DNA of 64,000 bases, from assembly GCF_004363315.1 (NCBI RefSeq), contig NZ_SNYL01000009.1, forward strand, positions 1 to 64,000. Direction: 5' to 3'. Source of the stretch: Tepidicella xavieri. GTDB taxonomy: Bacteria; Pseudomonadota; Gammaproteobacteria; Burkholderiales; Burkholderiaceae_C. A program made the translations under genes and the position numbers. The notes below the pieces were generated by a model that was not told the origin of the DNA, made no database searches, and saw only the letters and a list, made by a program, of their open reading frames with translations. Positions within the stretch are counted from its first letter, which is position 1. Each line of letters begins with the position of its first letter. This document shows, piece by piece, positions 1 through 64,000 of this stretch.

Positions 1-146
<146 letters not shown>

Positions 147-255
147 TTAACGTCTCCGGCACGAGCCCGCCACGGGCAGCCGGCTCACCGCAGACAGCGG
201 CGCCGAAGACAAGACATGCCCCGCGCACCACCCTCTTCCCTTCCAGGGCTGCCAA

Positions 256-313
256 GGGTCCGGCTTTGCCGGCCCAAAGGCAGCGTCCCCTAGAGGGGAA
301 GCGGCGAAGCCGC
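256..313. repeat. Cluster of three GC-rich hairpins between fusA and tuf
   Basis: Three inverted repeats follow one another closely. The first is GGG-T-CCGGC / GCCGG-CCC around a TTT loop (256-275). The second is TCCCC-TAGA-GGGGA (286-299). The third is GCGGC-GAA-GCCGC (301-313). The arrangement resembles the REP-like intergenic palindromes common in Burkholderiales. It lies just after the fusA stop codon on the transcribed strand, so it may protect or attenuate the fusA end of the mRNA. I saw no second copy of the cluster in this window, and calling it a dispersed repeat is inference. Confidence 0.5.
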
Positions 314-329
314 GCAGGGGTGGACTCAA

Positions 330-2432
330 TTACTTGGCGCGCGCCGCGATGATGGCTTCGGCCACGTTGCGCGGGGCTTCGCTGTAGTGCTTGAACTCCA
401 TGGTGTAGGTGGCGCGGCCTTGCGTCATGGAACGCAGCGTGGTGGCGTAGCCGAACATTTCGGACAGCGGCACCTCGGCCTTGATGGCTTTGCCGCCGCC
501 AGGCAGATCGTCCATGCCTTGCACCATGCCACGACGGGAGGACAGGTCACCCATCACGGTACCGGCGTAGTCTTCCGGCGTCTCGACTTCCACGGCCATC
601 ATGGGCTCGAGGATGACCGGGTTGGCTTTCTTGCAGCCTTCCTTGAAGCCGAAGATGGCAGCCATCTTGAAGGCCTGTTCGGAGGAGTCCACGTCGTGGT
701 ACGAACCGAAGTGCAGCGTGACCTTGACGTCCACCACAGGGTAGCCGGCCAGCACGCCGGTGTTCAGCGCCTCTTCCACGCCCTTTTGCACAGCGGGGAT
801 GTACTCGCGCGGCACCACGCCACCCTTGATGGCATCGATGAACTCGAACCCTTTGCCCGGCTCGTTGGGTTCGATCTTGAACACCACGTGGCCGTACTGG
901 CCCTTACCGCCGGACTGACGCACGAACTTGCCTTCGGCCTCTTCGACGGTGCCGCGGATGGTTTCGCGGTAGGCCACCTGCGGCTTGCCGACGTTGGCTT
1001 CCACGCCGAACTCGCGCTTCATGCGATCGACGATGATCTCCAGGTGCAGCTCGCCCATGCCGGCGATGATGGTCTGGCCAGACTCTTCGTCGGTCTTGAC
1101 GCGCAGCGAGGGATCCTCGGCAGCCAGGCGCGACAAGGCGATGCCCATCTTTTCCTGGTCGGACTTGGCCTTGGGCTCGACGGCCTGGGCAATCACGGGC
1201 TCGGGGAACACCATGCGCTCCAGCACGATCGGGGCGGCAGCGTCGCACAGGGTTTCGCCGGTGGTCACTTCTTTCAGGCCCACGCAGGCAGCGATGTCAC
1301 CGGCGCGAATTTCTTCCACTTCCTGGCGGTTGTTGGCGTGCATCTGCACGATACGGCCGATGCGCTCCTTTTTGCCCTTGACCGAGTTGAGCACCGTGTC
1401 GCCCTTGCGCAGCACGCCCGAGTACACACGCACGAAGGTGAGCTGGCCGACGAAGGGGTCGCTCATCAGCTTGAAGGCCAACGCAGAGAGTTTTTCCTCG
1501 TCGTCGGCTTTGCGGCTGGCGGGCTGCTCGTTGTCGTCGGTGCCGGCCACCGGCGGGATGTCCACCGGCGAGGGCAGGAACTGGATCACGGCATCCAGCA
1601 TGCGCTGCACGCCCTTGTTCTTGAAGGCGGTGCCGCAGAGCATGGGCTGGATTTCCACGGCGATGGTGCGCTGACGCAGACCAGCGATGATTTCTTCCTC
1701 GGACAGTTCGCCGCTTTCGAGGTACTTGTTCATCAGTTCCTCGGAGGCCTCGGCCGCCGCCTCGACCATCTTCTCGCGCCACTCCTGGGCCTGGGCTTGC
1801 AGGTCGGCGGGGATGTCGCGGTATTCGAACTTCATGCCTTGGGAGGCTTCGTCCCAAATGATGGACTTCATCTTGATGAGGTCCACCACGCCCTGGAAGT
1901 TGTCTTCAGCGCCAATGGGGATGACGATGGGCACGGGGTTGCCCTTGAGGCGGGTCTTGATTTGCTCGTAGACCTTGAAGAAGTTGGCGCCGGTGCGGTC
2001 CATCTTGTTGACGAAGGCCAGACGGGGCACCTTGTACTTGTTGGCCTGGCGCCACACGGTTTCGGACTGGGGCTGCACGCCACCCACGGCGCAGTACACC
2101 ATGCAGGCGCCGTCGAGCACGCGCATGGAGCGCTCCACCTCGATGGTGAAGTCCACGTGGCCCGGGGTGTCGATGATGTTGAAGCGGTGCTCGGGGAAGT
2201 TGAGATCCATGCCGCGCCAGTAGCAGGTGGTCGCGGCGGAGGTGATAGTGATGCCGCGCTCTTGCTCCTGCTCCATCCAGTCCATGGTGGCGGCACCGTC
2301 GTGCACCTCACCGATCTTGTGGTTCACACCGGTGTAGAACAGGATGCGCTCGGTGGTGGTGGTCTTGCCGGCGTCGATGTGGGCCGAGATACCGATGTTG
2401 CGGTAGCGCTCGATGGGCGTGGTACGTGCCAT
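330..2432 (-). CDS. fusA: Elongation factor G
   Basis: This 700-residue protein is full length for bacterial EF-G, the GTPase that drives tRNA-mRNA translocation and, with RRF, ribosome recycling. It begins [16 protein letters not shown] and carries the G1 motif [15 protein letters not shown] near residue 18, the switch region with ERGITITSA, the G3 motif DTPGHVDFT near residue 90, and NKMDR (G4). Domain IV and V sequence such as [12 protein letters not shown] is present at the C-terminus. It lies third in the str operon, 81 nt after rpsG and ahead of tuf. There is no duplication or truncation. Confidence 0.99.
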
Positions 2433-2513
2433 GAAAAGTTTCTCCGAAAAATACAGGCAAAGCCCGCCACCCCTTGTGAGAGTGCAGCGGGCTTGCGACG
2501 CGATAGGCGCGGC

Positions 2514-2984
2514 TTAGAAGCGGAAGTGGCTGAAGGCCTTGTTGGCCTCGGCCATGCGGTGCACTTCGTCACGGCGCTTCATGGCGCCGCCACGACCTTC
2601 GGTGGCTTCCAGCAGTTCGTTGGCCAGGCGCAGCGCCATGGATTTTTCGCTGCGCTTGCGGGCGGCCTGCTTGATCCAGCGCATGGCCAGCGCCTGGCGG
2701 CGCACCGGACGCACTTCCACCGGCACCTGGTAGTTGGCGCCACCGACACGGCGGGACTTGACTTCCACCAGCGGCTTGACGTTGTTGATGGCGGTGGTGA
2801 AGAGTTCCAGCGGATCCTTGCCGGTTTTCTTCTCCATGGTTTCGAGCGCGCCGTAGATGATGCGCTCGGCAACCGCCTTCTTGCCGCCCTCCATGATCAC
2901 GTTCATGAACTTGGAGAGCTCGACATTGCCGTACTTGGGATCCGGCAGGATTTCACGTTTAGGGACTTCGCGACGACGTGGCAT
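2514..2984 (-). CDS. rpsG: 30S ribosomal protein S7
   Basis: The 156-residue protein opens [16 protein letters not shown], typical of S7, the primary 16S rRNA 3'-domain assembly protein at the mRNA exit channel. The length matches the family. It follows rpsL after a 197-nt intercistronic stretch (2985-3181), which holds small GC-rich stems such as the GGCGG/CCGCC pair around 3141-3155. In E. coli the rpsL-rpsG spacer is the S7 autoregulatory target, so the long gap here may play the same role. That is inference from position, since I could not fold it. Confidence 0.98.
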
Positions 2985-3181
2985 TTGAAACCTCTGTTTG
3001 CTTCAGTTGGCACCGCTTCCGGCGGCACCCCGAGAGCCATACCCGACTCTCACTTACTCGACCCACGCACGCGATGTGCGCTGAGGGTCACTACGCTTGA
3101 GCGCCTGCCAGCAGGGCATTCAAGCACCGATGTGTGTAGGCGGCATGACGACCGCCGGCACGACAAGACGAAGACGACCGA

Positions 3182-3559
3182 TCAGGCCTTCTTGGGACGC
3201 TTGGCGCCGTACTTGGAGCGGGCCTGCTTGCGGTCTTTGACGCCCTGCAGGTCCAGCGAGCCGCGCACGATGTGGTAGCGCACACCCGGCAAGTCCTTGA
3301 CACGACCGCCGCGCACCAGCACGACGCTGTGCTCTTGCAGGTTGTGGCCTTCACCGCCGATGTAGGAAATGACTTCGAACCCGTTGGTCAGGCGCACCTT
3401 GGCGACTTTACGCAGCGCGGAGTTCGGCTTCTTGGGCGTCGTGGTGTACACGCGGGTGCACACGCCACGGCGCTGGGGGCAGTTTTCCATGGCCGGGCTT
3501 TTGGATTTGGTCTTTTCGACCACCCGGCCGTGGCGCACGAGTTGGTTGATGGTTGGCAT
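3182..3559 (-). CDS. rpsL: 30S ribosomal protein S12
   Basis: This 125-residue S12 begins [12 protein letters not shown] and contains the decoding-site signature [18 protein letters not shown], where streptomycin-resistance lysines are usually found, and the later GVRYHIVRG segment. It is the first gene of the str operon here (rpsL-rpsG-fusA-tuf). It sits behind a recognisable sigma-70 promoter and an AT-rich leader of about 60 nt with an inverted repeat. Its length is normal. The lysines in PKKPNS and the later [10 protein letters not shown] segment look wild type. Confidence 0.99.
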
Positions 3560-3599
3560 TGAAACGTCCCTAAACGTTTGAACAAGAAATACAAAACCC

Positions 3600-3615
3600 T
3601 TCGGAAAATTCCGAA
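3600..3615. promoter_or_regulatory. Inverted repeat in the rpsL leader
   Basis: TTCGGAA-AA-TTCCGAA has 7-bp arms around an AA centre. It lies just downstream of the predicted transcription start of the str operon. The inner CGGAA-AA-TTCCG is repeated exactly within the rpsD promoter at 44168-44181. It could be a DNA operator or a short leader hairpin; its function is not known. Confidence 0.5.
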
Positions 3616-3624
3616 AAGCCCTCT

Positions 3625-3653
3625 ACTGTAGCACGGCAGGGCTTGCGCCGCAA
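3625..3653 (-). promoter_or_regulatory. Sigma-70 promoter of the str operon (rpsL)
   Basis: Read on the minus strand, TTGCGG (3648-3653) is followed by a 17-bp spacer and TACAGT (3625-3630). Transcription would start near 3618, about 60 nt ahead of rpsL. The spacing is ideal and the location is right for a ribosomal protein operon. The call is from sequence only. Confidence 0.6.
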
Positions 3654-3690
3654 GATGTTTGCGCGGCCTGCCGCGCCTGGCGAGCGAGGG

Positions 3691-4923
3691 TCAGCGCAGC
3701 CAGAGGCGAATCGCGCCCCAGAGGCGCCCGAAGAAGCCGGCTTCGCGCACCGTCTCCAGCACGAACAGCGGCACCTCGGTCACGGCTTCGCCGCTGGCGG
3801 TGGTGATGCGCAGGGTGCCCAAGGGCTGGTCTTTGAGCAAGGGGGCCACGAGCGGATCGGTGCGCAGCACCTCGGTGCGCAAGTGGGCCGCCTGGCCGGC
3901 CGGCACGGAGACCACCACCCCCTCGGGCCGCCCGAGCTTGACGGTGGCGGCCTGACCTTTCCACACCGGCGGCTCGGCCACAGGCTGCCCCGGCGCGAAC
4001 AGGCGCACCGCCTCGTAAGCGGAAAAGCCCCAGTTCAGGAGTTTCTGGCTTTCGGCGGCGCGGGCGTTTTCGCTGGCCGCCCCGAGCACGATGCTGAGCA
4101 GTCGTCGCTCGCCAGCCGCCCCTTCGCCCAGGCCGCTGAACTGGCGCCGCGCGGTCGCCACCAGGCAGTACCCGGCAGCGGCGGTGTAGCCGGTCTTGAG
4201 GCCGTCGACCGTGGGGTCGCGGAACAGCAGCAGGTTGCGGTTCATGTCATTGGCCGCTGGCGTGCCCGGGTAGCGGTAGCGCTGGATGGCGTAATACGGC
4301 ACGTACTCGGGGAAGTCCTTGATCAGACGTGAAGCCAGAATGGACAGGTCGCGGGCGGTGGTGACATGCCCCGGGGCGGTCAGGCCTTCAGGGTTCATGT
4401 AGCGGGTGCGGGTCATGCCCAGGGCCCGGGCCTGCTGGTTCATCAGCTCGACGAAACGCTCCACCGAACCGGCCACCCCTTCGGCCAGCGCGACGGTGGC
4501 GTCGTTGCCAGACTGCACGATCATGCCTTTGAGCAGGTCTTCCACCGGCACCTGCATGCGCGGCTCGATGAACATGCGCGAGCCGGGCATGCGCCAGGCG
4601 CGCTCGCTCACGGGGAAGGTCTGCTCCAGCGTGATGCGCCGGGCACGCAGGGCATCGAACACCAGATAGGCGGTCATGAGTTTGGTCAGCGAGGCCGGCT
4701 CGACTTCCATGTCTGGGTCGCGAGCGGCCAGCACCTGGTTGGTAGTCACGTCCAGCAACAGGTAGGCGCGAGCCGCCACCTCGGGGGGCTCGGGCAGGCG
4801 GGCCAGCACGGTGGCCGGCCAAACCAGAATCAGCAGCCATGCCCAGAACAGGCGGGAACGGGAGCAGGCAGAGGCAAAAGCAGCAAACACTTGAACGATC
4901 CGTTTCAAAGCAAGCAAAACCAT
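3691..4923 (-). CDS. dacC: D-alanyl-D-alanine carboxypeptidase (PBP5/6 type)
   Basis: This serine DD-carboxypeptidase trims the terminal D-Ala from peptidoglycan pentapeptides in the periplasm. All three active-site motifs are present: S78-L-T-K81, S138-G-N and K243-T-G. A hydrophobic signal segment near residues 28-40 is followed by ARLPEPPEVAARAYLLLD, the usual mature start. The C-terminus ends in an amphipathic RLWGAIRLWLR, as expected for a membrane anchor. I chose the ATG at 4923 (410 aa) because the longer frame would run 98 nt into the upstream hydrolase gene. It ends the leftward hemJ-to-dac gene chain, close to the str promoter. The paralogue name (dacA or dacC) is uncertain. Confidence 0.93.
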   Translation of the reverse strand: MVLLALKRIVQVFAAFASACSRSRLFWAWLLILVWPATVLARLPEPPEVAARAYLLLDVTTNQVLAARDPDMEVEPASLTKLMTAYLVFDALRARRITLEQTFPVSERAWRMPGSRMFIEPRMQVPVEDLLKGMIVQSGNDATVALAEGVAGSVERFVELMNQQARALGMTRTRYMNPEGLTAPGHVTTARDLSILASRLIKDFPEYVPYYAIQRYRYPGTPAANDMNRNLLLFRDPTVDGLKTGYTAAAGYCLVATARRQFSGLGEGAAGERRLLSIVLGAASENARAAESQKLLNWGFSAYEAVRLFAPGQPVAEPPVWKGQAATVKLGRPEGVVVSVPAGQAAHLRTEVLRTDPLVAPLLKDQPLGTLRITTASGEAVTEVPLFVLETVREAGFFGRLWGAIRLWLR

Positions 4924-4957
4924 GGGCAGGGAACAGAAGGCGGTATCGGGCGGCAAA

Positions 4958-5629
4958 TCAGAGACCCGCACCGTCACAGGCGCGCAGATGCCTTTGCACC
5001 AGCGCGCGCAGCAGGGGCAGACGCCCGTGAAAGAAATGCTCGACCCCAGGAACAACCGTCACCGGCAAGGATTGGGGGCGCGCCCAGTCCATGACGGCAG
5101 ACAGGGCGACGGTGTCGTCCTGCTCGCCGTGGATGACCAGCGCCCGCTCGTGAAGTTCCTCGGCCAGCGGCGGCAAGGCGAACCGGCTGGCCGCCGCGCC
5201 TACCAGGACCACGGAAGACGGCGCGCGCCCAGCCGGCAGATGCCGCAGCGCCTCGGCCGTGACGAAGGCGCCGAAGGAAAAACCGGCGACGGCCAACGGC
5301 CCCTGCGGAGCCAGGCGTTCGAGGACGGCCAGCCAATCCAGCGTCTCGCCACGGCCTTCGTCATACACGCCCTCGCTGCGGCCAACGCCGCGGAAGTTGA
5401 ACCGCACTGCGGTCCAGCCACACTGGACATGGGCCCGCGCCAGGGTCTGCACCACTTTGTTGTGCAGGGTGCCCCCGTAGAGCGGGTGGGGATGGGCAAT
5501 GAGCGCCACGCCCGCACCCGCACGGGGCTCGGCGGGGCGGTCGAGCGCCACTTCGAGCATGCCCGCCGGGCCGTCGATCAGCAAGGTTTCAGTGTGGGCG
5601 TTCACAGTAGATCCGCGCGCCTCGGGCAT
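4958..5629 (-). CDS. Alpha/beta hydrolase superfamily protein
   Basis: A compact protein of about 223 residues with the alpha/beta hydrolase layout. HPHPLYGGTLHNKVV follows the first strands, then the RFNFRGVGRSEG turn, the nucleophile elbow G-F-S-F-G (serine in GFSFGAF), an acid in HGEQDDTV and the histidine in VPGVEHFFHGRL. It resembles the COG2945 group of small cytosolic hydrolases whose substrate is unknown. The ATG at 5627-5629 shares its A with the TGA of the upstream ferredoxin gene (TGATG), which implies translational coupling. A GTG at 5605 is an alternative start. Its catalytic triad looks intact; no substrate can be assigned. Confidence 0.88.
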   Translation of the reverse strand: MPEARGSTVNAHTETLLIDGPAGMLEVALDRPAEPRAGAGVALIAHPHPLYGGTLHNKVVQTLARAHVQCGWTAVRFNFRGVGRSEGVYDEGRGETLDWLAVLERLAPQGPLAVAGFSFGAFVTAEALRHLPAGRAPSSVVLVGAAASRFALPPLAEELHERALVIHGEQDDTVALSAVMDWARPQSLPVTVVPGVEHFFHGRLPLLRALVQRHLRACDGAGL

Positions 5630-5976
5630 CAACGACCGACCCCGGGCGGCACGAGCAATCGCTCGACGACGACACCGTCCTTGAGGTGGCTCTGGACGAT
5701 TTCGTCGATGTCGGATGCATCGACATAGGTGTACCAAACCCCTTCCGGATAGACCACGGCGACCGGACCGGCGGCGCAGCGGTCCAGGCAGCCGGCCTTG
5801 TTGACACGAACCCGCCCAGGCCCGGCCAACCCCAGCGTCTTGACCTGGGCCTTGCAGTGCTCGAAAGCCGCCTGCGCGCGGTGATCGGCGCAGCACGCTT
5901 CGCCGTTGGCGCGCTGATTGACACAGAAAAAGATGTGGCGCTGGTAGTAGCCGGCGGGGGCGGGGGCGTCGTTCAT
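5629..5976 (-). CDS. Thioredoxin-like [2Fe-2S] ferredoxin
   Basis: A 115-residue protein of the thioredoxin-fold (Shethna/NuoE-like) ferredoxin family. It starts near HIFFCVNQRANGEACCADH and ends the cluster site with AGCLDRCAAGP, giving the C-x(8-9)-C and C-x3-C pairs that bind one [2Fe-2S] cluster. No signal peptide is present, so it should be cytosolic. The partner enzyme is not known. Its start codon overlaps the last codon of the VanZ-like gene and its stop overlaps the hydrolase start, so three proteins are likely translated in series. The family call is firm; the redox partner is open. Confidence 0.9.
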   Translation of the reverse strand: MNDAPAPAGYYQRHIFFCVNQRANGEACCADHRAQAAFEHCKAQVKTLGLAGPGRVRVNKAGCLDRCAAGPVAVVYPEGVWYTYVDASDIDEIVQSHLKDGVVVERLLVPPGVGR

Positions 5977-7124
5977 GGGTGTCGATTGTAGAAGGGCGAT
6001 GGGCGGCGCAGGGTCAGACGCAGCCCCACCCCCATGGCGGCGTAGGGCCACAACCACCCCAGCCATTGCGACAGCCCATGGAAATGAATGAAGCGCCCCT
6101 GCTCCCAGATTTGCAACGTCTGGGCGAAATACGGCACTTCGGGCGCGCGGTTGAGCACGCCCAGCGCGAAACTCCAAGCCAGCAGCGAGAGCACGGCCGC
6201 GGCGCGGTGCCCAATGGCCAGGCTGAAGGCGGTCATGGCCGCGGCGAAAGTCAACCCCAAGGCCACCGGCGGCGTGAACCAGGCCCAGGCGTGGCCGGGG
6301 CCATACGTGAGGCTGGCCGACAGCACCTCGGCCCCCAGCACCACCGGCACCGACAACAGCATGAACACCAGGCGATGCAGCCGCCCCCGCAAGAGCGCGA
6401 ATGCCAACAGCATCGGGGCCCACACACACAGCGCCACCACCACCGCTTCGGTCAGCGGGCTCAGGGGCGCCGTCAAGCCCGGCTGCGGCACCCAGCCCTC
6501 CAGGATGGAGTCTTGCGTCAGCCGCAACAGCGCCGCTTCCAGCCGCGACCAGACCTGCCCCAGTCCATACGGCACCGATGTCGGATAGAGCAAGGCCAAC
6601 GGCCACAAGCCCAGCACCAGCACGCCGCCGTGGGTTCTGGGCACCAGCGCGGCCTCCCGAAACGCGGTCCAGGGCCCAAACCAGCGCCAGCGCAGCATGA
6701 GCAGGGCCAGCGTGGCCCCGAGCACTCCCCCGGCGGTGTTGAGCATCCAGTCCACCTGCGAGGGCACCCGCTGCAACAGATAGCTCTGCGTGGCCTCCAT
6801 GGAGAAAGAGACCATACTGGGCAACGCCATGCCCGCCAGCCAGGCGCCCTCCCCCCGCCCGGTGCGGGCCACCGCCAGCGTGATCAGCCAGCCCAGCGGC
6901 ATGTAGCCCAGCAAATTGCTGACCACGTCGAAGGTGGTCCAATACTGCGGCCAGGGTGCCCACAGGAAAGACCAAGGCCGGATGCCCTGCGAGCGCCAGC
7001 CGGTGAACGGATACAGGCTGGCATAGACCACCAGCGCCAGGTACGCCAGCGACAACGGCCAGGCCAGCGACCAGCGCTGGGCAGGCGGCGCAGCGACAGG
7101 CGAGGGGGCAGGCAAGGGCCTCAT
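5973..7124 (-). CDS. VanZ-like multi-pass membrane protein
   Basis: This 383-residue integral membrane protein has about nine or ten hydrophobic segments. Its N-terminal part matches the VanZ-like family: LVVYASLYPFTGW, then FDVVSNLLGYMPLGWL and SFSMEATQSYL with the acidic residue between helices, and QVDWMLNTAGGVLGA. VanZ itself gives low-level teicoplanin resistance by an unknown route, and most relatives are uncharacterised. The C-terminal half is hydrophobic and unassigned. It starts 25 nt after hemJ and its stop overlaps the ferredoxin start. No function beyond the family can be stated. Confidence 0.82.
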   Translation of the reverse strand: MRPLPAPSPVAAPPAQRWSLAWPLSLAYLALVVYASLYPFTGWRSQGIRPWSFLWAPWPQYWTTFDVVSNLLGYMPLGWLITLAVARTGRGEGAWLAGMALPSMVSFSMEATQSYLLQRVPSQVDWMLNTAGGVLGATLALLMLRWRWFGPWTAFREAALVPRTHGGVLVLGLWPLALLYPTSVPYGLGQVWSRLEAALLRLTQDSILEGWVPQPGLTAPLSPLTEAVVVALCVWAPMLLAFALLRGRLHRLVFMLLSVPVVLGAEVLSASLTYGPGHAWAWFTPPVALGLTFAAAMTAFSLAIGHRAAAVLSLLAWSFALGVLNRAPEVPYFAQTLQIWEQGRFIHFHGLSQWLGWLWPYAAMGVGLRLTLRRPSPFYNRHP

Positions 7125-7149
7125 GCCTCGGAGGGGGCGACCGGTGGCT

Positions 7150-7578
7150 TCAGAACGGCTTGACGACCACCAGCACGACGGCCACCACCATCAGCACCAC
7201 GGGAACCTCATTGAACCAGCGGAACCAAACGTGGGAGCGGGTGTTGCGGTCGGCCTCGAAGGCGCGCAGCAGGCGGGCGCAAGCGTGGTGATAGCCCAGC
7301 AGCAGCAGCACGACCAGCAGCTTGGCATGCATCCACCCATTGCCCGGCCCGCGCCCGATGCCATAGCCCAGCCACAGCCACAATCCCAGCGCGAGCGCCG
7401 GGATGGCCAGCAGCGTCATGAAGCGCAGCAGCTTGCGGGCCATGAGCAGCAGGCGCTGGCGCTCCGCCACGCTGCCCGGCGCCACCATCGCCAGATTGAC
7501 GAAAATGCGCGGCAGATAAAAAAGCCCAGCAAACCAACTGGCGATAAAGACAATATGGAATGATTTGACCCACAGCAT
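7150..7578 (-). CDS. hemJ: HemJ-type protoporphyrinogen IX oxidase / CopD-like membrane protein
   Basis: A 142-residue, four-helix membrane protein. The opening MLWVKSFHIVFIASWFAGL followed by FYLPRIFVNLA is the signature of HemJ (UPF0093), including the conserved His8 that ligates heme. HemJ oxidises protoporphyrinogen IX to protoporphyrin IX in bacteria lacking HemG or HemY. The later YHHACARLLRAF helix and an aromatic WFRWFNEVPV segment also fit. I chose ATG 7578, since upstream in-frame sequence is low-quality and antisense to the neighbouring gene. It is the first gene of the leftward chain hemJ-vanZ-ferredoxin-hydrolase-dac and is divergent from the SMP-30 gene, with only 30 bp between them. 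Confidence 0.88.
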   Translation of the reverse strand: MLWVKSFHIVFIASWFAGLFYLPRIFVNLAMVAPGSVAERQRLLLMARKLLRFMTLLAIPALALGLWLWLGYGIGRGPGNGWMHAKLLVVLLLLGYHHACARLLRAFEADRNTRSHVWFRWFNEVPVVLMVVAVVLVVVKPF

Positions 7579-7608
7579 CCGGCTAGTGTAGCCAAGCCAC
7601 CCTCCTGC

Positions 7609-8562
7609 ATGAGCCTGTCGATGAGCACCCCGCCCCCTCCCCCCTGGCAACCCGTCGGCGAGATACTCAGCGCCTCGGGCGAGGCGCCTTTCTGGCACAT
7701 GCGCGAGGAGCGGCTGTATTGGATCGACGTGCCGCTGCGCCGCATCTGGCGTTGGCATCAGCCCAGCGGCCACACGGAACACTGGGATCTGCCGCAGCCC
7801 GTCACCGGCATGGCCCCCTGCCGCAGCGGCGGCCTGCTGCTGGTGATGGGCCAGGGCCTGTGGCACGCCGCCGCCTGGGGCGACACGCCTATGCCCCTGG
7901 CCGACGCGCCGGCCGGCGCCCCCGCGGGCTCGATCCTTCGCGGCGGCCGCTGCGACCCCTGGGGACGCTTCTGGCTACAGCAGGGCACGCCACCGGCCTC
8001 GGGCCGCCCGGGTCAAGGCACTCTGCACTGTCTGCCGCCGCGCACCACGCCCCGCCCGGCCCTGCTGGCCGTGCGCCGCGGGGTGCCAGACATCCAGGGC
8101 TGGGCCTGCTCGCCCGATGGGCGCCGCGTCGTCTGGTGCCACCCGGATGGGCACGTGATCGAAGAAGCCGTGCTGGGCAACCCGGGGCGCTGGCCGCCTG
8201 AGCTGGGCATGCCGATCACGCTGGCCCGATTCGACCGCCCACGCCCGGGCGCGAACCTGCCGCTGCCTGGCAAGCCCAGCAGCGGCGCCATGGACCAGCA
8301 GGGCCGCTATTGGGTGGCGCTGGCCGATGCGGGCCGCGTGGTCTGCCTCGACGCCCAAGGCCAGTGGCTGAGCGACATCCCGGTGCCGGCCCTGCAACCC
8401 AGCGGCCTGTGTTTTGGCGGCGCCGACATGCGCACCCTGTTCCTGACCACCGCCCGCGCCCACCGCAGCGAGACGGAGCTGGTCCGCTACCCGCGCTGCG
8501 GCGGGGTGTTCGCCCTGGCGGTGGACACCCCGGGGCTGCCGACGGCGGTGTATTGGGACTGA
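7609..8562 (+). CDS. SMP-30/gluconolactonase-fold protein with altered metal site
   Basis: A 317-residue six-bladed propeller protein of the SMP-30/gluconolactonase/LRE family. Family landmarks are GEAPFW (first metal Glu), LYWIDVPLRRIWRW, GRCDPWGRFW, CSPDGRRVVW and GRYWVALADAGRV. By hand alignment the other ligands are replaced: the usual N-D before GR-x-D reads R-G, the N-G ahead of the SPDG strand reads Q-G, and the PDG aspartate reads S-S-G. Lactonase activity is therefore doubtful. ATG 7621 (MSTPPPPP) is an alternative start, and neither has a good ribosome binding site. It is divergent from hemJ and 49 nt upstream of glcE. Confidence 0.8.
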   Translation: MSLSMSTPPPPPWQPVGEILSASGEAPFWHMREERLYWIDVPLRRIWRWHQPSGHTEHWDLPQPVTGMAPCRSGGLLLVMGQGLWHAAAWGDTPMPLADAPAGAPAGSILRGGRCDPWGRFWLQQGTPPASGRPGQGTLHCLPPRTTPRPALLAVRRGVPDIQGWACSPDGRRVVWCHPDGHVIEEAVLGNPGRWPPELGMPITLARFDRPRPGANLPLPGKPSSGAMDQQGRYWVALADAGRVVCLDAQGQWLSDIPVPALQPSGLCFGGADMRTLFLTTARAHRSETELVRYPRCGGVFALAVDTPGLPTAVYWD

Positions 8563-8611
8563 AATGGCGTGTTAAAAAAATTCACGCCAAAGCCCTGAGG
8601 GCGCCGATACG

Positions 8612-9784
8612 ATGGCGACCATGCCGCAAACCACCGCGCCCACCACCTCCCCATCCACTCAACGCCCCTTGGCGCCTGCCGTGGCCGACTGGATCGAGCA
8701 GATCCAACTCGCCCGCCGGGAGCGACGCCAACTCTGCATCCAGGGGGGCGGCACCAAAGCCTTTCTGGGCACCGCAGCGGCTGGCGCCGACAGGCTCGAT
8801 ACCCGGACACACCGCGGCATCGTGGCCTATGAGCCCACCGAACTGGTGCTGACGGCCCGTGCCGGCACCCCGCTGACCGAGATCGAAGCCGCCTTGGCCG
8901 AGCACGGTCAGCACCTGGCGTTCGAGCCGCCCCGCTTCGGGCCCGCCACGATCGGCGGGGTGGTGGCCGCGGGCCTCAGCGGCCCGGCGCGCGCCAGCGT
9001 CGGCGCGGTGCGCGATTTCGTGCTGGGCGTGCACCTGGTCAACGGACGCGGCGAGTACTTGGAATTTGGCGGACAGGTGATGAAGAACGTGGCCGGCTAT
9101 GACGTCAGCCGCCTGCTGGCCGGCAGCCTGGGCACGCTGGGGGTGATGGCCCAAGTCTCCCTCAAAGTGCTACCAGTGCCACCGGCCGACGCCACCCTGC
9201 GCTTCGACATGCCCCAGGCCGAGGCCCTGCGACACCTGGCCCGCTGGCGGGGGCAGCCACTGCCGCTGCAGGCCAGCCTGTGGCAGGCTTCGCCCTCGGA
9301 CGCTCCGCACGCCCCTGGCCTGTACCTACGCCTGCGCGGCGCCCGGGCGGCGGTCGAATCGGCCTGCGAACGGCTGCTGCGCGAAGCGGGGGGGCAGCGG
9401 CTCGAGACCTGGGATGGGTGGGAACGCTGCCGCGAGCAGAGCCTGGACTTTTTTGCCCATCCCGCCTCCGCGCAGTGGGCATTGTGGCGCTTGTCGGTGG
9501 CGCCGACCCACCCGCCGCTCGACTTGCCCGGGCCGACGCTGATCGAATGGCACGGCGGGCTGCGATGGGTGTGGGCGCCGGTGGCGGAAAGCACCGCCCT
9601 GCAAAGTTTGGCCGAGCGGGCCGGCGGCCACGCGACGCTGTTCCGGCCGCCGGCCACCGGCGCGGCGGCCCTGCCGCGCCATGCGCCGCTGCCACGGCCG
9701 CTGCACACCTTGCATCAGCGGCTCAAAACCGCTTTCGACCCCGACCACGTCTTTACCCCCCTGCCCTGGACCGCCCAGGCCTGA
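8612..9784 (+). CDS. glcE: Glycolate oxidase FAD-binding subunit GlcE
   Basis: The protein (390 aa) is the second flavoprotein-like subunit of the GlcDEF glycolate dehydrogenase, which oxidises glycolate to glyoxylate. The N-terminal PCMH-type FAD domain shows CIQGGGTKAFLG near residue 46, then EFGGQVMKNVAGYDVSRLL and AGSLGTLGVM, which contact the cofactor. The length suits GlcE (about 350-400), shorter than GlcD. A GAGGG sequence lies upstream of the chosen ATG; M4 is a possible alternative. glcF follows after 15 nt. glcD is absent from this window, so the catalytic subunit must be encoded elsewhere. Confidence 0.93.
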   Translation: MATMPQTTAPTTSPSTQRPLAPAVADWIEQIQLARRERRQLCIQGGGTKAFLGTAAAGADRLDTRTHRGIVAYEPTELVLTARAGTPLTEIEAALAEHGQHLAFEPPRFGPATIGGVVAAGLSGPARASVGAVRDFVLGVHLVNGRGEYLEFGGQVMKNVAGYDVSRLLAGSLGTLGVMAQVSLKVLPVPPADATLRFDMPQAEALRHLARWRGQPLPLQASLWQASPSDAPHAPGLYLRLRGARAAVESACERLLREAGGQRLETWDGWERCREQSLDFFAHPASAQWALWRLSVAPTHPPLDLPGPTLIEWHGGLRWVWAPVAESTALQSLAERAGGHATLFRPPATGAAALPRHAPLPRPLHTLHQRLKTAFDPDHVFTPLPWTAQA

Positions 9785-9799
9785 GCCCCCCGCCACGCC

Positions 9800-11080
9800 A
9801 TGCAGACCCAACTCTCGCCCGAGTACCAAGGCACGCCCGACGGGCGCACCGCCGAAGCCATCCTGCGCAAATGCGTGCATTGCGGCTTTTGCACCTCCAC
9901 CTGCCCGACCTACCAATTGCTCGGCGACGAGCTCGACGGCCCGCGTGGCCGCATCTACCTGATCAAGCAGGTGCTCGAAGGCGCCACCCCCACGCGCGCC
10001 ACGCAGCAACACCTCGACCGCTGCCTGACCTGCCGCAACTGCGAATCCACCTGCCCCAGCGGGGTGGAGTATGGCCATCTGGTGGACATCGGCCGCAAGG
10101 TGGTGGAAGCCCGGGTGGAGCGGCCGCTGACCGAGCGCGCCTGGCGCTGGGTGCTGAAAGAGGGGCTGACCTCGCCGCTGTTCGCTCCGGCCATGAAACT
10201 GGGGCAGCACGTGCGCGGCCTGCTGCCCGAGACCCTGCGCGACAAAGTGCCGGCGCGACAGGAGGCCGGCCATTGGCCCACCCGCGCCCATGCCCGGCGC
10301 GTGTTGATGCTCGAAGGCTGCGTGCAGCCCGCCATGATGCCCAACATCAACACCGCCACCGCCCGGGTGCTCGATGCCGCGGGCGTGCAGGTCATCCGGG
10401 TGCCTCAGGCCGGCTGCTGCGGGGCCGTGCGCTTTCACCTGAATGATCAGAGCGGCGGGCTCACACACATGCGGGCCAACATCGACGCCTGGTGGCCTTG
10501 GGTGCGCCCAGATGCCCCCGAGCCGGTGGAAGCCATCGTGATGAACGCCTCGGGCTGTGGCGTCACGGTCAAGGAATACGGGCACCTGCTGCGACACGAT
10601 CCCGCGTATGCCGACAAGGCACGGCGCGTCAGCGAACTGACGCGCGACCTCAGCGAACTGCTGCCCGATCTGCTCCCTGCCCTGCGCCGCTTGCTGACGC
10701 ACCGCCGCCCTGCCTCCCCGGGGCCGCGCCTGGCCTTCCATCCGCCCTGCACGCTGCAGCACGGCCAACGCCTGCGCGGCGGGGTGGAGCAATGCCTGGC
10801 CGCATTGGGGTTTGAGGTGCAGATGGCCCGCAACGAATCGCACTTGTGCTGCGGCTCGGCCGGCACGTATTCGGTGCTCCAGCCCGATCTGGCGCGGCAG
10901 CTGCGCGATCGCAAGCTCGGACACCTGCGCGAACTGGAGCCGGCCGTCATCGTGTCGGCCAATATCGGCTGCATCACCCACCTGCAGTCGGGCACCGACA
11001 CGCCGGTGCGCCACTGGATCGAAGTGCTGGACGAAGCGCTGACGGCCGTGGCCGAGGAGGCCACCAGTCCGGCCGCCTGA
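9800..11080 (+). CDS. glcF: Glycolate oxidase iron-sulfur subunit GlcF
   Basis: A 426-residue electron-transfer subunit of glycolate dehydrogenase. Two [4Fe-4S] motifs open the protein: C25-x2-C-x2-C-x3-C35-P and C75-x2-C-x2-C-x3-C85-P. Two CCG-type cysteine domains follow, with [11 protein letters not shown] around residue 210 and [13 protein letters not shown] near residue 350, the pattern of heterodisulfide reductase subunit B. It passes electrons from the GlcD/GlcE flavins to the quinone pool. It follows glcE after 15 nt on the same strand. The sequence is complete. Confidence 0.96.
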
Positions 11081-11252
11081 GGCCGCCGGCCCGGCGCGCC
11101 GTCCAGAAATCGCGCTTCAGCGACATGATTTGCGGTGCTTCATGGCGCCGCCAGCCCGGTTTTGTGCAACAGTTCCCGATGCGCGTCGGGCATTTGCCAG
11201 CGCGCGGGCTGCCCCACAGCCACCCGGTCTGCCACCCCCCATTCTTGCCATC

Positions 11253-12416
11253 ATGCCGCGTCCCATCCTCGCCACCGTCCATCCGGCTGCTTTGCGTCAC
11301 AACCTGGCCCGCGCCCGACAGGCCGCAGGTGACGCCCAGGTATGGGCCGTCGTCAAGGCCAACGCCTACGGCCACGGCATCGAGCGGGTGTTCGACGCCC
11401 TGCGGGCCGCCGACGGCTTCGCCCTGCTGGATCTGGCCGAGGCCGAGCGCCTGCGGGCGCTGGACTGGCGCGGCCCCATCCTGCTGCTGGAAGGCACGTT
11501 CGAGCCGCGCGACCTGGAGCTGTGCTCACGCCTGAACCTGTGGCACGTGGTGCACCGGGAAGAACAGATCGACTGGCTGGCTGCTCACAAAACGCACCAG
11601 CCGCACCGGGTGTTCCTCAAAATGAACTCCGGCATGAACCGGCTTGGCTTTCGCCCGGAGGCGTTCCGGGCCGCCTGGACCCGCCTCAATGCCCTGCCGC
11701 AGGTGGAAGAAATCACCCTGATGACGCACTTCAGCGACGCCGATGGCCTGCGCCAAGGGCGCGAAGGCGTGCTGTATCAGGTCGAAGCGTTCGTGCGCGC
11801 CAGCCGGGACCTGCCCGGCGAGCGCAGCCTGTGCAACAGCGCCGCCACCTTGCGGCACGCGCTGGCGCTGCGGCTGGGCGATGACGACGCCGCCCCGGCG
11901 CTGGCCGCCGATTGGGTGCGCGCCGGCATCGCGCTGTATGGCAGCGCGCCCGACCATCCTGCCCATTCGGCCGCCGACTGGGGCTTGCAACCCACCATGA
12001 CCCTGTCCAGCGAACTCATCGCCGTGCAGCACGTGCCGGCCGGCGAAACCGTGGGCTACGGCTCCACCTACACCGCCGCGCAGGACATGCGCGTCGGCAT
12101 CGTGGCCTGCGGCTATGCCGACGGATACCCCCGGCATGCGCCGGGAGGCCAGACGCACGGGGCGCCGGTGCTCGTGCGCGGCGTGCGCACGCGGCTGGTC
12201 GGCCGCGTGAGCATGGACATGCTGGCGGTGGACCTCGGCCCGGTGGAGGCGGCCACCGGGCCCTGCCGCCCGGGCGATGAAGTGGTGCTTTGGGGCCGAA
12301 GCGCCCACGGCACCGTGCTGCCCGTCGATGAAGTGGCGCACGCGGCCGGCACCATCAGCTACGAGCTGCTGTGCGCCGTGGCCCAGCGGGTGCCGTTCCA
12401 GATAGACCCAGCCTGA
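11253..12416 (+). CDS. alr: Alanine racemase
   Basis: A 387-residue PLP enzyme interconverting L- and D-alanine for peptidoglycan. The cofactor lysine lies in [10 protein letters not shown] (K35), and the catalytic tyrosine is Y269 in VGYGSTYT. Other family blocks are [22 protein letters not shown] and the C-terminal [15 protein letters not shown] start it at ATG 11253, where homology begins ([18 protein letters not shown]); the frame upstream is open but unrelated. 172 nt separate it from glcF, so it may have its own promoter. The next gene starts only 67 nt downstream behind a strong promoter of its own. Confidence 0.96.
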
Positions 12417-12432
12417 GCGATTGAATCACCCC

Positions 12433-12461
12433 TTGTACTCCAGGGGGTATGTTGCTATACT
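12433..12461 (+). promoter_or_regulatory. Strong sigma-70 promoter of the RND efflux operon
   Basis: TTGTAC (12433-12438), a 17-bp spacer and TATACT (12456-12461) form a near-consensus promoter immediately after the alr stop. Transcription should begin near 12468, about 16 nt before the membrane fusion protein ATG. The spacer is filled by a GC-rich inverted repeat, annotated separately, so the promoter looks built for repression. A 17-bp spacer argues against MerR-type activation. Confidence 0.7.
12436..12451. promoter_or_regulatory. CsoR/RcnR-family-like operator in the promoter spacer
   Basis: TACTCC-AG-GGGGTA with flanking G and T (on the other strand ATACCCCCTGGAGTAC) is an imperfect inverted repeat with 5 of 6 arm positions matching. 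G-tract operators flanked by TAC/GTA ends are typical of the DUF156 family (CsoR, RcnR, FrmR, CstR), repressors that sense copper, nickel, formaldehyde or persulfide. The element overlaps the -35 box and ends 4 bp before the -10 box, an ideal repressor position. No DUF156 gene is in the window, so the assignment is inference. Confidence 0.45.
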
Positions 12462-12483
12462 CGCGGGCATGGAGAGTATCGCC

Positions 12484-13629
12484 ATGTCCGCATCAACCGT
12501 TTCCACTTCTGCATGGATGGCCTCGCCCACTGGGCAGGCGCGTCGCCGTTGGGCGTTTTGGCTGGCCGCCGGGCTGGCCAGCCTCGCCCTGTCGGGCGCC
12601 TGGGCGCAGGCGCCGCAAGTCCCCGTGGCCGAAGTGACCCTGCGCCTGGTGGGCGAAGGGCTCACGCTCGACGGCACCCTGCAGGCCGTCAAGCAAAGCA
12701 CGCTGTCGGCCCAGGCCAGCGGCCGCATTCTGGAACTGCACGTGAAAGCCGGCGACCGGGTGCGCGCCGGCCAGGTGCTGGCGGTGATCGACGACCGCCT
12801 CACGCAAGCCGGCGTGGCCCAGGCCCGCGCCGGCGTGGCCCAGGCCGAAGCCGCCATCGCCCAGGCGGAGGTGGAGCTGCGCGATGCCCAGGCCCATCTG
12901 CAGCGCACCCGCGAGCTGCGGGCCCAGAACTTCGTGGCCCAAGCCGCGCTGGACATGGCCGAAGCGCGCCACCGCGCCGCCGAAGCCGGCGTGGCGCAAG
13001 CCAAGGCCGCGGCCACCCAGGCCCGCGCGGGAGAGTCGCAATCGGCGCTGGCCCAAGGCTTCACCCGCCTGACCGCGCCCTACGACGGCTACGTGCTCGC
13101 CACCCACGCCGAAGCGGGTGATCTGGCCGCCCCCGGCGTGCCGGTGCTCACGGTGTATGCGCCGCAGCCGCTGCGCGCCGTGGTGCATGTGCCGGCCTCC
13201 CGGGCGCATTTGGCCCAGCAGGCCCGCCGGGTGGAGGTGGAGCTGCCCGATCCGCAAGGCACGCAGTGGGTGGCGCCGGTGCGGCAGACCCGCCTGCCGG
13301 CCGCCGACCCGGTGTCGCAAACGGTGGAATGGCGGCTGGACCTGGCGCCGGAACATGCCGAACGGGTCGTTCCCGGGCAGCAGACCCGTGTGCGCTTCGT
13401 GGCCGGCGACCAGCAACGGCTGGTGGTGCCCGCATCGGCGGTGCTGCGCCGTGGTGAATTGACGGCCGTGTATGTGGCCGGCCCCAACGGCTTCGTGCTG
13501 CGGGCCGTGCGGCTGGGCGCCCACCATGGCGACGCGGGCGTGGAGGTGCTCACCGGCGTGAAGGCTGGCGACCGCGTGGCTCTGGACCCGGTGCGCGCCG
13601 GGCTGGCGGGTGCCCAGGCGGCCCGGTGA
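12484..13629 (+). CDS. RND efflux periplasmic adaptor (membrane fusion protein)
   Basis: A 381-residue HlyD/AcrA-type adaptor linking an RND pump to an outer-membrane channel. It has an N-terminal hydrophobic signal (WAFWLAAGLASLALSGAWAQA), a lipoyl/barrel-sandwich half with ASGRILELHVKAGDRVRAG, and a long alanine- and glutamine-rich coiled coil (about residues 100-185, many VAQAEA-like repeats). The second lipoyl half is RLTAPYDGYVLATHAEAGD, followed by beta-barrel and membrane-proximal domains. The ATG at 12484 is preceded by GGAGAG (12471-12476); an upstream ATG at 12469 is less likely. The RND gene follows after 10 nt. No heavy-metal His/Met-rich N-terminus is present. The substrate is unknown. 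Confidence 0.9.
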   Translation: MSASTVSTSAWMASPTGQARRRWAFWLAAGLASLALSGAWAQAPQVPVAEVTLRLVGEGLTLDGTLQAVKQSTLSAQASGRILELHVKAGDRVRAGQVLAVIDDRLTQAGVAQARAGVAQAEAAIAQAEVELRDAQAHLQRTRELRAQNFVAQAALDMAEARHRAAEAGVAQAKAAATQARAGESQSALAQGFTRLTAPYDGYVLATHAEAGDLAAPGVPVLTVYAPQPLRAVVHVPASRAHLAQQARRVEVELPDPQGTQWVAPVRQTRLPAADPVSQTVEWRLDLAPEHAERVVPGQQTRVRFVAGDQQRLVVPASAVLRRGELTAVYVAGPNGFVLRAVRLGAHHGDAGVEVLTGVKAGDRVALDPVRAGLAGAQAAR

Positions 13630-13639
13630 AGGAGGCGCC

Positions 13640-16900
<3,261 letters not shown>

Positions 16901-16963
16901 GGGTTGTCCGATGTGTCCCCCCGGTTGTGTCCCCTTGATTGATTGTTCCAAAGGAGTGTGAAA

Positions 16964-17188
16964 ATGACTGTCGAGCGTTATATCCGTGTGTTTGCCGGCC
17001 TGTTCATCATGGTGTCGCTGGCGCTGGGCGTCGAAGGCAGCCCGCTGTTCGTCAGCCCCTGGTTCCTGGCGTTCACGGCGTTCGTGGGGCTGAACCTGTT
17101 CCAGTTTGGCTTCACCAACTTCTGCCCGCTGGCCATCATCCTGAAAAAGCTCGGCGTGCCTGAAAGCAAGGCCAACTGCTGCAACTGA
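16964..17188 (+). CDS. DUF2892 (YgaP-like transmembrane domain) small membrane protein
   Basis: A 74-residue protein with two hydrophobic helices (FAGLFIMVSLALGV and FLAFTAFVGLNLFQFGF) and a cytoplasmic-facing tail with CPLAIILKKLGVPES. It corresponds to the transmembrane half of the rhodanese YgaP (DUF2892). An extra C-terminal Cys-Cys pair (KANCCN) closes the protein. A perfect AAGGAG at 16951-16956 decides the ATG at 16964, since an in-frame ATG at 16943 has no such site. Family members cluster with sulfide, persulfide and sulfite genes; that context and the cysteines suggest a thiol or sulfane-sulfur role, by inference. Confidence 0.85.
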   Translation: MTVERYIRVFAGLFIMVSLALGVEGSPLFVSPWFLAFTAFVGLNLFQFGFTNFCPLAIILKKLGVPESKANCCN

Positions 17189-17205
17189 CCCCACCGCCAC
17201 CCCCT

Positions 17206-18228
17206 ATGCCCACCGCCGCCCCCGCCCCGCTGAAGTTCCTCATGCCCGGCTGGTTCGCCCTGGTGATGGGGCTGTGCGGCCTGGCGCTGGCCTGGCATGC
17301 CGCAGCCCCTTGGCTGGGCGAGTTGGCCAATGGGGTGGCGCTGGTCATTGGGGCCCTGGCGGCAGGGGCGTTTGGCGTGCTGGCACTGGCTTCGTTGTGG
17401 CGCTGGCAGCGCCACCCGGCGGCACTGGCCGACGACCTCAGGCACCCCGTGCGTCACGCCTTCGTGGCCACGGTGCCGGTGTCGCTGCTGTTGCTGGCCA
17501 CGTTGGCGCATGCGCTGGGCCTGTCCGGCTGGGGGGTGCGCGGCCTGTGGTGGGCGGGCAGCTTGCTGCAATGGTGGGCCACGCTGTGGGTGTTGGGCCG
17601 CTGGCTGGCGCCGGCTGACGGAGCGGCGGCAGGCACGCCCGCCCCAGGGCTGTGGCCATCGGTCACGCCCGTGTTGTTCATCCCGGTGGTCGGCAACGTG
17701 GTAGCACCCCTGGCGGGCATCGGGCTGGGGCACGGACTTTGGGCTGCGGCCCAGTTCGGCATCGGCCTGCTTTTCTGGCCGGTGGTGTTGAGCCTGGTGC
17801 TGGCGCGGCGCATCGCCCACGGACCGCTGCCGGATCGGCTGCTGCCGGCCTGGGCCATCACCGTGGCGCCACCGGCCGTGGTGGGCATTGCACTGCTGCG
17901 CTGGAACGCCCCGCTGCCCGTGGTGAGCGCTTTGTGGGGCATGGCCTTGTTTGCCGCCCTGTGGGTGGGCGCGCAAGCGCGGCGCATCGCCAGCCAGCCC
18001 TTCGGCATCCCTTTCTGGGCCTTGTCGTTTCCGCTGGCGGCCTTGACCGTGCTCACCCTGCAACTGGGCAGCGTCACGGGCCTGGCCGGGTATCAGACCT
18101 TGGGGCTGGGGCTGCTGGCCCTGACGTCTCTGGTGGTCGTGGGCCTGTGCCTGGCCACCTGGCGCGGGCTGCGCGACGGCACCCTGCTGGCCCCAGAACC
18201 CGTCGCCACCCTCACGCCCGCCCCCTGA
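17206..18228 (+). CDS. TDT/SLAC1-family transporter
   Basis: A 340-residue membrane protein with about ten hydrophobic segments. It begins LKFLMPGWFALVMGLCGLAL, the opening motif of the tellurite-resistance/dicarboxylate transporter family that includes TehA, the plant SLAC1 anion channel and the fungal sulfite pump Ssu1. Typical internal blocks are LFIPVVGNVVAPLAG and a conserved PFGIPFWALSFPLAALT near the C-terminus. It follows DUF2892 by 17 nt and closes the RND operon. Anion export, possibly sulfite, is plausible from family and context but is not shown by residues. It is convergent with the GT gene, only 7 nt apart. Confidence 0.87.
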   Translation: MPTAAPAPLKFLMPGWFALVMGLCGLALAWHAAAPWLGELANGVALVIGALAAGAFGVLALASLWRWQRHPAALADDLRHPVRHAFVATVPVSLLLLATLAHALGLSGWGVRGLWWAGSLLQWWATLWVLGRWLAPADGAAAGTPAPGLWPSVTPVLFIPVVGNVVAPLAGIGLGHGLWAAAQFGIGLLFWPVVLSLVLARRIAHGPLPDRLLPAWAITVAPPAVVGIALLRWNAPLPVVSALWGMALFAALWVGAQARRIASQPFGIPFWALSFPLAALTVLTLQLGSVTGLAGYQTLGLGLLALTSLVVVGLCLATWRGLRDGTLLAPEPVATLTPAP

Positions 18229-18235
18229 CCGGGGG

Positions 18236-19813
18236 TCACGGCGCCCGCGCGCAATCGGCCAACCCGTAGCGCTCGCAGAACGGGTGGCCGAGCACCGGCA
18301 GCCACGACGGCACATGCTGGAAGCGCCGGGCCGCCTCGGCCAGCACACCGTCCCGGTAGGCCTGGTACCGAAAGCCTTCGCCGTCGAGCCAGTGGTAGGT
18401 CACGCCGTGCACCTCGAAACGGTGCGCCGAGACCCGCTCGAAATACGGCGCGTGCGCGGCCAAATCCACCGGCTGCCGCATGAACACGCGCACCCGGGCA
18501 CCGTCCCATGCCCGGAAATCCACCTGCAAGTCGTCCTGCCGGGCATGATGCCGGCCCACGCCATACACCGGCACGTAATGGCCGTCGTAATACCCCAGAA
18601 TGGCCGCCGGGCTGTAGGCTTCGGCCATCAGGCGAACTTCTGGTGCGCGGCCGCGATTCAGTTCGGCCAGGACGGCGGGGGCATGGCGCAGAAACACCAC
18701 TTTCTCATACCAGCGGCTGCCTTGCCACACACTCAAAGGCGCCGCAACGATCGCCACCACGGCCAGCCCATGCGGCACGGACAGCGCCACGGTCCACCGC
18801 CATGCCGTGCGCCAGCGAGGCAGAGGCAGCCGCATCGCCACCCAGGCCACGAAGAAAGGCACAAAGCCCAGCACCCAGTGCAGACCCACCTCCCGGCGCA
18901 TGGCCAACACGGCAAACAACAGCGCCGGAAAACCCCACAACACCGCCAGCACCCGGCCCATCCGCTCGTCACCGCCAGGGGCGGGGCGGCGATGGACATG
19001 CCCAAGCAGCCAGGGCGTGAACAGATACGTCATCATCAGCAGATACACCACCAGCGACTGCCATTGCCAGCCACCGTGAGGGTCATGCCGGTTGATGAAG
19101 TTGAAGCGGATGTTCGGCCAGCCATGCGTGGCGTTGAACCACAGGTTCAGCGCGATGCAAGGCAGCGCAAACAGGAACATCCACGGCAGTGCCCACCACC
19201 GTTGCCGCCGCCACAGCAAGATGTACACCGCATAGGCCAGACCGAGCAGCGCCGCAAAGTATTTGGATAGGAAGGCCAGCCCCACAAACACCCCGGCCAG
19301 CGCGTACCAACCGAGGCCCCGATCCGCTTGGGCCTCGGCACGCAAAAACGCCCAAGCCGATAGCGCCATGAACAGCACCAGCGGGGTATCCGTGGTCACG
19401 AGCACGAACATCCACGACCACGGCATGGCCAGATACACGGCACCGGCCCACCAGGCCGCGGCTTCATGAGAAGCCGGCAGGTAACGCCGAAGCGCGTCCA
19501 CCAGCCCCAGGGCGATCAGGCTGGTCACCGACAGCGTGGCCAGCCGCAGCGCCAGCGGATGATCCCCCAGCAGCCGCAACACCGCCAACCACCAGCCAAT
19601 CATGGGGGGATGGTCCGAATAGCCCCAAGCGGGATACACCCCCCACTGATAGAAAAAGGCTTCGTCCCCCGTCAGGGGGAAACCCGCGGCCAGCGCGATC
19701 TTGACCAGCAGCGTCAGCGCAAACGTCCAGACGAACACCCGGCGCGCGGCGGCCACGTCCTGCGGCGCATGGGCCCAGGCCCTCATCGGCGTCTGCGGGC
19801 CCATGTCACGCAT
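18236..19813 (-). CDS. GT-C family membrane glycosyltransferase (ArnT/PMT-like)
   Basis: A 525-residue glycosyltransferase of the GT-C fold (families 39/83). An N-terminal helix is followed by FPLTGDEAFFYQWGVYPAWG, with the Asp-Glu pair expected to be catalytic in the first periplasmic loop, then GYSDHPPMIGWW. About eleven more hydrophobic segments follow and a soluble C-terminal periplasmic domain with YYDGHYVPVYGVGRHHAR. Such enzymes use polyprenyl-phosphate sugars to modify lipid A, cell wall or proteins. It lies 33 nt after the HAD-UbiA gene on the same strand; the pair may make and use a polyprenyl-linked sugar. MGPQTP (19804) is an alternative start. Confidence 0.88.
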   Translation of the reverse strand: MRDMGPQTPMRAWAHAPQDVAAARRVFVWTFALTLLVKIALAAGFPLTGDEAFFYQWGVYPAWGYSDHPPMIGWWLAVLRLLGDHPLALRLATLSVTSLIALGLVDALRRYLPASHEAAAWWAGAVYLAMPWSWMFVLVTTDTPLVLFMALSAWAFLRAEAQADRGLGWYALAGVFVGLAFLSKYFAALLGLAYAVYILLWRRQRWWALPWMFLFALPCIALNLWFNATHGWPNIRFNFINRHDPHGGWQWQSLVVYLLMMTYLFTPWLLGHVHRRPAPGGDERMGRVLAVLWGFPALLFAVLAMRREVGLHWVLGFVPFFVAWVAMRLPLPRWRTAWRWTVALSVPHGLAVVAIVAAPLSVWQGSRWYEKVVFLRHAPAVLAELNRGRAPEVRLMAEAYSPAAILGYYDGHYVPVYGVGRHHARQDDLQVDFRAWDGARVRVFMRQPVDLAAHAPYFERVSAHRFEVHGVTYHWLDGEGFRYQAYRDGVLAEAARRFQHVPSWLPVLGHPFCERYGLADCARAP

Positions 19814-19846
19814 CCTGACCCCACAGCGCGATCCGGCCAGCCATGC

Positions 19847-21352
19847 TCACCCCCATGAGGCCCAAGCCCCCAACACCCCCAGCCCCAGCAGCACGCCCCA
19901 GCTGAAACGGTCACGCAGGGCAAACTGCAGCGGGTCTTCGCCCTGCAGCTCGCCCCGCCCGGTCTTGAACCACAGCCGCATGACCCACCACAGCAGCAGC
20001 GGCACCGCCGCCCACAGCCATTGCGGGCGCGCATACAGGTCCTGGGCCTGGGCGCTGCCGATGTACAAGGCCAGCACCACCACGGCCACCAGGCTGCTGG
20101 TGATACCCAAGGCCCGCAGCGCGGGCAGATCATCCTGGTGGTAGCCGCGCCCAGGCGCCTGATGGCGATCGGTGTCCAGCAGCAGCTTTTCCAGTTCGGC
20201 ACAGCGCTTGACCAGCGCCAGCCCCAAAAACAGGAACAGCGACATCGCCAGCAACCAGTTCGAGAGCTCCACCCCGGCCACCACCGCGCCGGCCACCAAA
20301 CGCCAGGTGTACAGCCCGGAGAGAATGAGCACATCCAGCAGCGCGATGCGCTTGAGATAGAGCGAATACGCGAGTGTGATGGCGGTATACCCCAGCAACA
20401 GCGCCAGGAATGTCAGCGACAGCCAGCCCCCCAGCAACAGCCCCGCGCCGAGCAACACCCCCGACGCCCCCACGGCCGGCGCAATACTGAGGCGCCCGGC
20501 AGCCAGCGGCCGACGACGCTTGTGCGGATGCCGGCGATCGTTGGGCAGATCCAGCAAATCATTGACGAGATACGTGGCCGAAGCGCACAAGCCGAAGGCC
20601 ACAAAACCCAGCCACACCTGCGCCCAGGCCTGCAGCGCCCACCCGTGAGCCGCCAGCAACGGCACGAACAGCAAAGCATTTTTGGCCCATTGCGTGAGCC
20701 GAGCCGCTTCCAGCCAGGTGCGCCAGGTGGCCGGCTGGCTCGTGAACACTTGCGGCTGGGGATGACACTGACGCAAATCACGCAGCACACCGGACGGCGC
20801 ATCCACCGCCACCGCCTCCTGTGCCGCCTGCCACACCGGCAAGTCATCCCGGCTGTTGCCCGCATAGGCAAAAGCCGCCCAGCCCTGGGCCTGCGCGTGG
20901 CGCCGAATCGCATCGCGCTTGCCTTGCCGGCTCAGATTGACCGCCCCCGCCTCTGGCTGGTTGGTGGCCAGCACCGCGGAAAACAGCCCCAGGTGCTCGG
21001 CCACCGCTTCGGCAATGCGCCGGTCCGCTGCGGTGGCCAACACCAGCGGACGGCCCAAGGCATGCTGCTGGCGCAGCCAATCCAGAAACGCCGGGTGATA
21101 GGGAAGATCCCGCGGGTCTGGCACCACCCACTCGGCCAAGCGGCGCTTGAAATACGCCTTGCCTTTGAACAGCCACGCCAGCACATGCAGCACCATCCAT
21201 GGGCGGCGTCGGATCAACAGCAGCAAGGACTCGTGCAGCGTATCGCTGCGCACCAGCGTGCCGTCCAGGTCCACGTACAGCGGCCAGGCCACGGCACGGA
21301 TGCCAGGATCGCAGCGGGCATCGTCTGAGGCAGATGAAGAGGTGGTCTGCAT
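19847..21352 (-). CDS. HAD phosphatase-UbiA prenyltransferase fusion
   Basis: A 501-residue two-domain protein. Residues about 20-215 form a HAD-type phosphatase (YVDLDGTLVRSDT with the DxDGT nucleophile motif, LATAADRR, then GNSRDDLPVW). Residues about 225-500 form a UbiA-type membrane prenyltransferase with the NDxxD-like motif in YLVNDLLDLPNDRRHPHK and eight or so helices. The UbiA part is close to decaprenyl-phosphate phosphoribosyltransferases, so it may make a polyprenyl-phospho-pentose whose 5-phosphate the HAD part removes. ATG 21352 gives homology from residue 20; the longer frame upstream has none. It is followed by a GT-C transferase. Confidence 0.88.
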   Translation of the reverse strand: MQTTSSSASDDARCDPGIRAVAWPLYVDLDGTLVRSDTLHESLLLLIRRRPWMVLHVLAWLFKGKAYFKRRLAEWVVPDPRDLPYHPAFLDWLRQQHALGRPLVLATAADRRIAEAVAEHLGLFSAVLATNQPEAGAVNLSRQGKRDAIRRHAQAQGWAAFAYAGNSRDDLPVWQAAQEAVAVDAPSGVLRDLRQCHPQPQVFTSQPATWRTWLEAARLTQWAKNALLFVPLLAAHGWALQAWAQVWLGFVAFGLCASATYLVNDLLDLPNDRRHPHKRRRPLAAGRLSIAPAVGASGVLLGAGLLLGGWLSLTFLALLLGYTAITLAYSLYLKRIALLDVLILSGLYTWRLVAGAVVAGVELSNWLLAMSLFLFLGLALVKRCAELEKLLLDTDRHQAPGRGYHQDDLPALRALGITSSLVAVVVLALYIGSAQAQDLYARPQWLWAAVPLLLWWVMRLWFKTGRGELQGEDPLQFALRDRFSWGVLLGLGVLGAWASWG

Positions 21353-21432
21353 GCAAGGTCCGATGTTGCGGTCATTGTAGGCATGGCCCAACGCCTGCGG
21401 TACGATGACACATCCCCACCACCCCACTGCGC

Positions 21433-22419
21433 ATGAGTCCTGCCACGCCTGCCGACCGCCCCGGATTCGCCGTGGCGCAATTGCTGACTGAACCTGAGGG
21501 CCGTCTGGCCGGCCTGTTGTGGCGCTGGCCGACGGCCGCTCTCGCCACCGGGCCACACGCTGATGCGTGGCAGCAACTGACCGTCCACGCAGCCTGTTTC
21601 GCTTTGCGCAATGAAACACCGGCTGAAGATGTGGACACCCTGGCCACAGCCGGCTGCCGCCTCCTCAATGAGGCCAACGTGACATTGGCTTCCTCCAGCC
21701 CAACGGAGCCTGGCGCTTGGACGGCTGGCCCTTGGTATTTGAACGCCCCAGCCGCCGCAGTCGCTGGCGCACAAGCGGCCTCGCGGCAACGGGCGTTCCA
21801 ACTGCTGCAACTGGTCTCGGCCGACGCCGATACCCACGACATCGAGGAAGTATTCCGGCAGGATGCGCAACTCTCCTACCAATTGCTGCGGCTGGTCAAC
21901 TCGGTGGCCTTTGGCGCCAGACGCGAAATCACCAGCTTCCGCCAAGCCATCCTGCTGGTAGGCCGTCAGCCGCTCAAGCGTTGGCTCAACCTGCTGCTGT
22001 TCACTGCCCGCGACGACGATGCACGCGGCGCCTTGCTGATGACCCACGTCTCGCTACGGGCGCGCGGCATGGAACTGCTGGCCCAGGCCATCGGACACGA
22101 CAAGTCCGAACAGGATCAGGCCTTCATCGTCGGCATGTTCTCGCTGCTGGGCGTGCTGTTCGGCCGCCCGCTGGCCGAAGTGTTGCGGCCCCTGCAGCTC
22201 ACCGAGACACTGCGTGCCGCAGTGCTCGAACGCCACGGGCCTCTGGGGCAGCTCCTGCAGGCATGGGAAACGCTGGAAGCGGCCGACCCGCAGCGCATCG
22301 CATCGAGCTGGGGCTGCTTTCCAGTGAGTGCGTCCACCGCGCAAGGGGTGGTGATCGACGCCTGTGCATGGGCCTGGCAGCTGAGTCGAAACCAGACCAA
22401 CCATGGCACGGGCCACTGA
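21433..22419 (+). CDS. HDOD-domain signalling protein (YuxH-like)
   Basis: A 328-residue protein. The C-terminal portion from about residue 115 is an HDOD domain (QRAFQLLQLVSADADTHDIE, QLSYQLLRLVNSVAFG, EITSFRQAILLVGRQPLKRW), a non-catalytic relative of HD phosphohydrolases. It lacks the metal HD pair. The N-terminal 110 residues look like a remnant EAL domain, as in YuxH proteins. Such proteins act as adaptors in c-di-GMP and motility signalling. It overlaps the next gene (PAS-GGDEF-EAL) by 17 nt, which indicates co-translation. No direct target is visible. Confidence 0.85.
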   Translation: MSPATPADRPGFAVAQLLTEPEGRLAGLLWRWPTAALATGPHADAWQQLTVHAACFALRNETPAEDVDTLATAGCRLLNEANVTLASSSPTEPGAWTAGPWYLNAPAAAVAGAQAASRQRAFQLLQLVSADADTHDIEEVFRQDAQLSYQLLRLVNSVAFGARREITSFRQAILLVGRQPLKRWLNLLLFTARDDDARGALLMTHVSLRARGMELLAQAIGHDKSEQDQAFIVGMFSLLGVLFGRPLAEVLRPLQLTETLRAAVLERHGPLGQLLQAWETLEAADPQRIASSWGCFPVSASTAQGVVIDACAWAWQLSRNQTNHGTGH

Positions 22420-24436
22420 ATCCTCCGAAACCGCTGCGTCCCAGCCGTGCGTGCGGCTCGACCTGGCTGGCTTCATCACCGGCTGGAACGATGCCGCAGC
22501 CCGCTTTTTCGGCTACTCGGCCGATGAGGTGTTGGGTCAGCACTTGCTGTTCCTCAACTTGCAAGAAGGCGAGGATCTGGCCGAGCTCGGGAGCCTGGGC
22601 GACGGGGCCGAGGCCATTTCCACCATCGTGTATCGCCGCACCAAGGACGGACAGGCCGCCAAAGCCCGCCTGACGCTGAGCGTGGAGCGCAATGCCGCCG
22701 GCACACCGGTGGCGCTGTGCGCCCGCTACGACCCGCTCAGCCTTGACATCCCACTGCAAGACCGCTTGCGCCTGTATGTCCACATCATTGAGGACAGCTC
22801 CCAAGGTGTGCTGGTGACCGATGAGAGCGGCCACATCGTGATGGTCAACCGGGCTTTCACCGAAATCACCGGTTACAGCGCTGAAGAAGCAATCGGGCGC
22901 ACCCCGGATTTGCTGCGTTCCGGCCGCCACGACGCAGAATTCCGCGCCCAAGTGCAGGCAGCCATGAAAGGAGCAGGCCTGTGGATTGGCGAAATCATGG
23001 GCCGGCGCAAAAACGGGGAGGTGTTCCCGCAATCCGTCTGTATCAGCGCGGTGCGCAACGAGCAGGGCCAAGTCACACACGCCTTTTCCATCTTTTCTGA
23101 CATCAGCCATCACCAAGAAACCGAGCAACGGCTGCAAAGGTTGGCCAACTTCGATCATGTCACCAACCTGCCCAACCGGCTGCTTCTCGGTCAGCTCATG
23201 ACGCAAGCCCTGGCTCAGGCCAAACGCAGCGGCGAGTGTGGTGCGGTGCTGGTTCTGCATCTGCATCGGCTCAGCTGGGTGTATGACACCTTCGGGCACG
23301 ACGTCGGGGACGAATACATCGCGCAGGCCGCACGCCGGCTCCAGGATGGCCTGCGCGAGCAGGACATCCTGGCACGCCTTGGCCACGACAAACTGGCCAT
23401 CACCCTCATCAACATGCGCCAGCCAGAACACGCCGCAGTAGTGGCGCAGAAGCTGCTGACTCAGCTCGGCCGTACCCTGCCGGTGCAAGGTCACGAGCTG
23501 GATGCCCCGGCATCGATCGGCATTGCGCTGTACCCGGGCAACGGCATGGAGACGGCCGGGCTGCTGCGCTATGCCGAAATCGCCTGCCAGCGCGCCGGCA
23601 CGGGCCATGACGCACCCATCGTCTTCTTCAGCGAGGACATGAATCAGAAAGCCACCGAGCGCTTCCGTCTCGAAGGCGAGCTGCGTCAGGCCATCGCGCA
23701 CGGCCAGTTGGAACTGTTCCATCAACCCAAGGTCAGCCTGCGCAACGGCCGCATCGTGGGCGCCGAAGCCTTGCTGCGATGGAACCACCCGCGCCACGGC
23801 CTGCTCACCCCCGGGCATTTCATCCCCTTGGCCGAAGACACCAGCCTCATCCTCGAACTCGGTGAATGGGTACTTGCCGAAGCTTGCCGCCAGATCATGC
23901 TATGGCGCTCCACCGGCCTCGACATGCCGCCGCTGGCCATCAACCTCTCGGCCCGGCAGTTTGACCGCCACTTGCCCAAACGCATCGAGCGGCTGCTCGA
24001 CAGCTTCCGGATCTCGCCGCAGCACCTCAAGCTCGAAATCACCGAAAGCCTCATGGTGCGCAACCCCGACGAGGTCATTCACATCATGAACGAGCTGGCC
24101 GCCATGGGGCTGGGGATTGCGCTGGACGATTTCGGCACCGGTTACTCCAGCCTGGCCTACCTCAAACGCTTTCCCATCACCACCCTCAAGATCGACCGAT
24201 CCTTCGTCATTGGCGTACCCCACCAGCCCAATGACTGCGCCATCGCACAGGCCATCGTGACCATGGGGAAACAATTGCGACAGGAAATCGTGGCCGAAGG
24301 TGTGGAAAATCGCGAGCAGATGCATTACCTGCGCCAACTGGGTTGCGACCAACTCCAGGGTTACCTGTTCAGTCAACCGCTGCCCGCCTCCCAATACGAA
24401 CGCCTGGTGCGCGACGATGTGCGCCTGGCCCTTTGA
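22403..24436 (+). CDS. PAS-PAS-GGDEF-EAL protein, probable c-di-GMP phosphodiesterase
   Basis: A soluble 677-residue sensor-effector with no membrane segment. PAS 1 lies at about 12-115, PAS 2 at about 125-235 (VMVNRAFTEITGYSAEEAIG), GGDEF at about 245-405 and EAL at about 425-665. The GGDEF signature is degenerate, reading LGHDK (residues 326-330), so cyclase activity should be lost. The EAL domain keeps its key blocks: E455-A-L, NLSARQF, ITESLM, D575-D-F-G-T-G-Y and IVAEGVE. Hydrolysis of c-di-GMP is therefore the predicted activity, modulated by PAS ligands. It overlaps the HDOD gene upstream, and a TSUP gene follows after 12 nt. Confidence 0.93.
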   Translation: MARATESSETAASQPCVRLDLAGFITGWNDAAARFFGYSADEVLGQHLLFLNLQEGEDLAELGSLGDGAEAISTIVYRRTKDGQAAKARLTLSVERNAAGTPVALCARYDPLSLDIPLQDRLRLYVHIIEDSSQGVLVTDESGHIVMVNRAFTEITGYSAEEAIGRTPDLLRSGRHDAEFRAQVQAAMKGAGLWIGEIMGRRKNGEVFPQSVCISAVRNEQGQVTHAFSIFSDISHHQETEQRLQRLANFDHVTNLPNRLLLGQLMTQALAQAKRSGECGAVLVLHLHRLSWVYDTFGHDVGDEYIAQAARRLQDGLREQDILARLGHDKLAITLINMRQPEHAAVVAQKLLTQLGRTLPVQGHELDAPASIGIALYPGNGMETAGLLRYAEIACQRAGTGHDAPIVFFSEDMNQKATERFRLEGELRQAIAHGQLELFHQPKVSLRNGRIVGAEALLRWNHPRHGLLTPGHFIPLAEDTSLILELGEWVLAEACRQIMLWRSTGLDMPPLAINLSARQFDRHLPKRIERLLDSFRISPQHLKLEITESLMVRNPDEVIHIMNELAAMGLGIALDDFGTGYSSLAYLKRFPITTLKIDRSFVIGVPHQPNDCAIAQAIVTMGKQLRQEIVAEGVENREQMHYLRQLGCDQLQGYLFSQPLPASQYERLVRDDVRLAL

Positions 24437-24448
24437 CGGTTTTCTCTG

Positions 24449-25210
24449 ATGGATGTCCTGTTCATGCCCGCCTTGCTGGCGGCAGCGGCTTTTGCGGCCG
24501 GTGTGCTCAACGCGATTGCCGGTGGCGGCAGCTTCCTGACCTTCCCGGCCCTGGTATTTGCCGGCATTCCCCCCATCGTCGCCAATGCCACCAGCGCGCT
24601 GGCCGTCAGCCCCGGCTACATGGGCAGCACCCTGGGCTTCAAGGCCGAATTGGCCCAGCTACCCGCCCGGCGCTTGCGCCACGAAACCCTGATCGCCGCG
24701 ACTGGCGGCGTGGCCGGCGCCCTGTTGCTGCTCGTCACCCCGGCACACGTGTTTCGGGGCCTCGTGCCCTGGCTGCTGCTGTTTGCCACGGCGCTGTTCC
24801 TGCTGGGCCCCAAACTGGCCGGCTTGAGCCCCACCCATGAGGGGGCCGCCCACCCCTTGGAACGCTGGCGCGCCCTGGGCTTGCTGGGTGTGGCCATTTA
24901 CGGGGGCTACTTCAACGGCGGCCTAGGCATCCTGCTCATGGCGCTGTACACGGTCACGGGCGAGCGCAGCCTGCACACCACCAATGCCCTGAAAAACCTG
25001 AATTCGCTGGTGCTCTCCCTCTTGTCGGTCATCACCTTTGCGGTGGCTGGCGCCATCGCCTGGGGGCCGGCCATTCTGATGATGATCGCGGCCACCGCCG
25101 GTGGCTATGCGGGCGCGCACTGGTCCAAACGCCTGCCCATCCCTTGGGTACGGGCAGTGGTGATTGCCACCGGCCTGGTGATGAGTGCCCTGTTTTTCTG
25201 GCGCGGATGA
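24449..25210 (+). CDS. TSUP-family (TauE/SafE) transporter
   Basis: A 253-residue membrane protein with seven or eight hydrophobic segments and the TSUP double-repeat. The first repeat reads AGVLNAIAGGGSFLTFPALV and the second GVAIYGGYFNGGLGILLMAL, with the conserved GGG/GG turns. Family members export or import sulfite, sulfonates or other organosulfur compounds. It follows the PAS-EAL gene by 12 nt and precedes the DUF3445 gene by 4 nt, so it shares their operon. The substrate is unknown. It is the second putative sulfur-anion transporter in the window after the TDT protein. Confidence 0.9.
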   Translation: MDVLFMPALLAAAAFAAGVLNAIAGGGSFLTFPALVFAGIPPIVANATSALAVSPGYMGSTLGFKAELAQLPARRLRHETLIAATGGVAGALLLLVTPAHVFRGLVPWLLLFATALFLLGPKLAGLSPTHEGAAHPLERWRALGLLGVAIYGGYFNGGLGILLMALYTVTGERSLHTTNALKNLNSLVLSLLSVITFAVAGAIAWGPAILMMIAATAGGYAGAHWSKRLPIPWVRAVVIATGLVMSALFFWRG

Positions 25211-25214
25211 CACG

Positions 25215-26069
25215 ATGAACCCTATCGACCTGATCCCTCCGCACGCACTGCCGGCCCCGATCACCCCGGCCGAGCGGATGCCCTGGCCCGTCCACAGCCC
25301 GTTTCGCATGCGTCCGGGCCTCAGCCATCTGGCCCAGGCCGAGGCGCCGCGCCTGTTTCTGCGCGACGACCTCGCCCCGGCCTACCAGGTGGCCAAAGCC
25401 CGGGTTCTGCAGGAAGCCCGCGATGAAGCGCTGGTGGGGCAAACCGATGCCGCGATCCTGCAGGCCATCGCCGATGCGTATGGGGCGGAAACCGGCCTCT
25501 CGATCGCCCCGACACTCGATGCGCTCAGCCTGAACCTGCAGGAGGACTTCGTGGTGCTGCGCGATCGCGGGCAGATGGTGACGGAATGCCTGTCGGTCTG
25601 CTTCCCTTCCAACTGGCGGCCCCAGGAAAAACATGGGCAAGACTTCGCCACGATTCACGCGCCAGTGGCCGACAACGCATTGTTGCTGGCGGGCGCCGCG
25701 GGGCTGATGGATCTCGCTTTCCGTCGCCACCGGATGCAGCGGCATGTCTGGCTGCTCACCCCCACGCCTGCTTTGTCGCTGCCCCCCCATGCGCAGCGCA
25801 GCCGCTGGGACGCCTTGGCCGATGCCAGCGGCTCTGCGCTGCTGGAGGGCACATGGTGGCGGATCGAGCGGCAGACCACCCTGCCCCTGCCAGCCCTGCA
25901 GGCAGGGGTGTTCTTCATCCGCGTGATGGTGTGTCCATTGACGCAGGTGCTCGCAGTGGCGTCCGAGCGGGCGGCCGAACTGCGCGCCGTCCTCGCCTCG
26001 ATGAGCGAGGCCGTGGTGGCCTACCGTGGCATGAGCGCGGTGCGCGACCGCCTGGTGGCCGCCCTCTGA
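25215..26069 (+). CDS. DUF3445 protein (heme-dependent oxidative N-demethylase alpha-like)
   Basis: A soluble 284-residue protein with the DUF3445/HODM alpha-subunit layout: FRMRPGLSHL near the N-terminus, LNLQEDFVVLRDRG in the middle, LSVCFPSNWRPQEKHGQDFATIHAPV (a strongly conserved block) and VFFIRVMVCPLTQV near the end. The archetype is a heme protein that removes methyl groups from dimethylamine, with other subunits. Those partner subunits are not present here, so a stand-alone role is likely and unknown. It starts 4 nt after the TSUP gene. It is convergent with the Liv-type binding protein, with 33 bp between their stop codons. Confidence 0.8.
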   Translation: MNPIDLIPPHALPAPITPAERMPWPVHSPFRMRPGLSHLAQAEAPRLFLRDDLAPAYQVAKARVLQEARDEALVGQTDAAILQAIADAYGAETGLSIAPTLDALSLNLQEDFVVLRDRGQMVTECLSVCFPSNWRPQEKHGQDFATIHAPVADNALLLAGAAGLMDLAFRRHRMQRHVWLLTPTPALSLPPHAQRSRWDALADASGSALLEGTWWRIERQTTLPLPALQAGVFFIRVMVCPLTQVLAVASERAAELRAVLASMSEAVVAYRGMSAVRDRLVAAL

Positions 26070-26102
26070 CCCCGGCGGGGCATGGCAGGGCGCCAGGCGG
26101 GC

Positions 26103-27473
26103 TCACGGGCGGCTCATCTGGCAAGTGTGCGGCTGCTCGGCCGCTTGTGGCGGCAATTGCCGGATGACTCTGAAGCCGTAGCCAGACCCTTCCACATCGA
26201 ACGGGACCCCGGGGGTGCCCTGACGCTCCATCACCGCCACCACCAGCGATTGCTGGGCCTGATGATCGGCCGCCCGCATGGTCAGGCGCTGGCCGGCCAG
26301 CGTGACGTCGGCACGCTCCAGTTGCCGGGCAATCGCCAGCGCATCAGGCACCTGCCCCGGGGGCAGCCCCGCGCCAGCGCGCTCGATGGCCTGCGCCAAC
26401 GCCTCCATCATCAGCTGCATGCGCATGTGGACGTAATCATCCTGCGGGCGCGGGAAACGCTGGCGAAATGCCTCATAGAACGCTCGCGATTCGGCGGTGG
26501 GCACATTGGGAAACCAATCGGCCACGGCAATCACCCGACCGATCCCGGCATCACCCATGGCAGCCGGTGCGCCCAGGGCATTGCCGTAAAACGTGTAGAA
26601 CTTGCCTGTGTAACCCGCCTCGCGCGCGGCCTTGACGAGCAACGTCAGATCGTTGCCCCAGTTGCCGGTGATCACTGCGTCGGCACCACTGGCGCGGATC
26701 TTGGTGATGTAAGGCAGAAAATCTTTGATGCGCCCGAGCGGGTGCAACTCGTCGCCGACGATGCGCACGTCGGGGCGCTGGATGGCCAATTGCCGCCGCG
26801 CCTCGCGCAGCACGGCTTGTCCGAAGCTGTAGTCCTGCCCGAGCAAATAGACGCTGCGCACCTCGCGGTCGTCCTTGAGCACGTCCATCAGCGCGGCCAT
26901 GCGCATGTCGGCATGGGCGTCGAAACGGAAGTGCCAGAAATTGCAGCGCTCGTTCGTCAGAACCGGGTCCACGGCGGCGTAGTTGAGAAACACCACGCGA
27001 CGCGCTGGGTCGCGCTCGTTGTGCCGCTGAATGGCTTCGATCAACCCCGCGGCCACCGCCGATGAATTGCCCTGCATCACGATGCCGATGTGCGCATCGA
27101 TGGCCGATCGCAGCGCAGACAAGGCTTCCTCGGTCTGCCCTTTGCTGTCGAAGCGCTCGATCTGCAGCGCTCTGGCGCCCCCCGGCAAGGGCACGCCACC
27201 GCGGGCGTTGACGCGCTCGGCCGCCCAGACCAGGTTGCGGAATACGGCCTCACCGGTGTTGGCCATGGGGCCAGAAAGGCCCTCGATCATGGCGATGCGG
27301 ATCGGCGCCAGCTGACCCTGGCGCCCGGTGCCGGCTGGCTGCGCCATGACGGCCACGGCAGCCAGCGTCAACCCCGCCACGGCCAGACCCCGGCCCATCA
27401 CCCCCATCCAGGAACGCCGCCCCAGCCGCGGCATCCCCCACACACGCGAGGTCTTGCTCATCTTCACACGCAT
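26103..27473 (-). CDS. Liv-type ABC transporter periplasmic binding protein
   Basis: A 456-residue class I substrate-binding protein (branched-chain amino acid/amide type). A twin-helix signal region (MGRGLAVAGLTLAAVAVMAQ) precedes the mature start APIRIAMIEGLSGPMANTGE. The first lobe holds NSSAVAAGLIEA and VVFLNYAAVDP, and the second holds YLLGQDYSFGQAVLRE and VITGNWGNDLTLLVKAA. The family binds amino acids, amides, urea or aromatic acids for a LivHMGF importer. No permease or ATPase genes are adjacent. This suggests an orphan binding protein that works with a transporter encoded elsewhere or acts in sensing. ATG 27473 is my choice; 27491 is also possible. Confidence 0.87.
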   Translation of the reverse strand: MRVKMSKTSRVWGMPRLGRRSWMGVMGRGLAVAGLTLAAVAVMAQPAGTGRQGQLAPIRIAMIEGLSGPMANTGEAVFRNLVWAAERVNARGGVPLPGGARALQIERFDSKGQTEEALSALRSAIDAHIGIVMQGNSSAVAAGLIEAIQRHNERDPARRVVFLNYAAVDPVLTNERCNFWHFRFDAHADMRMAALMDVLKDDREVRSVYLLGQDYSFGQAVLREARRQLAIQRPDVRIVGDELHPLGRIKDFLPYITKIRASGADAVITGNWGNDLTLLVKAAREAGYTGKFYTFYGNALGAPAAMGDAGIGRVIAVADWFPNVPTAESRAFYEAFRQRFPRPQDDYVHMRMQLMMEALAQAIERAGAGLPPGQVPDALAIARQLERADVTLAGQRLTMRAADHQAQQSLVVAVMERQGTPGVPFDVEGSGYGFRVIRQLPPQAAEQPHTCQMSRP

Positions 27474-27589
27474 CACTGCTCCCAACATCATGTCGCCAAC
27501 CCCGAGCCAGGCGCGGGGCGCGCCAGTTTACTGCACCGCATCACGGGCGATGTAAAGCGGGCGATGTAAAGCACGCACTTCGGCGCCAC

Positions 27590-28645
27590 TCAGGCCGAGA
27601 GTTCAGCCAGCGGCCAGCGGGGCCGCACATCAAACGCATAGGAACCGCCCACCCGGCGGTCAGCCGCGGCAAGCGGCACCAAGCCCGCTTGCAGGCGCAT
27701 GCCCGCTGCCAGGGCGATCATGGCCCCGTTGTCGGTACACAGATGCAGCTCCGGGTAGTGCACCCTCACACCGGCGCGGGCGCAGGCCGCATCGAGCTGC
27801 TGCCGCAACAGCGCATTGGCCCCGACGCCACCGGCCACGACCAGGCGTCGCAGCCCGGTGCGCTGCAGGGCCGTCATGGACTTGCGAACCAGCACCTCCA
27901 CGATCGCCGCCTGCGTGGCCGCTGCCAGATCGGCCTTGCGCGCCTCCAGCGCGTCACCCAGCTTGCGAACCTGCGTCAGCACCGCCGTCTTGAGACCGGC
28001 AAAAGAAAAATCCAAATCGCCACTGTGCAGCAAGGGGCGCGGCAAAGCGAAGGCCTGGGCATCGCCCTGCTGCGCCAGGCGCGACAAGGCCGGCCCACCG
28101 GGATAGCCCAGACCGAGCAGCTTGGCCGATTTGTCAAACGCCTCGCCCGCAGCATCATCGATGGTCTCGCCCAACAGCTCATAACGCCCCACGCCGTCCA
28201 CGCGCATGAGCTGGGTGTGCCCCCCAGACACCAGCAAGGCCACGAAAGGAAAGGCAGGCGGATCGGCGCTGAGAAAAGGCGAGAGCAAATGCCCTTCGAG
28301 GTGGTGGACGCCCAGCGTAGGCCGTCCCAACGCCGCAGCCATCGCGCAGGCCACGCCCGCGCCCACCAGCAGGGCCCCGGCCAACCCCGGCCCGCGGGTG
28401 TAGGCGATCCAGTCCAGCGCCTGCAGCGTCGTGCCCGCCTGCCTCAACACCGCTTCGGTCAGCGGCAGCACGCGGCGGATGTGATCTCGACTGGCCAGCT
28501 CAGGCACCACCCCGCCATAGGCCCGATGCATGTCGATCTGGCTGTGCAAGGCGTGCCCCAGCAGGCGCGGCACTGCGCCCGCGCCGGTTTCCACCAGCGC
28601 CACCCCCGTCTCGTCACAGGAGGACTCGATACCCAAAATCAGCAT
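27590..28645 (-). CDS. tsaD: tRNA N6-adenosine threonylcarbamoyltransferase TsaD
   Basis: A 351-residue protein of the Kae1/TsaD family that attaches threonylcarbamoyl to A37 of ANN-decoding tRNAs with TsaB and TsaE. It opens [19 protein letters not shown]. The metal-binding motif is [10 protein letters not shown], followed by [45 protein letters not shown] and [16 protein letters not shown] 28645 gives the canonical start. The coding start of nasR lies 63 bp away on the other strand. In many bacteria tsaD is next to rpsU, but not here. Confidence 0.97.
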
Positions 28646-28678
28646 GGCGTTAGTGTAAGGGGCCATTCTTGCCCACAA

Positions 28679-28694
28679 CGGCATAAATGTTGCT
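28679..28694 (+). promoter_or_regulatory. Possible sigma-54 promoter ahead of nasR
   Basis: CGGCAT-AAATG-TTGCT (28679-28694) matches the sigma-54 -24/-12 form (TGGCAC-N5-TTGCA) at the GG and GC positions. A start about 12 nt downstream of the GC would be at 28705, giving only a 4-nt leader before the nasR ATG at 28709. That would be almost leaderless, and no ribosome binding site is seen. The match could be fortuitous. Confidence 0.3.
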
Positions 28695-28708
28695 ATGCAG
28701 CATATTGA

Positions 28709-29989
28709 ATGAATGCCCCTGCCCCCAAAACCAGCCTGTGTTTTTTGCTGGCGGCCAAACGCTGCGAGATGGCCGACCTGCAACAACTCGCACAGACCAG
28801 CGGCCTGGTTCGCCGGACCGCCGCGCTGATTCATGAATTGCAACGTGAGCGCGGGCTGTCCAACCTCTACGCCGCCTCGCTCGGGCAAGCCTTTGTCGCC
28901 GAACGCCGTTTGCAACTGGCCCGCAGCGACGCGGCCAGCACGGCCCTGCGCGCTGGCTTCGACACGCTGGACACCGCCCCCCCTCGGCATGGAGCCCGTC
29001 TGTACAGCCGAATCGCTTTTGCCCTTCACGGGCTAGAAACATTGCCGCGACTGCGCCTTGAAGTCGAAGGACTGCGCGCACCGCCTGCATCGCTGACGGC
29101 CGCCTATACCCGGCTGATCGCCAGCTTGCTCGCAGTCGTCTTCGAGGCGGCAGACACAGCCACCGATCTGGCTCTGTCGCGCCGACTGGTGGCCCTGTTC
29201 CACCTGATGCAAGGCAAAGAGCTGGCCGGACAGGAACGGGCAACCGGTTCGGCCATGCTGGCCACCGGACGGGCAGACGGGGATGCCCAGCAACGCTTGC
29301 TGCACCTCATCGAATCCCAAGACCGCTGCCTGCAGGTGTTTGAAACCTTTGCTGATGAAGAAATACTCGCTCTGTGGCAAGCAAGTCGTTCTGCGCCGTT
29401 GCAGGCCGACATCGAGCGCCTGCGTCGCCAGCTGTGCAACACCCCACCCGGACAACCGCTGGACAGCCAGCGCAGCGCCACCTGGTTCGACACCTGCAGC
29501 CAGCGCATGGATGAAATGCGCCAAGTGGAAGAGCGGCTCACCGACAGCTTGGTCGAACAATGCCAAAGCCGGCTGAGACGCGTCGCTGACGAAATGCACG
29601 AGATCCAAGCCCTCCAGGCCCGGCTCGACGGCGACGCCAGTGCGCTCGACGATCACGCTGCGGCGCCACTGTTCCACGCGCCTGATCCAGCAGCCCCCAA
29701 TCCCGCGCCGCCCATAGGGCTGGCGCTGGAGAAGTCGGTCCTGGAACTGGTGCAGGATCAGGCCACGCGCTTGCAGGCGCTATCGGCCGAACTGGAAACG
29801 GTGCGCGCCAGCCTGAACGAACGCAAGCTCATCGAGCGTGCCAAAGGACTGCTGATGGCCCATCAGCAACTCAGCGAAGAAGCTGCACACAAAGCCCTGC
29901 GCGACCTGGCGATGCGCCAGAACAAACGCATGGTCGATGTGGCAGAAGCCGTGCTGTCGATGGCGTCCCTGCTCTCCCCTCGGAACTGA
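28709..29989 (+). CDS. nasR: NasR-type nitrate-responsive antiterminator (NIT-ANTAR)
   Basis: A 426-residue protein with an N-terminal NIT (nitrate/nitrite-sensing) four-helix domain, about residues 30-270 ([19 protein letters not shown] is its opening helix), and a C-terminal ANTAR RNA-binding domain at about 365-425 ([20 protein letters not shown] then [20 protein letters not shown]). In Klebsiella, NasR binds nitrate and dimerises to grip a two-hairpin leader RNA, releasing a terminator upstream of the nas genes. The matching RNA element lies directly downstream at 30131-30223, before the nitrate transporter. The start ATG lacks a clear Shine-Dalgarno sequence. Confidence 0.94.
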
Positions 29990-29990
29990 C

Positions 29991-30005
29991 GCACCAAGCC
30001 CGTGC
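29991..30005 (+). promoter_or_regulatory. NtrC-like enhancer site upstream of the nas promoter
   Basis: GCAC-CAAGCCC-GTGC (29991-30005) is the GCAC-N7-GTGC core of the NtrC consensus, with the fuller left arm GCACCA. It lies 2 bp after the nasR stop and is centred about 127 bp upstream of the predicted sigma-54 start. That distance suits an enhancer. It would place the nitrate operon under nitrogen limitation control by NtrBC. Found by eye; binding is unproven. Confidence 0.6.
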
Positions 30006-30098
30006 AACGTCCCGGTTTGGTTCAGGCTTTTCCCCATTCACGGGCACCGCAGATGCGTTAACCATCCTCATCTGGCCATCCGACCGCAATTTACTGCT

Positions 30099-30113
30099 TG
30101 GCATGAAAGCTGC
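30099..30113 (+). promoter_or_regulatory. Sigma-54 (-24/-12) promoter of the nitrate assimilation operon
   Basis: TGGCAT-GAAAG-CTGC (30099-30113) matches the sigma-54 consensus TGGCAC-N5-TTGC with exact spacing of the invariant GG (30100-30101) and GC (30112-30113). Transcription should begin about 12 nt later, near 30125. The ANTAR hairpin P1 begins only about 6 nt after that, so the start point fits the RNA element well. Confidence 0.7.
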
Positions 30114-30130
30114 TTGTGCTCTGACAGAAA

Positions 30131-30188
30131 CTTGAGCCAACGGCGGCGCAAGTCAACAAGCAACGCAAGCACCAGGACAACGGCGTCC
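30131..30188 (+). promoter_or_regulatory. ANTAR target RNA: paired hexaloop hairpins P1 and P2
   Basis: Two hairpins carry the same hexaloop AACGGC, with the A at loop position 1 and G at position 4 that ANTAR proteins require. P1 (30131-30152) is CTTG-A-GCC / GGC-G-CAAG around loop 30139-30144. P2 (30175-30188) is GGAC / GTCC around loop 30179-30184. They are separated by 22 nt. P2 shares bases 30179-30188 with the left arm of the terminator hairpin, so NasR stabilising P2 would block termination. This is the known two-hexaloop nas leader arrangement. Confidence 0.85.
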
Positions 30189-30223
30189 CCGACCCCCTCG
30201 ATGGGTGTGTCGTGGACGCCGTT
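30179..30223 (+). terminator. NasR-controlled leader terminator
   Basis: AACGGCGTCC (30179-30188) pairs perfectly with GGACGCCGTT (30214-30223). The 25-nt loop contains further GAC/GTC and CCC/GGG pairing. It competes with P2 of the ANTAR element for its left arm. The downstream tract TCGTGTTTG is only moderately U-rich, so the terminator may be leaky or help may be needed. Confidence 0.75.
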
Positions 30224-30264
30224 CGTGTTTGCACGATCCGCATCTCTCATTTGCAGGAGCAGCC

Positions 30265-31545
30265 ATGACCGTCCTTCCAACCGCCACCGCCGCGTCCCAT
30301 CCCGATCGAGCCGATGGCCTCACCCGGCGCGACGCCTTGCGCCAAGGGATCGCATTGAGCGGCGGGGCATTGTTCGCCAGCCTGGGGCACCATGGCGTGT
30401 GGGCCGCCGGCTCCGACGCCCCCGAAAAGAAAGAAGTCCGTATCGGCTTCATTCCCTTGACAGACTGCGCCAGCGTGGTGATGGCCTCTGTACTGGGTTT
30501 CGACGAAAAATACGGCGTCAAGATCATCCCGACCAAAGAAGCGAGTTGGCCCGGCGTGCGCGACAAACTCGTCAACGGCGAACTTGACCTCGCCCACGTG
30601 CTATATGGCCTGGTTTATGGCGTGCACATGGGCACCGCCGGCCCTAAAAAAGACATGGCGGTGCTCATGACGCTCAACCGCAACGGCCAGGCCATCACCC
30701 TGAGCCGACGTCTGGCCGACGCTGGTGCACGCAACGTCAACGAACTGGCCAAATTGATGGCCTCAGACCGGCGCGAATACACCTTTGCTCAGACCTTTCC
30801 CACTGGTACGCATGCCATGTGGCTGTACTACTGGCTGGCCTCGGCCGGCATCCACCCTCTGCGCGACAGCAAAGTCATCACCGTTCCCCCGCCACAGATG
30901 GTGGCCAACATGCGGGTAGGCAATATGGACGGCTTCTGTGTCGGCGAACCGTGGAACCACCGCGCCATCCTCGACGGCATTGGGGTCACGGCTGCCACCA
31001 CGCAAGATGTCTGGAAGGACCACCCGGAGAAAGTGTTGGGCGCCACGGCCGAATTCGTCCAGAAGAACCCCAATACCTGTCGCGCCGTCATGGCAGCCAT
31101 TCTGGAGGCCAGCCGCTGGATTGACGCCGGACTGCAGAACAAACTGCGCATGGCTGAAACCATTGCCGCTCGCGCCTATGTCAACACCAGCGTCGATGCC
31201 ATCAACCAGCGCATCCTGGGACGCTACCAAAACGGGCTGGGACGCACCTGGGATGACCCTGATCACATGAAGTTCTACGACGGCGGCGCCGTCAACTTCC
31301 CCTATCTGAGCGATGGCATGTGGTTCCTCACCCAGCACAAGCGCTGGGGCCTGATCAAAGAACACCCGGACTATTTGAAGATCGCGCGGGAAATCAACCG
31401 CATCGATCTGTACCGGCAGGCCGCCACCGCCACACAGACCCCTTTGCCCCCCAGTGAAATGCGCAGCAGCAAGCTGATGGATGGCGTGGTGTGGGACGGC
31501 AAAGAGCCCGCCCGATACGCCGACAGTTTCACCGTGCGCGCCTGA
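30265..31545 (+). CDS. nrtA: Nitrate ABC transporter substrate-binding protein
   Basis: A 426-residue NrtA/NasF-type binding protein that captures nitrate (and nitrite) in the periplasm. Its N-terminus has a Tat-like signal, T20-R-R-D-A-L-R, followed by a hydrophobic core (IALSGGALFASL). The mature part begins EVRIGFIPLTDCASVVMA. Family blocks include FTQTFPTGTHAMWLYYWLASAG-like sequence near residue 175 and MRVGNMDGFCVGEPWN near residue 215, where nitrate is bound. The start at 30265 follows an AGGAGC ribosome site at 30255-30260. It is the first structural gene after the NasR leader. The symbol nasF is an equally valid choice. Confidence 0.95.
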   Translation: MTVLPTATAASHPDRADGLTRRDALRQGIALSGGALFASLGHHGVWAAGSDAPEKKEVRIGFIPLTDCASVVMASVLGFDEKYGVKIIPTKEASWPGVRDKLVNGELDLAHVLYGLVYGVHMGTAGPKKDMAVLMTLNRNGQAITLSRRLADAGARNVNELAKLMASDRREYTFAQTFPTGTHAMWLYYWLASAGIHPLRDSKVITVPPPQMVANMRVGNMDGFCVGEPWNHRAILDGIGVTAATTQDVWKDHPEKVLGATAEFVQKNPNTCRAVMAAILEASRWIDAGLQNKLRMAETIAARAYVNTSVDAINQRILGRYQNGLGRTWDDPDHMKFYDGGAVNFPYLSDGMWFLTQHKRWGLIKEHPDYLKIAREINRIDLYRQAATATQTPLPPSEMRSSKLMDGVVWDGKEPARYADSFTVRA

Positions 31546-31565
31546 TCGCGCAACAGGAGCCTTCC

Positions 31566-32510
31566 ATGGTCAGCGCCACCCTCAAAACCAGGCTGGAAGC
31601 GGTCGATGCCCCAGCCCAACCTGCAACGCTTCATCCCATCAAGGCCAGTCTCCCCACGTGCTCAGGGGAGGAACGCCATCCCCCTCCACGTCTCGATACG
31701 CCCTACCCTGAGCGTACCTACCGGGTCCAGCCCGGAGAATTGGTCAACCGGATCGTGCCACCGTTGCTCGGCCTAGCCCTGCTCGTGGGGCTATGGTATT
31801 TGGTATCGGTATCCAGCGGCAGCGGCATACCCACGCCGCTGCAGACCTGGCAACAAGCCCAGGCCATTTTTGCCGACCCTTTCTACCAAAACGGCCCCAA
31901 TGACCAAGGAATAGGCTGGAACGTGCTGATGTCTCTGCAACGCGTGGGGATGGGCTTCGGGCTGGCGGCATTGGTTGGCATCCCCCTGGGCTTTGCAATC
32001 GGCCGCTTCGACTTCCTGGGCCGCATGTTCAACCCCATCATCAGCCTGTTGCGCCCGGTCTCGCCTCTGGCTTGGTTGCCCATCGGCTTGTTGGTCTTCA
32101 AAGGCGCGAACCCGGCGGCCATTTGGACCATTTTCATCTGCTCGATCTGGCCGATGGTGATCAACACCGCCGTGGGGGTACAGCGGGTTCCACAGGACTA
32201 CCTCAACGTCGCCCGCGTATTGGACCTGAGCGAATGGAAAGTGATCACCCGCATCCTGCTGCCTGCCGTGCTGCCCTACATGCTTACCGGCGTCCGGCTG
32301 GCCGTCGGCACGGCCTGGCTCGTCATCGTTGCCGCCGAGATGCTGACCGGCGGCGTCGGCATCGGCTTCTGGGTATGGGACGAGTGGAACAACCTGAACG
32401 TGACCAACATCATCGTCGCCATCTTCGTGATCGGCACCGTCGGTCTGGTGCTGGAACAGGCCCTGATCAAACTCGCCACGGCATTCACATTCGAGGAAGT
32501 GAAGTCATGA
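31566..32510 (+). CDS. nrtB: Nitrate ABC transporter permease
   Basis: A 314-residue inner-membrane permease of the NrtB/SsuC type with six predicted helices. An unusually proline-rich cytosolic N-terminus of about 60 residues precedes helix 1 (IVPPLLGLALLVGLWYLVS). The EAA-type coupling loop is in VGVQRVPQDYLNVARVLDLS ahead of ILLPAVLPYMLTGVRLA. An AGGAG at 31554-31558 supports the ATG at 31566. Its stop overlaps the ATP-binding gene (ATGA), so the two subunits are translationally coupled. It forms the nitrate importer with NrtA and NrtD. Confidence 0.95.
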   Translation: MVSATLKTRLEAVDAPAQPATLHPIKASLPTCSGEERHPPPRLDTPYPERTYRVQPGELVNRIVPPLLGLALLVGLWYLVSVSSGSGIPTPLQTWQQAQAIFADPFYQNGPNDQGIGWNVLMSLQRVGMGFGLAALVGIPLGFAIGRFDFLGRMFNPIISLLRPVSPLAWLPIGLLVFKGANPAAIWTIFICSIWPMVINTAVGVQRVPQDYLNVARVLDLSEWKVITRILLPAVLPYMLTGVRLAVGTAWLVIVAAEMLTGGVGIGFWVWDEWNNLNVTNIIVAIFVIGTVGLVLEQALIKLATAFTFEEVKS

Positions 32511-33310
32511 ATGAGGCCAAATACATCCAGCTCGAAGGCGTGGCCCAGACCTTCAAGACAAAAAATGGCCCGTTCGTGGCTCTGCGCAATATCGATCTGA
32601 CGATTGCCAAAGGCGAATTCGTGGCCCTGATCGGACACTCCGGCTGTGGCAAATCCACCCTGCTCAATCTGATCGCCGGTCTGACGATCCCCACCGACGG
32701 CGTGCTGCTGTGCGCCGGCCGCGAAATCACTGGCCCCGGACCGGAACGCGCCATGGTGTTTCAGAACCACTCGCTGCTGCCCTGGCTGAGTTGTTTCGAC
32801 AACGTGTTCCTGGGGGTGGAACGGGTCTTTGGCCCCACCGAACCTCTGGCCCGTTTGCAGGAGCGCACCCATGCCGCTCTGGAATTGGTGGGTCTGGCGC
32901 ACGCAGCCTGGAAGCGGCCTGGCGAAATCTCGGGTGGCATGAAGCAGCGCGTAGGCATTGCCCGCGCCCTGGCCATGGCACCGAAGGTGCTGCTGATGGA
33001 CGAGCCCTTTGGCGCACTGGATGCGCTGACCCGGGCCAAGCTCCAAGACGAGTTGCTCGACATCGTGGCCCGCACCCAGAGCACGGTGGTCATGGTCACA
33101 CACGACGTGGACGAAGCCGTCTTGCTGGCCGACCGCATCGTGATGATGACCAATGGCCCGGCCGCCACGATCGGTGAAATCCTGCCGGTGACGCTTCCTC
33201 GTCCCCGCCATCGGGTCAGCTTGGCCGAGGACCCCACCTACCTGCATTGCCGCAAGGCAGTGATCGACTTTCTTTACACCCGCCAGGCCCACGTGGAAAA
33301 AGCGGCCTGA
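32507..33310 (+). CDS. nrtD: Nitrate ABC transporter ATP-binding protein
   Basis: A 267-residue ABC ATPase. It carries Walker A GHSGCGKSTLL, the Q-loop in MVFQNHSLLPWLS, signature ISGGMKQRVGIARAL, Walker B VLLMDEPFGALDA and switch VTHDVDEA. The D-loop sequence GALDALTRAKLQDEL is typical of nitrate/sulfonate importers (NrtD/NasD/SsuB). The ATG overlaps the permease stop by the ATGA tetranucleotide. A C-terminal NrtA-like fusion, seen in the NrtC type, is absent. The nirB gene follows after 53 nt. Confidence 0.96.
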   Translation: MNEAKYIQLEGVAQTFKTKNGPFVALRNIDLTIAKGEFVALIGHSGCGKSTLLNLIAGLTIPTDGVLLCAGREITGPGPERAMVFQNHSLLPWLSCFDNVFLGVERVFGPTEPLARLQERTHAALELVGLAHAAWKRPGEISGGMKQRVGIARALAMAPKVLLMDEPFGALDALTRAKLQDELLDIVARTQSTVVMVTHDVDEAVLLADRIVMMTNGPAATIGEILPVTLPRPRHRVSLAEDPTYLHCRKAVIDFLYTRQAHVEKAA

Positions 33311-33363
33311 GCCGGCAACGCCCCGAAAGCGTTATGGCCTCAATGGCGAAATGGAGCTGATCC

Positions 33364-35877
33364 ATGGACATGCAAGTCAAATCCCGCAACAAAATGAAAC
33401 TGGTGATGGTCGGCAATGGGATGGCCGGCGTACGCACCCTGGAAGAGTTGCTCAAACTGGCCCCAGACCTTTACGACATCACTGTCTTCGGTGCCGAGCC
33501 GCACCCCAACTACAACCGCATCCTGCTTTCCCCCGTGCTGGCCGGCGAGCAGACGCTGGACGACATCATCCTCAATGACTGGGCATGGTACGCCGAGCAC
33601 GGCATCACGCTGCATGCCGGTTGGACCGTCACCGAAGTGGACCGGCAGCGCCGCACCGTCAGCGCCAGCAACGCACAGGGCGAACACCTGCAGGTGAGCT
33701 ACGACCGGTTGATCCTGGCCACCGGCTCCAACCCCTTCATCCTCCCCATCCCGGGCCACGACCTGCCGGGCGTGCTTGCATACCGCGACATCGCCGACAC
33801 CCAAGCCATGATCGAAGCAGCCAGGAAATACCGGCACGCCGTGGTGATTGGCGGAGGTCTGCTTGGCCTGGAAGCGGCCAACGGCCTGATGACGCGGGGC
33901 ATGGAGGTGACCGTGGTGCATGCCGCCCCTTGGCTGATGGAGCGCCAACTCGACGAAGCCGCCGGGCGCATGCTGCAAGCCGCGCTCGAATCCAGGGGGC
34001 TGAAGTTTCGCCTGCAGACGCAAACAGCGGCGCTTCTCCCCCATGAGGGAGGCCGCGTCGGAGCCGTGCTGTTCCAAAACGGCGATCAAATCCCTGCCGA
34101 CCTGGTGGTGATGGCGGTGGGCATCCGCCCCAACACTGCACTGGCCGAGCGCATGCGACTGCACGTCAATCGGGGCATCGTCGTCAGCGACACCCTGCAA
34201 ACCGTCACCGACCCACGCATCTACGCGGTGGGCGAATGCGCCAGTCACCGCGGCATCGCTTATGGCTTGGTGGCCCCCCTGTTCGAGCAGGCCAAAGTGC
34301 TGGCCAACCATCTGGCCGAATTCGGCATCGGTCGGTACGCGGGTTCACAAACATCCACCAAGCTGAAAGTCACTGGCATCGACCTGTTTTCCGCAGGCAA
34401 CTTCATGGGGGGCGCCGGCTGCGAGGAAATCCTGCTGAGCGACCCTGTGGGTGGCATCTACAAAAAACTCGTCATTCAAGGCGATCGCCTCGTGGGCGCC
34501 TGTCTGTATGGTGACACCGCAGACGGTGCGTGGTACTTCAAACTGCTGCGCGAAGGCCGCCATATTGGGGACTTGCGCGACCGGCTCATGTTTGGTGAAT
34601 CGAACCTTGGTGACACGGGCCACCAAGGTCACCAACAGGCCGCCGCCATGGCCGACAGCGATGAAGTCTGTGGCTGCAACGGCGTGACCAAAGGTGCCAT
34701 CTGCCAAGCCATCCGTGACAAAGGGCTATTCACGCTGGAAGATGTGCGCAAACACACCAAGGCCAGCGCGTCCTGTGGCTCTTGCACCGGGCTGGTTGAG
34801 CAATTGCTCATGTTCACCGCTGGCGGCGACTACAGCGCCGCGCCCAAGAAAAAAGCCTTGTGTGGCTGTACCGACCACAGCCATCAGGAGGTGCGTGATG
34901 CCATCCGCGAGCGCCGACTGCTGACCATTGCGGACACCTTCGCCACCCTGGGCTGGAAAACCCCGAACGGCTGTGCCACCTGCCGCCCAGCGGTCAATTA
35001 CTATCTGATCAGCACCTGGCCTCAGGAAGCCAAGGACGATCCCCAGAGCCGGTTCATCAACGAACGCAGCCACGCCAACATCCAGAAAGACGGCACGTAC
35101 AGCGTGGTGCCTCGCATGTGGGGCGGGGAAACCAGCGCCGCCGAATTGCGCCGTATCGCCGACGTGGTGGACAAGTACCAAATCCCCACCGTCAAGGTCA
35201 CCGGCGGCCAGCGCATCGACCTGTTGGGTGTGAAAAAGGAAGACCTCATCCACGTCTGGCGCGACTTGGGCATGCCCAGCGGACACGCTTACGCCAAGGC
35301 GTTGCGCACCGTCAAGACCTGCGTCGGCAGCGAATGGTGCCGTATGGGCACTCAGGACTCGACCCAGATGGGCAAAGACCTCGAGCGCGCACTGTGGCGC
35401 ATGTATGCGCCCCACAAGGTCAAGCTCGCCGTCAGCGGCTGCCCCCGCAACTGTGCGGAGGCGGGCATCAAAGACGTGGGCATCATTGGTGTCGATTCGG
35501 GCTGGGAGATTTACATCGCCGGCAACGGCGGCATCAAGACCGAGGTGGCCCACTTTCTGTGCAAGGTCAAGACCGCCAGCGAAGTGCTGGAGTACACCGG
35601 TGCCTTTCTGGAGCTGTACCGTCAGGAAGGCTGGTATCTGGAGCGCACCTGTCACTACGTGGCGCGCGTGGGTCTCGCCCACATCAAGGCAAAGATCCTG
35701 GACGACCCAGCGGGCCGCAAAGGCCTCTGGGAGCGGCTGCAAGCCGCTCTTGAAGGTCAACCCGATCCCTGGGTGGAATTTGCCCAGGCCGCGGTGGACC
35801 TTCGGCAGTTTGAACCTGTGATCTGCGTCACCCCGCCCTCCACCCCAGAAACCCGTAGCCAAGGAGCCCTGGCATGA
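33364..35877 (+). CDS. nirB: Assimilatory nitrite reductase large subunit
   Basis: An 837-residue NAD(P)H nitrite reductase that reduces nitrite to ammonium. The FAD domain begins VMVGNGMAGVR (about 14-25), and the NAD-binding fold has VVIGGGLLGLEAANGL (about 160-175). A BFD-type [2Fe-2S] domain has C436-x-C438 and C471-x2-C474, with a second C500/C502 and C537/C540 set. The C-terminal sulfite/nitrite reductase half has the siroheme-[4Fe-4S] cysteines C653-x5-C659 and C693-x3-C697. It needs siroheme, which the downstream cobA helps make. It overlaps nirD by 4 nt. Confidence 0.97.
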   Translation: MDMQVKSRNKMKLVMVGNGMAGVRTLEELLKLAPDLYDITVFGAEPHPNYNRILLSPVLAGEQTLDDIILNDWAWYAEHGITLHAGWTVTEVDRQRRTVSASNAQGEHLQVSYDRLILATGSNPFILPIPGHDLPGVLAYRDIADTQAMIEAARKYRHAVVIGGGLLGLEAANGLMTRGMEVTVVHAAPWLMERQLDEAAGRMLQAALESRGLKFRLQTQTAALLPHEGGRVGAVLFQNGDQIPADLVVMAVGIRPNTALAERMRLHVNRGIVVSDTLQTVTDPRIYAVGECASHRGIAYGLVAPLFEQAKVLANHLAEFGIGRYAGSQTSTKLKVTGIDLFSAGNFMGGAGCEEILLSDPVGGIYKKLVIQGDRLVGACLYGDTADGAWYFKLLREGRHIGDLRDRLMFGESNLGDTGHQGHQQAAAMADSDEVCGCNGVTKGAICQAIRDKGLFTLEDVRKHTKASASCGSCTGLVEQLLMFTAGGDYSAAPKKKALCGCTDHSHQEVRDAIRERRLLTIADTFATLGWKTPNGCATCRPAVNYYLISTWPQEAKDDPQSRFINERSHANIQKDGTYSVVPRMWGGETSAAELRRIADVVDKYQIPTVKVTGGQRIDLLGVKKEDLIHVWRDLGMPSGHAYAKALRTVKTCVGSEWCRMGTQDSTQMGKDLERALWRMYAPHKVKLAVSGCPRNCAEAGIKDVGIIGVDSGWEIYIAGNGGIKTEVAHFLCKVKTASEVLEYTGAFLELYRQEGWYLERTCHYVARVGLAHIKAKILDDPAGRKGLWERLQAALEGQPDPWVEFAQAAVDLRQFEPVICVTPPSTPETRSQGALA

Positions 35878-36266
35878 CCGCCCAACCCCCCGAATGGACA
35901 TACATCTGCCGGATCGACGATATTCCCGTGCTCGGGTCGCGCCGGGTAGCACGCCCCCGCGGGCTCGATATCGCCCTGTTCCGCAACGCCGACGACGAAG
36001 TCTTCGCCCTGCTCGATCGCTGCCCCCATAAAGGGGGGCCACTGAGTCAAGGCATGGTTTTTGGCCACAGCGTGGCCTGCCCGCTGCACAACTGGACCAT
36101 CGGCCTGCGCGACGGACAAGCCGCTGCACCGGACGAAGGCTGTACCCCGCACTTCCGCGTTCAGATCCAAAACGGTGAAGTGTGGATGGATGCTCAGGAA
36201 CTGGCCCACCATGCCACCGACCTCTCGCGCCCGGTCGCGGGCCCCCGGACACGATGCCACCCATGA
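35874..36266 (+). CDS. nirD: Nitrite reductase small subunit with Rieske ligands
   Basis: A 130-residue Rieske-fold protein partnering NirB. It contains CPHKGGPLSQG and CPLHNWTI, the C-x-H and C-x2-H ligands of a Rieske [2Fe-2S] cluster. E. coli NirD lacks these ligands, so here the small subunit should carry a functional cluster, as in NasE-type proteins. The ATG overlaps the nirB stop (ATGA). The tail after residue 105 (HHATDLSRPVAGPRTRCHP) is longer than usual and of low complexity. The nitrate reductase gene starts 37 nt later. Confidence 0.93.
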   Translation: MTAQPPEWTYICRIDDIPVLGSRRVARPRGLDIALFRNADDEVFALLDRCPHKGGPLSQGMVFGHSVACPLHNWTIGLRDGQAAAPDEGCTPHFRVQIQNGEVWMDAQELAHHATDLSRPVAGPRTRCHP

Positions 36267-36303
36267 CCTGACGCATCCCCAGTGTCTTTTGGAAGATATC
36301 CCC

Positions 36304-39207
36304 GTGAGAACCCCACCCCCCTCGAACACCCTCCCCCTGCGGACCACCCGCTCCACCTGCCCCTACTGCGGCGTGGGTTGCGGGGTGCTGATCGACAGCG
36401 TGAGCGAGCGGATCGTCGGGGTGCGTGGCGACCCGGACCATCCCGCCAATCGCGGGCGGCTATGTACCAAGGGCTCCACCCTGCACCACACCGCAGACCC
36501 GGCGGTTGCCGCGCAGGTCCGCTTGCTGCAACCGATGCGCCGTGACCGACGAGGCAGCGCCCCGCAACCCTTACGCTGGGACCAGGCCCTGGACTGGGCC
36601 GCCAACCGATTGGCCGAGATCGTGTGCCGTCATGGCCCCGACGCCGTGGGCTTCTACATCAGCGGACAGCTGCTCACCGAAGACTATTACGTGTTCAACA
36701 AACTCGCCAAAGGGTTGTTAGGCACCAACAACATCGACACCAACTCCCGCTTGTGCATGAGCAGCGCCGTGGCCGCTTACAAGCTCACACTGGGAGCCGA
36801 CGCCCCGCCGGCCTGCTACGCCGACATCGACCATGCCCACTGTCTATTCATCGCAGGCAGCAATACTGCCTGGGCTCATCCGGTGTTGTTTCGTCGCATC
36901 GAAACGGCCAAAGCCCGACGGCCCGAGATGCGCATCATCGTGGCCGACCCGCGCCGCACCGACACCGCCAGTCTGGCCGATCTGTATCTGCCGCTCCAAC
37001 CCGGCACCGACGTGATGCTCTTTCATGGATTGCTGCACATCATGCTGACCGAAGGCTGGGTGGACAGCACCTACATCGAACAGCACACCACCGGTTTTAC
37101 CGAACTGCGCCAACTGGTACAGAGCTACACCCCTGCTGCCGTGGCACAGGTCTGCGGCCTGTCCCCGGACAATCTTTACACCGCTGCCCGCTGGTTCGCG
37201 GGCGTCCCCGATGGTAAACCAGCCACCTCGCTTCCCAGCGCGCAGCGACTACCTACCCTCAGCCTCTATTGCCAGGGGCTGAACCAGTCCAGCAGCGGCA
37301 CCGACAAAAACGCCTGTCTCATCAACCTGCACCTGGCCTGCGGCCAAATCGGGCGCCCGGGCGCTGGACCGTTTTCTCTGACGGGTCAACCCAACGCCAT
37401 GGGCGGACGCGAAGTCGGCGGCCTGGCCAATCTGCTCAGCGCCCATCGCGATCTGTCCAACCCTGCCCACCGGGCTGAAATGGCTGCTCTATGGCAATTG
37501 CTCCCTGGCACCGATCTGCCCGCTTTGCCTGGCAAGACCGCCGTCGAGATGTTCGAAGCCGCGGCCGACGGTCAGATCAAAGCCTTGTGGATCGCCTGCA
37601 CCAACCCGGCCCAGTCCATGCCTGACCAGGCCACCGTGCGCCGCGCGCTGCAACGGGCTGAACTGGTCATCGTGCAGGAGGCCTTTGCCACCTCTGCCAC
37701 TTGCGACTGGGCCGACCTGCTGCTGCCCGCCACCACCTGGGGAGAAAAAGAAGGCACCGTCACCAACAGCGAACGGTGCATCAGCCGCGTAAGAGCCGCC
37801 GTCCCTCCGCCACGTGCCGCCGATGGCACAGGCCCGCGACACGACTGGCGCATCGTGGTCGATCTGGCCCGTCGGTTGGAGCAGCGTTTGCCACGGCGCA
37901 GCCATGGCACCTTGTTCCCGTACGACAACCCGCAAGCGATCTGGAACGAGCATCGGGAAAGCACCCGTGGCCGGGATCTGGACATCACCGGCCTGAGCTA
38001 CACCATTTTGGAAACCGCACCTCAACAGTGGCCCTTCCCCGAAGGACGAAGCACCGGGACACCGCGCCTGTATGAAGATGGTCGCTTTCCCACTGCCGAC
38101 GGCCGTGCCCGGTTTGTCGCCTCCCCTTATCGCCCACCCGCAGAGGACCGGAGTGCGCGATACCCCTATGCCATGACCACAGGTCGCCTGCGCGACCAAT
38201 GGCACGGCATGAGTCGCACCGGCACGCTCGGCACCTTGTTCGGCCATATTCCCGAACCCCAATTGTGGATGCACCCGCAAGACATGGCTGAATCGGGGCT
38301 GAAACCCGGACAGCTCGTGCGCGTGCAAAGCGCGCGCGGCAGCCTCGTGCTGCCTGCCCACCCCTCCCATGAACTGCATCGCCGTCAGTGCTTCGTCCCC
38401 ATGCACTGGGGCAGTGAGCACATCGGCGGACGCTCGGACGAAGGCACGGCACTGGCCGGTGTCAATGGCCTCACCACGTCAGCTTTCTGTCCGCAAGCCA
38501 AGCAGCCAGAGCTCAAACACACCGCCGTCCGCATTGACCCCGTCTATCTGCCCTGGACCGTACAAGCCCTCGCCTGGCTGCCCGCCCACAGCGCTTTGCT
38601 GACCTTGCGCCAGTTGCGCCCGCTGCTCACCCAATTCGATTACGCCGTTTGCGTTCCCTTTGCGCCCCCCTCTGCTCAAGCGCCTGCATCGAACACACCT
38701 GTTGGTTTGTGGTTCCAAGCGGCTCATGCGCAAGCCCCTGAGCCGACGTTGTCGTGGCTGGAGCCTCTGTGCGCAGCCTTGCAGCTCGATCACCCTGAAA
38801 CCCTGCGCTACGACGATGCGCCGCGTCAGCAGCACCGTCGCATCCGCTTGACCGGCCCCGAAGGCCGACACCTGCAAAGCTTTCTGTTCTCAGGCGACAG
38901 TCGCTCTGCCACCTGGTTGTCACACCTGCTGCGCGACACCACCCCCTGCCCCTTCACGGGCCCCATCTTGCTGCAATCCATTCAACGCCCTCCTGGCAAG
39001 CTACCCGTCCAACGCGGCAAAACCATCTGCAATTGCCTGGGTGTGACCGAGGCCGCCATTCTCGACTGCCTGGCGGGGCTGGATTGCGCCGCCAGCGAGC
39101 ATCTGCACATCCTGCAAACACGTCTGGGCTGCGGCACCCAATGCGGTTCCTGCCTGCCCGAACTCAAACGACTGACCCATCAGCAGTCAAACAATCTTTC
39201 TATATAA
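36304..39207 (+). CDS. nasA: Assimilatory nitrate reductase catalytic subunit with C-terminal BFD domain
   Basis: A 967-residue molybdopterin oxidoreductase that reduces nitrate to nitrite in the cytoplasm. The N-terminal [4Fe-4S] site is C19-x2-C22-x3-C26 with C54 in LCTKG. Mo-bis-MGD domains follow (SSGTDKNACLINLHLACGQI, PCTNPAQSMPD-like IACTNPAQSM). The C-terminal tail carries a BFD [2Fe-2S] domain, C909-x-C911 and C947-x2-C950, as in Klebsiella NasA. The start is a GTG at 36304 with GGAAG at 36291-36295; homology begins soon after. No separate NADH:nitrate reductase electron-transfer subunit (NasC) is adjacent. Confidence 0.96.
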   Translation: MRTPPPSNTLPLRTTRSTCPYCGVGCGVLIDSVSERIVGVRGDPDHPANRGRLCTKGSTLHHTADPAVAAQVRLLQPMRRDRRGSAPQPLRWDQALDWAANRLAEIVCRHGPDAVGFYISGQLLTEDYYVFNKLAKGLLGTNNIDTNSRLCMSSAVAAYKLTLGADAPPACYADIDHAHCLFIAGSNTAWAHPVLFRRIETAKARRPEMRIIVADPRRTDTASLADLYLPLQPGTDVMLFHGLLHIMLTEGWVDSTYIEQHTTGFTELRQLVQSYTPAAVAQVCGLSPDNLYTAARWFAGVPDGKPATSLPSAQRLPTLSLYCQGLNQSSSGTDKNACLINLHLACGQIGRPGAGPFSLTGQPNAMGGREVGGLANLLSAHRDLSNPAHRAEMAALWQLLPGTDLPALPGKTAVEMFEAAADGQIKALWIACTNPAQSMPDQATVRRALQRAELVIVQEAFATSATCDWADLLLPATTWGEKEGTVTNSERCISRVRAAVPPPRAADGTGPRHDWRIVVDLARRLEQRLPRRSHGTLFPYDNPQAIWNEHRESTRGRDLDITGLSYTILETAPQQWPFPEGRSTGTPRLYEDGRFPTADGRARFVASPYRPPAEDRSARYPYAMTTGRLRDQWHGMSRTGTLGTLFGHIPEPQLWMHPQDMAESGLKPGQLVRVQSARGSLVLPAHPSHELHRRQCFVPMHWGSEHIGGRSDEGTALAGVNGLTTSAFCPQAKQPELKHTAVRIDPVYLPWTVQALAWLPAHSALLTLRQLRPLLTQFDYAVCVPFAPPSAQAPASNTPVGLWFQAAHAQAPEPTLSWLEPLCAALQLDHPETLRYDDAPRQQHRRIRLTGPEGRHLQSFLFSGDSRSATWLSHLLRDTTPCPFTGPILLQSIQRPPGKLPVQRGKTICNCLGVTEAAILDCLAGLDCAASEHLHILQTRLGCGTQCGSCLPELKRLTHQQSNNLSI

Positions 39208-39241
39208 CCTAAATTTATCAAAAAAACCTCACAATTAAGAA
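39193..39241. other. AT-rich segment between nasA and ybiB
   Basis: This short stretch (end of nasA plus 34 bp of spacer) is almost all A and T in an otherwise GC-rich window, with runs such as TATATAA and TTTATCAAAAAAA. It could hold a promoter or an mRNA-processing site that separates ybiB-cobA expression from the nas genes. No clear -35/-10 pair or stem-loop was seen. Confidence 0.35.
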
Positions 39242-40192
39242 ATGGGCATTTCGGTTTACCTCAAAGACATCGGTCGCGGCAAAGATGGCGCCCGATCTTT
39301 GGACCGCACCCAGTCCGCCGATCTGATGGGCCGCATTCTGGATGGTGAAGTCAGTGATTTGGAACTTGGCGCCTTCTGCATTGCCATGCGCGTCAAAGGC
39401 GAAACACCTCTGGAACTGGCTGGATTTCTTGATGCCATCCACGCGCGCCTACCCAGCGTCTCGGCTACCGATGTGCCGACCGTGGTACTGCCCAGCTACA
39501 ACGGGGCGCGCAAATTGCCGGTGCTCACGCCGCTGCTGGCTTTGCTGCTGGCCCGCTGTGGCCTGCGCGTCCTGATTCATGGCCAGTCACAAGATCCAGA
39601 CCGGATCACATCCGCCGAAATCCTGCGCAGTCTGCATGCCCAAGGCGTCAGCGGCATTCACTGGCCCAATCGCTTGCAGGAACTCCCCCCCTCGGTTGGC
39701 ATTGCGTTTCTCCCGACCCACACCCTGCTCCCAGCTTTGCAAAAGCTGCTGGACGTGCGTCGCACCATTGGGTTGCGCAACAGCGCCCACAGCTTGGTCA
39801 AACTCATGCAGCCTGTACCCGCTGCTGTGCTGGTCACCAGTTACACCCACCCCGAATACCTGCACAGCATGAGCGCCCTGTTTCGCCTCAGCGGTCAGAC
39901 CGCCTTGCTGCTGCGCGGAACAGAAGGCGAACCCGTCGCCGATCCTCGCCGCACTCCCCAGATGACGTTGTTTCATGCCGGCCAGAGTCGCACCGTACAA
40001 CCCGCGCAAACCGGACCACTGGCCGACCTGCCTGAACTCCCCCCGGGCACCGACATTGCGCGGACGGCGGCTTACATCCGCGCTGTCCTGGATAGAACCT
40101 TGCCCACGCCTTTACCGATCGCCCTGCAAGTCCACCATTTGTGTGATGTCTGCCGGCTTTCTCCCACCCTTGCCCTGGAGTCAGCACCATGA
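39242..40192 (+). CDS. ybiB: YbiB, TrpD2-family DNA-binding protein
   Basis: A 316-residue protein of the TrpD2 (YbiB) family, a structural relative of anthranilate phosphoribosyltransferase that binds nucleic acid and lacks the PRPP site. Landmarks are YLKDIGRGKDGARSLDR at the start, ILDGEVSDLELGAFCIAMRVKGE, and the glycine-poor middle VVLPSYNGARKLPVLTPLLALLLA. Such genes frequently sit inside nitrate assimilation clusters of Burkholderiales, but their role there is unknown. It follows the AT-rich gap after nasA and overlaps cobA by ATGA (40189-40192). Confidence 0.9.
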   Translation: MGISVYLKDIGRGKDGARSLDRTQSADLMGRILDGEVSDLELGAFCIAMRVKGETPLELAGFLDAIHARLPSVSATDVPTVVLPSYNGARKLPVLTPLLALLLARCGLRVLIHGQSQDPDRITSAEILRSLHAQGVSGIHWPNRLQELPPSVGIAFLPTHTLLPALQKLLDVRRTIGLRNSAHSLVKLMQPVPAAVLVTSYTHPEYLHSMSALFRLSGQTALLLRGTEGEPVADPRRTPQMTLFHAGQSRTVQPAQTGPLADLPELPPGTDIARTAAYIRAVLDRTLPTPLPIALQVHHLCDVCRLSPTLALESAP

Positions 40193-41013
40193 GCACGCCG
40201 ACCATCGCCCATCCGCCCTCTGCCGGTTCCGTCACCCTCGTTGGCGCCGGCCCTGGCGACCCGGAATTGCTCACCCTCAAAGCCGTGCGGGCAATCGCTT
40301 CGGCCACCGTCTTGCTGGTGGACGATCTGGTCAATGAGGCCGTCCTCGCCCACGCCCAACCCCGTGCGCGTGTCATCCCTGTGGGCAAACGCGGCGGCTG
40401 CGCGTCCACCCCGCAAGCCTTCATCGAAAAGCTGATGATCCAGCAGGCCCAGGCGGGTGAAACGGTGGTTCGCCTCAAGGGCGGCGACCCCTTCATCTTT
40501 GGCCGTGGCGGTGAGGAGGTCGAACATCTGCGCGCTGCTGGCGTGGAGGTTCGGGTGATCAATGGCATCACGGCCGGTCTGGCGGCGGCAACCAGCCTGC
40601 ATGTACCGCTGACCCATCGCGACCATGCCCACGGCGTGGTGTTCGTCACCGGCCATGCCAAGCCCGGCGACCCAGGCACCGACTGGGCCACCCTGGCACA
40701 CTGCGCCGCGGCCGCGCGGCTGACCCTGGTCATCTACATGGGCGTGACCAGCGTGGCACACATCCAAGACGGCCTGCTCCAAGGGCTTCCCGCCGACACC
40801 CCCGTGGCCATCGTTCAGCATGCCACGCTGCCCCAGCAGCGACACGCCGTGGCCACGCTGGACCGGCTGACCCAGACTTTGAACGATCACGCCCTCGGCA
40901 GCCCTGCCATCATCGTCGTGGGTGATGTGCTGCAAGGGCTGCAGGCCACCACCACTGCCACTGTGAGCTCGTCTGACACCACGGCGATGCCACCTTGGCC
41001 ACTGGCGGCCTGA
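40189..41013 (+). CDS. cobA: Uroporphyrinogen-III C-methyltransferase
   Basis: A 274-residue SAM-dependent methylase (SUMT) that turns uroporphyrinogen III into precorrin-2, the precursor of siroheme. Typical motifs are VTLVGAGPGDPELLTLKA, VRLKGGDPFIFGRGGEEVEHL, and ITAGLAAATSLHVPLTHRD. It lies at the end of the nitrate operon, where siroheme demand of NirB is highest. The ATG overlaps the ybiB stop. The oxidase/chelatase steps (CysG N-terminal domain) are not encoded alongside, so those functions must come from another locus. Confidence 0.96.
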   Translation: MSTPTIAHPPSAGSVTLVGAGPGDPELLTLKAVRAIASATVLLVDDLVNEAVLAHAQPRARVIPVGKRGGCASTPQAFIEKLMIQQAQAGETVVRLKGGDPFIFGRGGEEVEHLRAAGVEVRVINGITAGLAAATSLHVPLTHRDHAHGVVFVTGHAKPGDPGTDWATLAHCAAAARLTLVIYMGVTSVAHIQDGLLQGLPADTPVAIVQHATLPQQRHAVATLDRLTQTLNDHALGSPAIIVVGDVLQGLQATTTATVSSSDTTAMPPWPLAA

Positions 41014-41103
41014 GCCAGCGCCTGAAAACGCCCGAGCGCCTGCCACGCGCACGCCGCTCCCCTGTTTTCGCTTCGTCCCAAGCACGCCCCATGCCATGCC
41101 GTG

Positions 41104-41670
41104 TCATCCACGGGCATGGGAAGCCGCCGGCGGCTCAACGGCATCGGTCCACAGAGGCGCCTCGAAAGCTTCGGTCAGCATCAGCCACGCCCCCTGGCGC
41201 TCGTACCAGGTGCGCCGCGTGGGCCGACAACGTTCGCCATCCTGCTGCGCCATGGGGGATGCCGGCGCTGGCGAAGTCCAGGCAAAACGCCGCTCGCCGC
41301 GAACGCCATCGCCATCCGCAAACAATCGCTCGCCCAATGGGCGGCTGCCCAACGCCCCCAACTCATGCCACGGGTTGCCAGGGTGCCAATCTGGGATCAC
41401 GGTGCGGGCATGGACCAAAGGCACCCCGCGGCTGTGCAAGCACACCTCGCGCACCCAGCAAGGGGCCATCCCTCGGTCCGACAAACCCTCCCATTCATCG
41501 GCCTGGGGCTCGAGCACCCCTTCGTCGAGCACCCGGACCGTCACTTCGGCAAAGCAACGCCGCAAGCGCTGCGTGACGGAACCCGGCTCGTGCAGCCACG
41601 TCCAGGCCGCCCTGGCCCAGGGCTGCGCGGCCAATGCGGCTTCGGTCAACCAGGGTGTCTGCGGCAGCAC
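41104..41670 (-). CDS. ubiC: Chorismate lyase (UbiC)
   Basis: A 188-residue protein whose central block [20 protein letters not shown] followed by VIP matches UbiC, which cleaves chorismate to 4-hydroxybenzoate and pyruvate for ubiquinone synthesis. The arginine in the WVREV block and the glutamate near the C-terminus (MLTEAF) fit the known product-site residues. The start is a GTG at 41668-41670 with GGGGA upstream. It lies just past the tRNA-fMet terminator on the same strand. The product would feed UbiA, encoded at 53464. Divergence is moderate, so confidence is slightly lower. Confidence 0.85.
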
Positions 41671-41700
41671 GGAGCAATCCCCACAACGGCTTGCGCCCAG

Positions 41701-41730
41701 AAAAAAACCCTCTGCGCTGGCAGAGGGTTT
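41701..41730 (-). terminator. Intrinsic terminator after tRNA-fMet
   Basis: On the minus strand AAACCCTCTGC and GCAGAGGGTTT form an 11-bp perfect stem around a 4-nt loop (CAGC), followed by a run of seven T residues (41701-41707). It ends the rpsD-rpoA-rplQ-tRNA transcript. ubiC begins 31 nt beyond it and would need readthrough or its own promoter. Confidence 0.9.
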
Positions 41731-41737
41731 CTGAATA

Positions 41738-41814
<77 letters not shown>

Positions 41815-41838
41815 TCAAGACTGTTATTCTAGCACGAT

Positions 41839-42234
41839 TTACTCGGCTGCTGCAACCTCTTCGGCCGGTTTTTCCTCGGCGCGGTCCACCAGCTCGATCA
41901 GGGCCATCGGGGCGTTGTCACCCACGCGGAAACCCATCTTCAGAATGCGGGTGTAGCCGCCTGGACGCGCCTTGAAGCGCGGGCCCAGCTCGTTGAACAG
42001 CTTGACGACCACATCGCGGTCGCGCAGGCGGTCGAAGGCCAGACGCTTGTTGGCCAGGGTCGGCTCTTTGGCCAGGGTGATCATGGGCTCGACGACGCGG
42101 CGCAGTTCCTTGGCCTTGGGCAGCGTGGTCTTGATGGCCTCGTGCGTCAGCAGCGAGTTCATCATGTTGCGCAGCATGGCCAGGCGGTGGCTGCTGGTGC
42201 GGTTGAGTTTGCGAAGTCCGTGTCCGTGACGCAT
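41839..42234 (-). CDS. rplQ: 50S ribosomal protein L17
   Basis: A 131-residue L17 beginning [17 protein letters not shown], typical of the family. It ends the alpha operon (rpsD-rpoA-rplQ), 74 nt after rpoA. The C-terminal 12 residues ([13 protein letters not shown]) form a short acidic tail beyond the conserved fold. The next feature downstream is tRNA-fMet. Confidence 0.98.
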
Positions 42235-42308
42235 GGTGATTTCCTTTCTAGTGTCACCCGCAGCCGTATCAGGTACTGCGGGGGGTCAGGGCAGTGAAAA
42301 AAACGCGA

Positions 42309-43295
42309 TCAGTGCTTTTCCAGACCGGCGGGCGGCCAGTTTTCCAGCTTCATGCCCAGCGTCAAGCCGCGCGAAGCCAGCACTTCCTTGATTTCGTTGA
42401 GCGACTTGCGACCCAGGTTCGGGGTCTTGAGCAGCTCGTTCTCGGTGCGCTGGATCAGGTCACCGATGTAGTAAATGTTCTCGGCCTTGAGGCAGTTGGC
42501 CGACCGCACGGTCAGCTCCAGCTCGTCCACCGGGCGCAACAGGATCGGATCGAACTGCTGGGTGCTGCCCGTGGCCTTACCGACGCTGCCATCGGCACCC
42601 AGGCCATCGATCTGGGCAAACACGGCCAATTGCTCCACCAGAATCTTGGCCGCCGCACGCACGGCCTCTTCGGGCGTGATGGAGCCGTTGGTCTCGATAT
42701 CCATCACCAGCTTGTCGAGATCGGTACGCTGCTCGACCCGGGCATTTTCCACCGCATAGCTCACGCGCTTGATCGGGGAAAACGACGCGTCCAGCACGAT
42801 GCGCCCGATGGAGCGGGTGCTGTCGTCGCCGCGGCGCAGGTTGCCAGGCACATAACCACGGCCCTTTTCGACCTTGATCTGCATGTCCAGCTTGGCACCG
42901 GCGGCCAGCGTGGCGATGTGATGCTCGGGGTTGAGGATCTCCACATCGTGCGGCGTCTGGATGTCGGCTGCCGTGACGGGGCCTTCCCCGTCTTTGCGCA
43001 GGCTCAGCGTGACCTCGTCGCGGTTGTGCAGCTTGAACACCACCCCCTTGAGGTTGAGCAGGATGTTGACCACATCCTCCTGCACGCCATCGATCGAGGA
43101 GTACTCGTGCACCACCCCGGCAATCGTCACCTCCGTCGGGGCGTGACCCACCATGGAAGACAGCAGCACACGGCGCAAGGCGTTGCCCAGGGTGTGCCCG
43201 TAACCCCGCTCGAAGGGCTCGAGCGTCACCTCGGCACGGGTCGGCGAGAGGTGCTCGACATGGATGTTCTTGGGTTTGAGCAGGTTATTCAGCAT
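42309..43295 (-). CDS. rpoA: DNA-directed RNA polymerase subunit alpha
   Basis: A 328-residue alpha subunit. The N-terminal domain starts [32 protein letters not shown] and includes the dimerisation region; a linker leads to the C-terminal domain (about 250-320) with the DNA-contact block [12 protein letters not shown], equivalent to R265, N268, C269 and K271 of E. coli alpha. It binds promoter UP elements and activators. It lies 108 nt after rpsD. ATG 43295 is the conserved start ([11 protein letters not shown]). No unusual feature. Confidence 0.98.
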
Positions 43296-43403
43296 TCGGA
43301 CTTCCTTCAATACCCTCGGCTCGTTACACCGATAAGGCCGATGGAGCACAAAATCCCGGACCCCGCCAGCGGCAGAATCCGGGCTCTAGAGAGAGACTCG
43401 CGA

Positions 43404-44027
43404 TCAACGCGAGTACAGTTCGACAATCAGCGATTCGTTGATGTCGGCGCCAAACTCATCGCGGTCCGGCACCTTCTTGAACGTGCCCTCGGCCTTGTCG
43501 GCAGACACCTCCACCCAGGCGGGGAAGCCGATCTGCTTGGCCAGTTCCAACGCCTCCTTGACGCGGGCCTGGTTGCGCGACTTCTCACGCACCGCCACCA
43601 CGTCGCCAGCCTTCACCAGATAGGAGGGGATGTTGACGCTCTGCCCATTGACCAGAATGGCCTTGTGCGACACCAGTTGACGCGCTTCGGCGCGGGTCGA
43701 GGCAAAGCCCATGCGGAACACCACGTTGTCCAGTCGCGACTCCAGCAGGCTCAGCAGGTTGGAGCCGGTGTTGCCACGGCGGCGGTCGGCTTCGGCAAAG
43801 TAACGGCGGAACTGCCGCTCCAGCACGCCATACATGCGCTTGACCTTCTGCTTTTCGCGCAGTTGCAGGCCAAAGTCAGAGGTGCGCTGGCCGGAAGTGC
43901 GGCCATGCTGGCCGGGCTTGGAGTCGAACTTGGCCTTGTCACTGATGGAGCGGCGGGCGCTCTTGAGCAGCAGATCGGTGCCTTCACGGCGGGAGAGTTT
44001 GGCCTTGGGGCCGAGATAACGTGCCAC
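43404..44027 (-). CDS. rpsD: 30S ribosomal protein S4
   Basis: A 207-residue S4 beginning (GTG start) [16 protein letters not shown], with [20 protein letters not shown] and the S4 RNA-binding block [21 protein letters not shown]4 nucleates 30S assembly and in E. coli represses the alpha operon. Here it is the first gene of a sub-operon with its own promoter 128-157 nt upstream and a leader hairpin at 44112-44135. The GTG is preceded by AAGGAAAT. The zinc cysteines of some S4 proteins are absent, as in E. coli. Confidence 0.98.
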
Positions 44028-44111
44028 GTGGATTTCCTTCTGGTTTCATCTGCCGCAGACGGGCTGCGGGAGCCGGCATCCATGGATGTCGGCGGTGGTC
44101 TTAACGACAAC

Positions 44112-44135
44112 GCCACTGCGGCAAACCGCAGTGGC
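44112..44135 (-). promoter_or_regulatory. Leader hairpin of the rpsD transcript
   Basis: GCCACTGCGG / CCGCAGTGGC is a perfect 10-bp stem with a 4-nt loop (TTTG on the transcribed strand). It lies about 13-36 nt after the predicted rpsD transcription start, with no U-run behind it, so it is not an ordinary terminator. It may be the S4 autoregulatory target or an RNA stability element. No published match is claimed. Confidence 0.55.
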
Positions 44136-44154
44136 TTTCAACAAAAAGCTTTTC

Positions 44155-44184
44155 AGTATAGCGCCTGACGGAAAATTCCGTCAA
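44155..44184 (-). promoter_or_regulatory. Sigma-70 promoter of rpsD-rpoA-rplQ
   Basis: On the minus strand TTGACG (44179-44184) is followed by an 18-bp spacer and TATACT (44155-44160), a strong promoter within the 170-bp rpsK-rpsD gap. The inverted repeat TGACGGAA-AA-TTCCGTCA (44166-44183) covers the -35 element and most of the spacer, so a regulator binding there would occlude the polymerase. Confidence 0.75.
44166..44183. promoter_or_regulatory. Inverted repeat overlapping the rpsD promoter
   Basis: TGACGGAA-AA-TTCCGTCA has perfect 8-bp arms and a 2-bp AA centre. Its core CGGAA-AA-TTCCG occurs again in the rpsL leader at 3602-3613. Two copies in front of two ribosomal operons suggest a shared operator, although no known regulator is assigned. 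Confidence 0.5.
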
Positions 44185-44197
44185 GCCGTTCCATCCA

Positions 44198-44599
44198 TCA
44201 AATACGGCGACGCTTTTGGGGACGGCAGCCGTTGTGAGGGATCGGCGTCACGTCAGAGATGGACGTGATGCGAATGCCCAGGGCACCCAACGCACGAACC
44301 GAGGACTCACGACCCGGGCCCGGGCCCTTGATCTCGACGTCCAGGTTCTTGATGCCCTGTTCCATGGCGGCGCGGCCAGCCACCTCGGAAGCCACCTGCG
44401 CGGCAAACGGGGTGGACTTGCGCGAGCCTTTGAAGCCTTGGCCGCCCGAAGAGGCCCAAGCCAGCGCATTGCCCTGGCGATCGGTGATGGTGATGATGGT
44501 GTTGTTGAACGACGCGTGCACGTGAGCAATGCCGTCGGCAATGTTTTTGCGGACTTTCTTGCGAACGCGGGCGGCGGCGCTGGATTGTTGCTTAGCCAT
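44198..44599 (-). CDS. rpsK: 30S ribosomal protein S11
   Basis: A 133-residue S11 with the family blocks [20 protein letters not shown] and [19 protein letters not shown]. It sits on the 30S platform and contacts 16S rRNA and S18. It lies 17 nt after rpsM. It is the last gene of the upstream segment before the separate rpsD promoter. Normal length. Confidence 0.98.
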
Positions 44600-44616
44600 G
44601 ACTGTCCTTTAACCGA

Positions 44617-44982
44617 TTATTTCTTCAGCGACTGAGCGGCCTTGCGCGGGCCCTTGCGGGTGCGCGCGTTCGTCTTGGTGCGCTGACCACGCACGGGCAG
44701 GCCACGGCGGTGGCGGAAGCCGCGGTAGCAGCCGATGTCCATCAGGCGCTTGATGTTCATCGTCACTTCACGGCGCAGGTCGCCCTCGATGGTGTAGGTG
44801 TTGACCTGGTCGCGCACCTTTTCCAGCTCGGCGTCCGTCAGATCCTTGATTTTCTTCGAGTAGTCGATGCCGCAGGCCTCGCAGATCTTGCGGGCGCGGG
44901 TACGACCAATGCCGTAAATGGCGGTCAGGCCAATTTCGGCGTGCTTGTGCGGCGGGATGTTGATACCTGCAATACGTGCCAT
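44617..44982 (-). CDS. rpsM: 30S ribosomal protein S13
   Basis: A 121-residue S13 beginning [20 protein letters not shown] and ending with the basic tail [20 protein letters not shown]. It forms bridges to the 50S subunit at the head of the 30S and contacts P-site tRNA through its tail. It lies 18 nt after rpmJ. No oddities. Confidence 0.98.
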
Positions 44983-45000
44983 GGTGGTCCTCTAAACGAT

Positions 45001-45114
45001 TCAGCCTTGACGCTGCTTGTGTCGCGGGTCGGTGCAGATGACGCGCACGACGCCATGGCGACGGATGATCTTACAGTTGCGGCACATTTTCTTGACCGAA
45101 GCCGAAACTCTCAT
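45001..45114 (-). CDS. rpmJ: 50S ribosomal protein L36
   Basis: A 37-residue protein, [20 protein letters not shown] onward, too short for most gene finders. It keeps the zinc ligands C11-x2-C14, C27 and H32 (the C+ form of L36), suggesting zinc-replete design. It lies 29 nt after infA and 18 nt before rpsM, the usual order. Confidence 0.96.
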
Positions 45115-45143
45115 GACTTTCTCCTGAACAAATTCTCAAAAAC

Positions 45144-45362
45144 TCACTTGCTGCGGAACACGATCCGGGCGCGGGTGAGATCGTAGGGCGTGAGTTCGAC
45201 CTTCACCTTGTCACCCGGCAGGATGCGGATGTAATGCATCCGCATCTTCCCGGAAATGTGTCCCAGGACCACATGCCCGTTTTCCAGTTTCACACGGAAC
45301 GTGGCGTTGGGGAGGTTTTCGATCACCTCGCCCTGCATCTCGATCACATCGTCCTTCGCCAT
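45144..45362 (-). CDS. infA: Translation initiation factor IF-1
   Basis: A 72-residue OB-fold protein starting [18 protein letters not shown], with [20 protein letters not shown] at its end. IF-1 occupies the A site during initiation and stimulates IF-2 and IF-3. In E. coli infA is elsewhere, but location between secY and rpmJ is common in Burkholderiales and other bacteria. The gap to secY is 3 nt. Confidence 0.97.
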
Positions 45363-45365
45363 GCT

Positions 45366-46685
45366 TCACACACCCGGGGACGCCTTGAAATTCGCCTTCT
45401 TCAGCAGCGACTCATACTGCTGCGACATCACGTAATTCTGCACCTGGGCCCAGAAGTCCATGGTGACCACCACGATGATCAGCAGCGAGGTGCCCCCGAA
45501 ATAGAACGGCACGTTGTAACGCAGAATCAAAAATTCCGGCAACAGACACACCGCCGTGATGTAAATCGCGCCGGCCAGCGTCAGGCGCACCAGGATCTTG
45601 TCGATGTGGCGCGCTGTCTGGTCACCCGGGCGGATGCCCGGAATGAATGCACCGCTCTTCTTCAGGTTGTCTGCCGTTTCTCGGCTGTTGAACACCAACG
45701 CCGTGTAGAAGAAACAGAAGAAGATGATGGCAGCAGCATACAAGCCGACGTAGATCGGTTGCCCCGGCGACAAGGCCGCAGCCAGGTCGCGCAACCACCG
45801 GGTGGAGTCACCCGTGCTGACCCAACTCACCAGCGTGGTCGGCAGCAGAATGATGGACGAGGCGAAGATCGGCGGAATCACGCCAGCCATGTTCAGCTTC
45901 AAAGGCAAGTGCGATGACTGCCCGCCATACACCTTGTTGCCCACCTGGCGACGCGCATAGTTCACCAGAATCTTGCGCTGGCCGCGCTCGATGAACACCA
46001 CGAAGTAGGTCACCACGATCACCAGCAGCACGATGAAGATCGCGGCCAGGATGCTCATGGCACCGGTACGCACCAACTCCAGCAAGCCGCCGATGGCACT
46101 GGGCAGGCCTGCCACAATGCCGGCGAAGATCAGCAGCGAAATGCCGTTGCCGATGCCGCGCTCGGTGATCTGTTCACCCAGCCACATCAGGAACATGGTG
46201 CCGGCCACGAGGCTCACCACCGCCGTGAAACGGAAGGTGAAGCCCGGGTCGATCACCAAGCCGGGCATCCCCTCCAGCGCCAGCGCAATGCCCAGCGACT
46301 GGAAGATCGCCAAGCCCAAGGTGCCGTAACGGGTGTACTGGGTGATCTTGCGCCGCCCGGCCTCGCCTTCCTTCTTGAGCTGGACGAGCGAGGGCACCAC
46401 GTACGTCATGAGCTGCATGATGATCGATGCCGAGATGTACGGCATGATCCCCAGGGCAAACACCGCGAACCGCTCCAGCGAGCCGCCGGAGAACATGTTG
46501 AACAGGTTCAGGATGTTGCCCTGCTGGCCGCGGAAGAGCTGGCTGAGCTGGTCGGGGTCGATGCCCGGCACCGGAATGTGTGCGCCGATGCGGTACACGA
46601 CCAGCGCGAGCAGCAAAAACACCAGCCGGCGACGCAAGTCACCGAACTTGCCGGTTTTCGCGAGGGAGGCTGCGTTTGTGGCCAC
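45366..46685 (-). CDS. secY: Protein translocase subunit SecY
   Basis: A 439-residue membrane protein with ten transmembrane helices, the channel subunit of the SecYEG translocon. The plug region and helix 2 read [20 protein letters not shown] then [12 protein letters not shown], and the cytosolic C5 loop includes [18 protein letters not shown]. The start is a GTG at 46683-46685, preceded by CTCGGAAACGCTT. It follows rplO by 24 nt and precedes infA by 3 nt. Complete. Confidence 0.97.
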
Positions 46686-46709
46686 AAGCGTTTCCGAGGT
46701 TTAGCCGAT

Positions 46710-47141
46710 TCAGGCCAGCGAGCCGCCAGCGGCTTCGATGGCTGCCTTGGCACCCGCCGTCGCGCCAATGGCGTTGAGCTTGACGGCGATGCTGAGTTCA
46801 CCGGTCTTGATGACCTTGACCTTCTTGGCGAGGGCGGGCGCGAGGCCGGCTTGCTTGAGGGTGAGCAGATCCACCTCGGCCGCACCCAGAGCCTGCAGAT
46901 CGGCCAGGGTGATCTCGGCGTTGAACTTCAGGGCTTGCGACTTGAAGCCGCGCTTGGGCAGGCGGCGCTGCAGCGGCATCTGACCGCCTTCGAAGCCGAC
47001 CTTGTGGTAGCCACCCGCGCGAGACTTCTGGCCCTTGTGGCCACGACCGGCGGTCTTGCCCAGACCGGAGCCGATGCCACGGCCCACGCGACGCTTGGCG
47101 TGCTTGGCGCCAGCAGCGGGCTTGAGAGTGTTGAGTTCCAT
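46710..47141 (-). CDS. rplO: 50S ribosomal protein L15
   Basis: A 143-residue L15 beginning [20 protein letters not shown] with the glycine/lysine-rich extension [20 protein letters not shown] characteristic of the protein, which threads into 23S rRNA. It lies 13 nt after rpmD and ahead of secY. Normal length. Confidence 0.98.
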
Positions 47142-47154
47142 CTTCAGACTCCGA

Positions 47155-47337
47155 TCAGATCACTTGGACCAGATAGCTGACCTTGTTGATCATGCCGCGC
47201 ACGGCAGGGGTGTCCTGCAGTTCGCGCACGCTGTTGAGCTTGCGCAGACCCAGCCCGCGCACGGTGGCACGATGGCTTTCTTTGCAGCCGATGGGGCTGC
47301 GCACCAGTTTCACTTTGATGGTGTTGGCAGTCGTCAT
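47155..47337 (-). CDS. rpmD: 50S ribosomal protein L30
   Basis: A 60-residue L30, [20 protein letters not shown] onward, with [20 protein letters not shown] in its second half. ATG 47337 is preferred over an upstream in-frame ATG at 47352 because it matches family length and lies 11 nt after rpsE. It lies in the usual rpsE-rpmD-rplO order. Confidence 0.97.
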
Positions 47338-47348
47338 GATCGCTCCAA

Positions 47349-47867
47349 TCAACCCAGGATGTCTTCGACCGACTTGCCCCGCTTGGCAGCGACTTCGGCC
47401 GGCGTCGTCGATTTCTTCAACGCGTCCAGCGTGGCGCGAACCAGGTTGTAGGGATTGGTCGAGCCGTGGCTCTTGGCCACCACGTCGGTCACGCCCAGCA
47501 CCTCGAAGACGGCACGCATCGGGCCGCCAGCGATGATGCCGGTCCCCTTGACGGCGGGCAACATCATCACGGTGGAAGCCCCGTGCTGACCATGCACCTC
47601 ATGGTGCAGGGAGCCGCTCTTGAGGGAGACTTTGAACATGTTGCGGCGGGCCTCGTCCATGGCCTTCTGAACGGCCACCGGCACTTCACGCGCCTTGCCC
47701 TTGCCCATGCCCACGCGGCCATCGCCGTCGCCCACCACGGTCAACGCAGCGAAACCCATGATGCGGCCGCCTTTGACCACCTTGGTCACGCGGTTGACCG
47801 CGATCATCTTCTCGCGCAGGCCGTCGTCGTTGCCTTCGCTCTTCACATTGGCTTGCATCTTTGCCAT
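47349..47867 (-). CDS. rpsE: 30S ribosomal protein S5
   Basis: A 172-residue S5 with [20 protein letters not shown] and the C-terminal block [18 protein letters not shown]-like sequence. S5 controls decoding accuracy and the mRNA entry helicase site. Three ATGs lie close together; 47867 (MAKMQANV) is preferred because GGGGGA lies about 8 nt upstream and it matches homologues. The gap to rplR is 14 nt. Confidence 0.97.
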
Positions 47868-47881
47868 TTGCATTTCCCCCA

Positions 47882-48247
47882 TCAGAACTGCAGGCCGGCG
47901 GCACGCGCGGCATCTGCCAGGGCTTTGATCCGGCCGTGGTAGGCAAAGCCGGAGCGGTCGAAGGCCACTTTCTCGATGCCGGCGGCCTTGGCCTTCTCGG
48001 CAATGCGCTTGCCGATCAACTCGGCAGCGGCCTTGTTGCCACCCTTGCCGGCGCCACCCAGTTGGGCGCGCACTTCGGCCTCGACGGTGGAGGCAGACAC
48101 CAGCACCTTGGCGCCGTCGCCGGAAATGACGTTGGCGTAGATATGCTGGTTGGTGCGGTTCACGCTCAGACGCACGGCGCCTTGCTGGGCAATGCGGATA
48201 CGGGTCTGGCGGGCGCGACGCAAACGTTGTTCTTTCTTGGTCAACAT
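47882..48247 (-). CDS. rplR: 50S ribosomal protein L18
   Basis: A 121-residue L18, [20 protein letters not shown] onward, ending [20 protein letters not shown]. It binds 5S rRNA with L5 and L25. It lies 11 nt after rplF. Normal length and order. Confidence 0.98.
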
Positions 48248-48258
48248 GTTCGCTGTCC

Positions 48259-48792
48259 TTATTTCTTCTTGGTCTCTTTGATGACGACCTTCTCGTCCGC
48301 ATAGCGGATGCCTTTGCCCTTGTAGGGCTCGGGCGGACGCACCGCACGGATTTCAGCCGCAACCTGGCCCACGCGCTGACGGTCAGCGCCCTTGACCACG
48401 ATTTCGGTCGGGGCCGGCGTGGCCACCGTGATGCCTTCGGGCATCACGAAATCCACCGGATGCGAGAAACCCACGGACAGGTTGAGCTTGTTGCCCGAAG
48501 CGGCGGCCTTGTAGCCCACGCCCACGAGGGTGAGCTTCTTCTCGAAGCCCTTGCTCACTCCGTTGACCATGTTGTTGACCAACTGGCGCATCGTGCCGCG
48601 CATGGCGCTGGCTTCGGCGCTGTCGTCAGCCGCGGTGAAGGACAGCTTGCCATTGGCATTCTCGACCTTGACCAGCGGGTTGAGGCTCACGCTCAGGGCA
48701 CCCAGGGCACCCTTGGCGGTGATCACGTCTTGCTTGATGGCCACTTCGACACCCTGGGGGATGGCGACCGGCGCTTTACCTACACGAGACAT
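48259..48792 (-). CDS. rplF: 50S ribosomal protein L6
   Basis: A 177-residue L6 with [20 protein letters not shown] at its start and the L6 signature [17 protein letters not shown] near the C-terminus. It sits near the sarcin-ricin loop and the GTPase centre. It lies 22 nt after rpsH. Confidence 0.98.
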
Positions 48793-48814
48793 TTCAGGTA
48801 CTCCTCAGCGCGCG

Positions 48815-49210
48815 TCAGGCGACGTAACACAACACTTCGCCACCGACACCGGCAGCGCGCGCTTTGCGGTCGGTCATCACGCCCTTGGGCGTGGTCACGA
48901 TCGCCACGCCCAGACCGTTCATGACCTGGGGAATGGATTTGGCGCCACGGTACACACGCAGACCCGGACGGCTGACGCGCTCGATGCGCTCGATCACCGG
49001 ACGGCCGGCGTAATACTTCAGCGCGATTTCGAGCTCGCTCTTGCCGCCCTCGGTCTTGACCTGGAAGCCATCGATGTAGCCTTCGTCTTTGAGCACCTGG
49101 GCAATGGCCACCTTCACTTTGGAGGAAGGCATGGAGACGGCGGCTTTTTCCACCATCTGCGCATTGCGGATGCGGGTCAGCATATCGGCGATAGGATCAC
49201 TCATGCTCAT
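48815..49210 (-). CDS. rpsH: 30S ribosomal protein S8
   Basis: A 131-residue S8, [19 protein letters not shown] onward, with GGEVLCYVA at its end. S8 binds the central 16S domain and in E. coli represses the spc operon through an rplX-rplE leader target. An equivalent target was not identified here. It lies 19 nt after rpsN. Confidence 0.98.
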
Positions 49211-49229
49211 TTCGTTACTCCTTCGCGGC

Positions 49230-49535
49230 TTACCAGCTGGCCTTGGTCACGCCGGGGATTTCGCCGGCAAAAGCCATTTCACGGATCTTCATGCGGCCCA
49301 GACCGAACTGGCGGAAGGTGCCGCGGGGACGACCGGTGATTTCGCAGCGGGCGCGCTGGCGGGTCGGGTTGGCGTTACGGGGCAGTTTCTGCAGGGCCAG
49401 ACGGGCGGCGTCGCGCTCCTCGTCGGAACGCTTGGCATCCTTTGCGATGGCCTTCAACTCGTTGTACTTGTTGGCGAACTTGGCGGCGAGTTTTTCGCGC
49501 TTGAGTTCACGCTGGAGCAAAGCTTGTTTAGCCAC
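49230..49535 (-). CDS. rpsN: 30S ribosomal protein S14
   Basis: A 101-residue S14 of the long, zinc-free (C-) type, as in E. coli. It begins at a GTG (49533-49535) reading [20 protein letters not shown] and ends [18 protein letters not shown]. The GTG start is inferred from the family start; no ATG fits. The zinc ribbon cysteines of the short form are absent. It lies 8 nt after rplE. Confidence 0.96.
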
Positions 49536-49543
49536 ACACCACC

Positions 49544-50083
49544 TCAGTTCTTGAACGGGAAACGGAAACCGGCCAGCAGCGCCTTGCACTCGGCGTCGCT
49601 CTTGGCGGTCGTCGTGATGCTGATGTTCAGACCACGCACGGCATCGACCTTGTCGTATTCGATTTCCGGGAAGATGATCTGCTCTTTGACACCGATGTTG
49701 TAGTTCCCGCGGCCATCGAAAGCCTTGCCGGAAATACCCCGGAAGTCGCGCACGCGCGGCAGGGCCACGGTGACGAAGCGGTCCAGGAATTCGTACATGC
49801 GGGCGCCACGCAGGGTGACCATGCAGCCGATGGGCTGGCCTTCACGGATCTTGAAACCGGCAATGGCTTTGCGGGCCTTGGTGGTCACCGGCTTCTGACC
49901 GGCGATCTTGGTCAGGTCGCCAACGGCGTTTTCCAGCACTTTCTTGTCGGCCACGGCCTCACCCACCCCCATGTTCAGGGTGATTTTGGTGATGCGCGGC
50001 ACTTCCATGATGGACTTGTAGCCGAACTGCTCTTTCAGAGCCGGGGCGATTTTCTCGCGGTAGAGTTGTTGGAAGCGTGCCAT
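49544..50083 (-). CDS. rplE: 50S ribosomal protein L5
   Basis: A 179-residue L5, [20 protein letters not shown] onward, with [20 protein letters not shown] in the middle and [17 protein letters not shown]. It binds 5S rRNA and contacts P-site tRNA. It lies 2 nt after rplX, which indicates tight translational coupling. A longer open frame on the same strand through rplX is not used. Confidence 0.98.
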
Positions 50084-50085
50084 GG

Positions 50086-50406
50086 TCATGCCACCTTGAT
50101 TTCTTCGCCGCTGGACTTGTAGACGCGCACTTTCTTGCCGTCTGCCAGCACTTTGACCCCCACGCGATCGGCCTTGCCGGTGGCCGCGTTGAAGATGGCC
50201 ACGTTGGACTGGTGGATGGGCATGGTCTTCTCGACGATGCCGCCCGTCACGCCCTTCATGGGATTGGGCTTGGTGTGCTTTTTGACGATGTTCACACCCT
50301 CGACCACCACGCGCTCTTCGTCGGCGCGGCGCAGCACCTTGCCACGCTTGCCCTTGTCGCGGCCGGCGATCACGATCACTTCGTCGCCTTTGCGGATCTT
50401 GTTCAT
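50086..50406 (-). CDS. rplX: 50S ribosomal protein L24
   Basis: A 106-residue L24, [20 protein letters not shown] onward, with the KOW motif at its start and [19 protein letters not shown] later. It is an early 23S assembly initiator at the tunnel exit. It lies 9 nt after rplN and 2 nt before rplE. Confidence 0.98.
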
Positions 50407-50415
50407 GACAACTCC

Positions 50416-50784
50416 TTACAGGACCTCGGGCGCCAAGGACACGATCTTCATGAACTTCTCGGTACGCAGTTCGCGCGTGACCGGGCCGAAGATGCGGGTG
50501 CCGATGGGCTCCAGCTTGTTGTTGAGCAGCACTGCGGCGTTGCCGTCGAACTTGATCAAGGCGCCATCGGGACGGCGCAGACCTTTGGCGGTGCGCACGA
50601 CCACGGCGTTGTAGACCTCGCCCTTCTTGACGCGGCCACGCGGAGCGGCTTCCTTGATGCTCACTTTGATGATGTCGCCCACATTGGCGTAACGGCGCTT
50701 GGAGCCACCCAGCACCTTGATGCACATCACGGACTTGGCACCCGTGTTGTCAGCAACATCGAGTCGAGATTGCGTTTGGATCAT
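50416..50784 (-). CDS. rplN: 50S ribosomal protein L14
   Basis: A 122-residue L14, [20 protein letters not shown] onward, with [20 protein letters not shown]. It bridges to the 30S subunit. It is the first gene of this ribosomal cluster: rpsQ, rpmC and rplP, which usually precede it, are absent and glpK lies divergently instead. A near-consensus promoter sits about 160 nt upstream, so the spc cluster starts here as a separate operon. Confidence 0.98.
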
Positions 50785-50914
50785 TTGAGTAAGTCCCAAC
50801 TTGAATCCCTGCCACCACCGCGGCAGCAGGCGATCAGTCTTGGGCCCGTCGTCGTTGCGCACCCCCAGAATCTCAGCGATCCCGGATTCCACGCAACTTC
50901 GGTGGGCAGAAAAT

Positions 50915-50936
50915 CTTCGCCCCAATACGGGCGAAG
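50915..50936 (-). promoter_or_regulatory. Hairpin at the start of the rplN leader
   Basis: CTTCGCCC / GGGCGAAG forms an 8-bp stem with a 6-nt loop, beginning right at the predicted rplN transcription start. No U-run follows, so it is unlikely to be a terminator. It may stabilise the mRNA 5' end or bind a ribosomal protein; not established. Confidence 0.45.
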
Positions 50937-50942
50937 CTGCGC

Positions 50943-50971
50943 ATTATTGCGCACCACGCAAAGGATGTCAA
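50943..50971 (-). promoter_or_regulatory. Sigma-70 promoter of the spc ribosomal operon (rplN)
   Basis: On the minus strand TTGACA (50966-50971), a perfect -35 box, is followed by a 17-bp spacer and AATAAT (50943-50948). Transcription would start near 50936, about 150 nt before rplN. The 307-bp gap 50785-51091 between rplN and glpK also holds the leader hairpin and presumably the glpK promoter, for which no convincing -35/-10 pair was seen. Confidence 0.8.
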
Positions 50972-51091
50972 GCCTTTTGTACAAGGCCGCCACATTCTGG
51001 CACGCTCGACGGCGATGAGGCCGGGGCGATAGGCGTCGCCTTGGCCAACGCGCTACAGTGCGAGCACCGACGTCTCTGGCTGGATCACCCC

Positions 51092-52591
51092 ATGACCCGA
51101 TACCTGTTGGCCCTGGATCAGGGCACCACCAGCTCGCGCAGCCTCGTGTTTGACCCGCAAGGCCGTGTCGTGGCCTGTGCGCAACAGGAGCTGCGCCAGC
51201 ATTACCCGCGCCCTGGCTGGGTGGAGCATGACCCGGCCGACATCTGGCACACCCAGCTCGACACCGCGCGGCAAGCCATGAGGCAGGCCGGCCTGACGCA
51301 CCGCGACATCGCCGCCATCGGCATCACCAACCAGCGGGAAACGACGCTGCTGTGGGACCGGCGCACAGGCGAGCCCCTGCACCGCGCCATCGTCTGGCAG
51401 GACCGGCGCACCACGGCGCTGTGCGAACACCTACAGGCCGCGCTCGGCACCGAGGCCATCCATGCACGAACGGGCCTGCGGCCCGACCCCTACTTCTCTG
51501 GCACCAAGCTGGCCTGGCTGCTGAGCCAGGTGCCGGGAGCGCGACGCCGCGCCGAAGCGGGCGAGCTGGCTTTCGGCACGGTGGACACCTGGCTGGTGTG
51601 GCAGCTCACGGGGGGGCGCCGGCACGTCACCGACGTGAGCAACGCGTCCCGCACCCTGCTGTGGAATTTGCAGCGGGAAGCCTGGGACGACGCGCTGCTG
51701 GATGCGCTGGACATCCCCCGGGCGGTGTTGCCCGAGGTGCTGCCCTCCAGCGCGCCGTTTGGCGTCACCGACGAGCACCTGCTGGGAGGCCCGATCGCCA
51801 TCGGCGGCGTGGCTGGCGACCAGCAAAGCGCGCTCCTGGGGCAGGCGTGCCTGCAACCGGGCATGGCCAAAAACACCTATGGCACGGGGTGCTTCTTGCT
51901 GATGCACACCGGCGATCGGCCCACCCCGAGCGCCAACGGCCTGCTGAGCACGGCCGCCGCACGCCATGGGGCCACGGCGGCTTACGCGTTGGAAGGCAGC
52001 GTGTTCGTGGGCGGCGCCGTGGTGCAATGGCTGCGCGATGGCTTGCGCGCCATCGCGGCCAGCCACGACGTGCAGGCCCTGGCCGCCTCGGTACCCGACA
52101 GCGATGGCGTGGTGTTCGTCCCGGCGTTCACCGGCCTGGGCGCCCCGTACTGGCAGCCCGAAGCCCGCGGCACCCTGACCGGGCTGACCCGGGGCACCAC
52201 CGTCGCCCATATCGCCCGGGCCGCGCTGGACAGCATCGCCTACCAGTCCACCGCGGTGCTGCAAGCCATGAACCGCGATGCGCTGGCCCATGGCGCGGCG
52301 GCGCTGCAAGAGCTGCGGGTGGACGGGGGCGCCAGTGTCAACGACCTGCTCATGCAGATCCAGGCCGATCTGCTGGGGATCCCGGTGGTGCGCCCGGCCG
52401 TGACCGAAACCACCGCACTGGGCGCGGCCTGCCTGGCTGGCTTGCAGGCCGGGGTGTTCGACAGCCCCGAGGCATGGGGCCGGCTGTGGCGGGCCGAGCG
52501 CCGCTTCGAGCCGCAGTGCAGCGCCGCCCAGGCCGCCGAGCGCATGGCCGCCTGGGAGCGGGCCGTCAAACAAGCGACAATCACCGCATGA
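51092..52591 (+). CDS. glpK: Glycerol kinase
   Basis: A 499-residue FGGY-family kinase that phosphorylates glycerol to glycerol 3-phosphate. It starts [20 protein letters not shown], includes [20 protein letters not shown] and the C-terminal [20 protein letters not shown] block with the ATP-binding glycine-rich loop. No glycerol facilitator (glpF) or glycerol-3-P dehydrogenase (glpD) lies beside it. Its stop overlaps the proC start (ATGA), an unusual pairing. Divergent from the rplN promoter. Confidence 0.97.
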
Positions 52592-53442
52592 GTGCACACA
52601 CCCCTTCCTCACCGGGCGCCTGGAGCGCCGGCATCCGCTTGGCGTTCATCGGCGGCGGCAACATGGCCAGCGCCATCGTGGGCGGCTTGTGCCAGAACGG
52701 CCTGAGCGCGCAACAGATCGACATCGTGGAACCCTATGCGCCGCAGCGCGACAAGCTCAGCGCCCAGTTCCCCGGCGTGCGGCTGCACGAGGCCGCCGGC
52801 CCGGCGCTGGCCGGCGTCGATCTGGTGGTCTGGGCCGTCAAGCCCCAGACCTTCAAAGCAGCCGCGTTGGCGTGCGCCCCCCACACAGCCGGCGCCCTGC
52901 ATCTGAGCGTGGCCGCGGGCATCCGCACCGACAGCATGGCCGCTTGGCTGGGGGCGCGACGCATCGTGCGCGCCATGCCCAACACGCCTGCCCTGGTCGG
53001 GCTGGGCATGACCGGGCTGTATGCGCTCGATGCCGTCAATGCCGAGGACCGGCGACGGGTCGAAGCGGTGATCGGCACCACGGGCCGGTTCCTGTGGCTG
53101 CCGCAGGAGTCGGCGCTGGACGCGGTGACGGCCCTGTCCGGTTCTGGGCCGGCGTATGTGTTTTACTTCCTCGAAGCGATGCGCCGCGCCGGCACGGAAA
53201 TGGGGTTGGACGCCGACACCGCGCTGCAACTGGCCGTGGGCACCTTCGTGGGTGCTGCGCGGCTGGCGCAGGATGCTGGCGAGCCGCCCGAGATCCTGCG
53301 TGAGCGCGTCACCTCCAAAGGCGGCACCACCCATGCCGCCCTGACGGCGATGCAGCAGGCCGGCGTGGCCGACGCCTTCGTGGCCGCGATGCATGCGGCC
53401 CATCGCCGCGCCCAGGAGCTGGGTGACGAGTTCGGGGCTTGA
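52588..53442 (+). CDS. proC: Pyrroline-5-carboxylate reductase
   Basis: A 284-residue NAD(P)H-dependent enzyme making proline from P5C. The Rossmann motif is [17 protein letters not shown]. The catalytic block includes [32 protein letters not shown] and the family signature [14 protein letters not shown] near the C-terminus. The start ATG overlaps the glpK stop. In many relatives proC follows yggS, so the glpK linkage is a local arrangement. It ends 21 nt before the convergent ubiA gene. Confidence 0.97.
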
Positions 53443-53463
53443 GGCAGCGCGGCTGGCAGCTGC

Positions 53464-54366
53464 TCACCCCCCCCATTGGCGCTGGGCATAGGTCAGCGCC
53501 ACCCCGGCAAACAGCGTGAACCCCAGCCAGTGGTTGAGGCGAAAGGCGCGAAAGCACCCCTCGCGCGTGCGGTCGCGAATCATGGAAAAATGCCAGGCCA
53601 CCTGGGCCAGCGCCAACCCCAGCGCCACCCCCAACCACCAGCCGCCCACCTCGGGCCACAACAGCAGCGCCCACAGCAGCAGGTGGATCAGGTAGAACGC
53701 CGTGACAGCGGCCACGTCGTACGTGCCCAAGGTGATGGCCGAGGTCTTCATGCCGATCTTGAGGTCGTCGTCGCGATCGACCATGGCGTATTCCGTGTCG
53801 TAGGCCAGCACCCAGAACAGATTGGCCACGAGCAGGGCCCAGGCTTGCCAGGGCACGGTGGACTGCACCGCCGCGTAAGCCATGGGGATGCCGAAGCTGA
53901 AGGCCACGCCCAGCACCGCCTGCGGCATGGCGACGAAACGCTTGGCATAGGGATAGACGATCGCCACCGCCAGCGCCGGCAAGGAAAGCCACACCGCGGT
54001 GGCCGTGGTGGTGAGCACGAGCAAGAAAGCCAACGCCGCCAAGGCCGCGCCCAACAGCAGCGCCTCTTTCACCGACACCTGCCCGCTGGTGACGGGGCGT
54101 TGCGCGGTGCGCTTGACGTGCCGGTCGAAATCGCGGTCGGCCACGTCGTTGACACAGCAGCCGGCGCTGCGCATCAAGATGGTGCCCAGCACGAAAACGG
54201 CCAGCAGATGCCAGCCGGGCCAACCCTCAGCGGCCAGCCACAGGGCCGTCAGCGTGGGCCACAGCAGCAGCAGCCAGCCGGCCGGCCGGTCCCAGCGGAT
54301 GAGGTCCAGATAGAGCGACAGCTTGCTGCGGGCGGCCGCGGCAGGCGCAGGGGTATTCGTCTTCAT
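53464..54366 (-). CDS. ubiA: 4-hydroxybenzoate octaprenyltransferase
   Basis: A 300-residue membrane prenyltransferase that condenses 4-hydroxybenzoate with polyprenyl diphosphate in ubiquinone synthesis. It has about eight helices. The first aspartate motif is [17 protein letters not shown], and the second is in [17 protein letters not shown]. The substrate would come from UbiC at 41104-41670. Its ATG overlaps the oxyR stop (ATGA at 54363-54366), so it is co-translated with oxyR, and recG-oxyR-ubiA appears to be an operon. Confidence 0.96.
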
Positions 54367-55334
54367 GAGGTCAAGCGTTTGACGCCCGGCAATTCACAGG
54401 CATAGACCGCGTTGCGCAGCGCGGCAATCGCTTCATAGCGGGTGAAGCTGCGCCGCCAAGCCAGCACCACGCGGCGCGTGGGCGGGTCGCCGGCAAACGG
54501 CAGATAGCGCACGTAGGACGTGTCACCCGGCCCGGAGCCGGGGGCCGCCACTTTCGCGCCGGGAGCCAGCGCCCCCGGGGGCACGCTCAGGCGCGGCACC
54601 AGCGTGATGCCCATGCCGGCGGCCACCATGTGCTTGATGGTTTCCAGCGACGAGCCTTCGAAGCTCTTGCGGATGCCCTCGGCGTCGTTGGAAAAACGGG
54701 CGAACTCGGGGCACACCTCCAGCACATGGTCGCGGAAACAATGACCGCTGCCCAGCAGGAGCATGGTTTCCTGCTTGAGTTCCTCGGCCGTCACGGCGTC
54801 GCGCTGGGCCAAGGGGTGGTTGGCCGGCACCGCCGCGAAAAAAGGCTCGTCATACAGCGGCGCGATGGCCAGATTGGTGTCGGGGAATGGCTCGGCCAGG
54901 ATGGCAGCATCGATCTCGCCCAGGCGCAGTTGCTCCAGCAGCTTGGCCGTCAGGTTTTCTTGCAGCATCAACGGCATCTGCGGCGTGTGCTCGATCACCT
55001 GTTTCACCAAATCCGGCAGCAGATAGGGGCCGATGGTGTAGATGACCCCCAAGCGCAGCGGTCCAGCCAGCGGGTCTTTGCCGCGCTTGGCGATTTCCTT
55101 GATCGCCGCGGCCTGCTCCAGCACCACCTGGGCCTGGCGCACGATTTCCTCGCCCAGCGGCGTGACCGCGACTTCGGTGGCATTGCGCTCGAAGATCTTG
55201 ACTTCCAGCTCCTCCTCCAGCTTCTTGATGGCCACGCTCAAGGTGGGCTGCGAGACAAAGCAGGCCTCGGCCGCCTTGCCGAAGTGCCGCTCGCGCGCCA
55301 CGGCGACGATGTATTTGAGTTCGGTCAGGGTCAT
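54363..55334 (-). CDS. oxyR: OxyR, peroxide-sensing LysR-type regulator
   Basis: A 323-residue LysR regulator. The N-terminal winged helix is [20 protein letters not shown] then [16 protein letters not shown]. The redox cysteines C199 and C208 lie in [16 protein letters not shown] at exactly the E. coli positions, so disulfide-based sensing of hydrogen peroxide is expected. It lies 13 nt after recG on the same strand and overlaps ubiA. Regulation of peroxide defence genes is inferred; none lie in the window. A candidate OxyR-like site precedes recG at 57521-57536. Confidence 0.96.
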
Positions 55335-55347
55335 GGCTGCTATCGGT

Positions 55348-57495
55348 TCAGGCTTTCAGATAGTCGGATTTTCCACCCAACCAGCGATCCATGTGTTTGT
55401 GCGCCAGTTCGGGCGATTGGTCAAGCAGGCGGGGCGCCCAAGCGCGCGCCCATTCGAGCAAATGGGTGTCGGTGGCGAGGTCCGCGAAGCGCAGCAGCGG
55501 CGCGCCGGACTGCCGCGCCCCCAGAAACTCGCCCGGGCCGCGGATGTCGAGGTCGCGCCGCGCGATTTCGAAGCCATCGTTGGTCTCGACCATGGCGCGC
55601 AGCCGGTCGCGGGCGCTGTCGCTCAAGCGGCCTTGCTCATTGGGGGCATACAGCAAGACGCACACCGACGCGGCCGTGCCTCGGCCCACCCGGCCGCGCA
55701 ACTGGTGCAACTGGCTCAGCCCGAAGCGCTCGGCGTGCTCGATGACCATCACCGACGCGGTGGGCACGTCCACCCCCACTTCGATGACCGTGGTGCTGAC
55801 CAGCACGGCCATGGCCCCGCTGGCAAACTGGGCCATGACGGCCTTCTTGTCGGCCGCGGGCATGCGGGAGTGCAACAACCCGACGCGCGCGGGGCTGCCG
55901 TCGGCATGGCACAGCCCTTGCAGGGCCGCCGACAGCTCGGCATGGGTGGCGGTGGCGTTGCGCAGATCCAGCGCCTCGCTTTCTTCGATCAAGGGGCAGA
56001 CCCAATAGACCTGGCGACCCTGGGCGACCTGGGCGCGCAAACGGGCGATGAGCTCATCGCGCCGGCTGTCGGCCAGCAGCTTGGTGACGATGGGCGTGCG
56101 GCCCGGCGGCAGTTCGTCGATGGTGGAGACGTCCAGATCGGCGTAGTAGCTCATGGCCAGGGTGCGCGGGATGGGGGTGGCGCTCATCATCAACAGATGC
56201 GGCTCCCAGCCGGCGTCTTGCATCTTGGCGCGCAGCGCCAGGCGCTGGGCCACGCCGAAGCGGTGCTGCTCGTCGATCAGGGCCAGCGCCAGCCGGTGAA
56301 AGCGCACCTGCTCTTGAATGACCGCATGGGTGCCCACCACCAGCGCCGCCTCCCCGCTGGCGATGGCGTGCAACATCGCCGCGCGCGCTTTCTTGGTCTG
56401 GCCACCGGTCAGCCAGGCCACGGTTTTGCCCCGCGGCGCCAACAGCGGGGTGAGCCAGCCCACCAGCTTGCCGAAATGCTGCTCGGCCAGAATTTCCGTG
56501 GGCGCCATGAGGGCGCACTGCCAGCCGGCGTCGATGGCCACGGCCGCCGCCAGGGCGGCCACCACCGTTTTGCCGCTGCCCACATCCCCTTGCAACAGGC
56601 GATGCATGGGCACGGTGCGGGCCAAGTCGCGGGCAATCTCGTCGGCGACCCGGCGCTGCGCCGCCGTCAAGACAAACGGCAAGGCGGCGAGCAATTGCTC
56701 GTGCAGTCCCCCGGGCTGGGCACACAGCGCCGGGGCGCTGAGGGTCGAGCGCTCCCGCCGCGCCAGGTGTTGCGAGAGCTGTTGGGCCAGCAGTTCCTCG
56801 GCTTTGAGGCGTTGCCAGGCGGGATGGCTGCGGTCCTCCAGTGCCGCCAACGGCACATCCGGGGTGGGCTGATGCAGGAAATGCAGCGCTTCGCGCAAGC
56901 TCCAGGGCCGCCCGCCCCCGCGGGAGCACAGCCCCGGGCACGCCTGCAGCGCCTCGGGCGGGATGGTGTCGCTCAGATCGGCCCGCTGCAACCCCGCGAG
57001 CACGGCGCGGCGCAGATAGGCCTGGGGCAAGCCGGCGCTGCTCGGGTACACCGGGGTCAGCGCATCGGGCAACTCACCCTGGGCGGACCGAAAGCTCGGA
57101 TGCACCATGCTCCACCCCCACAAGCCACCGCGCAGTTCCCCCCGGGCGCGGATGCGGGCGCCGACGCTCAGGGCTTTCTGATGGCTGGGGTAAAAGCTGA
57201 AGAAGCGCAAAGTGCAGATGGCGCTGCCATCGTCGAGCGTGACCAGCAATTGCCGCTTGGGGCGCAGCGCCACCTCGCACGCCGTGACCGTGCCTTCGAT
57301 TTGCACCACCTCGCCCTCCCGCGCTTGCGCCAGGTGGGTCAGGCGGGTTTCGTCCTCATAGCGCAGCGGCAGATGCAGCGCCAGATCGATCGGGCGCACC
57401 AGCCCCAGCTTGCGCAGCGCTTTTTGCGGCGCAGACAGGGGCTTGACAGCGGCCGCCGCAGGCGGCGCCGCCGATGGCGGGGCGGTCCGGGGCAT
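55348..57495 (-). CDS. recG: ATP-dependent DNA helicase RecG
   Basis: A 715-residue superfamily 2 helicase that remodels stalled forks and Holliday junctions. The N-terminal wedge domain includes LALHLPLRYEDETRLTHL. The motor has Walker A LLQGDVGSGKTVVAALAA, the DEQH box ALIDEQHRFGVAQRL, motif III MMSATPIPRTLAMS and motif VI QLHQLRGRVGRG. It is complete. It heads a leftward operon recG-oxyR-ubiA. In Pseudomonas oxyR precedes recG; here the order is reversed but the linkage is kept. Confidence 0.97.
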   Translation of the reverse strand: MPRTAPPSAAPPAAAAVKPLSAPQKALRKLGLVRPIDLALHLPLRYEDETRLTHLAQAREGEVVQIEGTVTACEVALRPKRQLLVTLDDGSAICTLRFFSFYPSHQKALSVGARIRARGELRGGLWGWSMVHPSFRSAQGELPDALTPVYPSSAGLPQAYLRRAVLAGLQRADLSDTIPPEALQACPGLCSRGGGRPWSLREALHFLHQPTPDVPLAALEDRSHPAWQRLKAEELLAQQLSQHLARRERSTLSAPALCAQPGGLHEQLLAALPFVLTAAQRRVADEIARDLARTVPMHRLLQGDVGSGKTVVAALAAAVAIDAGWQCALMAPTEILAEQHFGKLVGWLTPLLAPRGKTVAWLTGGQTKKARAAMLHAIASGEAALVVGTHAVIQEQVRFHRLALALIDEQHRFGVAQRLALRAKMQDAGWEPHLLMMSATPIPRTLAMSYYADLDVSTIDELPPGRTPIVTKLLADSRRDELIARLRAQVAQGRQVYWVCPLIEESEALDLRNATATHAELSAALQGLCHADGSPARVGLLHSRMPAADKKAVMAQFASGAMAVLVSTTVIEVGVDVPTASVMVIEHAERFGLSQLHQLRGRVGRGTAASVCVLLYAPNEQGRLSDSARDRLRAMVETNDGFEIARRDLDIRGPGEFLGARQSGAPLLRFADLATDTHLLEWARAWAPRLLDQSPELAHKHMDRWLGGKSDYLKA

Positions 57496-57520
57496 GACCC
57501 GATTGTGCCAGCCCTGATAG

Positions 57521-57536
57521 ATAGGTTTTTACCTAT
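57521..57536. promoter_or_regulatory. OxyR/LysR-like palindrome between recG and sbtA
   Basis: ATAGGT-TTTT-ACCTAT (6-bp arms, 4-nt centre) lies 26 bp upstream of the recG ATG and about 110 bp upstream of sbtA. It resembles the OxyR half-site ATAGnT-nnn-AnCTAT but is one base longer at the centre. Preceding TGATAG could add a second partial half. It might give OxyR autoregulation of recG-oxyR-ubiA or act on sbtA. Confidence 0.4.
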
Positions 57537-57646
57537 GAATCGCGCAGGAGAAATGGATTTTACAAAATGCCTCTTCCCGCCTAGGATCACTCGTTTGCCT
57601 TCCGACGCCCCCTTGACGGGGGCCATCCGTGCCATCATCGCTGCCT

Positions 57647-58579
57647 ATGGATCCGGTCATCCTGTTTTTTCTGTTCGGCCTGGTGGCCGGGCTGCTGCGT
57701 TCGGAGCTGAAGCTGCCCAGCGCGCTGTACGACTCCCTGTCCATCTTCTTGCTGCTGGCCATCGGCCTCAAAGGCGGGCAAGGGTTGGCCACGCAACCCC
57801 TGCTGCCGCTGCTGCCGCAGATCGGGGCGGTGATCGTGCTGGGGGTCTTGCAAACACTCATCGCTTTCAGCGCGCTGCGCCTGCTCTTCGGCTTCGATCG
57901 CCCCAACGCGGCCTCCACCGCCGCGCATTACGGCTCCGTCAGCGTGGCCACGTTCGCGGTGGCGGCGGCCTGGCTGGCCGCGCGAGACATCGCCATGGAG
58001 CCGCAAATGGCGGTGCTGCTGGCGGTGATGGAAATCCCGGCGATCCTGGTCGGCATCGTGCTGGCACGCGGCATCCACCGCGATACCGACTGGAAATCCC
58101 TGGGCCACGAGGCCTTTCTGGGCAAAGGGGTGACGCTGCTGCTGGGCGGCATGGCCATCGGCTGGGCGGCCGGCCCCGAGGGACTGGCCCCCATCAGCGG
58201 CTTGTACTTCGACCTGTTCAAGGCCGTGCTGGCCCTGTTTCTGCTGGAAATGGGGCTGATCGTGAGCCGGCAGGTGGGGGAGTTGCGCCGGCGCGGGCTG
58301 TCACTGATCGTCTTTGGCTTGGCCATGCCGCTGCTGTCGGCCACCCTGGGGCTGGGGACGGGTTGGCTGCTGGGCCTGTCTGTCGGCGGGCTGACCATGC
58401 TGGCCACGCTGGCGGCTTCGGCCTCCTACATCGCCGTGCCGGCGGCCATGCGCATCGCCGTGCCCGAAGCCAATCCGGCGGTCTCCCTGGCTGGCTCATT
58501 GGGCGTGACCTTTCCTTTCAACATTCTGCTGGGCATTCCCCTCTACCACTGGATGGCCACCCGTTTGAGTGGCGCCTGA
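57647..58579 (+). CDS. sbtA: SbtA-type sodium-dependent bicarbonate transporter
   Basis: A 310-residue membrane protein of the DUF897/SbtA family with ten predicted helices. It opens MDPVILFFLFGLVAGLLRSE and has FLLLAIGLKGGQGLA and AAHYGSVSVATFAVAAAWLA, the helix in which bicarbonate and sodium bind. The second half includes FLLEMGLIVSRQVGELRRRG and SYIAVPAAMRIAVPEANP. Cyanobacterial SbtA takes up bicarbonate with sodium. ATG 57647 matches the family start. The leader holds a GCCCCC/GGGGGC hairpin (57607-57623). The SbtB-like partner follows after 21 nt. Confidence 0.93.
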   Translation: MDPVILFFLFGLVAGLLRSELKLPSALYDSLSIFLLLAIGLKGGQGLATQPLLPLLPQIGAVIVLGVLQTLIAFSALRLLFGFDRPNAASTAAHYGSVSVATFAVAAAWLAARDIAMEPQMAVLLAVMEIPAILVGIVLARGIHRDTDWKSLGHEAFLGKGVTLLLGGMAIGWAAGPEGLAPISGLYFDLFKAVLALFLLEMGLIVSRQVGELRRRGLSLIVFGLAMPLLSATLGLGTGWLLGLSVGGLTMLATLAASASYIAVPAAMRIAVPEANPAVSLAGSLGVTFPFNILLGIPLYHWMATRLSGA

Positions 58580-58600
58580 CCCCCTGCCGAGGAGCCTCCC

Positions 58601-58912
58601 ATGAGCACCATGCACACCGAAAAGCGCACCCTGCTGACCGTATTCACCGAAGCCAGCATCGAGCAGCTCCTCATCCGCGACATGGACCGCCTGGGCGTGC
58701 GCGGCTACACCATTTCAGACGCGCGCGGCAAGGGCAGCCGTGGCGTGCGCGACGCCTCCTGGGACGAATCGCGCAACATCCGCATCGAAGTCATCTGCGC
58801 GCGCGAACAAGCCGAAGCCCTGCTGGCTCACCTGCAAGCACGCTATTACTCCAATTACGCCATGGTGGCCTGCTTCTCCGAGGTGGAGGTGCTGCGGCCT
58901 GGCAAATTCTGA
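58601..58912 (+). CDS. sbtB: SbtB-like PII signalling protein
   Basis: A 103-residue PII-fold protein directly following sbtA. The T-loop region is VRGYTISDARGKGSRGVRDA with strands around RTLLTVFTEASIEQLLI and RIEVICAREQAEALLAHL. Cyanobacterial SbtB binds cAMP, AMP or ADP and gates SbtA. The redox C-terminal CGPEGC loop of some SbtB proteins is absent; the protein ends VEVLRPGKF. A GAGGAG precedes the ATG (58590s). Its TGA overlaps the ATG of the diguanylate cyclase by one base (TGATG), implying coupled translation. Confidence 0.93.
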   Translation: MSTMHTEKRTLLTVFTEASIEQLLIRDMDRLGVRGYTISDARGKGSRGVRDASWDESRNIRIEVICAREQAEALLAHLQARYYSNYAMVACFSEVEVLRPGKF

Positions 58913-60429
58913 TGGCTCAGGGCTATGATGACGTCATCATGCCCACCGACCTGCCCATCGCGCTCCCGCCCTCGGACACCGCCTTCGAGCATGTGTTCGA
59001 TCTGGCCCCTGTATCGCTCTGGTTGGAAGACTACAGCGAGTTGATCGATCTGTTTGACCGCTGGCGGGCCGCTGGCGTGGTCGACCTGGCCGCCTACCTG
59101 CGTGAACAGCCCGAGCGGGTGGCCGAATGCACGGCCCGCTACCGCGTGCTGAAGGTCAACCGGCGCACGCTGGAGCTGTTCCATGCCCGCTCGCAAGACG
59201 AACTGCTCGCCTCGCTGGGGCTGATCTTTCGCGGCGACATGCACGAGACGGCCATCCGCGAGCTGGTGGCCATCTGGAGCGGCCAGACGGTATTCGAGAA
59301 CCAGACCGTCAACTACACCCTCGACGGGCAACGGCTGGACGTGCTCATCCGCGGACGGGTGCTGCCCGGGCACGAAGCCCGCTGGGACCGGGTATTGGTG
59401 TCTCTGGAAGACATCACCGCCCGCGTGCGGGCCGAGCGTGAGCTGCACGACAGCGAACAGTATGCCCGCGACCTGTTCGAGCGCTCACCCGTCTCGCTCT
59501 GGGTAGAGGATTTCCGGGCCGTCAAGCTGCTCATCGACGACGTGCGGGCGCGCGGCATCGAGGACTTCCCGGTGTTCCTCAAAGTGCACCCCGAATTCAT
59601 CAAGCGCTGCATGCAGGAAATCCGGGTCATCGACGTCAACCGCCAGACCCTGCGCATGTTTGGCGCCGCCGACAAGGCCGAATTGCTGCGGCGACTGGAC
59701 CAGGTGTTCCGCGACGACATGGAAGAGCCCTTTGCCGCCCAGCTCATCGACCTGTGGAATGGCAAATACACCCAGGAACGCGAGGTGGTGAACTACAACC
59801 TCAACGGCGATGCGCTGCACGTGCACATGCAGTTCGCCATCCTGGAAGAGCACCTGCATGACTGGGGCATGGTGCTGGTCTCGCTGGTGGACATCACCGC
59901 ACGCAAGAAAGCCGAAGCCTATCTGGAATACCTGGGCAAGCACGATGTGCTGACCCGGCTGCGCAACCGGGCCTACTTCGTCGAGGAAACGGCCCGTCTC
60001 AACCGCAAAGGGCCATGGCCGGTGGCCGTGATCGCGGTCGATCTCAATGGCCTGAAGATCGCCAACGACGAAGGCGGGCACACCGCTGGCGACGCGCTGT
60101 TGCGCCGCGCCGGCGAAGTGCTCAACAAGGCCGTGGACCCCCCGGGCTGCGCAGCACGCATCGGTGGCGATGAATTCACGATCCTACTGCCTGCCACGGA
60201 CGAAGAAGGCGCCCGCGCGGTGATGGAGCACATCCGCCAAGTGCTGGAACTCAACAACCAGTTCTACCCGGGTAAGGCCTTGAGTTTTTCCATGGGCATG
60301 GCGGTGTGCCCGCGCGGCGCCTCGCTCGAAGCCACCCTACAGGCGGCCGACCGCGCCATGTACGAAGACAAGGCGCGCTATTACGAAACCCACCCACCAG
60401 CGCGCCGCCGCACGGACCGCACCGACTGA
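58912..60429 (+). CDS. Tandem-PAS diguanylate cyclase coupled to sbtAB
   Basis: A soluble 505-residue protein. Two similar sensor repeats come first: about residues 25-175 (PVSLWLEDYSELIDLFDRWR) and about 180-340 (PVSLWVEDFRAVKLLIDDVR). Each has an inserted helix before the NR-T-L core and ends in LVSL-x-DITAR. The GGDEF domain spans about 340-500 with VAVIAVDLNGLKIANDEGG and an intact IGGDEF active site; no RxxD inhibitory site is seen five residues upstream. It should make c-di-GMP. Start ATG 58912 overlaps sbtB; ATG 58939 is an alternative, separated by a palindrome. Confidence 0.92.
   Translation: MAQGYDDVIMPTDLPIALPPSDTAFEHVFDLAPVSLWLEDYSELIDLFDRWRAAGVVDLAAYLREQPERVAECTARYRVLKVNRRTLELFHARSQDELLASLGLIFRGDMHETAIRELVAIWSGQTVFENQTVNYTLDGQRLDVLIRGRVLPGHEARWDRVLVSLEDITARVRAERELHDSEQYARDLFERSPVSLWVEDFRAVKLLIDDVRARGIEDFPVFLKVHPEFIKRCMQEIRVIDVNRQTLRMFGAADKAELLRRLDQVFRDDMEEPFAAQLIDLWNGKYTQEREVVNYNLNGDALHVHMQFAILEEHLHDWGMVLVSLVDITARKKAEAYLEYLGKHDVLTRLRNRAYFVEETARLNRKGPWPVAVIAVDLNGLKIANDEGGHTAGDALLRRAGEVLNKAVDPPGCAARIGGDEFTILLPATDEEGARAVMEHIRQVLELNNQFYPGKALSFSMGMAVCPRGASLEATLQAADRAMYEDKARYYETHPPARRRTDRTD
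58925..58940. promoter_or_regulatory. Perfect 16-bp palindrome at the 5' end of the cyclase gene
   Basis: ATGATGACGTCATCAT is a complete palindrome inside the first codons, exactly between the two candidate start codons (58912 and 58939). It could be an operator, a translational control hairpin or a coincidence of coding. GTGACGTCAC also occurs near the fasciclin gene (63640-63649), sharing TGACGTCA. Confidence 0.4.
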
Positions 60430-60442
60430 GCCTGGCCACACC

Positions 60443-61825
60443 TCACGCCGCCACCGGCTCCAGCAAGCGCGCCAGCAAGGCGCCCTGCACCGGCTGGCCC
60501 AGAGGCACATACACCCGCACCGGGCTGCCCGGGGCAACTTGCACCGGCTCGCCATCGAGGGTTTGCATCGCCTCCAGGCGCACGATGCGGTTGCCGCTGG
60601 GGTGAATGACCTCGATGCGGTCACCCACGGCAAAGCGATTCTTGGTTTCCACCTCGGCCCAGCCATCGGCACGCACGCCACGCACCTCGCCCACGAAATG
60701 GCTGCGGTGCAGCTCGGAATGGCCGCTGACGTAGTTCTGGTAATCCTGCGCGGGACGGCGCTCCAGCAGGCCGCCGGTGTAGCCCCGGTTGGCCAGCCCT
60801 TCGAGCTCCAGCAGCAGCTCGGGGTTGAAGGGGCGGCCAGCGACGGCATCGTCGATGGCGCGGCGATACACCTGGGCCGTGCGAGCCACGTAGTACAGGC
60901 TCTTGGTGCGGCCTTCGATCTTGAGCGAATCGACCCCGATGCGACACAGCCGCTCCACGTGCTCGACCGCCCGCAAGTCCTTGGAGTTCATGATGTAGGT
61001 GCCATGCTCATCCTCCATGATGGGCATGAGCTCGCCGGGCCGCGCCTTTTCTTCGATCAGGTACACCCGGTCGGCCGCGGGGTGGCGCTGGCCATTGCCG
61101 CAGGTGGAAAACGCGGTTTCGGCGTCGGTGCGGGCCTGGGCGAAGTCGAAATCGCCCCCCATGCGCTGGACCGGCACAGCCTCGCCCGTCACCGGGTCTT
61201 CCGCCGCCGCCTGGGTCCCGTATTCCCAGCGGCAGGCATTGGTGCAGGTGCCCTGGTTCGGGTCGCGGCGGTTGAAGTAGCCCGAAAGCAGGCAGCGCCC
61301 CGAGTAGGCAATGCACAGCGCCCCGTGGACGAACACCTCCAACTCGATGTCCGGGCAGGCTTGGCGGATAGCCTCGATTTCGTCCAGGCTGAGCTCGCGC
61401 GACAGGATGATGCGGCTGATGCCCACCTTCTGCCAGAATTTGACCGCGGCCCAGTTGGTGGTGTTGGCCTGCACCGACAGATGGATGGGCACCTCGGGCC
61501 ACTTCTCGCGCACCTGCATGATCAAGCCCGCATCGGCCATGATGAGGGCGTCGGGCTGCAGCGCGATGATGGGCTCGATGTCGCGCAGATACGTGCGCAC
61601 CTTGTCGTTGTGCGCGATCAGGTTGCTGGTGACGAACAGTTTCTTGCCGCGGGCATGGGCCTCGGCGATGCCTTGGGCCAGTTGTTCCAGGCGGAATTCG
61701 TTGTTGCGCGCGCGCAAGCTGTAGCGGGGCTGACCGGCATAGACCGCATCGGCGCCAAAATCGTAGGCGGCACGCATTTTCTCCAGCGAGCCGGCAGGCA
61801 GCAGCAATTCAGGGGCTTTGAGCAT
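60443..61825 (-). CDS. trhP: U32-family protein TrhP (tRNA U34 hydroxylation)
   Basis: A 460-residue U32 protein (YegQ type). It starts MLKAPELLLPAGSLEKMRAA and carries the family cysteine signature EVFVHGALCIAYSGRCLLSG followed by NQGTCTNACRWEY, which together bind an iron-sulfur cluster. E. coli TrhP uses prephenate to hydroxylate uridine 34 of several tRNAs. The old peptidase label is probably misleading. ATG 61825 is preferred by homology. It follows the DUF3095 gene by 35 nt on the same strand and is convergent with the cyclase gene, with 13 nt between the stop codons. Confidence 0.93.
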   Translation of the reverse strand: MLKAPELLLPAGSLEKMRAAYDFGADAVYAGQPRYSLRARNNEFRLEQLAQGIAEAHARGKKLFVTSNLIAHNDKVRTYLRDIEPIIALQPDALIMADAGLIMQVREKWPEVPIHLSVQANTTNWAAVKFWQKVGISRIILSRELSLDEIEAIRQACPDIELEVFVHGALCIAYSGRCLLSGYFNRRDPNQGTCTNACRWEYGTQAAAEDPVTGEAVPVQRMGGDFDFAQARTDAETAFSTCGNGQRHPAADRVYLIEEKARPGELMPIMEDEHGTYIMNSKDLRAVEHVERLCRIGVDSLKIEGRTKSLYYVARTAQVYRRAIDDAVAGRPFNPELLLELEGLANRGYTGGLLERRPAQDYQNYVSGHSELHRSHFVGEVRGVRADGWAEVETKNRFAVGDRIEVIHPSGNRIVRLEAMQTLDGEPVQVAPGSPVRVYVPLGQPVQGALLARLLEPVAA

Positions 61826-61860
61826 CCCCGAATTGTCGGTGTTTTTGCCGTGGCGTGCGC

Positions 61861-63054
61861 TCAAGTCCGACGGACGTCTTGCAGCTGGGCCTTCAATTCA
61901 CGGGCGGCCAAGGCATAACCGCCATCGGCGCCATCGACGAAATGCACATGCCGCCCGTCATAGCTGTGCACGATGCAGGTGATCAGGGCCGCGTCAGACT
62001 GGTGCATCCCGTACACCAGCCGCCCGGCCCGGCGCTGCGCCTCCAGCCACTGGCGCAGGCTCGCCACCTGTTCGGCGCTGGCATCGAGCACCATGCGCAA
62101 GGCGCCGTCGAATTTGCGCCGATCGCTCTGGCGTATCAGATCCCGCCGGTAGCGTCCCCACACCGTATCGGGTTGGCGCCGGTATTTGAAAAACACATAC
62201 AGGGCCGCCAGATTGACGAAGAGCAGATGCCCCACATACCGCCAACGCGCCCACGCGCCTTGCCCCCAGGTGCGCACACGCGGCTCCACCGTCAGGCCCA
62301 AGCGGCCGAAGTGGATGCGCAAGCCGGCCAGGTCCAGCGGGTGCGAAGCGGCGTCGTCCCCCACCATCTCGCTGACTTTCTGCAAGGTCTCTCGGATGGC
62401 TTGCTGATTGAGCAGCGGATCCGGCGAACGGCCCAGCACGATGAGCGAGAGCTTGACCCCCTTGCGCGCCGGCACGTTCTGCCAGCGGCATTCAAACCCC
62501 GAGAAGTCGGCTTCGGCCGGTTCCGCATCGGCATCCAGCAAGCACACGGCCTCGCCGGCCTTGGTGCGTCGCTCCGCCTCCTCCCAGCCTCGGCCCGAGA
62601 GCACGGGCAAGTCCACTTGCGGCGAGAGCCTCACTTTGCTGGCCCGAACCCGCATTCCCTGTGCCTGGAGTTCACTCACGCGCACCAGCCCCACGCGCAA
62701 GACCAGGCCAAACGCGTCCCGCGCCATGCGCTGCGCCCCGCGCAGCGCCGCTTCCGCCCGCGCACGCAGCCTGTCGGGAATGGCCAGGGTGGCCCCATCG
62801 CCGCCAAACATGTAAGGCAGCGCCAGGGAACGGTCGAGGTTGAGCACCGCCGCGATGCAGGCCACCCCCACGGTGTTGACCTGTTTGTACTGGCCCCGCG
62901 CAATGGCTTCGGTGGAGCCGGCGATGTCGGCAATCACCACCCACCAGTCCCCAGGCACATCGGCATGGCGCGACGTGTCCACCGCCTCTTCCAGGGTCGG
63001 CACGGACTCGACGGCTGCGAAGAATTCGTCATTCAGACCGATGCGCTGGCTCAT
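61861..63054 (-). CDS. DUF3095 protein, class III nucleotide-cyclase-like
   Basis: A 397-residue soluble protein of the DUF3095 family. Near the start it has VVIADIAGSTEAIARGQY with D43 and FGGDGATLAIPDRL with D86, the two metal aspartates of class III nucleotide cyclases in the right order and spacing. A long C-terminal region with one hydrophobic stretch (YVGHLLFVNLAALYVFF) follows and is unassigned. Catalysis and product are not established for the family. ATG 63054 agrees with the conserved start. It precedes trhP in the same direction. Confidence 0.83.
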   Translation of the reverse strand: MSQRIGLNDEFFAAVESVPTLEEAVDTSRHADVPGDWWVVIADIAGSTEAIARGQYKQVNTVGVACIAAVLNLDRSLALPYMFGGDGATLAIPDRLRARAEAALRGAQRMARDAFGLVLRVGLVRVSELQAQGMRVRASKVRLSPQVDLPVLSGRGWEEAERRTKAGEAVCLLDADAEPAEADFSGFECRWQNVPARKGVKLSLIVLGRSPDPLLNQQAIRETLQKVSEMVGDDAASHPLDLAGLRIHFGRLGLTVEPRVRTWGQGAWARWRYVGHLLFVNLAALYVFFKYRRQPDTVWGRYRRDLIRQSDRRKFDGALRMVLDASAEQVASLRQWLEAQRRAGRLVYGMHQSDAALITCIVHSYDGRHVHFVDGADGGYALAARELKAQLQDVRRT

Positions 63055-63116
63055 GCCCACCAATGTAGCAGCACGGGCTCCCGGGGCGAGGAGCCCGCGC
63101 CTCATGTCGACCAAGA

Positions 63117-63581
63117 TCAGTTGGGCAGCAGCACGCTGTCGATCACGTGGATGACGCCGTTGCTGGCGGTGATATCGGCATTGACCACGCGCGAGTCGTT
63201 GACCTGCACACCCCCTTCGGTGCGCAGCGTGATGGCCTGCCCGGCCTTGGTTTGGACCTCGCCGGCCTGCACGTCGCTGGACATCACCTTGCCCGGCACG
63301 ACGTGGTAGGTCAGCACCTTGGTCAGGGCCTCTTTGTCGGCCAGCAGGGCATTGAGTTTGTCCTCGGGCAGCTTGGCAAATGCTTCATCGGAGGGGGCAA
63401 ACACGGTGAACGGGCCCTCGCCTTTGAGCGTGTCCACCAGCCCGGCGGCCTCGATGGCCTTGACCAGCGTGGAGAACTGCCCAGCCTGGACAGCCGTCTC
63501 GACGATGGTGGATGCCTTGGCATGCAAGGCGCTCAGCCCCAGAGCGGCGGCGCAGGCGGTCGCGATCAATGCTTTTTTCAT
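63117..63581 (-). CDS. Secreted fasciclin-domain protein
   Basis: A 154-residue exported protein. It has a classical signal peptide ([23 protein letters not shown]) and a single FAS1/fasciclin domain: [22 protein letters not shown] in strand-rich H1, [10 protein letters not shown] and the conserved end [14 protein letters not shown] (H2). It is presumably periplasmic and involved in adhesion or cell-surface contacts; the function is unknown. A GAGGAG ribosome site lies ahead of the ATG. Confidence 0.93.
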
Positions 63582-63740
63582 GACTCAACTCCTCAGGTTT
63601 GCAGGTGACACAACGATGAAGGTGAGGCTGGCCAGCCATGTGACGTCACCCAGGTGGGCAACGCCACACTGGCCCGTTTTGTCTGGGACAAGTTCCGCCG
63701 TCGCCGGCCATCGATCGCAACAAAACGTTAACAATGATGC

Positions 63741-63766
63741 AAAAAAAAAACGGCCCCGAAGGGCCG
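63741..63766 (-). terminator. Intrinsic terminator of acnB
   Basis: On the minus strand CGGCCC and GGGCCG pair around a TTCG loop (63751-63766), followed by ten T residues (63741-63750). It lies 26 nt after the acnB stop. The UUCG tetraloop makes it especially stable. Confidence 0.9.
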
Positions 63767-63791
63767 CCATGGAAACCGGACGAGACAGGCC

Positions 63792-64000
63792 TCAGACCGT
63801 CACGCCCTTGGCCACTTCCGCATACTCCTCGATCTGGTCGAAGTTCATGTAGCGGTACACGTTGGCCGCGTCCTTGTTGATGATGCCCATGGCCTCGTGG
63901 TATTCGGCCAGGGTGGGGATGCGGCCGAGCTTGGAGCAGACCGCCGCCAACTCCGCCGACCCCAGGAACACGTTGGTGTTCTTGCCCAGGCGGTTGGGGA
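63792..64000 (-). CDS. acnB: Aconitate hydratase B, C-terminal fragment (cut by window edge)
   Basis: The last 68 codons of AcnB are visible on the minus strand, with the stop at 63792-63794. The sequence reads NRLGKNTNVFLGSAELAAVC followed by SKLGRIPTLAEYHEAMGIIN and the end VYRYMNFDQIEEYAEVAKGVTV, the highly conserved C-terminal part of bifunctional aconitate hydratase 2/2-methylisocitrate dehydratase. The Fe-S cluster region is upstream of the window. A stable terminator follows. AcnB is the major TCA-cycle aconitase. Confidence 0.95.
   Translation of the reverse strand, partial: PNRLGKNTNVFLGSAELAAVCSKLGRIPTLAEYHEAMGIINKDAANVYRYMNFDQIEEYAEVAKGVTV

Follow-up and report, generated by a model that had tools for sequence, protein, structure and literature searches.

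Known ANTAR leaders and the leader after nasR

The general model of ANTAR antitermination, including the A and G at loop positions 1 and 4 (A1 and G4) and the overlap between the P2 hairpin and the terminator, was described by Ramesh et al. 2012 (PMC3369931). The NasR protein of Klebsiella oxytoca requires nitrate or nitrite to bind the region of the nasF leader that holds the two hairpins, and NasR raised in vitro readthrough of nasF from 5 to 52% (PMC7496416). In Pseudomonas, transcription of the nirBD leader, NalA, starts with sigma54 and NtrC, and NasT opens the leader (reviewed in PMC12830290).

The leader that follows nasR in Tepidicella xavieri is, with little room for doubt, one of the NasR/ANTAR leaders in which nitrate governs antitermination; it stands before nrtABC-nirBD and would form an AND gate for nitrogen shortage and nitrate. 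The leader is real, the original prediction read it correctly, and it is ordinary: leaders of the same kind are already known from Klebsiella and Pseudomonas. It shares with NalA, which is presumably the RNA that Rfam calls P11, a sigma54/NtrC promoter, two hexaloops, and a P2 loop and 3' arm that serve as the left arm of the terminator, but Pseudomonas switches its leader with NasS-NasT, whereas NasR is a sensor made of one protein. The Enterococcus eut leaders, which work with EutV, have the same ANTAR two-hairpin antiterminator logic, but they belong to a two-component system (EutVW) for ethanolamine and have short linkers of 5-12 nt. With nasF and NasR of K. oxytoca, the locus shares a NIT-ANTAR NasR, two A1/G4 hexaloops with closing C-G pairs, a terminator that excludes P2, and a nitrate-assimilation operon (PMC3369931, PMC7496416). 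The make-up of the operon is different, as nasR is followed here by nrtABC-nirBD-nas; the two leaders were compared by their descriptions.

Genes and hairpins at the locus

The coordinates in Table 1 refer to the window, which is the whole 64-kb stretch of DNA that was analyzed. As expected from the original prediction, nasR lies directly upstream of the leader; it encodes a nitrate/nitrite sensor with a NIT domain fused to an ANTAR domain, and no other protein in the genome matches ANTAR. The leader heads a nitrate-assimilation operon. The first gene past it, nrtA, encodes a protein with a Tat-like signal, and the molybdopterin oxidoreductase at the far end matches the NasC and NasA models with E values of ~1e-131 or better, yet scores below their cut-offs.

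Table 1. Features of the nasR leader and its neighborhood
Feature	Position	Strand	Details
nasR	28709-29989	+	NIT (residues 39-281, Pfam E 3e-53) fused to ANTAR (364-416, Pfam E 1e-18)
NtrC-type operator, predicted	29991-30005		GCAC-N7-GTGC; centre ~127 bp upstream of predicted start
sigma54 promoter, predicted	30098-30114	+	TTGGCATGAAAGCTGCT; GG 30100-30101, ten bases, GC 30112-30113
P1 hairpin	30130-30153	+	ACUUG-A-GCC [AACGGC] GGC-G-CAAGU, loop 30139-30144
P1-P2 linker	30154-30174	+	21 nt; without stable hairpin in the Tepidicella genus
P2 hairpin, antiterminator	30175-30188	+	GGAC[AACGGC]GUCC, loop 30179-30184
Terminator hairpin	30179-30223	+	Left arm 30179-30188, right arm 30214-30223; excludes P2
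U-rich tail, short and imperfect	30224-30235	+	CGUGUUUGCACG
nrtA, nitrate-binding protein of ABC transporter	30265-31545	+	Pfam NMT1_2, E 3e-99
nrtB, nrtC, nirB, nirD	31563-36266	+	NCBIfam TIGR01183, TIGR01184, TIGR02374, TIGR02378, all over cut-offs
Molybdopterin oxidoreductase, assimilatory nitrate reductase-like (nasA/nasC type)	36271-39207	+	NCBIfam NasC/NasA models

Both hairpins present the hexaloop AACGGC with A1 and G4, and every base is where it had been predicted. The loops are closed by C-G pairs (C30138-G30145 in P1 and C30178-G30185 in P2), and both hairpins follow the ANTAR rules of hexaloop, A1, G4, and closing C-G. P1 was originally placed at 30131-30152. The hairpin is one pair longer and contains an A.G mismatch (30135/30148) that had been left out.

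The perfect 10-bp terminator stem that had been proposed, with bases shared with P2, consists of 10 Watson-Crick pairs. Past a C.U mismatch, 30190-30193 pairs with 30209-30212 and adds 4 more pairs. The left arm of the stem coincides exactly with the P2 loop and the 3' arm of P2, and P2 thereby overlaps and excludes the predicted intrinsic terminator. The U-tail is weak: CGUGUUUGCACG is poorer in U than the tails of relatives, whose tracts are longer, typically UUGUUUUU. With such a tail, termination could be leaky or aided by another factor.

The computed energies are -10.4 kcal/mol for P1, -5.0 kcal/mol for P2, and -22.9 kcal/mol for the terminator hairpin, and the stability of the whole leader is 4.6 standard deviations beyond dinucleotide shuffles. 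When we folded nascent RNAs, the minimum-energy fold was P1 with P2 for RNAs ending at 30188, 30195, or 30213, an unrelated fold for the RNA ending at 30200, and P1 with the terminator for the RNA ending at 30223. In these folds, P2 forms before the right arm of the terminator is transcribed.

We also searched for a strict pattern of two C-G-closed A1/G4 hexaloops and a 10-pair stem that starts exactly at the P2 loop. The leader after nasR is its single occurrence in the window; the minus strand of the window and 30 first-order Markov copies have none. A search for P2 alone (GGACAACGGCGTCC) was close to background, with many matches in controls, so we did not use it as evidence.

Upstream of the hairpins, the sequence suggests a sigma54 promoter (GG-N10-GC) with a candidate NtrC site 100-200 bp farther upstream, and transcription is predicted to start at ~30125. 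The genome encodes sigma54, and its ntrC scores over the cut-off. Among the leaders of relatives, 82/83 are preceded by a sigma54 element, and 63/83 have the NtrC pattern upstream, where shuffles would give 0.4.

Covariation of the two exclusive folds

In an alignment of 12 leaders, 90.3% of cells are paired, and there are 33 two-sided changes versus 12.0 in shuffled alignments; related leaders share history, so counts of this kind, here and below, are not numbers of independent events. P1 has two-sided changes at 7 of its 9 pairs, and a set of 84 leaders gives the same picture. The terminator covaries too, in both sets, while GGACAACGGCGTC of P2 is invariant across the 12 leaders. A1 and G4 are nearly fixed in both loops.

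Comparison across leaders directly supports the two exclusive folds at the third position of the P2 loop. This base is unpaired in P2 but pairs with the right arm of the terminator, and the pair is C-G in 58 leaders and A-U in 24 (82/84 together). Only the terminator fold explains this constraint. Positions 1 and 4 of the same loop, on which protein binding depends, are A and G in 84/84 leaders, although they are paired in the terminator. Such a pattern is expected where one segment serves two folds that exclude each other.

Distribution of the leader

We built a covariance model from 12 leaders, including the one from T. xavieri. With this model, the leader was found beside nasR in essentially all relatives. 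In the T. xavieri genome itself, the model gave one strong match (E 1e-22, with the window sequence being part of the model), and this is the genome's single copy. A weaker match on the minus strand at the same place is due to the terminator palindrome. A plasmid collection gave no match to the leader.

Across the family, the model matches 114 of 251 genomes. An ANTAR protein is encoded by 112 of these 114 genomes, versus 89 of the 137 genomes without the leader (Fisher p 1e-12). G328 and G498 are the only leader-bearing family genomes in which we did not detect an ANTAR protein. Gaps in these assemblies, which have about 340 and 380 contigs, could explain this, or the weak match in G498 could be due to chance. 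Within the genus, G301 has both nasR and the leader, and G300 has neither.

Of 80 nasR loci from named relatives, 79 have the leader after the gene; at the remaining locus, the contig stops 219 nt past the nasR match. The nearest nasR loci are from Burkholderiales and Tepidimonas metagenome genomes, followed by Macromonas, Hydrogenophaga, Variovorax, and Polaromonas. Leaders are also found near many distant NasR proteins (30-43% identity) across the class. The NasR leader, which has been studied in one Klebsiella species, is thus a standard cassette in the Comamonadaceae and related bacteria, in the order nasR, NtrC site, sigma54 promoter, two hexaloops, terminator, and nrtA. Existing Rfam models miss this cassette at their thresholds.

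Some relatives carry the leader a second time, farther down the nitrate cluster (L116:9963-10081, L148:5600-5711, L150:9719-9828, and L157:10719-10833).

Two features had been presented as distinctive, and neither is. Identical loops are found in 14/37 and in 29/83 leaders, so we rejected them as a special feature; as they are common in the family, we ascribe no special meaning to them. At most, identical loops would suit a dimer that binds one loop after the other (PMC8934654). Similarly, the equality of the terminator's left arm with the P2 loop and 3' arm is a family-wide rule, and it holds for Rfam's P11 as well.

Rfam models and alternative explanations

At the gathering score, Rfam gave nothing relevant for the window and seven relatives. 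A search of Rfam for an ANTAR element had been suggested; no family of that name matched, but two other families did, below their thresholds. P11 (RF00625) scored 29.2 bits (E 1.6e-4, gathering 70) and aligns exactly to the P1, P2, and terminator hairpins, and narK RNA (RF03032) scored 24.5 bits (gathering 43.2) and aligns to the same hairpins. Because both scores are below gathering, the leader is not filed under either entry, though the anatomy is the same. The absence of an ANTAR covariance hit had been named as a refutation; it holds here in the literal sense only, given these two matches and the results of the model built from relatives. A search of the whole genome with RF03032 gave no match, but it gave none in the controls either.

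Like the T. xavieri leader, narK RNA has a sigma54-like GGCAC...TTGCT, then P1 as GCC-AACGGC-GGC, and then GACAAAGACGUC, in the same order; the difference is that the Rfam model draws neither P2 nor the terminator. The drawn structure of P11 contains the P1 and terminator hairpins. When aligned to 30087-30220 of the window, both models start with a stretch that matches the sigma54 promoter. For narK RNA, this stretch is the first 30 positions of the model, which are probably a signal in DNA, not RNA. Both P11 and narK RNA look like ANTAR nitrate leaders.

The name of the top Rfam match, "Pseudomonas sRNA P11", raises the question of whether the hairpins are mainly a free small RNA, with antitermination as a secondary role. 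A leader terminated at about 100 nt would indeed build up as a short RNA when nitrate is absent. However, the position of the leader between nasR and the operon is constant, and the Pseudomonas nirBD leader NalA is itself a leader that NasT opens (PMC12830290), which makes a primary small-RNA role highly unlikely. Another explanation is that the hairpins are a plain intrinsic terminator for nasR, which they directly follow on the same strand, and that their likeness to ANTAR hexaloops is accidental. We consider this barely credible, as a predicted sigma54 promoter sits between nasR and the hairpins, and conservation across genera extends to both loops, to P1, and to the promoter, with A1 and G4 nearly fixed. 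The NasR/ANTAR reading given in the original prediction agrees with the ANTAR rules, the nrtABC-nirBD genes downstream, the co-occurrence of the leader with nasR, and the covariation of both folds.

Proposed mechanism

We infer the start site, termination, and the nitrate-dependent binding of NasR as follows. When ammonium is short, NtrC at its predicted operator would activate the sigma54 promoter, and the RNA would begin near 30125. P1 and then P2 would fold during synthesis. Without nitrate, transcription as far as 30223 would complete the right arm (30214-30223), which would displace P2 and form the terminator, and nrtABC-nirBD would stay silent. With nitrate or nitrite, NasR would expose its ANTAR domains and grip the hexaloops of P1 and P2 at A1 and G4. 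By holding P2, NasR would block the terminator.

Spacing of the hairpins and a linker hairpin in relatives

The distance between the loops falls into two clusters, at 33-36 nt (about 34) and at 22-24 nt (about 23). Most leaders with the long spacing have a small covarying hairpin in the linker, of the type GUCU-YCCC-AGAC (for instance, L117:6485-6606, L119:6492-6613, and L172:6434-6557). In this hairpin, 85.7% of cells are paired, versus a mean of 78.3 (maximum 81.8) for shuffled alignments, and there are 18 two-sided changes versus 4.5 (maximum 11); slid controls reach 13-53%. In several other leaders with long spacing, the hairpin at this place is shifted, and leaders with a distance of about 23 nt are without the inserted length. 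The Tepidicella genus has the long spacing, yet no linker hairpin.

We found no description of this linker hairpin in the literature that we searched, which mostly did not include subscription papers. It is possible, although we hold this tentatively, that the linker hairpin absorbs the extra 11-12 nt and that this third hairpin sets the geometry for ANTAR binding. For the eut leaders of Enterococcus faecalis, whose linkers are 5-12 nt, lengthening the linker abolished control. The 21-nt linker of T. xavieri exceeds these, which speaks against the antitermination reading, but most relatives share its spacing. The natural variation in P1-P2 spacing and at the third position of the P2 loop provides ready tests of how ANTAR proteins hold the two loops.

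Finally, the linker in the Tepidicella genus may have an additional, unproven pairing: GCAAGCAC (30165-30172) could pair with GUGUUUGC in the terminator tail (30225-30232), which would lengthen the terminator. A pairing of 7-9 bp is found in all four members of the genus, including the near relatives L105-L107, but for any one sequence this is no more than chance can give, as 7-35% of shuffles do as well.
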